Shown here one piece after another: positions 1 to 35,294 of a DNA stretch of 35,294 nucleotides (positions are counted from its first letter, which is position 1; each line of letters starts with the position of its first letter). Below the pieces are notes generated by a model. It did not search any database. It was given only the letters and a program-made list of their open reading frames with translations, and was not told the origin of the DNA. The DNA comes from Oscillospiraceae bacterium (GTDB taxonomy: Bacteria; Bacillota; Clostridia; Oscillospirales; Acutalibacteraceae), in assembly GCA_015065505.1 (NCBI GenBank), contig SVQE01000027.1:1-35294 (forward strand), read 5' to 3'. Position numbers and translations under genes: made by a program.

Positions 1-52
1 ATTAGCATATCGTTAAACACGATATGCTCCAATCGCGGATTATCTTTGGACG
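1..52 (+). repeat. Partial copy of the paired-hairpin repeat (R5)
   Basis: The window opens inside a repeat unit. A perfect 9-bp stem (AGCATATCG at 4-12 with CGATATGCT at 20-28) is followed by AATCGCGGATTATCTTTGGA, which closely matches the 3' end of the unit at 348-458 (AATCGCGGAATATGTTTGGA, minus strand). The 5' half of this copy lies outside the window. Confidence 0.6.
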
Positions 53-106
53 AAGAACTGCCGAACGGTCAAAATTTGTCGGCGCTCCAAGCCGAAACAA
101 ATTTTG
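53..106. repeat. Dispersed repeat with hairpin, also at the window end
   Basis: Bases 53-86 are identical to the last 34 bases of the window (35261-35294), where the match is cut only by the window edge. The copy here continues into an inverted repeat (CAAAATTTGT..CGGC, then GCCG..ACAAATTTTG). A shortened relative (CTCCAAGCCGAAAACAAATT) lies near 4781. No protein is encoded. Function is unknown. Confidence 0.65.
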
Positions 107-109
107 GGT

Positions 110-173
110 GATTCCCCTGCTAGGGGAAATGTCACTGTAGGTGACAAAAGGGTCTGGCGCCCGCTCCAAGGGA
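110..173. repeat. Direct repeat, copy 1 (CCCCTGCTAGGGG type)
   Basis: The unit GATTCCCCTGCTAGGGGAAA, a short variable piece, then GACAAAAGGGTCTGGCGCCC and GCTCCAAGGG occurs here and again at 636-699. CCCCTGCTAGGGG is itself a small palindrome. The variable piece holds a small hairpin (GTCACtgtaGGTGAC) in this copy. The following stretch to about 347 has only a GGTGCG/CGCACC hairpin near 247-272 and no credible gene. Confidence 0.65.
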
Positions 174-347
174 CGTTGGTCGTTGCGGAAATGCGCCGAG
201 ATTATTTACTTTGTTTCATTTAAACGCAAATATATTATTTAGCAATCGGTGCGGTGCGACGAGGGCGGCGCACCCTACAATTGTCCGAGCGAAGCGTTAT
301 TGTTTCATTTGCCCAAATAAAATCAATCAAACCTATCAAGCCTTCCC

Positions 348-458
348 TCGTCCAAACATATTCCGCGATTGAAGCGTTTTGTCAGCAAATCGCTATTAAT
401 CGCTTTATATGTTTCTCCTCTCAAATCAAAATTTCGCCGTAGGCTGCTTTTTGATTTG
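348..458 (-). repeat. Paired-hairpin repeat R4
   Basis: Read on the minus strand: a 5' hairpin (CAAATCAAAA/TTTTGATTTG, 422-431 with 449-458), the linker AGAGGAGAAACATATAAAGC then GATT (398-421), an inner AGCG/CGCT hairpin, and the closing arm AATCGCGGAATATGTTTGGA. The linker ACATAT pairs with the closing ATATGT, and GCGATT pairs with AATCGC. Homologous copies at 465-577 have different stem bases that still pair. It is head-to-head with R1, 6 bp away. Confidence 0.6.
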
Positions 459-464
459 TATAAC

Positions 465-577
465 CCGATTTGGATACTTGTACCAAATCGGAAAGGAAGA
501 ACATTCGGAGTGATTAATAACATATTGCATACATATTTTCCAAGCAATATGTTTCAATCACGCAGAATGTTATGACG
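465..577 (+). repeat. Paired-hairpin repeat R1
   Basis: The 5' hairpin is CCGATTTGG (465-473), loop ATACTTGTA, CCAAATCGG (483-491). The linker AAAGGAAGAACATTCGGAGT then GATT follows, then a second hairpin ACATATTGC (520-528) with GCAATATGT (544-552), and the closing arm CAATCACGCAGAATGTTATG. Outer arms ACATTC and GAATGT pair, as do GTGATT and AATCAC. The same plan with other stem bases is found at 348-458, 4530-4646 and 4675-4776. Confidence 0.65.
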
Positions 578-635
578 CGAAGGTGGCGGCGAATACTTGG
601 AGCCGTCGGATGAGGGGAAATATACGGGTGCGGGA

Positions 636-699
636 GATTCCCCTGCTAGGGGAAATGTTGAGCTTGCGAGACAAAAGGGTCTGGCGCCCGCTCCAAGGG
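636..699. repeat. Direct repeat, copy 2 (CCCCTGCTAGGGG type)
   Basis: Second copy of the unit at 110-173. The two blocks on either side are identical, while the piece between them differs (TTGAGCTTGCGA here). The reading frame through it is not supported by a start site or codon pattern, so it is treated as non-coding. Confidence 0.65.
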
Positions 700-719
700 T
701 TCCCGCCCGAAATTTTTAC

Positions 720-755
720 AAAAAAACCTCCGCAGAAAGAACTACGGAGGTTTTT
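720..755 (-). terminator. Rho-independent terminator after peptide gene 1
   Basis: On the minus strand the stem CCTCCG/CGGAGG is followed by a run of seven T (complement of A720-726). It lies 15 bp past the stop of the small gene at 770-904. The same terminator, almost base for base, follows the second small gene at 4835-4869. Confidence 0.85.
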
Positions 756-769
756 GTTATATCAGTTGA

Positions 770-904
770 TTAAACCGAGAAATTAAACTGTTCTGATTCA
801 AACTGTCCGGGTGTGTAGGTTGGTGTTTCGCCTGAGGTGGTGATAACATCCTGAGTGTTTGAAACTACTACCTTGAATTCAGGCTCGTTATAAAACTTTG
901 TCAT
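770..904 (-). CDS. Small EPEFK/TTS peptide 1 (44 aa)
   Basis: The 44-residue product begins MTKFYNEPEFKVVVSNTQDV, continues with ITTSGE and ends in an acidic, Phe-rich tail (FESEQFNFSV). The ribosome site AAGGAGGG overlaps the stop codon of the large gene A, only 14 nt upstream of this start, so the two genes must be co-transcribed and probably translationally coupled. There is no signal peptide, cysteine or membrane segment. A near-identical copy follows B (4884-5021), and a divergent relative follows H (22158-22307) with the core EPEFKAVIF..DILTTS. Conservation of the core, of the strong ribosome site and of the position after a shared C-terminal domain argues for a real gene. I recognise no named family. 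It could be a chaperone, an inhibitor or a processed peptide of the exported partner; these are guesses. Confidence 0.8.
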   Translation of the reverse strand: MTKFYNEPEFKVVVSNTQDVITTSGETPTYTPGQFESEQFNFSV

Positions 905-918
905 TGTGTTATCCCTCC

Positions 919-3900
919 TTAGTCAAAATATGTGTTTGCGGCTGCACCGTAAAGATACATTGCCTTTGCAAGCGTTACAAGCTTTGCGTCGTTGCTATTC
1001 AGCATCATCTTAATGATAGCATTAGCTGTCATAACAATATCGCCCTCTGACGTGTTTACCGTAATGGTGTTGTCCATATTTGCCGGCTCAATGCCCGCAA
1101 TGTGTACAACATAGTAATCACCGCTCTGATAGCTTGTTGCTGCAAATCTGTCTTTGCCCTTTGTTGCATCCATGCTTGCGCTTGTTACTTCAATAGGTGT
1201 AAGCGAGAAAAGATTAATTTCAAGGTCTGACTTAACTACAACAGATGCTTTTGTAATGCAGCTCGGTGCTGCGCTTACGCCCGCAACAGTTGAAAGGTCT
1301 GCCCCTGCAACATTATTGTAGAAACCGCCTGTTGCATCTTTGGTTGCCATATTCTCGGTATTGTAATCAAAGTAATCCTGAGCAGATGCTGCGTAGTCAA
1401 GAGTTGCTCTTGCAAGGTCTTTGAGGTTTTCAGCATAATCGCCTGTGATAATCTGACGGCAGTAGCTGTATACGCTGTAATCAATTGTATCAATTGCGTT
1501 TTCGCCTGCCTGTGCGTCATCAGCATTTGCATAAACCTTGATTTCGATAGGCTCTGTTGCCTGTGCGGGTGCCTGAGTGATTGAAATCTTTCTTGCGCCG
1601 TTATATTCGCTTGTGCTGTCATCAAGCTCGGGAAGTGAATTCATTGCAACAACATCAGTACGGAAATCATCTGACTCGCTCACATTACTGTTGTGGTTAT
1701 AGTTTACGGTTATAAATGAATCCTCACCGTAAAACTCATCATCAAGATAGAAATTCTCGCTGATGGTTTCTGCAACAGTTATGCTTGCGCCGTTGTTCGG
1801 CTCAGTCGGTGCGGGAGCTGCCGCTGTGCAGAGGTAAACAGTGTCACCATACGTCACAAACCAGTCTTTTAAGTCATCGGCTGACATATCCTCATAAATA
1901 AAGTTTTCATAATTATCCTCAAAACTTTTTTTATCAGTATCGGAGCTAATAACAAAAACAATAAGACTGCCGGTGCTACTATTGTAGTATGCGACATCTA
2001 TAAAATCCTCGCCTTTGAATATATCATCCCAATTTGCCACTATCCATGCCGCCGCTTCATCAACTGTGCATGTGCTGATATTTTCAGCGGCGATTTCGTC
2101 AGCACTTGAAACCTTTGTGAAAGAAACAGTGCTTGTCGGAGCAGGAGTGGGCAGAGCAAAGGTTTTCGATGATGAATCAAATTCAACCTTGCTCAAATCG
2201 AGCTTTAATGCAGGGCGAACGCCAAACGACTGATTCACGTTGGCGCCGGTACCGCCGTTGGCAACATAACCGTTACTGCCCACCACGAACTCTGCAATAG
2301 TTCCATCACTATCGGCCGAGCGCAACCACCATGCGTTAGCAATTGCTTCACTTGCCTGAGAACACATCCTGACATTTACCGGTATATTATTTGCTTCTCC
2401 TGAACTCAACAGCCAGAGCTTTGCACCTGTAACATTTACATCAGTTAAATCGGTTGCAACAATTGCATCTGCCACCTTTGCAAAGCTACCGTCCTCGGCA
2501 GTCATTGCGTCAAGAGTCGCCTTAATTGTTGAGGTGCTGTATTCGTTGCTTGTTTTGGTTGAATCAAAAGCACAAGCGCCAAAGCTTGTATCCGCTGCAA
2601 GCAGGGTTACGGTACCCTCGGTTTCGCTCGTTGAGTTATCCTCGATGAGGTACCAGTCGTAGCCGTTAAACTTTACTACCTTTGCTGCTAAAGCATCCGC
2701 ATCGTCAGCCTCAGCAGGTACATAGCCAGCATAAGCACTGGGAGCATCAATGTAATAGGTTGTGTTGATTGACGGCGATCCTGTGAAGGTTCCGCCGGTG
2801 CCGGTGAACATATCAGTCAACACATTATAGGTATTGGTTCCCATACTTCCCGTTCCCTCTTTAGGAATACTGTACGGGGAACTGTATTCAGCAGTTTGTT
2901 CTGTTGATAATTTGATACCGGTGCAGCCTTTAAACATACTATTATAGCAATTGCTTTCCAGGTCTATTGCCGGTAACTCCGATGGCGTTGTCAGACTTGT
3001 GCAGTCCTGGAACATACTTTGATAGCAACCATTTGTCAGGGTTGTTGCCGGTAACGCCGGCGCCGTTGTCAGACTTCTGCAGCCATTAAACATATTGTAA
3101 TAGCAATAAAACGCCAGGGTTGTTGCCGGTAACGCCGGTGCTGTTGTCAGACTTGTGCAGCCCTCAAACATATAAGAATAGCATTGTGCTGTCAGCATAG
3201 TTGCCGGTAACGCCGGCGCCGTTGTCAGATTTGCGCAGCCATTAAACATACTGTAATAGCAATAATCCGCCATGGTTGTTGCCGGTAACACCGGTGCTGT
3301 GGTAAGACTTTCGCAACCATTAAACATATTTTGATAGCAATACACCTCCAGGGCTGTTGCCGGTAACTGCGGTGCCGTTGTCAGATTTGTGCAGTTCTGG
3401 AACATACCGCCATAGCAACAAAGTGCTAGGGTTGTTGCCGGTAACTCCGGTGCCGTTGTCAGACTTGTGCAGCCACTAAACATATTTCGATAGCAATATG
3501 TTCTCAGGGTTGTTGCCGGTAACTCCGGTGCCGTTGTCAGACTTGTGCAGCCATTAAACATATAGGAATAGCAAGATTCCGTCAGGCGAGTTGCCGGTAA
3601 ATCCGGTGCTTCGGTAAGACTTGTACAATTGTTGAACAAATAAGCAAAACAATAAGTACCCATATTGGAATCCTCAGGATTATTATAATCCACAAGCGTT
3701 CTGATATCACCGCTGCAGGCAACCTTACCCTGGGTGGTAATCACCCAATATTTGGAACTATTATTATTATTACCGGTTATTTTCGTATTCCCTGTTCCAC
3801 GCAAATACAGTTTATTATTAACCGAACTAATTTGCGAAGTACCATCCCATGTTGTCCATGTGTTGGTATCCGTAGAATACTCCAGCGTTCCGTTCCAGTT

Positions 3901-4050
3901 CTTCGCGCTATTATAGGTTTGGATGCTGAAGGAGTCCGTGCCGGTAAAGGTCAGGTAAGGATTGCTTGCCGCACTCGCCGTAAACGGAATAGCCGAAACA
4001 ACCATCATCACTGCGATGAAAATGGCTGTGATTTTCTTTGAAAATTTCAT
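919..4050 (-). CDS. Secreted protein A: BspA-type repeats, DUF6273-like domain, shared C-terminal domain
   Basis: About 1043 residues. The ATG at 4050 is preferred because AAAGGA lies 10 nt upstream; an in-frame TTG nine bases earlier sits too close to it. The Sec signal peptide is residues 1 to about 28 (KFSKKITAIF..IPFTASA). Nine 26-residue repeats of the form CTSLTTAPELPATTLxxxCYxxMFxG span roughly 137-375 and belong to the BspA/DUF285-like leucine-rich class. Residues about 450-635 resemble the DUF6273 fold (KLWLLSS, WWLRSADSDG, FGVRPALKLDLS). A short unassigned region follows. Residues about 753-1043 form the C-terminal domain shared with B, D and H ([35 protein letters not shown]). There is no LPXTG motif or C-terminal membrane anchor. 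Probable role: secreted or surface adhesion/binding protein (inference). Co-transcribed with the small gene at 770-904. Confidence 0.9.
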   Translation of the reverse strand: MKFSKKITAIFIAVMMVVSAIPFTASAASNPYLTFTGTDSFSIQTYNSAKNWNGTLEYSTDTNTWTTWDGTSQISSVNNKLYLRGTGNTKITGNNNNSSKYWVITTQGKVACSGDIRTLVDYNNPEDSNMGTYCFAYLFNNCTSLTEAPDLPATRLTESCYSYMFNGCTSLTTAPELPATTLRTYCYRNMFSGCTSLTTAPELPATTLALCCYGGMFQNCTNLTTAPQLPATALEVYCYQNMFNGCESLTTAPVLPATTMADYCYYSMFNGCANLTTAPALPATMLTAQCYSYMFEGCTSLTTAPALPATTLAFYCYYNMFNGCRSLTTAPALPATTLTNGCYQSMFQDCTSLTTPSELPAIDLESNCYNSMFKGCTGIKLSTEQTAEYSSPYSIPKEGTGSMGTNTYNVLTDMFTGTGGTFTGSPSINTTYYIDAPSAYAGYVPAEADDADALAAKVVKFNGYDWYLIEDNSTSETEGTVTLLAADTSFGACAFDSTKTSNEYSTSTIKATLDAMTAEDGSFAKVADAIVATDLTDVNVTGAKLWLLSSGEANNIPVNVRMCSQASEAIANAWWLRSADSDGTIAEFVVGSNGYVANGGTGANVNQSFGVRPALKLDLSKVEFDSSSKTFALPTPAPTSTVSFTKVSSADEIAAENISTCTVDEAAAWIVANWDDIFKGEDFIDVAYYNSSTGSLIVFVISSDTDKKSFEDNYENFIYEDMSADDLKDWFVTYGDTVYLCTAAAPAPTEPNNGASITVAETISENFYLDDEFYGEDSFITVNYNHNSNVSESDDFRTDVVAMNSLPELDDSTSEYNGARKISITQAPAQATEPIEIKVYANADDAQAGENAIDTIDYSVYSYCRQIITGDYAENLKDLARATLDYAASAQDYFDYNTENMATKDATGGFYNNVAGADLSTVAGVSAAPSCITKASVVVKSDLEINLFSLTPIEVTSASMDATKGKDRFAATSYQSGDYYVVHIAGIEPANMDNTITVNTSEGDIVMTANAIIKMMLNSNDAKLVTLAKAMYLYGAAANTYFD
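2926..3643 (-). repeat. 78-bp tandem repeats encoding the BspA-type array
   Basis: Nine in-frame 78-bp units encode the repeats of protein A. On the plus strand the recurring core is GTTGTTGCCGGTAACnCCGG followed by GTTGTCAGA and a TAGCAATA block. The last unit degenerates (CTGIKLSTEQ). Very similar adjacent units make copy-number change by slippage or recombination likely. Confidence 0.85.
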
Positions 4051-4092
4051 TTTTATCAAATCCTTTCATTAATTTATTTTAGTTTTTTTCGG

Positions 4093-4238
4093 CTTCCCCT
4101 TGAGGGGAAGCTGTCACCAAAGGTGACTGATGAGGTGTCTATATGTTATGAGTGTTTCGGCGAATTAATTTTGAACTGTGTCGTTGAAGGACCACACCTC
4201 ATCCCCCGCAAGCGGTCCCCCTTCCCCTCAAGGGGAAG
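4093..4238. mobile_element. MITE-like inverted-repeat element in the leader of A
   Basis: The left arm CTTCCCCTTGAGGGGAAG (4093-4110) and its complement (4221-4238) enclose two small hairpins (GTCACCaaaGGTGAC, and CCGC/GCGG on the other side) and the inner inverted pair GATGAGGTGT (4129-4138)/ACACCTCATC (4194-4203). The homologous leader of gene B lacks the whole stretch from about 4077 to 4300, so this looks like an insertion after the duplication. It encodes nothing; a transposase would have to act in trans. Confidence 0.65.
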
Positions 4239-4317
4239 GTGTGAGGTTTGTTCAAATCTATCTGCCTTCAAATATTCAAACATAAAACACATCTCGCACC
4301 AATTTTTTGCATTTTAA

Positions 4318-4391
4318 AGGAAAAGGCGCCGAGCAGCTGACCGCATACTGTGCTATATTTTAACATGGTATCTGACGGAGATGCCCTTACC
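4318..4391 (-). ncRNA. Structured leader RNA candidate of gene A
   Basis: Read as RNA (minus strand), GGUAAGGGC at the 5' end pairs with GCCUUUUCC at the 3' end (eight pairs, one U-U mismatch). Inside are CCG/CGG and AUAC/GUAU pairings around a variable loop, then the segment GGUCAGCUGCUCGGC. The leader of B (8780-8838) keeps all of these but replaces the distal loop with UUUAG. It starts about 12 nt after the predicted transcription start, the usual place of a riboswitch-like element. I do not recognise it as a known class. Confidence 0.5.
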
Positions 4392-4410
4392 ATATAACAA
4401 ATACAAATCC

Positions 4411-4466
4411 ATTATATAAAAAATATATATTACGTCAATAGAAGTTAACAGAATGTGTACTTTTTT
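4411..4466 (-). promoter_or_regulatory. Promoter and upstream box of gene A
   Basis: On the minus strand: -35 TTGACG (4433-4438), 16-bp spacer, -10 TATAAT (4411-4416). Directly upstream is a block (AGTACACATTCTGTTAAC) shared, with one change, with the promoter of B (8889-8913). Identity there when other intergenic DNA has diverged suggests a regulator site. Confidence 0.7.
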
Positions 4467-4497
4467 AATATTTTTTTGAGCTTTTAGCAAATACGGG

Positions 4498-4529
4498 AGC
4501 GAAGCGAGGTTCGTTTGCGAGCGCTGCCT
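4498..4529. repeat. Dispersed GAGCGAAGCGAGGTTCG repeat
   Basis: GAGCGAAGCGAGGTTCGTTT then GCGAGCGCT here recurs with one change at 35205-35235, and in a shorter form (CCGAGCGAAGCG) at about 285. It abuts the hairpin repeat R2. Confidence 0.5.
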
Positions 4530-4646
4530 CGTCATAACATCCTTTGTGATTAAAATAGTTTGCACTTTTTTAATTGTTATGTGCAAACTACTAAAAATCA
4601 CTGCGGATGTTCTTCCTCTCCGATGCGGTACAAGTATCCGCATCGG
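4530..4646 (-). repeat. Paired-hairpin repeat R2
   Basis: Read on the minus strand: a 5' hairpin CCGATGCGG/CCGCATCGG with the same loop ATACTTGTA as R1, the linker AGAGGAAGAACATCCGCAGT then GATT, and a second hairpin TAGTTTGCAC/GTGCAAACTA (4556-4565 with 4581-4590). The closing arm is AATCAC..GGATGTTATGAC. Stem bases differ from R1 in both hairpins, yet pairing is intact. Confidence 0.65.
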
Positions 4647-4674
4647 TATAAAAAACAAGCCGAACGGCAACAAC

Positions 4675-4776
4675 CAAATCAAAATGCAAAACATTTTGAT
4701 TTGAGAGGAGGAACAATCGGAGTGATTATTAATATAATGCCAAAGCATTATATTTCAATCACGGAGTTTGTTTTGA
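4675..4776 (+). repeat. Paired-hairpin repeat R3
   Basis: The 5' hairpin is CAAATCAAAATG (4675-4686)/CATTTTGATTTG (4692-4703). The linker is AGAGGAGGAACAATCGGAGT then GATT, and the second hairpin is ATATAATGC/GCATTATAT (4732-4740 with 4745-4753). The closing arm is CAATCACGGAGTTTGTTTTG. It is arranged head-to-head with R2, as R1 is with R4. Confidence 0.65.
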
Positions 4777-4834
4777 CGAGCTCCAAGCCGAAAACAAATT
4801 TTGGGAACCGTTGGTCGTATACCGCAATTTATAC

Positions 4835-4869
4835 AAAAAACCTCCGCAGAAAGAACTACGGAGGTTTTT
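4835..4869 (-). terminator. Rho-independent terminator after peptide gene 2
   Basis: Stem CCTCCG/CGGAGG with six T on the minus strand; a duplicate of the terminator at 720-755. It lies 15 bp past the stop of the gene at 4884-5021 and separates the B unit from the A unit. Confidence 0.85.
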
Positions 4870-4883
4870 GTTATATCAGTTGA

Positions 4884-5021
4884 TTAAACCGAGAAATTAA
4901 ACTGTTCTGATTCAAACTGTCCGGGTGTGTAGCTTGGTGTTGCTTCGCCTGAGGTGGTGATAACATCCTGAGTGTTTGAAACTACTACCTTGAATTCAGG
5001 TTCGTTATAAAACTTTGTCAT
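4884..5021 (-). CDS. Small EPEFK/TTS peptide 2 (45 aa)
   Basis: The 45-residue product is identical to peptide 1 through DVITTSGE. It then has ATPSYTPGQF in place of TPTYTPGQF, from a 3-bp in-frame insertion plus a substitution, and the same tail. The only differences preserve the frame, which supports selection for the protein. The ribosome site AAGGAGGG overlaps the stop of B, 14 nt upstream. No signal peptide or cysteine is present. Its job is unknown; co-expression with the exported protein B is certain from spacing. Confidence 0.8.
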   Translation of the reverse strand: MTKFYNEPEFKVVVSNTQDVITTSGEATPSYTPGQFESEQFNFSV

Positions 5022-5035
5022 TGTGTTATCCCTCC

Positions 5036-8000
5036 TTAGTCAAAATATGCGTTTGCGGCTGCACCGTAAAGATACATTGCCTTTGCAAGCGTTACAAGCT
5101 TTGCGTCGTTGCTACTGAGCATCATCTTAATGATAGCATTAGCTGTCATAACAATATCGCCCTTTGTCGTGTTTACCGTAATGGTGTTGTCCATATTTGC
5201 CGGCTCAATGCCCGCAATGTGTACAACATAGTAATCGCCGCTCTGATAGCTTGTTGCTGCAAATCTGTCTTTGCCCTTTGTTGAATCCATGCTTGCGCCT
5301 GTTACTTCAATAGGTGTAAGCGAGAAAAGATTGATTTCAAGGTCTGACTTAACAACAACAGATGCTTTTGTAATGCAGCTTGGTGCTGAGGAAACGCCTG
5401 CAACATTGCTCAAATCAGCATTTGCAACCTCGTTGTAGAAGCCGCCCTGAGCGTCTTTTGTTGCCATATCATCGGTGTTGTAGCCGAAATATGTCTGAGC
5501 GGCTGCTGCATAGTCAAGAGTTGACTTTGCAAGGGCTTTCATTTCGTCTGCCTTTTCGCCGTCGTAGTTTTCGATAATATCGCGGCAATAGGTATAAACG
5601 CTGTAATCAATTGTATCAATTGCGTTTTCGCCTGCCTGTGCGTCTTCAGCATTTGCGTAAACATTAATTGTGATAGGCTCTGTTGCCTGTGCGGGAGCCT
5701 GAACTACTGAAAACTTCTTTCTTCCGTCTGTTGCATCATCAAGAGATGACATAGCCTTAACATCCGTTGAAATATCAGCAGTTTCGCTTATATCACTGTT
5801 ATGGTTATATGTGAATGAAACATATGCTGTTTCACCGTAGAACTCATCATCAAGATAGAAATTCTCGCTGATGGTTTCCGCAACAGTTATGCTTGCGCCG
5901 TTGTTCGGCTCTGTCGGCTTCGGTGTTGCTGTGTAGGTTGCTGTGTAGGTGGCTTCGCCTGTTACGGCAACAATTTCGGGTGTCCAACCTGCAAACTCGT
6001 AGGTGTAATCCTCGTCCTCATAATCAGCCGGAGCTGCATGTGCGGGTGTTTCGCCGTAAGCGACATTGGTGGTATCAATGATCGTTGCTTCGTCGCTCTT
6101 CCAAGTGATGGTGTATGTCATAATAACCAGATGGAGCGTAGATTCTTTTTGGATATTGTACTCGCCCAAGGTTTTGTCATCCTCAAGCTGCTTGCCTGCA
6201 AAAATAAGCCTCATTGCACTTGCCGGAACGCCTGTTTCGGTGACGAGCAAATCCTTTAACTGTGCAACGGTGGTTAACCCTGTTACATTAGAAACGGTAA
6301 TCGTTCCACCTGTGAGCTTCTTTGCAAAAATTGTAAAGGTTTTTGCTTGTGCAGTATACTGAGCAGTATAGGTTGCATCACCTGTTACAGCAGAAACCTC
6401 GGGAGTCCAGCCTGCAAAGGTGTAGTTGTAATATGTATCGGAATAATCCGCCGGAGCCGTGCCGGTATAGGTCGGCACCGTGCCTTCCATCACCTTATCG
6501 GTATCAATAACGGTGGTTTCATCGAGTTTCCAGGTGACCGTGTACTTACGCACAACCTGTGCCTCGCCGGAAGCGTCGAGTCCGATTCCATAGTCATCGC
6601 CGTTACCGTTTGCGAAGTTGGCGATACCGCCATTTCCCTGAAGACCGGATGTAAACACGCCGGGGGTCTGCATAACCACACCGATGGGTACATCATTCGT
6701 CAGTTCGCCGGTTACATTGATGACTTTGCCGGTGCTAAGATAGATACCCTTTCCGTTCAGGACAGGAGCACCCTGAATTTCAACATTGCATTTGCTAAGC
6801 ACATATCCTGCGTTGTCCGGCAGAGTATCCGCTGTTGCAGCAAATGAACCGCCGCCGATTTTTACAGTATCCGTTGAATTTTTGCTGTAGACTCCGCAAC
6901 CTGTATTGGTCGTTATGGAGGTTCCATTCCAATTTACAGTACAATTGCCCTTGCAATAAACGGCTGACGAAACCGTCATATCACTGCTATTACTGGTACA
7001 TTCAATTGCACCGCCGTTGAGGTTAAAAACAGCGTCTGTGCCTGAAATACAATTACTTGCAGCTGTTCTAATCGTGCCGCTTTCAAGTGTAAGCGTTTGG
7101 CCTTTGCCTCCAACAACCGCTCTGTCAGCATTGCAGCCAATCACCTCGCCGCCTTGCGCAGAGGATTTGATTGTTAAGTCGCCGCCTTCCTGCACACTGA
7201 TTACTTGGTCATTACGGCTGATTCTCAGCTTGTACCCATTCAGGTCGAGGGTTTTGGTACCGCCGACGCTGATAGTGTTCGCTGTCGTCACATCCGACAT
7301 CAGCATCAGAGTGCTGCCATCCACCCACGCATTTAAAGCGTCACTGAGCTGATGGAAGAAGGTTTTTTCACCGCCGTGATTGACAAGCGCAGCCGCAGTC
7401 GTATAACCGCTGTCGGGAACATACAGTCTTGTACCATGATTTGCGCTTGTTCCAAATACTTCGCTTACATTTGAATAAAAATCATTGACTGTAATTTTAG
7501 TAGGAGCATTGTATGAAAAGCCGATATTATTGAATGATTGGATATTGCTGTAACTGCCTGTAAAGGCGCAGTTGTCAATCGTGGCTGTGAGTTGTTGACT
7601 CCATCCGATAAAGCCGCCGATGTAACCTCCCTGCCCGGAGCCTGTCTTATTGATACTGCCGGCGAATATGCTGTTTTCGATATTAACCGTATTTGCAGTA
7701 CCGGCGTGTCCGATAAAGCCGCCGATATAATTCTGAGCACAATTCACATCGGCATAAATATCCACATTTTTGATGGTACAGCTTGTTCCACTTCCCGGTA
7801 ATGATTTTACAAGTGCCGCCGAATGAATACCGGAGGAGGTAATACTACCTGCCAAGGTAAGGTTTTGGATGGTTGCATCCTTCACAACCTCGAATGTTGC
7901 CACAGAGGCATTCCCGCCGGAGATGTTAACCGTCAATGTGTGAGAGCCGCCATCAAACGTGCCGCTGAATGTGCCTCCAACCATCGTTGTAACAGGTCCC

Positions 8001-8740
8001 ACATCCGCAGTCATCCGTACGATTTTTCCGCTGTAAGTATTTCCACCCTTCACGCTGGCGGCAAAGCTGTTCCATTCGTCAACATTGCTGATTGACAGCA
8101 CATCGACAAAGGTCGCGGTGTAGGTTACATCGCCTGTTACGGCAGTAACCTCAGGAGACCAGCCTGCAAATTCATAGGTGTACTGTGCGTCTTCTGCCTT
8201 CGTCGGTGTTGCGCCGTCATAGGTCGGAACTGTTCCTTCTGCTACATCTGTATCGGTTTCAAGAGTTGTTCCGTCCGCATTTTCCCATGTTACGGTGTAG
8301 GTATTGACAGTAGGAGTGCTGGGGACGATACCTGACAAGGTGATGGTTTGATTATCGTGATCAACATCAACCACATACCACTGGTTTGTCATGCCGTCTG
8401 CATTATAGGGATAATACATTCCAACATTGTTATTGTCAAAAATCCTCAGAGTATTGCCGCCCCATGGAGCTTCAGTCCAATCAAACTGCCAACTTGTGGT
8501 GACCAAATCCGAATCAGCTACATCAAAATCATCGCCGTAGCCGCCTGCCGGCAAGGTCAAGGTGTATTCTTCTAATCCATGCACCTCCTCAACGTCGGAA
8601 GTCAAAATATCGCCTGTCTGAAGATCCGGTCCCCAAACATCTTGGTCTGTCCACTCGGTTGCAAATGCAGTGAACGGCATCATAGAGATTGCCATTAATG
8701 CTGCAAGAAATGCAGCAAGAATTTTCTTTGAAAATTTCAT
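5036..8740 (-). CDS. Secreted protein B: beta-helix, InlB-like repeats, embedded ubiquitin domain, shared C-terminal domain
   Basis: About 1234 residues, with its start chosen as for A. The signal peptide is about 1-28 ([17 protein letters not shown]). An unassigned N-terminal region runs to about 145. InlB-like repeat 1 (about 147-212: [21 protein letters not shown]) is followed by GLUG-like and other beta-helix stretches (about 220-735) rich in GG..L.L.GG steps. InlB-like repeat 2 is at about 736-799, a ubiquitin-fold domain at 803-873, InlB-like repeat 3 at about 876-942, and the shared C-terminal domain at about 947-1234. No LPXTG or membrane anchor is present. The leader, signal peptide and C-terminal domain are near copies of those of A, while the centre is unrelated. 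Likely role: a secreted or surface protein that may meet host cells (inference). It is divergent from a two-component pair, which may control it. Confidence 0.9.
6122..6334 (-). other. Ubiquitin-fold domain inside protein B
   Basis: Residues 803-873 of B align with residues 2-71 of eukaryotic ubiquitin with one inserted residue and, by my hand count, 39 identities in 70 positions; 25 of 29 match over ubiquitin 42-70. Key stretches are [23 protein letters not shown] and [12 protein letters not shown]. The Ile44 patch is intact (Leu809, Ile846, Val872, with His870). Lysines matching K6, K27, K48 and K63 are kept; K11, K29 and K33 are not. The C-terminal LRLRGG tail is absent: the chain runs on into the next repeat, so it cannot be conjugated in the usual way. 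It is flanked on both sides by InlB-like repeats. Confidence 0.93.
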
Positions 8741-8779
8741 TTTTATCAAATCCTTTCATTAATTATTTGCATTTTAAAA

Positions 8780-8838
8780 GGAAAAGGCGCCGAGCAGCTG
8801 ACCGTATACCTAAAGTATCTGACGGAGATGCCCTTACC
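8780..8838 (-). ncRNA. Structured leader RNA candidate of gene B
   Basis: Same outer stem (GGUAAGGGC/GCCUUUUCC) and core (CAUCUCCGUCAGAUAC, then GUAUACGGUCAGCUGCUCGG) as the leader of A, with a short UUUAG loop where A has a longer one. No inserted element separates it from the ribosome site here. Conservation of the core and closing stem with a free distal loop fits a cis-regulatory RNA; the class is unknown. Confidence 0.5.
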
Positions 8839-8859
8839 GTATAACAAATACAGATCTAT

Positions 8860-8913
8860 TTTATATATAAATATATAATTACGTCAATAGAAGTTAACAG
8901 AACGTGTACTTTT
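8860..8913 (-). promoter_or_regulatory. Promoter and upstream box of gene B
   Basis: Minus strand: -35 TTGACG (8882-8887), 16-bp spacer, -10 TATAAA (8860-8865; overlapping TAAAAT is an alternative). The block AGTACACGTTCTGTTAAC (8893-8910) upstream matches that of A. It lies about 75 bp from the start of the divergent regulator gene. Confidence 0.65.
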
Positions 8914-8985
8914 TTTTGCAAAATATTTTTTCTTGAGTTTGTCCGGTGATTATAGTAAACTGTTATTAGAAAAGAGGGTGCAGCG

Positions 8986-9588
8986 ATGAATTATAATATA
9001 TTATCGGATATTCTGAAACAGGCGAGAATAGACAAAGGAATTTCGCAGGAATTACTGGCGGAACGCTTATTCGTGACAAAATCCGCTGTTTCTAATTGGG
9101 AACAGGGCAAGCGTATCCCCGACATCTTAATGTTAGCCAAAATCGCCGACTGCCTCGACCTTGACATAGCATCGCTGGTAAACGCAACAACAGGGCAAAA
9201 TAAGACACTAGGCGTGATTATGGTTGACGATGAAAAAATTATACTGAACGGCGGTATTCCGATACTGAAAAGCGTGTTGCCTGATGCAAGTATTGAAGGC
9301 TTTACCAAACCTTCAGAAGCCATCGAATACGCAAAGAGCCACAAGGTTGATTTGGCGTTTCTTGATATTGAAATGGGGATGACGAGCGGGCTTGACGTTT
9401 GCAAGGAGATTCTGAATTGCAATCCCAAAACAAACGTGATTTACCTTACGGCTTACACCGATTACGCCCTCGATGCCTGGGACACGGGCGCAAGCGGCTT
9501 TATGACGAAACCTCTCACCGCTGACGGCGTAAAGGAACAGCTAAAAAAATTGCGCTATCCTATCATCACGAAAGAGGTGTCAGAATGA
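8986..9588 (+). CDS. Response regulator with N-terminal XRE helix-turn-helix
   Basis: 200 residues. Residues about 5-64 are an XRE/Cro-type HTH (LKQARIDKGISQELLAERL, SAVSNWEQGKRIPD). Residues about 75-192 are a receiver domain with the acidic pair Asp81-Asp82, the phosphorylated residue Asp127 (LAFLDIEMG), Thr155 and Lys175. DNA-binding and receiver domains are thus in the reverse of the usual order, and there is no LytTR or winged-helix output domain. The ribosome site is AGAGGG 8 nt before the ATG. The gene overlaps the kinase gene by four bases (ATGA), so they form one operon. It is divergent from B, whose upstream box is a plausible target; that is inference. The XRE fold and receiver assignments are secure from motifs. 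Confidence 0.93.
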   Translation: MNYNILSDILKQARIDKGISQELLAERLFVTKSAVSNWEQGKRIPDILMLAKIADCLDLDIASLVNATTGQNKTLGVIMVDDEKIILNGGIPILKSVLPDASIEGFTKPSEAIEYAKSHKVDLAFLDIEMGMTSGLDVCKEILNCNPKTNVIYLTAYTDYALDAWDTGASGFMTKPLTADGVKEQLKKLRYPIITKEVSE

Positions 9589-10850
9589 TAACGTGGTACA
9601 CTATTTTCTCCTTTTCCATTATCAGTGCGGCGCTTTTAATCGCATTGCTCGGCATATGGCTTACGGCGATTATCCCCCTGATTGACCGCTGGAGCAAGCG
9701 ATTTTTCTTTGCCTATTTCACGGCTCTGATGGCGTGCAGCCTCGTGAGCCTTGCCGATTTGATTATTTACCAATATTTCGGCAAGGGGGCGTTGCGAATT
9801 TTTGCCTTTCTTGAGGTGTTGCTGCTTTCCTTGCCGCTGTCGATGCTGACGGCTTACCTGCTTCACTCGTGCAAAAAAGACATTAAGAAAAACACCGTTT
9901 TTCGCGTTGTTGAAGGCTGCTGGATGATGTTTTTCCTCCTGCTTGTCAGCACGCTTTTTACCGACCACATCTACTCTATCACGCCGGACGGACAGTTTCA
10001 GCGCGGCGCGTGGTACCCGCTGCTAATCGTTCCGCTCAGTGTGATTATGATACTGAATTTCTTATGCTTACTCCGCTGGCGCAGACAGCTTTCACAAAAA
10101 TATTATCACGGCTTTTTAATCGCCATAATTCCGATAACCGCAGTGCTGATTGTGCAACTTTTTGTGGACGTTGCCGCGTTGATTGACATCAGCACGGTGC
10201 TTTCAGCGATTTCAATGTTCGGGCTTATTATCTCCGAACAGATTGAGCAGAATTTCCGCCAACAGCAAGAAATCGCCCGTCAGCGTGCAAGTGTAAACGT
10301 ATTACAGATGCGGCCGCATTTCATCTACAACACAATGATGAGCATCTACTATCTGATTGCGCAAGATACCGACAAAGCGCAAAAAATCACGCTTGACTTT
10401 TCAACTTATCTCAGAAAAAATTTTACTGCGTTGGCTAAGGAGGACGCCATTCCCTTTACGGAGGAACTGGAGCACGCAAAAGCATATCTTGCGGTTGAGC
10501 AAACCCGTTTTGAGGACAACTTATTTGTGGAATTCGACACGCCGCACACGCGCTTCAGAGTTCCGCCGCTGACGCTCCAGCCGATTGTGGAAAACGCCAT
10601 CAAGCACGGACTTGACCCCGAACTCAGCCCACTGCACATTACGGTTAAAACGCGCCGGACTAAAAACGGCAGCGAGATAACCGTTGCGGACACGGGCCCC
10701 GGCTTTCGCGACGGCGACAGTGACAGTCCGCATGTCGCGCTCGCCAATATTAAAGAGCGCCTCCAAATGATGTGCGGCGGCACGCTGACGATTATATCGT
10801 CGTCAGCAGAAGGCACGACTGTAAAAATTTTCATCCCCATCAAAGCATAA
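9585..10850 (+). CDS. LytS-type membrane sensor histidine kinase
   Basis: 421 residues. The first about 215 contain six to seven hydrophobic segments with no large extracellular domain, suggesting a ligand sensed within or near the membrane. The phosphoacceptor region is of the His_kinase (LytS/YpdA) family: QMRPHFIYNTMMSIYYL with His245. The ATPase domain follows, with the N box PIVENAIKHG and G box DTGPGF, then the segment HVALANIKERLQMMCGG. The start overlaps the stop of the regulator gene. Its partner is surely the adjacent XRE-receiver protein, an unusual pairing because kinases of this class normally serve LytTR or AraC-type regulators. A hairpin terminator follows at 10869-10893. Confidence 0.94.
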   Translation: MITWYTIFSFSIISAALLIALLGIWLTAIIPLIDRWSKRFFFAYFTALMACSLVSLADLIIYQYFGKGALRIFAFLEVLLLSLPLSMLTAYLLHSCKKDIKKNTVFRVVEGCWMMFFLLLVSTLFTDHIYSITPDGQFQRGAWYPLLIVPLSVIMILNFLCLLRWRRQLSQKYYHGFLIAIIPITAVLIVQLFVDVAALIDISTVLSAISMFGLIISEQIEQNFRQQQEIARQRASVNVLQMRPHFIYNTMMSIYYLIAQDTDKAQKITLDFSTYLRKNFTALAKEDAIPFTEELEHAKAYLAVEQTRFEDNLFVEFDTPHTRFRVPPLTLQPIVENAIKHGLDPELSPLHITVKTRRTKNGSEITVADTGPGFRDGDSDSPHVALANIKERLQMMCGGTLTIISSSAEGTTVKIFIPIKA

Positions 10851-10868
10851 ACAACAGACAGATTTTTG

Positions 10869-10893
10869 GGACACCGATATTATTTCGGTGTCC
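10869..10893 (+). terminator. Terminator of the two-component operon
   Basis: Perfect 9-bp stem GGACACCGA/TCGGTGTCC with a 7-base loop, 18 bp past the kinase stop. The T tract is short (TTTGACTTGTT), so strength is uncertain. Confidence 0.7.
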
Positions 10894-10958
10894 TTTGACT
10901 TGTTACAGTATGTTTTTTACGATAGAATAACAATAAATATGCGACTTTTTCGGCACAC

Positions 10959-10986
10959 AAAAAAAGCAACCCCCATTAGGGCGTTG
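10959..10986 (-). terminator. Terminator downstream of gene D
   Basis: Minus strand: CAAC-G-CCC, loop TAAT, GGG-G-GTTG, then C and seven T (complement of A10959-10965). It lies about 300 bp past the stop of D, just outside the structured element at 10988-11244, so that element would be in the 3' part of the D transcript. Confidence 0.7.
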
Positions 10987-10987
10987 G

Positions 10988-11244
10988 ACTTAGGGATTTG
11001 ACAGCCTAAAAATGCATCTTTTAGCGGAATACTGCGTTAAAAATGCTCGGAATAAACAAATTATTCCTGTGCTTTTTGCCTTGTCTTTCACAAAAATCTG
11101 CTATTTTTAGGTGCAAAGCAATTTTGAAATAGGTATTTTTCGTTAGAACAATGAACAAACAAGGGTTAAGGCTGGCGCCTTAACCCTTGTTTTGAAGCCG
11201 TTATAGCGGAAAAGAGCATTTCAAAATCTATTAAATCCCTAAGT
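10988..11244. ncRNA. 257-bp nested-stem element (structured RNA or palindromic mobile element)
   Basis: Perfect 12-bp ends (ACTTAGGGATTT 10988-10999; AAATCCCTAAGT 11233-11244) enclose two domains. Domain 1 is closed by CCTAAAAAT (11005-11013)/ATTTTTAGG (11103-11111) and contains a 12-bp stem (11014-11026 with 11035-11046, one bulged C), GGAATAA/TTATTCC (11049-11055 with 11061-11067) and TTTTTG/CAAAAA. Domain 2 is closed by ATTTTGAAAT (11121-11130)/ATTTCAAAAT (11218-11227) and holds a perfect 16-bp stem with loop TGGC (11157-11192). No open reading frame is credible. All pairings fit one structure without conflict. Strand and function are unknown; no known RNA class was recognised. Confidence 0.55.
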
Positions 11245-11284
11245 TGCCCACCCCTTTCGGGATTGAGCTTATTTATGCTTGTTT

Positions 11285-14200
11285 TCAGGAAAATTTTGCT
11301 TCACAAGCCGAAGCGTATCTGTAAACGCCCCTTGCAAGGTTAACAAGTTTTTCATCGTTTGACTGTGTTAAAACAGTATAAAGATATGCATAGCCGTTAT
11401 ATGTTAATTCGGCTGTTCCGATTGTGAGTGTAAAGTTCTTTCCGAAATCGCTTGCCTTTAAGCCCTTTACTACTACGCAGTTTCCTCTGCCTTCTACCTT
11501 TGCCCACTCTGCTGTTAAGCCTTCGCCTTCTATGCTGAGGTCTGTATAGTAGCACCAAACATCATTTGTCTGGTTTACATAGAAGCGAAGTTCGGGTTCG
11601 AGAAGAGCAACATAGGATATTCCGGTTACTGAAATATTTTTACCCGAAGCGTCAACGCCTGCTTTAAAGGAAGCTTTTGCTTTGCTTCTTAATACCGAAT
11701 CGGGTGATGTATCAACATCAGCCTTATAATTCTCTGAATGGCTTACTGCATAGTCCTCGCCCGTTACTTCTTTTGAAAGCGCCGCATAGCCGAAATATTC
11801 ATCCGCAAGCGCGCCGTAATTGAGAAGCGACTGAATAAGAGCGTGATAATCCGAATATGCTTCACTTGAAAGAATTGCCTCGCAATAATCCGCTATTGAT
11901 ACGGTTATCGGCTCTTCATTTTTCTTTTCGCCTGCTGCGTTATAGATATTAATTGAATACTTTTCTGCAAGCTGTGCAGGAGCAGCGTCAAGAGTCAACT
12001 TCCTTCTTCCGTCGTTTTGCTCTTCAAGGTCGTCGATATCAACTTCGGCTTCAGTTCTTTGAGCGCTCCTATCCTCCGTTGTTTCAAGATAGGAATATTT
12101 AATCGTTCCGCCCTCCGCTTCATAAAACGGAGTATCAATATAGAAATTGACGTCTATTCCGTCCTCGAGCGTGAGGTTGTATCCGTCCATTGCGATTCTC
12201 TCAAATTCCGCATTTACGGTTACATTCTTATTGGGCATAGCGAATGTTCTGGTGTTTCCTTCACCCGAAAGGGTTATTTCCGTTTCGTCCTGAGCTGTTA
12301 CGCTGATACTCTTTAACGCATAACCGTCTGCGGGTGTGACGTTGAGTGTAACGGTTTCGTTGGAAAGGGCATATTTCTTATCAGCTTCAACCATTCCGTT
12401 TTCGGATTTGTTAACGGTTATTCCTTCTTTGGTTATAACCTGAGTGCTGGTATATGTATTATTCGTTACAACAGCCGTTGCGGTATAGATAATCTTGTCT
12501 TCCTTGTCTTTGCTTGTTATTTCACAGGGAATATCATCCTTATAACCGCAATGGGAATTCTGACATTCAACATGTGCGGTAGCTTCAGACAAATCGGAAT
12601 TCCAGGAAATATTAACATTTGCAATGTGCGAGCCTCTGACAGTGTAGGAAATAGAGTGGGCGGTGCCGATATGACCAGAATGTCCGCTGTTATCAACAAG
12701 ATTTGTTTCGTGCATGATGTTTTCAACAACATCCCGGTTTTTAAGGGCGTAATCACCGATAGTTATATTGTCGGTATAATCAAGCTTTAAAATCAGACTG
12801 TGGTAACCGCTGTTGTATTGGAAAGCGCGGTCTCCGATTAATGAAAGCGATGAAGTATCGCCGCTGATTTCGGTTAACGGGGCGTCCTCAAAAGCACCCT
12901 CAGCAATCATTGTTATGTTTTCGTTGAGAACAAGCTTAAATTCGCTATCGGTATCAATGAATTTCTCGTTTTCTTTACCGATTACCGTAATACGTTTACC
13001 TTTATAGCTTTTCGGAACAGTGATTTCACTGAGATTATCCGTTGAACCGATATACTTTGATATTCTGTAGGTGTTATCGTCAAGAAGTTCAAATTCATAA
13101 TCACTGTCTTCCTTGTAATTCGGAATCCACGCGCCTTTCGTGCCGTCCGGGTTCACCGCAAAGTACATTGTGCCTAAATAACCCGTTTCAGATTCTATTT
13201 CAAAATGGGCAACTCTTCCCGTGAAATATTCGCCGTCTTCATCGGTACGCTTTTCAGCGGCGTCAAATTTATAGAAAGCGGTATAGGTTAAATTTTCTGA
13301 GGCTGCAGGAATTGACTGTGTCGGCAGAACATAACTGTAGTAGCCGTCATCCCATCCTGCAAACGTTCCGCCTTCCTTGGGACATTCGGGAGTATCGCCC
13401 TTAAATGAAATTTCAGCGCCTTTTTTATAATACTCGGTATCAAGGAATGTGCCGTCGCTGTTTCTCCAGGTAATTGTAACGCCTTCATCAATAACTACAC
13501 CGTCTTTGACAAAGCGTTCATCTGAATAGCTCTTGCCCTTGTACTGTGCAGTTGCAACATATTGGGCTGCGCCGTGGTCGTCATAAACAGGTTCTGCAAC
13601 AGTTGCCACAACGTCAGTTATATATCCGCAATCTTTGCAGGTCAGACGAACCGTTGCCGAGATGCTGTCATCGCTCCAGGACCATGAACTTACCACCATT
13701 TCGTGGGCTTCCGAAGCCTGATAGTCGCAATAATCACAGGAGGTATTGTGAGAATCTGCATTAATAACGGAATAATTCTTGCTTTCGTGAACGCAGGGTT
13801 CAACCAAAATACGGCCAACCTTCGAATACAAGCAAGTATTTACTCTGTTATCTTTATTAACATTTTTGTAAGTGTCGCCGGTTCTTGTTCTTACCCTTGT
13901 ATCACCAACAAAAGACAGATCAGTCGTTCTGTAATGGCGAGTGTAGCAATAGGTTCCGGTTTCAATATTTGCGTTTTCTCCTATTGTAATAGAGCTGTTT
14001 CTCAAAACTGTCGAACCGATTCCGGTGCTGTCGCTGTAATCATAGAACGAGGGATTGTTGGGGGTTTCCTCGCAATAGGAATAGCGACCCCACGACTTAA
14101 TATTGCCGCCGCTTAATATGATGTCACCGCAGAATACAACGCCTCCGATACCCGGACCCGAGGGCGAAAATGATTGGTCATAATGAGTGGTACTGTAGCT

Positions 14201-15670
14201 TCCGTAACCACCGTAGGTCTCAACTTCTCCGCCACTGATAGTAATTGTAACGTGTTCCGTGTCCTCACTCTGCATGCCGCAGCCGATACCTGCCGCGCCA
14301 TAACCGCCCTTGCAGAAAACTTTACCGTCACTAATAGCGATTGAACCGCCGATGCTTTCACGTGAACCGCCGATAGCTGCGCCGTAAGTGCGGCCTTGTG
14401 CCTTAATATCACCGCCGGAGATTATAATCGTGCCTATTTTGCCGTTAGCGCCGCCGCCGATACCTGTTGCGCCGTAGGCGTCAACAGTACCGCCCATTAT
14501 GCGAATTCTTTCTGCACCTGCTTCATCACCGCCGCCGATACCTGCTGCGTACTTACCGCCTGTTGCAGTAATATTACCGCCGTATATATCAATCATACCG
14601 GATGGTTCCTGGTCGCCGCCGCCGATACCTGCCGCGTACTGACCGCCTGTTGCATCAATCGTGCCATCGTTTATTGTAATATTACCGGCGTATGGGCCTC
14701 CCTGGTTACCGCCGCCGATACCTGCCGCTTCATCACCGCCCTTTGCAGTTATGTCACCGCCGTTAATCGTGATGTTGCCGCTGCAATAGACATCGCCGTC
14801 GCCGTCGCCGAGAGCGGCGCCGCCGTCACCGCCTGTTGCAGTTACTTTTCCGCCGTTAATAGTGATGTTGCCGCTGTTGCCATTGTTGCCGCCGCCGATG
14901 CCAGCGCCCCAGCCGCCGCCGTTTGCGGTTACATCGCCGCCGTAAATTTCAACAGTACCGCCGTTACCCTTGTTACCGCCGCCGATACCTGCTGCACGCT
15001 TTCCGCCGTTTGCGGTAACATTACCGCCGTAAATTCTTACGGTACCGCTGCTGACTTCGTCGCCGCCGCCGATACCTGCGCCCCAGCTTGCGCCGGTTGC
15101 AGTTACTGAGCCGCCGTAGATTGAGATTGTGCCGTTAGTGCCTGTGGCTTCGTCACCGCTGCCGATACCTGCTGCTTCGTAGTCGGCTTCCGCCTTAACG
15201 GTTCCTCCGTAAATATTGATAGTACCGCAATTTGTTTCGTCGCTGCCGCCGATACCTGCGCAGTAGTTATCGGAATTGAAGATATCAAGTATACCGCTGT
15301 CATTTGCCTGACCGTAGATATTGAGAGTATTGCCGGGATTTACAATAATACCCTCGTCGCAGTAAAGATAATTACCGTCGGGAACGATAATATTAACCGT
15401 TCCCACAACTTCGAGTTCGTCAAAATTCAGACCGTTATCGGCAATATACCAACCGCTGTACAAGGTGTGGTCTTCGTCCTCGGAATAATCCCATAAATGA
15501 GTGTAGTACATACAGGTGTCCGTTACCTTTTCAACCTGTTTTGTGCTCGAATTCCACGAGCGGCGGACATAGGATATTCCGTCTGCGGCATATGCCGAAA
15601 AAGGCATTAACGCAATCACCATCAGCGCTGCAAGAAAAGTGCAGGTTATCTTTTTAGCATAATTCTTCAT
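11285..15670 (-). CDS. Secreted protein D: glycine-rich beta-helix repeats, InlB-like repeats, shared C-terminal domain
   Basis: 1461 residues. The ribosome site AGGAGG is 6 nt before the ATG. The signal peptide is residues 1 to about 29 (KKITCTFLAALMVIALMPFS). About 13 repeats of roughly 30 residues (TINIYGGTVTATGG..AAGIGGGD) run from about 127 to 523 and should form a parallel beta-helix. Two cysteine-pair segments follow (CDYC near 650, CKDC near 677), then an InlB-like repeat (about 730-803), a BspA LRR_5-like stretch (about 880-976: ITMIAEGAFEDAPLTEI), a divergent InlB-like repeat (about 1080-1160) and the shared C-terminal domain (about 1160-1461; LTLEDGIDVNFYID, LVNLARGVYRYASACEAKFS). 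There is no LPXTG. Unlike A, B and H it has no EPEFK peptide gene behind it; the structured element at 10988-11244 occupies that place. Confidence 0.9.
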   Translation of the reverse strand: MKNYAKKITCTFLAALMVIALMPFSAYAADGISYVRRSWNSSTKQVEKVTDTCMYYTHLWDYSEDEDHTLYSGWYIADNGLNFDELEVVGTVNIIVPDGNYLYCDEGIIVNPGNTLNIYGQANDSGILDIFNSDNYCAGIGGSDETNCGTINIYGGTVKAEADYEAAGIGSGDEATGTNGTISIYGGSVTATGASWGAGIGGGDEVSSGTVRIYGGNVTANGGKRAAGIGGGNKGNGGTVEIYGGDVTANGGGWGAGIGGGNNGNSGNITINGGKVTATGGDGGAALGDGDGDVYCSGNITINGGDITAKGGDEAAGIGGGNQGGPYAGNITINDGTIDATGGQYAAGIGGGDQEPSGMIDIYGGNITATGGKYAAGIGGGDEAGAERIRIMGGTVDAYGATGIGGGANGKIGTIIISGGDIKAQGRTYGAAIGGSRESIGGSIAISDGKVFCKGGYGAAGIGCGMQSEDTEHVTITISGGEVETYGGYGSYSTTHYDQSFSPSGPGIGGVVFCGDIILSGGNIKSWGRYSYCEETPNNPSFYDYSDSTGIGSTVLRNSSITIGENANIETGTYCYTRHYRTTDLSFVGDTRVRTRTGDTYKNVNKDNRVNTCLYSKVGRILVEPCVHESKNYSVINADSHNTSCDYCDYQASEAHEMVVSSWSWSDDSISATVRLTCKDCGYITDVVATVAEPVYDDHGAAQYVATAQYKGKSYSDERFVKDGVVIDEGVTITWRNSDGTFLDTEYYKKGAEISFKGDTPECPKEGGTFAGWDDGYYSYVLPTQSIPAASENLTYTAFYKFDAAEKRTDEDGEYFTGRVAHFEIESETGYLGTMYFAVNPDGTKGAWIPNYKEDSDYEFELLDDNTYRISKYIGSTDNLSEITVPKSYKGKRITVIGKENEKFIDTDSEFKLVLNENITMIAEGAFEDAPLTEISGDTSSLSLIGDRAFQYNSGYHSLILKLDYTDNITIGDYALKNRDVVENIMHETNLVDNSGHSGHIGTAHSISYTVRGSHIANVNISWNSDLSEATAHVECQNSHCGYKDDIPCEITSKDKEDKIIYTATAVVTNNTYTSTQVITKEGITVNKSENGMVEADKKYALSNETVTLNVTPADGYALKSISVTAQDETEITLSGEGNTRTFAMPNKNVTVNAEFERIAMDGYNLTLEDGIDVNFYIDTPFYEAEGGTIKYSYLETTEDRSAQRTEAEVDIDDLEEQNDGRRKLTLDAAPAQLAEKYSINIYNAAGEKKNEEPITVSIADYCEAILSSEAYSDYHALIQSLLNYGALADEYFGYAALSKEVTGEDYAVSHSENYKADVDTSPDSVLRSKAKASFKAGVDASGKNISVTGISYVALLEPELRFYVNQTNDVWCYYTDLSIEGEGLTAEWAKVEGRGNCVVVKGLKASDFGKNFTLTIGTAELTYNGYAYLYTVLTQSNDEKLVNLARGVYRYASACEAKFS

Positions 15671-15728
15671 ACGATACCTCCTGAAAAGAAGAATTCAAAT
15701 ATTATATCTTGAAAACATATATACAATA

Positions 15729-15756
15729 ATTATATTGATTTTTACCAAAATGTCAA
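15729..15756 (-). promoter_or_regulatory. Sigma-A promoter of gene D
   Basis: Minus strand: perfect -35 TTGACA (15751-15756), 16-bp spacer, perfect -10 TATAAT (15729-15734), about 60 bp before the start of D. It lacks the upstream box seen at A and B, so D is probably not under the same regulator. Confidence 0.8.
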
Positions 15757-15854
15757 TCGGGGTGTTTTGTCGGCCCGTTAATATCAATTAATAATAATTG
15801 TTATCATTTCCTATCAGCCTGAAAATCGGGTTTGTTAAACTTCTTCATCCGTTA

Positions 15855-15959
15855 TCACATCATCAGACGAATGTTGCTTCCGCTGCCGCCTGAGCATGCT
15901 GTGAAGCACATTACAACAACAAGCAAAAGAGCTGCTACTGATAAAATCTTTGTTTTCAT
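15855..15959 (-). pseudogene. Truncated lipoprotein remnant (34 aa)
   Basis: The frame encodes a perfect lipoprotein signal (MKTKILSVAALLLVVVMCF, then TACSGGSGSN) with a lipobox ending at Cys22, but stops six residues after the Ser/Gly spacer. In another frame the text continues HSSDDVITDEEV before a stop. The rest of 15671-16169 has no gene apart from promoters, a CAATTAATAATAATTG palindrome (15785-15800) and a 20-codon minus-strand frame (16015-16077, MPEFEIIEAENGK) lacking a ribosome site. It is probably a decayed lipoprotein gene; a functional lipopeptide cannot be excluded. Confidence 0.5.
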
Positions 15960-16113
15960 AAAAATTACTTCTTTATAATTTTATATCATAGTATAAATAT
16001 TTTATAACATTATATCATTTTTTCGTTTTAGTCAAGTATTTGCCGTTTTCAGCCTCAATAATTTCAAACTCAGGCATAGAGCAACAAAATTATATCTTAT
16101 TTTAATAAAAATA

Positions 16114-16142
16114 ATGACAATAAAACATATATGTGTTATAAT
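16114..16142 (+). promoter_or_regulatory. Promoter of the partner-switching operon
   Basis: -35 ATGACA (16114-16119), 17-bp spacer, perfect -10 TATAAT (16137-16142), 27 bp before the STAS gene start. This is a standard sigma-A type promoter; nothing suggests control by an alternative sigma factor. Confidence 0.75.
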
Positions 16143-16169
16143 TATTGAATAGGCTTAGGAGGATTTACT

Positions 16170-16472
16170 ATGAAAACTAAAAGAACACTTGAAAACGGCG
16201 TGCTTACAGTTTCACTCAGCGGAAAGCTTGACACTGTTACTGCACCATCCGTTGCAGATGAAATAGAAGCAAATATAAACGATGCTGAAAAGCTTATAAT
16301 TGATATGAAGGATTTATCCTACATATCATCCGCAGGGCTTCGCCTTTTGCTTTCGCTTCACAAAAAAATGTCGCAAAAGGGCGGAATGACCGTAATTAAT
16401 CCAAACGCAACAAATATGGAAATCCTTGAGTTTACGGGATTTACGGATATTCTTAACATTGAACAGCGGTGA
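16170..16472 (+). CDS. STAS-domain anti-sigma factor antagonist-like protein
   Basis: 100 residues, a single STAS domain of the SpoIIAA/RsbV type (LSGKLDTVTAPSVADEI; DLSYISSAGLRLLLSLHK). By alignment Ser54 is the likely phosphorylated residue, with Ser53 next to it. Such proteins bind an ATP-binding kinase and are reset by a SpoIIE-type phosphatase; both domain types are encoded further down this operon (17342-19084, 19934-22036). The ribosome site is AGGAGG 7 nt before the ATG. It is the first gene of a tightly packed five-gene operon. No sigma factor lies nearby, so its target may be a transporter or enzyme rather than transcription (inference). Confidence 0.93.
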   Translation: MKTKRTLENGVLTVSLSGKLDTVTAPSVADEIEANINDAEKLIIDMKDLSYISSAGLRLLLSLHKKMSQKGGMTVINPNATNMEILEFTGFTDILNIEQR

Positions 16473-16476
16473 GAAT

Positions 16477-17349
16477 ATGATTCAGCCGCTTGAATTTGAA
16501 CCGATAGCGTTAACTCATATGAAGCGTGTTGAAGATATTCGCAAAGCCTTCGGCAACACGCTGTATGTTTACACCTTTGCTTCCCTGTTTGCGTGGCAAA
16601 CGGAAGAGCAATATGAAATATGCTTTATGGGCAACGCTTTTGTTATTAAAAACCGCGCGCTTGGCGAAAACGCCTATTTGTTTCCCTGCGGTGAATATGA
16701 GTCCAAAAAGAAGCTGATTGACGCGCTTCTTGAATACACAGAGCCCGATTTTTATTCATTAACAGAAAACGACAAGAGTTTTCTTGAAAGCGAATATCCA
16801 AACAGATTTTCATTTTCGCAATGCCGTGATGAATTTATTTACATATATGATAAGGACGAGCAGATTGAGTTAAAGGGCAGCGAATTCAAAAGGCTCAGGC
16901 ACAAGATTAATTCAGGCCGCTCGGAAGCTTCACAGTGGAATATTGAACCGCTGACGAAAGAAAACATTGAAAGAGCGCTTTGCATTAATCAGAAATGGTC
17001 CGAGCTCAATAACAATGCTCTTGCCGACACTGCAGCTGCTCAGAGGGCGCTTGAAAACTTCTCAGAGCTTTCTATGTGGGGGCTTTTATTTGAAGCGGAC
17101 GGCGAGGACACAGCCTTTGTTGCAGGCGCATTTATTAATTCCGAAATATTTGATTTATGCTTTTGCAAGGTTTTGAGCAAGGGCTGCGACTTCTTTGTTC
17201 GATGGTCTGCATACTCTGCCCTGCCCCGTGAAATTACAACGGTTGATTGCGAAGAGGATTTAGGCATAGAAGGGTTGAGAATAAACAAGCTTTCTCGCAA
17301 ACCGAAGAAACTTATTCATATCTGGAAAGGCAATTATATTAATGAGTGA
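16477..17349 (+). CDS. DUF2156 (acyltransferase-like) protein
   Basis: 290 residues from the ATG at 16477. This start is 4 nt past the stop of the STAS gene and preceded by GGTGAG; an in-frame start inside the STAS gene is less likely. The sequence has the DUF2156 hallmarks: DEFIYIYDKDEQIELKGSEF, FKRLRHKIN, NQKWSELN and the C-terminal EEDLGIEGLRINKLSRKPKK. The family is a GNAT-like fold related to the C-terminal part of phosphatidylglycerol lysyltransferases. Substrate is unknown. It overlaps the next gene by 8 bases. Co-location with a transporter and the signalling proteins suggests a role in envelope modification, which is inference. Confidence 0.88.
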   Translation: MIQPLEFEPIALTHMKRVEDIRKAFGNTLYVYTFASLFAWQTEEQYEICFMGNAFVIKNRALGENAYLFPCGEYESKKKLIDALLEYTEPDFYSLTENDKSFLESEYPNRFSFSQCRDEFIYIYDKDEQIELKGSEFKRLRHKINSGRSEASQWNIEPLTKENIERALCINQKWSELNNNALADTAAAQRALENFSELSMWGLLFEADGEDTAFVAGAFINSEIFDLCFCKVLSKGCDFFVRWSAYSALPREITTVDCEEDLGIEGLRINKLSRKPKKLIHIWKGNYINE

Positions 17350-19084
17350 TAATTCAGCTGTTTTAAGAAGCAGAACATTTACCGATAAAATGTTTCGCCG
17401 AATTTTTATGCCCACTCTTTTTTCGGCACTTGGATGGGCTCTCGGCGATATTGCGGACGCATTATTTGTTGGAATCCGTTTAGGTAAAATAGGGCTTGCA
17501 ACAATGTCGCTTGTTGCGCCCGTATATATGATATACAATGTTCTTGATGTTGGAATTGCCGTTGGTGCGTCCGTTAAATACACTCAGGCACTCGGCAAGG
17601 GCAGCGCAAAAAAAGGCACCGAGATTTTCTCGCAGATGCTTATACTTGACATAGCTGTCAGCATTTTAGTTGCAGTTATCGGACTGCTTTGTATGCCATT
17701 TATTCTGCGTTTTTTAGGTGCAGGCGCTGAAGGCGGCGAGCTTTGGAACTACACAAAGGAATACCTTCAGATTATGTTTATCGGCGCGCCGTTCACCTTC
17801 TTATTCTTTTTACTTTATTACTGCGTGCGCTGCGATGACGGCGAAAAGCTTGCAAGCGCAGGCTACACAATCGGTTATTTAACCGATGTTGTTGCAAGTG
17901 CAGTATTTATCATGGGCTTCAAGCTTGATGTTAAGGGTGCTATTTACGCAACTGTTTTAGGCAAGGCAGTAGGCGTGTTCATTTTCTTACTGCATTTCAC
18001 AAGGAAATGGACAATTCTGCGCTTCCGCCCCGTTAAACCCGATTTCAAAATTATTACTTCCGCATTAAAAACGGGAATGTCTTCTTCGGTTGGATATGTT
18101 GGTCAGTTTATAGCGCTTATAGTAGTTAATAATCTTCTGATGAAATCAGGCGGCTCGGGCGCACTTGCACAGTTAAACATTGTGCAGAATGTTTCATATA
18201 TCGCGCTTGCCATTTACACGGCTATCGGAGACACCGTTCAGCCGCTTTGCGGAACCTTTTATGCAGAGAGAAACAACGAATCGTTAAAGCGTGTTATGAA
18301 TCTGGGAATCGGTCTGGGCGTATTAATGGGCGGAATAATTGCCGCATTAATCGCGATTTTTGCACCACAGGTTTGCATACTCTTCGGTATCAGGGGCGAC
18401 GCTGTTGAATCCTGTGCATTTGCAGTAAGGCTGTTCTGCCTTTCGGTTATACCCGCAGGCATAAACATAACCTGGAGTTCCTGTTTCCAGGCAATCAAAA
18501 GAGAAAGAATTGTTTTTCTTATCAATCAGCTGAGAACCTTTGTTTGCTTTCTGGCATTTGCGCTTATTCTTATCAACCTTAATATTGACACTAAATGGTT
18601 CTGGTTTTCCTTCCTTGGAAGCGAAGTGCTTTCAATCATTATCTGGAATTCGATTATGGCTGCTAAAAAGCAGGATGTTTCCGATAAGGTTTTCACCTAT
18701 CTTCTTGATGTAAACTCCTCGGATATATCGAATCTGCTCAGCTCCTCCGAAGCGTTCTGCGAGGAAAACGAGCTTGATATGAAGAAAACAATGACCATAA
18801 TGATGTGCATTGAGGAGGTTTGCCAGGCAATCACCGAAAACGCCTTTGACAGAAAGGGCGACGAATATATTATGCTTTCGCTCTGCATTGAAAGAAACGG
18901 CTCTGTTATTATTCACTTCCGCGATAATGCCGTTACCTTCAATCCGTTTGCAATGAGAATGGGTCAGAATTATGAGGACGAGGAACACCTTGCTTCCCTC
19001 GGAATGCAAATGGTAAGAAGCAAATCGAAGGAATTCTTCTATCGCAAGTACGCAAGTTTTAATACCCTCACGGTGGAGGTATAA
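17342..19084 (+). CDS. MATE-family transporter fused to an HATPase (RsbW-like) domain
   Basis: 580 residues. Residues about 1-445 are a MATE transporter with some 12 membrane segments (FMPTLFSALGWALGDIADAL; AIYTAIGDTVQPLCGTFYAE). Residues about 450-580 are a cytoplasmic ATP-binding domain of the anti-sigma kinase type, with N box CIEEVCQAITENAFD and a final LASLGMQMVRSKSKEF. In the G1 box the usual D-x-G is D-N-A (FRDNAVTFNPF), so ATP binding may be altered. A plain MATE protein is about 450 residues; the extra domain could bind the STAS protein and gate transport. The start overlaps the DUF2156 gene. The substrate cannot be told from sequence. Confidence 0.9.
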   Translation: MSDNSAVLRSRTFTDKMFRRIFMPTLFSALGWALGDIADALFVGIRLGKIGLATMSLVAPVYMIYNVLDVGIAVGASVKYTQALGKGSAKKGTEIFSQMLILDIAVSILVAVIGLLCMPFILRFLGAGAEGGELWNYTKEYLQIMFIGAPFTFLFFLLYYCVRCDDGEKLASAGYTIGYLTDVVASAVFIMGFKLDVKGAIYATVLGKAVGVFIFLLHFTRKWTILRFRPVKPDFKIITSALKTGMSSSVGYVGQFIALIVVNNLLMKSGGSGALAQLNIVQNVSYIALAIYTAIGDTVQPLCGTFYAERNNESLKRVMNLGIGLGVLMGGIIAALIAIFAPQVCILFGIRGDAVESCAFAVRLFCLSVIPAGINITWSSCFQAIKRERIVFLINQLRTFVCFLAFALILINLNIDTKWFWFSFLGSEVLSIIIWNSIMAAKKQDVSDKVFTYLLDVNSSDISNLLSSSEAFCEENELDMKKTMTIMMCIEEVCQAITENAFDRKGDEYIMLSLCIERNGSVIIHFRDNAVTFNPFAMRMGQNYEDEEHLASLGMQMVRSKSKEFFYRKYASFNTLTVEV

Positions 19085-19090
19085 ACAAAG

Positions 19091-19918
19091 ATGAATAAAA
19101 ACATTCGTCTTGCAAAAAAGCAGGATATACCTGCCCTTTGTGATATATGGAAGCACTGCTTTTCAGACAGCGATGAATATATCAGAAGGTTTTACAGCAA
19201 AAATTTTGAGCGCATTAATGTGCTTGCATATTATTTAGACGATGCGCCTGTCAGTATGGTGCATCTGATAGACGCTTCTATTGAGAGCGCAGATATGCAT
19301 CAGAATGCAAAATTCATATATGCAACGGGCACTCTGCCCGAGCACCGCAAAAAAGGCTGTATGGGCGAGCTGCTTGAAGCGCTCACCCAAAACGCCGAAG
19401 AAGAAGGCTATGCGTTATTTCTAAAGCCTTCAACGCCAAATCTTGTAAGCTATTACGGCAAGTTCGGGTTTGCGCCCGATTCCGCGTTTCAGCTTATAAC
19501 GCTTTCGCCCGAAAAAGCGCTGCAGCTGCCGTTTTACGACCTTTCGTGCGAAGAATACAACCGAATGAGAGAGGCGGCGTTTTCGGATATCCCCCACGCA
19601 AAATGGGATGATGCACATATTAAGTGGTGCATTGAGGAAAACGAATTATTCTCGGGCAGAACGCTTGGAATAGAATACGAAAACAGGGATTATTTCCTTT
19701 TGGGATATCCCGAAGGCAACACACTTATTATTGATGAAACAAGTTTAAACGCAGAGCAGCTCAAGGAATTAAGCGGTTTCCTTTGCAGTATTTTTAATAC
19801 TGAAAGCATTACTGCTTATCTTTCGGACTACAGCTGCGAAAAAGGCGAAAAAACAATTTCAAATCTGCTTTATAACTCGCGTATAAGCAACCCGTATATA
19901 AATATGATTCTGATATAA
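19091..19918 (+). CDS. GNAT-family N-acetyltransferase
   Basis: 275 residues. The N-terminal half is a GNAT domain: IRLAKKQDIPALCDIW at the start, then the acetyl-CoA binding signature TGTLPEHRKKGCMGELLEAL (about 80-99) and LVSYYGKFGFAPD. The C-terminal half is longer than a minimal GNAT, as in the Eis-like group, and is unassigned. It starts 6 nt after the MATE fusion gene and is co-transcribed with it. The acceptor is unknown. It is the second acyltransferase-type protein in this operon, alongside the DUF2156 protein. Confidence 0.87.
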   Translation: MNKNIRLAKKQDIPALCDIWKHCFSDSDEYIRRFYSKNFERINVLAYYLDDAPVSMVHLIDASIESADMHQNAKFIYATGTLPEHRKKGCMGELLEALTQNAEEEGYALFLKPSTPNLVSYYGKFGFAPDSAFQLITLSPEKALQLPFYDLSCEEYNRMREAAFSDIPHAKWDDAHIKWCIEENELFSGRTLGIEYENRDYFLLGYPEGNTLIIDETSLNAEQLKELSGFLCSIFNTESITAYLSDYSCEKGEKTISNLLYNSRISNPYINMILI

Positions 19919-19933
19919 AGGACGGATATTGTA

Positions 19934-22036
19934 ATGAAGAAAAATGGCAAAGTTAAACAAAAATCCCTGCGTAAAAAAGCGGTTTCCGTTGTTTTAATCG
20001 CTGCCGCAATCTTTTCGGTTATTGCGGTTTCAATCAGCGCTGTTTTCTACGGCTACAATATGTTCAGCCACTATAAGCTGCTTGCCGAACAGCTTGCCGA
20101 TACCGCTGCTTCGGAAATGAGCGCCGAGGATATTGTTTACTACTACAACGAGGCTAAAGCGCTCGGATATGACGACGATAAGTATAACAACGACGAAGCA
20201 TACCGCAAGCAATACGACGAAAAGGCTAACGCCCTTAAAGATGAAACCTATGAGGAAATGCTCAACACGCTTTTCATCTTTGGAGACCAGTCGAAGGACA
20301 GAAATGATATTGAATACATCTATGTTCAGGTTATTGAAGGCGACAGCGTTACATATATCTTTGACGCAGACCACACCGACGAGCAGTATCAGCTCGGCAC
20401 AGTGCGTCCCGTATCGGATTCACTGAAGGGCACTAAGGGACTTGAAAACGGTATTCCTGCGTTTATTTCAAACAATCCCGACGACGGCTGGCTTTGCTCG
20501 TGTATGCGCCCGATAAAAGATGCAAACGGCAAGCCCGTTGCTCTTGTCGGCGTTGATATTTCAATGAGCAAGGTTGTAAAGGAAGCTATTATATACTTCT
20601 TCACACTTATAATTATAATGCTGCTCACCGTTGGCTTGATTACAATAATCCTCTTAAGAGGTGTTGACAAAGCGCTTGTTAAGCCCATAAACCTGCTTTC
20701 GGCAGCAACAAGAACATTTGTTGAGGATAAGGGCAAAACAATCACAGAGCCTTCTGCGATTTCCAGGCTCGAAATTAAAACGGGTGATGAAATCAAGCTG
20801 CTGTGCGACTCCATTCAGCAGATGGAACGCGATATTAACGACTATATCGCAAACCTTACCGAAGTTACAGCCGAAAAAGAAAGAATCGGCGCAGAGCTTG
20901 AGCTCGCAACACGAATTCAGGCTGATATGCTTCCCAACATCTTCCCCGCTTTCCCGTACAAGAGCGAATTTGATGTTTATGCAAGTATGACTCCGGCTAA
21001 GGAGGTTGGCGGCGACTTCTACGATTTCTTCCTTATTGACGACACTCATCTCGCGCTTGTTATTGCCGATGTATCCGGCAAGGGTATTCCTGCAGCGCTG
21101 TTTATGATGATGAGTAAAATTCTTATTCAGAACGCGGCAACAAGCGGAAAAACACCCGGCGAGGCGCTTTCACTTGTTAACTCCCAGATTTGTTCTAACA
21201 ACCGCGAGGAAATGTTTGTAACGGTATGGCTCGGAATTGTAGATTTGGAAAGCGGACTTCTTACGGCGGCAAACGCAGGCCACGAAAAGCCGATTATCAA
21301 ATCAGCCCACGGCAATTTTGAATTTATTAACGACAAAAACGGCTTCGTAATCGGCGGTATGTCGGGACTTAAATACAAGAACTACGAAATTCAGCTTGAA
21401 AAGGGCTCGAAGCTTTTCGTTTATACCGACGGTGTTGCAGAGGCAACCAACTCCAACGACGAGCTGTTCGGCATTGAAAGAACACTCAGAGCGCTTAACG
21501 AGGCAAAAGACTGCAGCACTCAGAAAATTCTTGAAAACGTTAAAAAGCGTGTTGATGAATTCGTCGGAGATGCTCCGCAGTTTGACGATTTGACAATGCT
21601 TTGCTTTGAGTATGTCGGTTCGGATAACGAAATCAAGGTTGACGCTACAATTGAAAATGTTGAAGCAGTGCTTGATTTCGTAAACAAGCAAATAGAAAAC
21701 ACACCGTTTGACGATAAGGCAAAGCATCATATCGATATTGCCATCGACGAGATAGTGAGCAATGTTGCAAGATACGCTTACGCAGACGGCACGGGAAGCG
21801 TTTCGGTTAAAACCGAGTCGGATAACGAGGGCTTGACAATTACCGTTACAGACAGCGGAATTGCTTATAATCCGCTTGAAAAAGCAGACCCCGATATCAC
21901 TCTTTCGGCAGAAGAAAGAGGCATCGGCGGAAACGGAATATTCATTGTTAAACGAATTATGGACAGCGTTACATATGAATACAAGGACGGCAAAAACATT
22001 CTTAAAATGAAAAAGGAATTCAGAAAGAATTCATAA
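19934..22036 (+). CDS. Membrane SpoIIE-type phosphatase with C-terminal HATPase domain
   Basis: 700 residues. The first membrane segment is about 17-38, an extracytoplasmic sensor region about 40-210 (PAS/Cache-like: IEYIYVQVIEGDS, PVALVGVDIS), and the second membrane segment about 217-242. A HAMP-like linker and coil follow to about 335. The PP2C SpoIIE domain is about 340-555 with metal-binding motifs EVGGDFYDFF, ADVSGKGIPAALF, YTDGVAEATN and FDDLTML. The RsbW-like ATPase domain is about 570-695 (IAIDEIVSNVARYAY, DSGIAYNP, GIGGNGIFIVKRIMD). It carries both opposing activities of a partner switch, phosphatase and possible kinase, and would act on the STAS protein of this operon. It starts 15 nt after the GNAT gene and is the last gene of the operon. 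Confidence 0.93.
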   Translation: MKKNGKVKQKSLRKKAVSVVLIAAAIFSVIAVSISAVFYGYNMFSHYKLLAEQLADTAASEMSAEDIVYYYNEAKALGYDDDKYNNDEAYRKQYDEKANALKDETYEEMLNTLFIFGDQSKDRNDIEYIYVQVIEGDSVTYIFDADHTDEQYQLGTVRPVSDSLKGTKGLENGIPAFISNNPDDGWLCSCMRPIKDANGKPVALVGVDISMSKVVKEAIIYFFTLIIIMLLTVGLITIILLRGVDKALVKPINLLSAATRTFVEDKGKTITEPSAISRLEIKTGDEIKLLCDSIQQMERDINDYIANLTEVTAEKERIGAELELATRIQADMLPNIFPAFPYKSEFDVYASMTPAKEVGGDFYDFFLIDDTHLALVIADVSGKGIPAALFMMMSKILIQNAATSGKTPGEALSLVNSQICSNNREEMFVTVWLGIVDLESGLLTAANAGHEKPIIKSAHGNFEFINDKNGFVIGGMSGLKYKNYEIQLEKGSKLFVYTDGVAEATNSNDELFGIERTLRALNEAKDCSTQKILENVKKRVDEFVGDAPQFDDLTMLCFEYVGSDNEIKVDATIENVEAVLDFVNKQIENTPFDDKAKHHIDIAIDEIVSNVARYAYADGTGSVSVKTESDNEGLTITVTDSGIAYNPLEKADPDITLSAEERGIGGNGIFIVKRIMDSVTYEYKDGKNILKMKKEFRKNS

Positions 22037-22077
22037 TAAATTAAAAGCTGAACAGAACCGTAAAAAGCAGACAATAG

Positions 22078-22123
22078 AAAAAAACAGCCCCCTATGGCAG
22101 AATTAAAGAAAAGCCATAGGGGG
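22078..22123 (-). terminator. Bidirectional terminator between the partner-switch operon and peptide gene 3
   Basis: Perfect 11-bp stem CCCCCTATGGC (22088-22098)/GCCATAGGGGG (22113-22123). On the minus strand it is followed shortly by seven T (complement of A22078-22084), ending the H/peptide transcript. On the plus strand the T tract is poor, but it may also stop the SpoIIE operon. Confidence 0.85.
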
Positions 22124-22157
22124 TAAATTTATGCCGGGAAATATACACATATATTTG

Positions 22158-22307
22158 TTAAATTTCAATTCCTATCTCGGGTTCTTCCCAGTCATCGGTA
22201 ACTCTGCCGAGGTTACCCTCGGGAAGTATCGAGGTTGTGAGAATATCATTTTTATTAAAGATTACTGCCTTAAATTCAGGCTCTTTGTATTCAATTTTCA
22301 TTTTCAT
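22158..22307 (-). CDS. Small EPEFK/TTS peptide 3 (49 aa)
   Basis: The 49-residue product begins MKMKIEYKEPEFKAVIFNKN, continues with DILTTSILPEG and ends in an acidic tail (DDWEEPEIGIEI). It shares the core Y.EPEFK.V....D(V/I)(I/L)TTS with the peptides at 770-904 and 4884-5021, but the rest is diverged, so this is an old family and not a recent copy. The ribosome site AAAGGAGGG directly follows the stop of gene H; the start is 19 nt beyond it. No cysteine, signal peptide or membrane segment. Function is unknown; the invariant link to the shared C-terminal domain is the main clue. Confidence 0.8.
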   Translation of the reverse strand: MKMKIEYKEPEFKAVIFNKNDILTTSILPEGNLGRVTDDWEEPEIGIEI

Positions 22308-22326
22308 ATTTAAAGCCCTCCTTTAA

Positions 22327-25300
22327 TTAATCCTTAAAATAATTATGTGCTGCAACGCCGTAGTTGAACATACTTCTTCCGAAGTTTCCGCCTTTAGCCT
22401 TTGCATACTGATTTGCATTTATGGTAAGCGTTGCGCCGTCATATTCAATAACATTCGTTTCGTTGAGATTCTCTGCAAGGATTCCCGTTATATCAAAGCA
22501 AACCTTATCAGTGCCCTCAACAACCGTTGGTGCAATTTCTCTGACATTGCCGTTTGCATCCGTTACGGTTGCAACAAGACCGTCCTGAACGCACTGTGCC
22601 TCAGTTTTGTTAATATAAACACGAAATACGGGAATTGATTTTGCAACATAGGAATAGCTCTTGAAAATTCCGCTTTTTCCTTCAAGCTGAATAACTCCGG
22701 GAATTGTTACGGAAGCCGAGTTGATATAATCCTGCGATGAAAAAGCGCCTTCGTTATAACTGAATTCTTCACTGCACGCCTTGCCGTAATCAAGCATTGA
22801 TTTTGCAAGCTCAACAAGCTGTTCTTCCTTGGTATCCGAGGAATCCTCATATCTTTCAATAACAGCCTCGCAATAATCCTTTATCGAGGTTTTGAAGGTT
22901 CGGCTGTCTTCGCCGTCATTAACCTCAACTGTTATCTCATCCCTCATCTGAGCAGGTGCAGCAAGAATCTTGAAAACATATCTTCCGTCTTCATCATCCT
23001 TGAGCGCTTTGAGCTCGCTGCCCGAATAAGTTTCCGTTACAGTGGTCGGAGCCTGCTTATCGGGGTCGTTATGGGTTATTGTAACGCTTGCACTGTCTGC
23101 ATCGCTGATATGCAGATATAAATTCATATGAATGCAGTCATCAAGAGTTAAGTTATAAGCATCCTCCGTGCCGTGACCGTCAATGGTATAACAGGTTACG
23201 GTTTCGCCCTCTTCATCCTCATAGGTCCAGCTTCGCATTGCATAGCCCTCGGGAAGATTTGACGGTGCTTCAACGCAGGTTCCCATATAGAAGCCTCGTT
23301 TAACCTTTAAAACTTCATAAACTGCAGGGTCATCCTCAATTTTCTTAAGTGTGTAGTTAAACAGCGGAGCACTGAGAATTCTGACTATATTATCATTTCC
23401 GCCGCGTTCGTCCGCCGCATCTGCAAAGCTCAGATAGTAATCAATATGGTCTCCGTTTGGCTTTTCAACAGCCGCCTCATACGGAACCCATACTCCCGTG
23501 ATTTCCAGATCCTCGGTTATGTTTTTTCCGAGGAACGGAGTTCCGTAGGTATCGTAGCCCGCTCCCTCAAAGAAAGCAACGAAATGCGCTCCCGGGTTCA
23601 TAGATTCGGGAAGATACGGAATCGGCGGGAAATACCATCCCTCGGGATACGGAAATTTAAGAATTATATCCGTATATCCGATTATTGTGAGAACAGGGGG
23701 AAGTATTTTAACAATTGTTGCAACGTTCTGATTATAGGTTGCCCAGATATCATTAACACAATCGGGCAGAACCTCTGCGCCCGCGTCAAGAATTGAAATA
23801 CCCGTGTCGATAGTTACCCAGTGGAACTTATGGTTCTTATATTCCTTGCTTCCGTCCTCGTTTTCCTGCTCTTCAAGGCATTCTGAATCGGAATCCGAAA
23901 CATCAACGCTTACGCTTCCGCCGCCGCTGACAGAAACCGATGCGCCTGCTCCGAGAACAATGGAAACCGATGCGCCGCCTGCAACAACAACCGACGCCGC
24001 TGCGCCTGCTGCTATATTAAATGAGTCGTCATCGCTTCCTTCACCGTCAATATAAACATTTGAATCATCTCTGTAGTAGAAGCTTATATTGTTTACGCTT
24101 TCGCTTCTCTGATAATCAACAACATTTTCATCGTTGCCGTTTGCCTTAACACGAAGAAGGCCGATATTTGAAGTAAGGTCGTTCATACTGTATTCAGACA
24201 TATCCCTGAGCAGAATGATATTCTTTGTTCCGCCTGAAGCTTCGGCAGCGTCATCAAAAGAGGTATACTGAACGCCGTCAACCTCAGCAACGGGGCGAGG
24301 TATTGCGGTAAATGCTGCGGTGTAGGCTGTATCGCCCGTTGCCGCCGTTACAGCAGGAGTCCAGCCTTCAAACTCATAGGAATATTCAGAGTCATCGGGT
24401 CTTACGGGTGTTGCGCCGTCATAAGTCGGAACATCTCCCTCTGTAAGATTTGAATCAGTTTCAAGAACTGTTCCGTCGTAGTTCTGCCATGTAACAGTGT
24501 ACGGAGCGTGGAGCTTGAGCTGATTGGTTGAAACATCCTTTGCAACAACATAGCTGCTGTTATCGCTGACAAAATTAGATGCGTTATTATATGCAGTGTT
24601 CACGCTGTTAGTAAACACGCCCGTGTTGCTCGATTTTCTGATTCCGATTGAAGCGCTGTTGTCGAGAGCCTCTTCAACGAAAACTAAGCCGTCGTTAGCA
24701 AGATTAACATTATTCAGCGCATCATTCTTATAGTTATCGCGAACAACGGGGTTACCCCAGAGGTGCAGCTGCGAGCCTGCGGAAATATGTATTCCGCCGC
24801 CGTTATTGCCGCATTTATTATGAGCGATAAGTCCGCCTGTCAAGTTCACTTCAACATAGTTTGTTGAAGCATAAACGCCGCCGCCCCAGTTGTTTGCAAC
24901 ATTATAAATAATCTGTCCGCCGTTGATTCTTGTTGAGGAGGAACAGCCGATACCTGCACCGCTTCTTTCGGTGTAGTTACCGATAATTGTTCCACCGTTC
25001 ATTGTGAATATTCCCGAGTTGCTGATTGTGCTCGGTGCGTGTGAAACGCCGTACACTCCTGTTAAATATCCGCCGGTGAAGGTCTGGTAATCCTCGCCCT
25101 CAATACCGCCGATACTGTCATCAACAATGGCAAGACCGTTTTCATCAACCGTGTATCTGTGAACGGTGCTGCCCGAATCGTTCATTATGAATTTTGCATT
25201 TGAAGAAACAGTGAAAATGTTATAATCCCTGCTGCCTGCTGCACGAATTCCGAAGCCGTTTAAATCAATGGTGCGCGGGTCTGCAAGAGCACCCTCGGGA

Positions 25301-27654
25301 ATATTAACGGTTCCTGTTACTTCAATATCTGCAAGAAGTGTAAGCGTGCTGCCTGCAACCCAGTTTTCAGCTTTAACAGCCTCTTCAAATGAGCCGTAGA
25401 GCGTATCGCCAATCCTTGCAACGGGTGTCATTTGTGTATAAGTTGCCGTGTAGGTTGCATCGCCCGTTGCGGCAGTTACCTCGGGGGACCAACTTTCAAA
25501 AGCATAAAGCTTTTGTGAATCGCCCGACTTTGAAGGAAGCTCACCGTCATAAGTCGGAACTGTTCCCTCTGCAACATTTGTATCCGTTTCAAGAACCTCA
25601 TCGTTATCGTTAAGCCATGTTACAGTATAAGGCGTGTGGAGCTTGAGCTGATTGCTTGAAGCATCCTTGCCGACAACATAGGTTGCATTGTCGCTTGTGA
25701 ATTTATCTATGTCGTTGTATTCTGTGTTTTCGCTGTCCGTAATAACGCCGTAGCCGCTCGACCTTCTTAAGCCGATTAATGCGTCTTCCCCGAGAGGACC
25801 TGTTATGGCAACATTTGCGTAAAGCGCAAGGTTTAAGTTATTTGCAGTCACTTCGGGGTTATCGTTAATTGAAATATTATCGGTAATAATCGGTGAGCCC
25901 GAAATATTAACTCTGTCGTAATCGGATATATGAACACCGCCGCCGTTTCCTGCGCCGTTATTTCTGATAACACCGCCCAAAATATTAACAGTGTTTGCGC
26001 CTGTGTCGGAAAGGTATATTCCGCCGCCCCAGCCGACTGCGCAGTTACCTGTTATAAGACCGCCGTTAAAGTTCGTTGTTCCATAGTTACATATACCGGC
26101 GCCCTTATTAACATTGTTTCCTATTAATGTTCCGCCGTTCATTGTGAAGGTTCCGAGGTTTGAAACTGCACCGCCCGAAATCGAGGTGTTGTTAACGCCG
26201 GTGATATAACCGCCCGTGAAGGTGAAATAGTCAACGCCTTCAGTTCCCTCAAGGCTGTCGTCAACAGATGCAACACAGTTTGCGCCAACTGTGTATTTAT
26301 GTACGGTGCTGCCCGAATCGTTCATAGTGAGCGAGGCATCCGAGGGAATGGACAATATGCTGAAATTTCTGCTGCCTGCTGCACGAATACCGAAGCCGTT
26401 TAAATCAATCGTGTGTGCACCCGAAGGAACATTGATTGCCTGAGTTACATCAATATCCTTGAGAAGGGTTAATGTGCTGCCCGCAGTCCATGAATTAACT
26501 GCATCGTCAAGCGATTCATAATATGTTTCGCCAACCCTTGCAACGGGGTCAAGCCCTGTGAAGGTTGCTGTGTATGTTGCATTGCCCGTTGCGGCAGTAA
26601 CATCGGGAGACCAGCCTTCAAAGCTGAATGCGCCCTGCTTTGTTGGCGCTTCGCCGTTATATGTCGGAACTGTTCCCTCGGCAACATCCGAATCCGTTTC
26701 AAGAACTGTGCCGTCGTAGTTCTGCCATGTAATAGTGTATGGTGCGTGTATTTTCAGCTGATTGCTTAATGCGTCCTTACCAACAACATAGAGGCTGCTA
26801 TCGCTGAAAAATTTAGACGCGTCATTGTAGGAGGTGTTATCGCTGCTTGTGAGCACACCCGTATTGCCCTGCATTTTAACGCCGATAGAAGCACTGTTTC
26901 CAAGCTCGCCTGCAATCTTTATTTCAGCATCGTTTGAAACAAATAAGTTGTTGGGCTTATTATCGCTGATAACAGGATTTCCCGAAACTCTTGCAGTATT
27001 TCCGTTATTGAGATAAACTCCGCCGCCGTTTGAATTTGCAGTGTTATAAATAATCTTACCGCCGTTTAAGTTCAGGTTTCCTTCGCTATAAACAGCTGCA
27101 CCGTTTGAGTCGGTATAGTTGCCTATAATAGTTCCTGCGTTAATTGTCAGATTTCCTGTATTATAAAATACGCTATCCGGTGAATTTGTTATGTAACCGC
27201 CGTTAAAGGTGAAATAATCTACACCCTTTGTGCCTTCCAGACCATCGTTAACAGCTGCAAGACCGTTTGCATTAACGGTGTATTTATGCTCCCTGCTTCC
27301 CGAATCGGTAACTGTAAGAGAACAGGTTTCGCCGTTAATATAAAACAGTTTCTTATAATATTCGCCTGCAGAGATTGTTGAACGGATTCCGTAACCGTTC
27401 AAATCAAGCGTATGCTCACCGTCGCCCATAACAACCATAAACGACACTTCAACATCTGAGAGCAGAGTCAGCGTACTGCCTGCAGACCAATTATTCTTAT
27501 TCAATGCCGAGTCTATGCTTTCATAATACTCGGTTGTTTCACCGTCTGTTATACTTGCAACATATGAATCAGCCATAGCCGTTAAAGTGTTTAACGGACT
27601 TATAAGCAGTATAAGCGATAACAGAATGCTTAAATATTTTTTCATTTTTCGCAT
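22327..27654 (-). CDS. Secreted protein H: three beta-helix/InlB-like modules, low-complexity strand, shared C-terminal domain
   Basis: About 1775 residues from the ATG at 27654 (GGAGG 7 nt upstream; an in-frame TTG lies 6 bases earlier). The signal peptide is about 1-30 (KKYLSILLSLILLISPLNTL). Three similar modules each open with a line such as YYESLDDAVNSWTAGSTLTL, run through GG-rich beta-helix turns (FTMNGGTLIGN) and close with an InlB-like repeat (about 305-370, 672-738, 1048-1115; TVTWQNYDGTVLETDS). Residues about 1208-1255 are low-complexity Ala/Gly/Ser/Val (ASVVVAGGASVSIVLGAGAS) and then acidic. An unassigned region follows, and the shared C-terminal domain occupies about 1500-1775 (YNLTLDDCIHMNLYLH; MLDYGKACSEEFSYN). 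No LPXTG. Likely secreted or surface-exposed. Co-transcribed with the 49-codon gene. Confidence 0.9.
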   Translation of the reverse strand: MRKMKKYLSILLSLILLISPLNTLTAMADSYVASITDGETTEYYESIDSALNKNNWSAGSTLTLLSDVEVSFMVVMGDGEHTLDLNGYGIRSTISAGEYYKKLFYINGETCSLTVTDSGSREHKYTVNANGLAAVNDGLEGTKGVDYFTFNGGYITNSPDSVFYNTGNLTINAGTIIGNYTDSNGAAVYSEGNLNLNGGKIIYNTANSNGGGVYLNNGNTARVSGNPVISDNKPNNLFVSNDAEIKIAGELGNSASIGVKMQGNTGVLTSSDNTSYNDASKFFSDSSLYVVGKDALSNQLKIHAPYTITWQNYDGTVLETDSDVAEGTVPTYNGEAPTKQGAFSFEGWSPDVTAATGNATYTATFTGLDPVARVGETYYESLDDAVNSWTAGSTLTLLKDIDVTQAINVPSGAHTIDLNGFGIRAAGSRNFSILSIPSDASLTMNDSGSTVHKYTVGANCVASVDDSLEGTEGVDYFTFTGGYITGVNNTSISGGAVSNLGTFTMNGGTLIGNNVNKGAGICNYGTTNFNGGLITGNCAVGWGGGIYLSDTGANTVNILGGVIRNNGAGNGGGVHISDYDRVNISGSPIITDNISINDNPEVTANNLNLALYANVAITGPLGEDALIGLRRSSGYGVITDSENTEYNDIDKFTSDNATYVVGKDASSNQLKLHTPYTVTWLNDNDEVLETDTNVAEGTVPTYDGELPSKSGDSQKLYAFESWSPEVTAATGDATYTATYTQMTPVARIGDTLYGSFEEAVKAENWVAGSTLTLLADIEVTGTVNIPEGALADPRTIDLNGFGIRAAGSRDYNIFTVSSNAKFIMNDSGSTVHRYTVDENGLAIVDDSIGGIEGEDYQTFTGGYLTGVYGVSHAPSTISNSGIFTMNGGTIIGNYTERSGAGIGCSSSTRINGGQIIYNVANNWGGGVYASTNYVEVNLTGGLIAHNKCGNNGGGIHISAGSQLHLWGNPVVRDNYKNDALNNVNLANDGLVFVEEALDNSASIGIRKSSNTGVFTNSVNTAYNNASNFVSDNSSYVVAKDVSTNQLKLHAPYTVTWQNYDGTVLETDSNLTEGDVPTYDGATPVRPDDSEYSYEFEGWTPAVTAATGDTAYTAAFTAIPRPVAEVDGVQYTSFDDAAEASGGTKNIILLRDMSEYSMNDLTSNIGLLRVKANGNDENVVDYQRSESVNNISFYYRDDSNVYIDGEGSDDDSFNIAAGAAASVVVAGGASVSIVLGAGASVSVSGGGSVSVDVSDSDSECLEEQENEDGSKEYKNHKFHWVTIDTGISILDAGAEVLPDCVNDIWATYNQNVATIVKILPPVLTIIGYTDIILKFPYPEGWYFPPIPYLPESMNPGAHFVAFFEGAGYDTYGTPFLGKNITEDLEITGVWVPYEAAVEKPNGDHIDYYLSFADAADERGGNDNIVRILSAPLFNYTLKKIEDDPAVYEVLKVKRGFYMGTCVEAPSNLPEGYAMRSWTYEDEEGETVTCYTIDGHGTEDAYNLTLDDCIHMNLYLHISDADSASVTITHNDPDKQAPTTVTETYSGSELKALKDDEDGRYVFKILAAPAQMRDEITVEVNDGEDSRTFKTSIKDYCEAVIERYEDSSDTKEEQLVELAKSMLDYGKACSEEFSYNEGAFSSQDYINSASVTIPGVIQLEGKSGIFKSYSYVAKSIPVFRVYINKTEAQCVQDGLVATVTDANGNVREIAPTVVEGTDKVCFDITGILAENLNETNVIEYDGATLTINANQYAKAKGGNFGRSMFNYGVAAHNYFKD

Positions 27655-27697
27655 AAACAAACCTCCGGAATTTGCAAAAATACTTGTCTAAAATAAG

Positions 27698-27726
27698 ATT
27701 ATATCAAAAAAATACAAATTTTGCAA
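27698..27726 (-). promoter_or_regulatory. Promoter of gene H
   Basis: Minus strand: -35 TTGCAA (27721-27726), 17-bp spacer, perfect -10 TATAAT (27698-27703), about 45 bp before the start of H. It shows no similarity to the A/B upstream box. Confidence 0.7.
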
Positions 27727-27785
27727 GCATATTATTAAGCAGCATATTATATTAAAAAACAAACAGAGCTTTGTTCAGCGCTTTG

Positions 27786-27814
27786 TTGACTTGTTGCCTG
27801 CGGCAGAGTATAAT
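27786..27814 (+). promoter_or_regulatory. Promoter of the rhamnulokinase gene
   Basis: -35 TTGACT (27786-27791), 17-bp spacer, perfect -10 TATAAT (27809-27814). The spacer holds a small inverted repeat TGCCTGCGGCA, and the 5' leader has CTGCACGCAG; either could be an operator. The leader is about 75 nt. Confidence 0.7.
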
Positions 27815-27897
27815 AATTTATCAGTAGCATAACTGAAAACAATAAAGTTTATTCAGCGTCGGTTTTACTCTGCACGCAGAAAGTTTCGGGTGGTATT

Positions 27898-29277
27898 ATG
27901 ACTTATCTTTTAGCAATAGACCTTGGTGCTTCAAGCGGAAGGCATATTCTCGGTTATATTGAAAACGGCAGAATCAGACTTGAAGAGGTTCACCGCTTTG
28001 ACGATTATTTAAGAGAGGAAAACGGCTCGTTTATCTGGGATATTGAAAAGATGGTAAGCGAGGTGAAGGCAGGCATTGCAAAATGCGAAAGGCTCGGCAA
28101 AATACCTGCCACGATTGCGATTGACACCTGGGGCGTTGACTATGTTTTGCTTGATGAAAACAAGCAGGAGCTGCTGCCTGCTTATTCCTACCGCGATAAC
28201 AGAAACAATCTTATTCAGGATGAGGTTGCCGCAATCATTTCGCAGGAGGAGCTCTATGCCAAAACAGGCATTCAGAAGGCGAATTACAACACAATTTATC
28301 AGCTTTACTGCGATAAAAAAAGCGGAAAGCTTGATAAAGCAAAGTATTTTATGAATATGCCCGATTATCTTGCCTTCAAGCTGACGGGCGTTATTAAAAA
28401 CGAATATACCGAAGCATCAACAACAAACCTGATTAACGCCCAAACCAAAAGCTGGGATGAGGAAATTCTTGATACTCTCGGAATCAGAAAGGATATTTTC
28501 AGTGAGGTTTCCCTGCCCTGCACCGAGGTTGGCAAATTGCAGGGCTTTGATTTTGAAAGCACCGTTATTCTTGCTCCCTCACACGATACGGCAAGTGCGG
28601 TTGCAGCCTGCCCGACAGATGAAAACGGCGTTTATATTTCCTCGGGCACATGGTCGCTTATCGGCACCGAAAACCTCAGCCCCGTATTAAGCGAAGCGGC
28701 GCTTAAAGCAAACTTCACCAACGAGGGCGGAATAAACCACCGCTTCCGTTTTCTTAAAAACTATATGGGTATGTGGCTGTTTCAGAACATACGCAAGGAG
28801 ATTAATTCGGGCGCCGAAGGCTTCAGCGAAAAAATCAGCTACGACGATATGATGAACCTTGCAAAAAACAGCGGCGCTTATGAATATATCGACACAAATG
28901 ATATTTCCTTCCTCGCGCCAAGCAGTATGATAAATGCAATAAGGGCATATCTGAAAAACGATTCAATGCCGATTGATGCGGTTATAAATTCCGTTTATCA
29001 TTCACTTGCAAAAGCATACGCAAATGTTGTTTCGGAAATTGAAAGCGTTTGCAAAAAAACGGTTGACACAATCAACATTGTCGGCGGCGGCTGCAAGGAT
29101 AAATACTTAAATCAGCTCACCGCAGAATATACGGGAAAGCGAGTTCTTGCAGGACCCGTTGAAGCAACGGCAACGGGAAATATCATCAGCCAGATGATGT
29201 TCACGGATAAGGATTTAACGCTTGAAAAAGCAAGAGAGCTTGTTAAAATCTCGTTTGATATTGAAGAAATAAAATAA
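27898..29277 (+). CDS. rhaB: Rhamnulokinase
   Basis: 459 residues, FGGY carbohydrate kinase of the RhaB group: it phosphorylates L-rhamnulose to rhamnulose-1-phosphate in the cytoplasm. N-terminal phosphate loop LLAIDLGASSGRHILGYI, then IAIDTWGVDYVLLDE with the catalytic aspartate, NMPDYLAFKLTG, the hinge segment APSHDTASAV and SSGTWSLIGTE, and C-terminal IVGGGCKDKYLNQLTA. Length fits the family (about 460-490). Isomerase and aldolase genes are not in the window, so the pathway must be completed elsewhere. The ribosome site before the ATG is weak (GGTGG). It has its own promoter and terminator, so it is a single-gene unit. Confidence 0.95.
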   Translation: MTYLLAIDLGASSGRHILGYIENGRIRLEEVHRFDDYLREENGSFIWDIEKMVSEVKAGIAKCERLGKIPATIAIDTWGVDYVLLDENKQELLPAYSYRDNRNNLIQDEVAAIISQEELYAKTGIQKANYNTIYQLYCDKKSGKLDKAKYFMNMPDYLAFKLTGVIKNEYTEASTTNLINAQTKSWDEEILDTLGIRKDIFSEVSLPCTEVGKLQGFDFESTVILAPSHDTASAVAACPTDENGVYISSGTWSLIGTENLSPVLSEAALKANFTNEGGINHRFRFLKNYMGMWLFQNIRKEINSGAEGFSEKISYDDMMNLAKNSGAYEYIDTNDISFLAPSSMINAIRAYLKNDSMPIDAVINSVYHSLAKAYANVVSEIESVCKKTVDTINIVGGGCKDKYLNQLTAEYTGKRVLAGPVEATATGNIISQMMFTDKDLTLEKARELVKISFDIEEIK

Positions 29278-29282
29278 AAGAA

Positions 29283-29340
29283 GGGCTGCCTCACAAAATT
29301 GCACTGGTCTAAATTGTGCAGACAGCCCCATAATTTTATT
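29283..29340 (+). terminator. Terminator of rhaB (possibly bidirectional)
   Basis: A long imperfect stem: GGGCTG (29283-29288) with CAGCCC (29323-29328), and an inner TGCAC/GTGCA pair, followed by TAATTTTATT. It begins 5 bp past the rhaB stop and sits between convergent genes. Confidence 0.65.
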
Positions 29341-29343
29341 CAA

Positions 29344-29768
29344 TTACTCATTTCTCAGCTTTGCATTCTGATATGTTACATATATATGCCCAACAGCAAA
29401 CAGAACAGCCGCTGCAAGAAGCAGCCAATGCCTAGGCATTAGGGAATCACCGCAAGAACCAGCGCGGTGATTTTTGTTTTTTCTTTCAGATATTTTGCAA
29501 AAACCAGCCAGTACAAAACAACAAGCACAGAGTTTGCCAAAACATATAAAAGCATATCATTAACGCTGTTAAAGCCGAATTCCCAAACCAACAGCGGCAG
29601 CCACATAAGAACTATGCACGCATACCTTCCAACCTGCTCAATAATGTTCATCAGCTTGTTGGTGCAAAGATTTTTTTCATCCTTGTTTTTAACAGCATAA
29701 ACAATATTCGGTATCAGCATAAGAACAACAATTCCGCCGCCGAAAGCATTAATCCACCCGAATTTCAT
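29344..29768 (-). pseudogene. Frame-broken small membrane protein gene
   Basis: The first frame (29439-29768) encodes 109 residues with three membrane segments (GGGIVVLMLIPNIVYAVKNK, NIIEQVGRYACIVLMWLPLL). It stops after ALVLAVIP. A second frame begins with an ATG overlapping that stop (TAATG) and encodes 31 residues (MPRHWLLLAAAVLFAVGHIY, then VTYQNAKLRNE), which reads as the missing last membrane segment. As I recall the family (about 150 residues), the two parts are normally one chain with a few more residues between them. A small deletion with frameshift is likely; translational coupling of two pieces is the alternative. It starts 3 bp after the diguanylate cyclase gene and is last in that operon. 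Confidence 0.65.
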
Positions 29769-29771
29769 ATA

Positions 29772-30857
29772 TTATCCTCTTTTTTCTTCTTTCTGGGTAT
29801 AGAGCATATTATCGGCGCTGATAACAAGCTTTTCAAATTCATTGCCGTTTTCAAATATGCCCGAGCAATAGCCGAAGCTGTAGCCCGTTTCCATATCAAT
29901 GCCCTCTATAATCATATTATCAACAGCTTCTTTCAGGGCGGTTTTCTCTTTGCCGAAATCCTCTTCGGTTATTTCTTCTCTTATAACTAAAAATTCGTCG
30001 CCGCCGAAGCGGTAAACATATTCCTTGCCGAAAACATCGCAGAAGGTTTTCGCATAGCTTGAAATAACCCTGTCGCCTGCAATATGACCGTATGTATCGT
30101 TTATGGTTTTGAATTTATCAAGGTCAAAAATCAAAACCGTTGTTTGCTTGCCGAAATATTCGGGCAAATCCTCGTTGAGGGCTGCGCGGTTTTTAACCTT
30201 TGATAGAGGGTCATGGCGCATTATATTAATATACGCTTCGTTAAGCTCTTCGGTTTTTATTCTTGCCTTGATATTTGAAACGGTAACCGAGTATTTTTCA
30301 ACAGTGCACCCTAAGCATATCAGCATAAGTGCTATGTAGTTAAAGGTCTGAATACCAACCGCCTTATCAATATGATAAGTGCATAAATAAAAACCGATAA
30401 AGCTTGCTACGACTATTGATATACCAATTTGCGGCAGCATAACCGTGAAGGAAATCAGCGCGAAAACAACCGCATAAAAGGTTACAACCTGCATACCGAG
30501 CATATATTCCCGACTTGAAGAAAACATCGCCCATACTATAAAAATCATAGAAAAGCTGTTGCAGATTGTAACAACAACTATGTGATTATAATAACCTTTT
30601 TTATCCATTATTCTGAGCGTTACATTCATTACAAGGCATAAAACTGCGGCGAATGCGGTTGACAGAGCGCTGATTAAAACATTATTGGTTTTAACAATTC
30701 TTAACGCCGCGGTTAAAGACGCAACGCTTTCAAGAATCGCGCACAAAAAAGAGATTCTTCTCAGCACGATAACATTTAGCTTATCTGTTTCTCTTCTGAT
30801 TTTTTCATTTGTTTTCGGAAATAATTTACTGCTTGCTTTGCCTAATGCTTTTTTCAT
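29772..30857 (-). CDS. Membrane-bound diguanylate cyclase (GGDEF)
   Basis: 361 residues from the ATG at 30857, which has GGAG 7 nt upstream; the in-frame TTG 12 bases earlier is not favoured. Residues about 30-190 hold some five to six membrane segments with short loops (7TM/MASE-like, unassigned). The C-terminal GGDEF domain is about 205-355: HDPLSKVKNRAALNEDL, IFDLDKFKTINDTYGH and the intact active-site motif RFGGDEFL. It should make cyclic di-GMP from GTP. No RxxD inhibitory site is seen at the usual position five residues upstream of the motif. There is no EAL domain. It lies 21 nt after the esterase gene and is probably co-transcribed with it. Confidence 0.92.
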   Translation of the reverse strand: MKKALGKASSKLFPKTNEKIRRETDKLNVIVLRRISFLCAILESVASLTAALRIVKTNNVLISALSTAFAAVLCLVMNVTLRIMDKKGYYNHIVVVTICNSFSMIFIVWAMFSSSREYMLGMQVVTFYAVVFALISFTVMLPQIGISIVVASFIGFYLCTYHIDKAVGIQTFNYIALMLICLGCTVEKYSVTVSNIKARIKTEELNEAYINIMRHDPLSKVKNRAALNEDLPEYFGKQTTVLIFDLDKFKTINDTYGHIAGDRVISSYAKTFCDVFGKEYVYRFGGDEFLVIREEITEEDFGKEKTALKEAVDNMIIEGIDMETGYSFGYCSGIFENGNEFEKLVISADNMLYTQKEEKRG

Positions 30858-30878
30858 CTCTAACTCCAAAATTTTGCT

Positions 30879-31604
30879 TTACAATATTTCTTTCAGCCAT
30901 GCAATACTGTCCGAGGTCCAGTTCGGTGTGCGTGTGCACATCGGTATTGACTGCGCGTTAACGGTTTCATCGGCAACGGAGAAACCGTGGGGCGCGTCGC
31001 TGTATATATGGCATTCAAAGCCAACGCCGTTCTTATTCAGCGCATCAATAAAGCCTATTGAATTTTCAATCGGAACAACATTATCGTTCCTGCTTGCAAA
31101 TATGAAGCAGGGGCAGGTGTTTTCATCAACGCTCTGCGTTACATCGGGCGCAGAGGGATTATAATACCTTGCGGTTTCACCGTTTAAAACGGGATAACCG
31201 AGGATTGCGGCATTCGGTTTGCAATTTGAAATTGTTGCAGCGCAGCCTGCAAGGTGACCGCCTGCCGAAAAGCCTATAACGGCAATTCTGTTTGTATCAA
31301 CCGCCCATTCCTCACTTCTGTCGCAGATATATTTATACGCCTGCTCGTAGTCATCAAGCGGATTGCTCCAGGCTTTATGCTCATCAACCGAATATCTGAG
31401 AATAAACACCTGAAAGCCTGCTTTCATATAAATAAAGGCAATCGGGTCCGCCTCGGTGTCAGAGCAGAAATAATATCCTCCGCCGGGCATAACAATCATT
31501 GCAGGGCGCTTTTGAATATGCGAAAAGCCGCCGCCGACATTCTGAATATACGCCGTGAGCGTAACATTGCGCTCGCTGTTTAAAACTATTTCCTGAGCTT
31601 TCAT
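30879..31604 (-). CDS. Alpha/beta hydrolase, acetyl-esterase type
   Basis: 241 residues from the ATG at 31604, preceded by AAGGAG at good spacing; a longer frame upstream lacks such a site. Fold motifs: oxyanion segment MPGGGYYFCS (39-48), nucleophile elbow GFSAGGH with Ser113, acid Asp174 (SRNDNVVP) and base His206 (APHGFS). These complete a Ser-Asp-His triad. The sequence resembles bacterial esterases that remove acetyl groups from plant polysaccharides or xylo-oligosaccharides. There is no signal peptide, so it would act on imported oligosaccharides in the cytoplasm. It is the first gene of an operon with the diguanylate cyclase and the broken membrane gene. Confidence 0.9.
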   Translation of the reverse strand: MKAQEIVLNSERNVTLTAYIQNVGGGFSHIQKRPAMIVMPGGGYYFCSDTEADPIAFIYMKAGFQVFILRYSVDEHKAWSNPLDDYEQAYKYICDRSEEWAVDTNRIAVIGFSAGGHLAGCAATISNCKPNAAILGYPVLNGETARYYNPSAPDVTQSVDENTCPCFIFASRNDNVVPIENSIGFIDALNKNGVGFECHIYSDAPHGFSVADETVNAQSIPMCTRTPNWTSDSIAWLKEIL

Positions 31605-31647
31605 AGTTTTCTCCTTTTTTCTTATGACAACACCGCACACTTTACTA

Positions 31648-31676
31648 TTGCCATTACTATGCTTTTGCTGTATAAT
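31648..31676 (+). promoter_or_regulatory. Promoter of the membrane-protein gene at 31729
   Basis: -35 TTGCCA (31648-31653), 17-bp spacer, perfect -10 TATAAT (31671-31676), about 50 bp before the start. The divergent esterase gene must be expressed from the same 125-bp gap; no clear promoter for it was found. Confidence 0.7.
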
Positions 31677-31728
31677 AAAGTTGCAGAAATATACCCATTT
31701 TTAATAAAACAGATTGGAGTGTGATTTT

Positions 31729-32376
31729 ATGTTATTCGGAGACGGTTCCTCCGCTTCAATGGCTGCGGCAGAGGCTGCGAAAAACGCGGTTAGAAGTACG
31801 GAAAATTTTAACTGGACTTTTATTGCGCTTTTAGCTGTTGTTATCGTCGGAATATGGATTCCGCAGTGGAAAAAGAAGAACTATAACGGAATGGCTGCCG
31901 CGCTTGCGCTTTACGGCGTGCACTGGATTTACGAAATTGCAAACGCCGTTATCTGCCATTTCACGGGCTATGCGCTCTGGCATGTTTCGCCCGAAAGCAC
32001 AAGCTTTATTCTTCTTGTAGGCGTTTCGTGGGAGCTTTCGCTTATGTTCTCGGTTGCAGGATTTATGAGCGTCGGTCTGCTTCCCGAGGATAAAAACAAA
32101 AAGATTCTCGGAATGAACAACCGCATCGCCTTTGCAATCGGAAACGCGCTGTTTTTCTCGGTTTTCGAGATTTTCCTCGCTTCAACGCCTGCATTCATAT
32201 GGGTTTATAAATGGTGGGGTGCGCTTCCCGTTTTCATAACAACCTATATCCCCTTCTTCCTTGCAGCAAATATCATTTACGATAAGCCGCGCAAAACGCA
32301 GAAAAAGTTTTTAATCTGCCTTTGGGGATGCGTTGCGGTGCTTCTTGCAACACTTATTCCTTTGGGAATCATTTAA
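31729..32376 (+). CDS. Multi-pass membrane protein of unknown function
   Basis: 215 residues from the ATG at 31729 (GGAGTG 8 nt upstream); an in-frame TTG 15 bases earlier is less likely. About six hydrophobic segments are visible, for example FIALLAVVIVGIWI, FILLVGVSWELSLMFSVAGF and FLICLWGCVAVLLATLIPLG, with Trp-rich loops (HWIYEIAN, YKWWGALPVF). The N-terminal stretch is Ala-rich and outside any membrane segment. No family is recognised. It has its own promoter and strong terminator and is therefore a single-gene unit. Confidence 0.82.
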   Translation: MLFGDGSSASMAAAEAAKNAVRSTENFNWTFIALLAVVIVGIWIPQWKKKNYNGMAAALALYGVHWIYEIANAVICHFTGYALWHVSPESTSFILLVGVSWELSLMFSVAGFMSVGLLPEDKNKKILGMNNRIAFAIGNALFFSVFEIFLASTPAFIWVYKWWGALPVFITTYIPFFLAANIIYDKPRKTQKKFLICLWGCVAVLLATLIPLGII

Positions 32377-32387
32377 TAATTCTTTCA

Positions 32388-32422
32388 AACAGCGGACTAT
32401 GAATTTAGTCCGCTGTTTTTTT
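32388..32422 (+). terminator. Rho-independent terminator
   Basis: Perfect 12-bp stem AACAGCGGACTA (32388-32399)/TAGTCCGCTGTT (32406-32417), then a T run (seven T counting the two in the stem). It begins 12 bp past the membrane-protein stop and may also serve the convergent metallophosphoesterase operon. Confidence 0.9.
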
Positions 32423-32447
32423 GCGAAAAGTCTCAGCCTGCTTTCAC

Positions 32448-33539
32448 CTAAAGAAGCATCATAAGTATCAGAATTATAACAAGTATTGCAGCAATACAAG
32501 CGAAGAATTTAGCGGCTCTTGTGAGCGCATCAAACATATTCGTGGGGCAGAGCTGCATTATCAGATATTTTAATTCATTATTAACCCTTTTGCCGACGAT
32601 ATCCCTGTATCTTAAATCAAAGGTTTTAAGCGTTCCGTCGGTGAAGAGGTCTATAACCCTTGTTCCTCTGTCAATTCCGGGACCGTAAACATTGAAGCCT
32701 GCGCCCTGAGTATAGCCGACATCAATGCCGTTAATATCGCCGTTGAAGGAATTATTGTGGTCGTGGCCGAAATAGAGTCCCTTAACCTCGCCCTTTTCGC
32801 ACAGCGCTTCAAATTCGCCGCTGTTTTCCTGCGGGTCGGCAGGCGATTCCTTCATAAAGCCCGTTTCGTTAACGCGCTCTCTGTTAAGAATGAAATATTC
32901 ACCGTCATGCGTTCTGAAACCGCGAACAGCTCCCCTCTTTGTTCTTCTCACCGGAGTTAAAAGCTCAAAAACCTCGCACACGGGAATATGCTGAATAACA
33001 ACTGACGGAATGGGGCTGCCTGCTTTTTTGGCATAGCTGTCCCTTGTTTTTCTGTACCAGTCAATCTGGTTTTTATGAACATTGTCGTAGCCGATTTTCA
33101 AATTGGAATGGCTGTCGAAAAGATAGAGCAAAAACTTTGTTTCGTCCCCATCCTTAATCTCATAGCAGAAATTGCCAACGCCGTCTATATCGGGCGTTGT
33201 TTCGCCGATGAAGCACGGGAATTTTTTATATATTTCAAACTGCTCGGCATTAGAAAGACCAACCTGGCGGTCGTGATTTCCAAAGCATATTGCAAAGGGA
33301 ATATTCCTGTCGGAAACGGGCTTTGTAAGCTCTCTGAGAACCCTTTCAACCTCTTTTGCGTTGCCTTTGAAATTGCGTTTTCCCCAAATCTGGTCGCCGC
33401 TGAAAACAACCATATCGGGCTGCGCTCTTTCAAGGGAAGCATTAATAAGCGCAAGCGTATCCGAGCTTACCTTTTTGCCCTCCTGAGTGTCGGCAATCAT
33501 TAGTATTCTGAATTTTTTATCCTTGAATTCAAGCTTCAT
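32448..33539 (-). CDS. Metallophosphoesterase, calcineurin-like
   Basis: 363 residues. Metal-binding motifs are in order: ADTQ with Asp17, SGDQ with Asp49, CFGNHD with Asn88-His89, QHIP and GHDHNNS. In the first motif the usual D-x-H has Gln19 instead of His, which may be typical of this subgroup or may change metal preference. A hydrophobic C-terminal segment of about 20 residues (FFACIAAILVIILILMMLL) would tether the enzyme to the membrane. No N-terminal signal is present, so the catalytic domain should face the cytoplasm unless export is unusual. The start overlaps the stop of the symporter gene by 11 bases, so the two are co-expressed. Substrate unknown; a phosphorylated product of the imported sugar is possible. 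Confidence 0.92.
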   Translation of the reverse strand: MKLEFKDKKFRILMIADTQEGKKVSSDTLALINASLERAQPDMVVFSGDQIWGKRNFKGNAKEVERVLRELTKPVSDRNIPFAICFGNHDRQVGLSNAEQFEIYKKFPCFIGETTPDIDGVGNFCYEIKDGDETKFLLYLFDSHSNLKIGYDNVHKNQIDWYRKTRDSYAKKAGSPIPSVVIQHIPVCEVFELLTPVRRTKRGAVRGFRTHDGEYFILNRERVNETGFMKESPADPQENSGEFEALCEKGEVKGLYFGHDHNNSFNGDINGIDVGYTQGAGFNVYGPGIDRGTRVIDLFTDGTLKTFDLRYRDIVGKRVNNELKYLIMQLCPTNMFDALTRAAKFFACIAAILVIILILMMLL

Positions 33540-35058
33540 TATCTTTCTCCGCGGAGCTGTTTTCGGTTATTTTGGAATGCCTTGCAACAAGCGCATCAAG
33601 CATTTTCTGATGGTCGGCAGTTGAGATTTCATATTTAAGTGTCGGTATAACAGCTATGGCATAGGCAATAGCCGCAGGAACTGTTAAAATAAACCACATA
33701 GCCTTTGAATATTCGCCGTAATCCTTTGCAAAGCTTGCGCCGTGTTCAAGGGCTTTATTCATTTTATCGATATTAACATCGGTGTAGCCAACACTTTTAT
33801 AAACGAATGCGGATATAATTGTTGCAATACCTGCCGAGAGCTTTGTGATGAAGCTCTGCCCCGAGAAGAAAATGCCGTCGGGTCTGTAGCCGTTATGAAA
33901 TTCCTCGTAGTCTATGCAATCCGAAATCATAATCGATTGCGTAACATTAACAATTCCGAAGCCGATGCCTGAAAGCAGGAACAGAATTCCGTCAAGAATA
34001 ACCCAGCCTATGCTCATAAGGTTTTCGGGTGCAATAAGGAATGTTACGAAAATAAGCCCCGTTGGTATTGACGCAAAGCCGCTTAAATTATACAGCGTTT
34101 TAACGCTCATTTTTTCAATCAGCATCGGGCAGAGAATCATTGAAACGAACTGCCCTGCAAAATATCCTCCGCCTACAATCAGCAGAGTAACAATTCTTTT
34201 CGGCTCTTTGAATGCAAGCTGAAGGTCGCCGTCGCAATAATAATATGTAAACAGCGTTACAACAACAATCATCATAAGCTGCATGGGTGAACGCAGAATT
34301 CCGCTTATGAGAATTCTTCTGAAGGGACGGCATTTCCACATAAGCGCAATGCTTTCCCTCATTGTTTTTCTCTCTTCGCCTGCAGGAACTCTTTCCTTTG
34401 CGCCAAGCCCTGCACATTCAAACATTATTGACGCGGCTATAGTCATAATTATTCCAACGAAAATAAATCCCTTTTGCGCGTTTTTGCCCTCGCCGAAGAA
34501 ATCGTTTGCAGCCTGCGACAGCGCAACTATTGAAACAACAACTGCTGCCGCGCCTACGGAAGCAACAATTCTTGAAAGTGATATGAGCTTTGCCCTGTCT
34601 TTTTCAACCTCGCTCATACGGCTGATTATTCCCCAGAGCGGAATATCGCCAACGGTATAACTCATTCCCCACATAATATATGAAAGCGCTGCCCACGCAA
34701 CAATTAATATCATTGCGGTGCTGTTGCCGTTTTCCTTTGCTGTTGCATAGTTGCCGTTTAAGAAGGTTATGCAGGTTATTATGCAGATAAAGGGCGGCGC
34801 AAATAAAAGATAGGGACGGCATTTGCCCCATTTGGTTTTGGTTTTATCAACGATTGAGCCCATCATCGGGTCGTTGACAGCATCCCAGACCCTTGCTATT
34901 GCAAAAATCCAGCCGAGTGCCATTGCGTCAAGGCAGATAACATTCTGAAAATAGAAATAAAGCCCCGTTGCAATAATGTTATAAATCATATTCTGACCGA
35001 ACATTCCAATCAGATATAATATTGCTTCTCCGGGCTTATATGTTTTAGCAGATGACAT
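33529..35058 (-). CDS. GPH-family (MelB-like) sugar:cation symporter
   Basis: 509 residues with some 12 membrane segments. Hallmarks of the glycoside-pentoside-hexuronide:cation symporters: early ARVWDAVNDPMMGSIVDKTK, then GKCRPYLLF, MWGMSYTVGDIPLWGI and late MISDCIDYEEFHNGYRPDGI. It imports a glycoside or hexuronide together with a cation; the substrate cannot be told. The ribosome site GGGAGGG is 7 nt before the ATG. It leads a two-gene operon with the overlapping metallophosphoesterase gene. A consensus promoter with an overlapping palindrome lies just upstream, which suggests repression by a sugar-responsive regulator not encoded in this window. Confidence 0.94.
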   Translation of the reverse strand: MSSAKTYKPGEAILYLIGMFGQNMIYNIIATGLYFYFQNVICLDAMALGWIFAIARVWDAVNDPMMGSIVDKTKTKWGKCRPYLLFAPPFICIITCITFLNGNYATAKENGNSTAMILIVAWAALSYIMWGMSYTVGDIPLWGIISRMSEVEKDRAKLISLSRIVASVGAAAVVVSIVALSQAANDFFGEGKNAQKGFIFVGIIMTIAASIMFECAGLGAKERVPAGEERKTMRESIALMWKCRPFRRILISGILRSPMQLMMIVVVTLFTYYYCDGDLQLAFKEPKRIVTLLIVGGGYFAGQFVSMILCPMLIEKMSVKTLYNLSGFASIPTGLIFVTFLIAPENLMSIGWVILDGILFLLSGIGFGIVNVTQSIMISDCIDYEEFHNGYRPDGIFFSGQSFITKLSAGIATIISAFVYKSVGYTDVNIDKMNKALEHGASFAKDYGEYSKAMWFILTVPAAIAYAIAVIPTLKYEISTADHQKMLDALVARHSKITENSSAEKDNEA

Positions 35059-35065
35059 AAAAATC

Positions 35066-35106
35066 CCTCCCGAAAGTATTATAGCTTTTGGGAGGAATTA
35101 TGTCAA
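35066..35106 (-). promoter_or_regulatory. Consensus promoter with overlapping operator palindrome
   Basis: Minus strand: perfect -35 TTGACA (35101-35106), 17-bp spacer, perfect -10 TATAAT (35078-35083). A palindrome CCTCCCAAAAG/CTTTCGGGAGG (35085-35095 with 35066-35076, one mismatch) is centred on the -10 and its right arm includes the ribosome site. Transcription would start inside the right arm, giving a leader of about 15 nt. A DNA operator is more likely than an RNA hairpin. Confidence 0.75.
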
Positions 35107-35134
35107 ATTATGATTTGCTTTGCAAATCATAATT
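35106..35134. repeat. Perfect 13-bp palindrome
   Basis: AATTATGATTTGC (35106-35118), loop TTT, GCAAATCATAATT (35122-35134). It sits just upstream of the symporter -35. It could be a terminator-like remnant, a regulator site or one more dispersed repeat. Confidence 0.6.
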
Positions 35135-35204
35135 ATAGTTTCAAGTTTCAAGCCCCGAGCTCCGAGTTGTCGGGTCGCTTCGCTCCGATTATATAATTAA
35201 TTGT

Positions 35205-35294
35205 CCGAGCGAAGCGAGGTTCGTTTGCGACCGCTCCCAGTGGGAGATAAAGGGAGCAATAAGAACTGCCGAACGGTCAAAATTTGTCGGCGCT
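35205..35294. repeat. Dispersed repeat block at the window end
   Basis: It begins with GAGCGAAGCGAGGTTCGTTT as at 4498, continues with CGCTCCCAGTGGGAG, and ends with 34 bases identical to 53-86. No gene is seen between 35059 and the window end. Confidence 0.6.

Follow-up and report, generated by a model that had tools for sequence, protein, structure and literature searches.

Organization of the locus

The analyzed DNA, hereafter the window, comprises positions 1-35,294 of contig SVQE01000027.1 from Oscillospiraceae bacterium GCA_015065505.1. One gene on its minus strand encodes a large exported-type protein that carries a ubiquitin domain in its interior. Residues are numbered here from the TTG start codon, so that the domain lies three residues further on than in the original prediction (803-873), which counted from the ATG at codon 4. 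The features of the gene are as follows.

5036-8749, minus strand: gene of the exported protein (ORF), 1237 amino acids from TTG; an alternative ATG at 8740 is codon 4 and gives 1234 amino acids
8660-8740, minus strand: putative signal peptide, residues 4-30 (27 residues), judged by eye
8075-8299, minus strand: N-terminal repeat copy, residues 151-225, matching the repeats of the window protein 22327-27660
6353-6547, minus strand: repeat immediately ahead of ubiquitin, residues 735-799 (repeat comparison)
6122-6334, minus strand: ubiquitin domain, residues 806-876, corresponding to ubiquitin 2-71 plus one inserted residue (Pfam, tblastn, predicted fold)
5930-6118, minus strand: repeat immediately behind ubiquitin, residues 878-940, occupying the place of the RLRGG tail (repeat comparison)
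5039-5923, minus strand: C-terminal module of 295 amino acids, possibly a surface anchor, with 13 occurrences in the genome
922-1815, 5039-5923, 11288-12187, and 22336-23154, all minus strand: copies of the shared C-terminal module (sequence comparison)

The N-terminus is leader-like when read by eye, which agrees with the earlier proposal of a Sec signal peptide and an exported protein; we treat the signal peptide as putative. Over its first 30 residues, the protein shares 66.7% identity with the start of the neighboring exported protein 919-4059, which adjoins the ubiquitin gene and contains DUF6273 (Pfam). The two repeats that flank ubiquitin are 63-65 residues long and beta-rich in the AlphaFold prediction, and they represent diverged versions of one repeat (dN 0.33). 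They had been described as InlB-like, but this label found no support in Pfam or NCBIfam at E 0.01, where neither the InlB B-repeat nor the Listeria-Bacteroides repeat was matched (PF09479, PF18998, and TIGR02543).

The C-terminal module of approximately 295 residues recurs in four large proteins of exported type encoded in the window, with mutual identities of 24-82%. It has no Pfam name, and its model, predicted to consist of sandwich-like parts and helices, had no clear PDB relative in a structure search. This module may be a surface anchor, or an anchoring or sorting domain. The rest of the window, as scanned, is ordinary: it encodes a response regulator, a histidine kinase, an LPG synthase-type enzyme, MatE and MFS transporters, an acetyltransferase, a SpoIIE phosphatase, a sugar kinase, a GGDEF protein, and a phosphoesterase. 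No ubiquitin enzyme was found among the 14 window proteins scanned with Pfam. The E2 family (PF00179) had zero matches in this genome, yet the 14 controls were equally silent.

Identification of the internal domain as ubiquitin

The Pfam scan of the window protein gave a match to PF00240 with 73.1 bits (E 1.6e-20; curated cut-off 25.4), and the family search across the whole genome located it at 6122-6328 with 78.1 bits. When human ubiquitin was compared with the domain by tblastn, 39 of 70 columns were identical, exactly the number that had been counted by hand, and the coordinates 6122-6334 proved exact as well. Recounting the aligned columns across ubiquitin 42-70 also reproduced the reported 25 identities in 29. 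Relative to ubiquitin, the domain has one extra residue, which follows position 16. A search of PDB sequences with the domain yielded 378 distinct sequences at E <=0.001, and nearly all of those listed were ubiquitins, polyubiquitins, or engineered variants. A beta-grasp fold, on which the original prediction depended, was predicted by AlphaFold with a pLDDT of approximately 89-97, and the model lay 0.7 Å rmsd from ubiquitin 6k2u (TM 0.94, 72 columns; Foldseek). The Rad23 family TIGR00601 (NCBIfam) was matched only weakly, at 30.3 bits against a cut-off of 207.3. The Pfam score, the PDB sequence search, and the predicted fold thus identify the domain as ubiquitin and not as a further repeat.

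As had been claimed, the Ile44 patch and the equivalents of K6, K27, K48, and K63 are retained, while K11, K29, and K33 are not. All 10 positions of the Ile44 face are identical, compared with 20 of 46 other non-core sites, with the face and the core defined by position lists that we take to be the accepted ones. The chain passes straight into the next repeat (...LHLVIM/T, the slash marking the junction), and RLRGG is absent. Because the diglycine is missing, ordinary conjugation is ruled out, in agreement with the earlier reading that the next repeat replaces the tail. Therefore, we concluded that the window protein is an exported bacterial protein containing a true eukaryotic-type ubiquitin domain that cannot be conjugated.

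Related ubiquitins in the same genome, genus, order, and phylum

A second ubiquitin protein was detected in the same genome, on contig 79 (78.7 bits). Its ubiquitin differs strongly from that of the window (dN 0.54), while the end modules of the two proteins are nearly identical (dN 0.11). Within the genus, 4 of 80 genomes had ubiquitin matches, namely the source genome, G030, G435, and G464. In the G030 protein (L005), ubiquitin is likewise internal and flanked by repeats like those of the window protein; this domain is 66% identical to that of the window and is its supported sister (support 96) in a tree that comprises ubiquitins and NEDD8 only and has 2 of its 91 inner branches starred. L005 differs from the window protein in an N-terminal part with LRR_5, in a PF18998 match (divergent InlB B-repeat) elsewhere, at 523-590, and in an end module that is only 25% identical. 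In G435 and G464, ubiquitin immediately follows the leader (LTAYA/MDIYVKV...), and the genus therefore holds both layouts. By eye, a stretch of the G464 ubiquitin protein (L101, 717-2498) resembles DUF6273.

Five of 394 genomes of the order matched, the source genome included. At the level of the phylum, 5 of 398 genomes matched at E 0.001, four of them above the cut-off, and on inspection a clear ubiquitin was present only in the source genome and in G638, which has the N-terminal form (SA/MQVFVKTLTG...). The trait is rare and patchy.

Exported ubiquitins in other bacteria

Using an alignment of nine ubiquitins as the query, 84,980 species' genomes were scanned. This gave 399 pattern matches, of which 379 were relatives, and the best 80 loci, encoding 85 ubiquitin proteins, were analyzed; as the scan pattern lies within ubiquitin 58-66 and only the best matches were taken, high identities were selected for. 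Signal-peptidase sites were first called strictly, with A or G required at -1, one of A, V, S, and T at -3, and a hydrophobic core upstream. Such a site immediately precedes ubiquitin Met1 in 47 of the 85 proteins, and no other offset within ten residues has more than 19. A looser criterion placed the site exactly there in 54 proteins (52 of 80 loci), and in 13 more it lay 1-11 residues upstream. The strict criterion was preferred because the looser one also fires 51 times at +10, on residues of ubiquitin itself. No leader was recognizable in 18 of the 85 proteins, some of which look eukaryotic. GG at positions 75-76 was retained in only 9 of 85.

By label, the 65 leader-bearing loci belong to Bacillota (27), Pseudomonadota (16), Verrucomicrobiota (9), Bacteroidota (3), and eight other phyla with one locus each, and two are unranked; many labels come from metagenome bins, and individual ones may be wrong. 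Better-founded carriers are the cultured bacteria, namely three Dyella genomes, Rhodobacter amnigenus, Verrucomicrobia IMCC26134, and Ruminococcus albus 7, whose WP_013483628.1 is encoded on the complete plasmid pRUMAL01 and is named 'ubiquitin family protein' by NCBI. A plasmid of Pseudoalteromonas shioyasakiensis encodes a leader and a ubiquitin with 49% identity. The record titles of the loci name rumen, goat gut, feces, and pond samples. The original prediction had regarded the placement in the window as distinct; the protein is no isolated oddity and represents a diverged relative of exported bacterial ubiquitins.

Fusion partners of ubiquitin

A C-terminal part of at least 25 residues was present in 86 of 100 proteins (L004-L099, a set that includes a few duplicate loci). 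Grouping at E 1e-5 sorted these parts into 34 clusters. Thirty representatives and some further proteins were scanned with Pfam, and the following partners scored above cut-off.

Autotransporter beta-domain: L030, L033, L049, L084, L099
Dockerin_1: L025, L035
SLH: L020
IPTL-CTERM: L016, L089
PEP-CTERM: L083
List-Bact repeats and Big_2: L027
SdrD_B: L029
Ig_7: L056
CBM_X2: L050
Glug: L047, L088
MBG: L006
FGE-sulfatase domain: L058

Many of the named modules attach proteins to the cell surface or to an extracellular complex. Several representatives had no partner named by Pfam, e.g., L042, L021, L022, L068, L036, and L080. Three Dyella proteins consist of a leader and ubiquitin alone, and one of them ends in RLRGG.

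Selection on the ubiquitin domain

The dN/dS ratio was estimated for 103 pairs in 12 groups sharing a fusion partner, which were hand-picked from 11 of 18 multi-member clusters. The seven-member leaderless group, the clusters L027/L051/L079/L095, L006/L008/L091, L007/L020, L021/L039, L029/L040, and L066/L096, and the single members L015, L017, L018, and L074 were set aside, and L004 and L005 were compared separately. Fifty-five of the 103 pairs were informative (0.1 < dS < 1.5); the other 48 lay outside this range, 20 of them having no finite dS. The median dN/dS of ubiquitin over the informative pairs, which are non-independent (a single Ruminococcus group supplies 41 of the 55), was 0.07, with a range of 0 to 0.46. 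In 53 of the 54 pairs with a measurable ubiquitin dN, the dN of the fused part exceeded it, by a median factor of 5.7. The single exception, a tandem pair in IMCC26134, also has the highest ratio. These results indicated that ubiquitin is under purifying selection within bacteria, and that the attached parts drift while ubiquitin stays constant.

The lineage of the window behaves differently from these groups. Between the window and G030, ubiquitin dN was 0.264 at a dS of 1.33 (dN/dS approximately 0.20), and the dN values of the flanking repeats and the end module were 0.45 and 0.35, and 0.89, respectively. The ubiquitin of this lineage is thus loosely constrained and evolves nearly as fast as the neighboring repeats. 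The uneven constraint that had been suspected from its more diverged N-terminal half was borne out, the dN being 0.326 over the first 41 aligned codons and 0.190 over the other 30.

Per-site conservation was calculated from 73 of 96 unique ubiquitins, with L001-L003, the viral contigs L011-L014 and L019, and the leaderless or eukaryotic-looking L024, L028, L032, L041, L043, L044, L064, L072, L075, L094, and L097 left out. Among seven diverged lineages, the Ile44 face was not significantly favored (47 of 70 sites compared with 176 of 322 other non-core sites, p = 0.06), and within ubiquitin 42-70 it was no better kept than its neighbors (37 of 56 and 72 of 105, respectively). The Pseudoalteromonas copy keeps only 2 of the 10 face positions.

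Comparison with known ubiquitins

The nearest known system is BfUbb of Bacteroides fragilis, which resembles the window protein in combining a signal peptide with a eukaryotic-type ubiquitin that has no terminal glycine, which makes the usual conjugation impossible (PMC3352274, PMC5705921). BfUbb is free and small, its leader ending where ubiquitin residue 1 begins, whereas the ubiquitin of the window is internal, starting at about residue 805 of 1237. An identity of 63% is reported for BfUbb in PMC3352274, compared with 39 of 70 positions identical to human ubiquitin in the window domain. Many of the wider relatives have the leader-Met1 junction of BfUbb, and most have likewise lost the glycine. 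We therefore do not class the window protein with BfUbb, although it may act in a similar way.

R. albus 7 WP_013483628.1 is likewise an exported-type ubiquitin of a cultured Oscillospiraceae bacterium, but it has the N-terminal form (ANA/MQIFVK...), a C-terminal part without Pfam match, and no repeats around ubiquitin. Eukaryotic ubiquitin-like domains of the Rad23 type also place a non-conjugatable ubiquitin domain within a longer chain; the window protein differs from them in being exported, bacterial, and closer to ubiquitin itself. Among the listed matches from open-licence papers, no secreted bacterial ubiquitin of eukaryotic type other than BfUbb occurred, and none of the listed papers dealt with anchored or autotransporter-fused bacterial ubiquitins.

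Proposed display and function of the exported ubiquitins

Here, we propose a tentative model in which the displayed, non-conjugatable ubiquitin may well act as a ligand outside the producing cell. Eukaryotic-type ubiquitin would have been taken by bacteria into exported proteins, and would present its fold and recognition surface to a partner protein while lacking the diglycine on which E1/E2 chemistry depends. In the commonest form, cleavage of the signal peptide would make ubiquitin Met1 the new N-terminus, and a C-terminal module, be it an autotransporter barrel, a dockerin, an S-layer domain, or a sorting motif, would tether the protein to the surface or to an extracellular complex. In the window protein, ubiquitin would form an internal bead between two beta-rich repeats, followed by the end module common to other exported proteins. 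The homology, the predicted fold, the loss of the tail, the export-type sequence, the fusions, and the selection are observed; surface display, a role as a ligand, and a benefit to the producer are inferred.

A ubiquitin-recognizing protein of co-resident eukaryotes (protists or an animal host) would be a likelier partner than a protein of bacteria. Rumen, gut, fecal, and pond habitats, from which samples of the loci came, commonly harbor bacterivorous protists, and for this reason we prefer a eukaryotic reader of the signal. An action on host factors or antibodies, as put forward in the original prediction, is conjectural. Extracellular ubiquitin has been proposed to act in animals, through CXCR4 and others, and these proposals, which are disputed, are reviewed in PMC10892293. 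With more reserve, we consider it possible that several phyla display a near-perfect ubiquitin N-terminally on anchored proteins, selected as a mimic for protist or animal ubiquitin receptors, and that lineages such as that of the window shuffled ubiquitin into adhesin stalks.

A serious rival, which we nevertheless think rather unlikely, is that the ubiquitin of the window is merely a stable bead, a beta-grasp module that was captured, makes the stalk of repeats longer or stiffer, and has lost any role in recognition. It has to be taken seriously because the window copy is internal and evolves nearly as fast as the repeats on either side, the dN/dS of about 0.20 against G030 being similar to theirs. 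The second copy in the genome, with its very different ubiquitin and near-identical end module, looks like a product of module shuffling, and linear polyubiquitins, which head the Foldseek list with long alignments at 7-16 Å rmsd, indicate that ubiquitin fits a string of beads. Such a role would leave unexplained why the Ile44 face of the window domain is fully identical while fewer than half of the other non-core sites are, and it fits poorly with the relatives, which conserve ubiquitin far better than the surrounding parts. An antibacterial action, in which the exported ubiquitin would poison or block rival bacteria, is improbable for a protein of 1237 residues with an internal ubiquitin, and most relatives also carry long C-terminal parts. 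It draws on BfUbb, whose leader is cut at ubiquitin residue 1, which has no terminal glycine, and which antagonizes other strains (PMC5705921). The identical leader-Met1 junction in many relatives and the three Dyella proteins made of leader and ubiquitin alone are in line with such an action. No recurring immunity-type neighbor was found around the ubiquitin genes of the relatives, though BfUbb reportedly needs none (PMC5705921).

It is very improbable that these ubiquitins were captured too recently for selection in bacteria to have acted on them, or that they stem from eukaryotic DNA contaminating the bins. Many loci are indeed metagenome bins, eukaryotic-looking entries such as L041 (four tandem ubiquitins, leaderless) and L044 occur among them, and the tree, with its two starred inner branches, would allow several captures. 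Against both possibilities stand the bacterial-type leaders and fusion partners, the RefSeq isolates, the complete R. albus plasmid, and the position of the window domain inside a bacterial exported protein with a sister in G030. They also disagree with the high synonymous divergence among genes that have the same bacterial partner and a nearly unchanged ubiquitin. The ligand model is our preferred reading.

Ubiquitin counts as a eukaryotic hallmark. A broad array of bacterial ubiquitins that are exported, fused to anchoring modules, and under purifying selection poses the question of who reads ubiquitin outside cells. The cultured carriers R. albus 7, Dyella, Rhodobacter amnigenus, and Verrucomicrobia IMCC26134 make this question testable. 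If the displayed ubiquitin were recognized by hosts or by anti-ubiquitin antibodies, it would bear on molecular mimicry; if it acted on bacteria, BfUbb would be part of a larger group.

Gene neighborhoods of the relatives

Several further features were observed around the ubiquitin genes. Leaderless ubiquitin genes with actinobacterial labels occur in L043, L072, L075, L094, and L097, in tandem in three of the five, and share a C-terminal part (TGVVTYQ...) of no named kind. A Pfam-less gene lies beside ubiquitin in six loci (L054, 426-1433; L067, 7207-8202; L030; L053; L062; and L089), labeled as a cyanobacterium, Methylophilaceae, Bacteroidota, Burkholderiales, and Acidovorax, with some labels possibly wrong. 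In Ruminococcaceae-type loci, a small Pfam-less gene is found near ubiquitin (L096, 5119-5739; L091, 5462-5884; L066; and L125), that of L096 being directly upstream. Two Dyella loci (L038, 4758-5867; L061, 4702-5880) have, by eye, a similar-looking exported-type gene directly upstream of the leader-ubiquitin gene. On pRUMAL01 (L125, 5372-8273), the ubiquitin gene is one in a series of genes that encode small proteins of exported type; a PI-PLC domain protein is encoded just upstream and a dockerin protein downstream.
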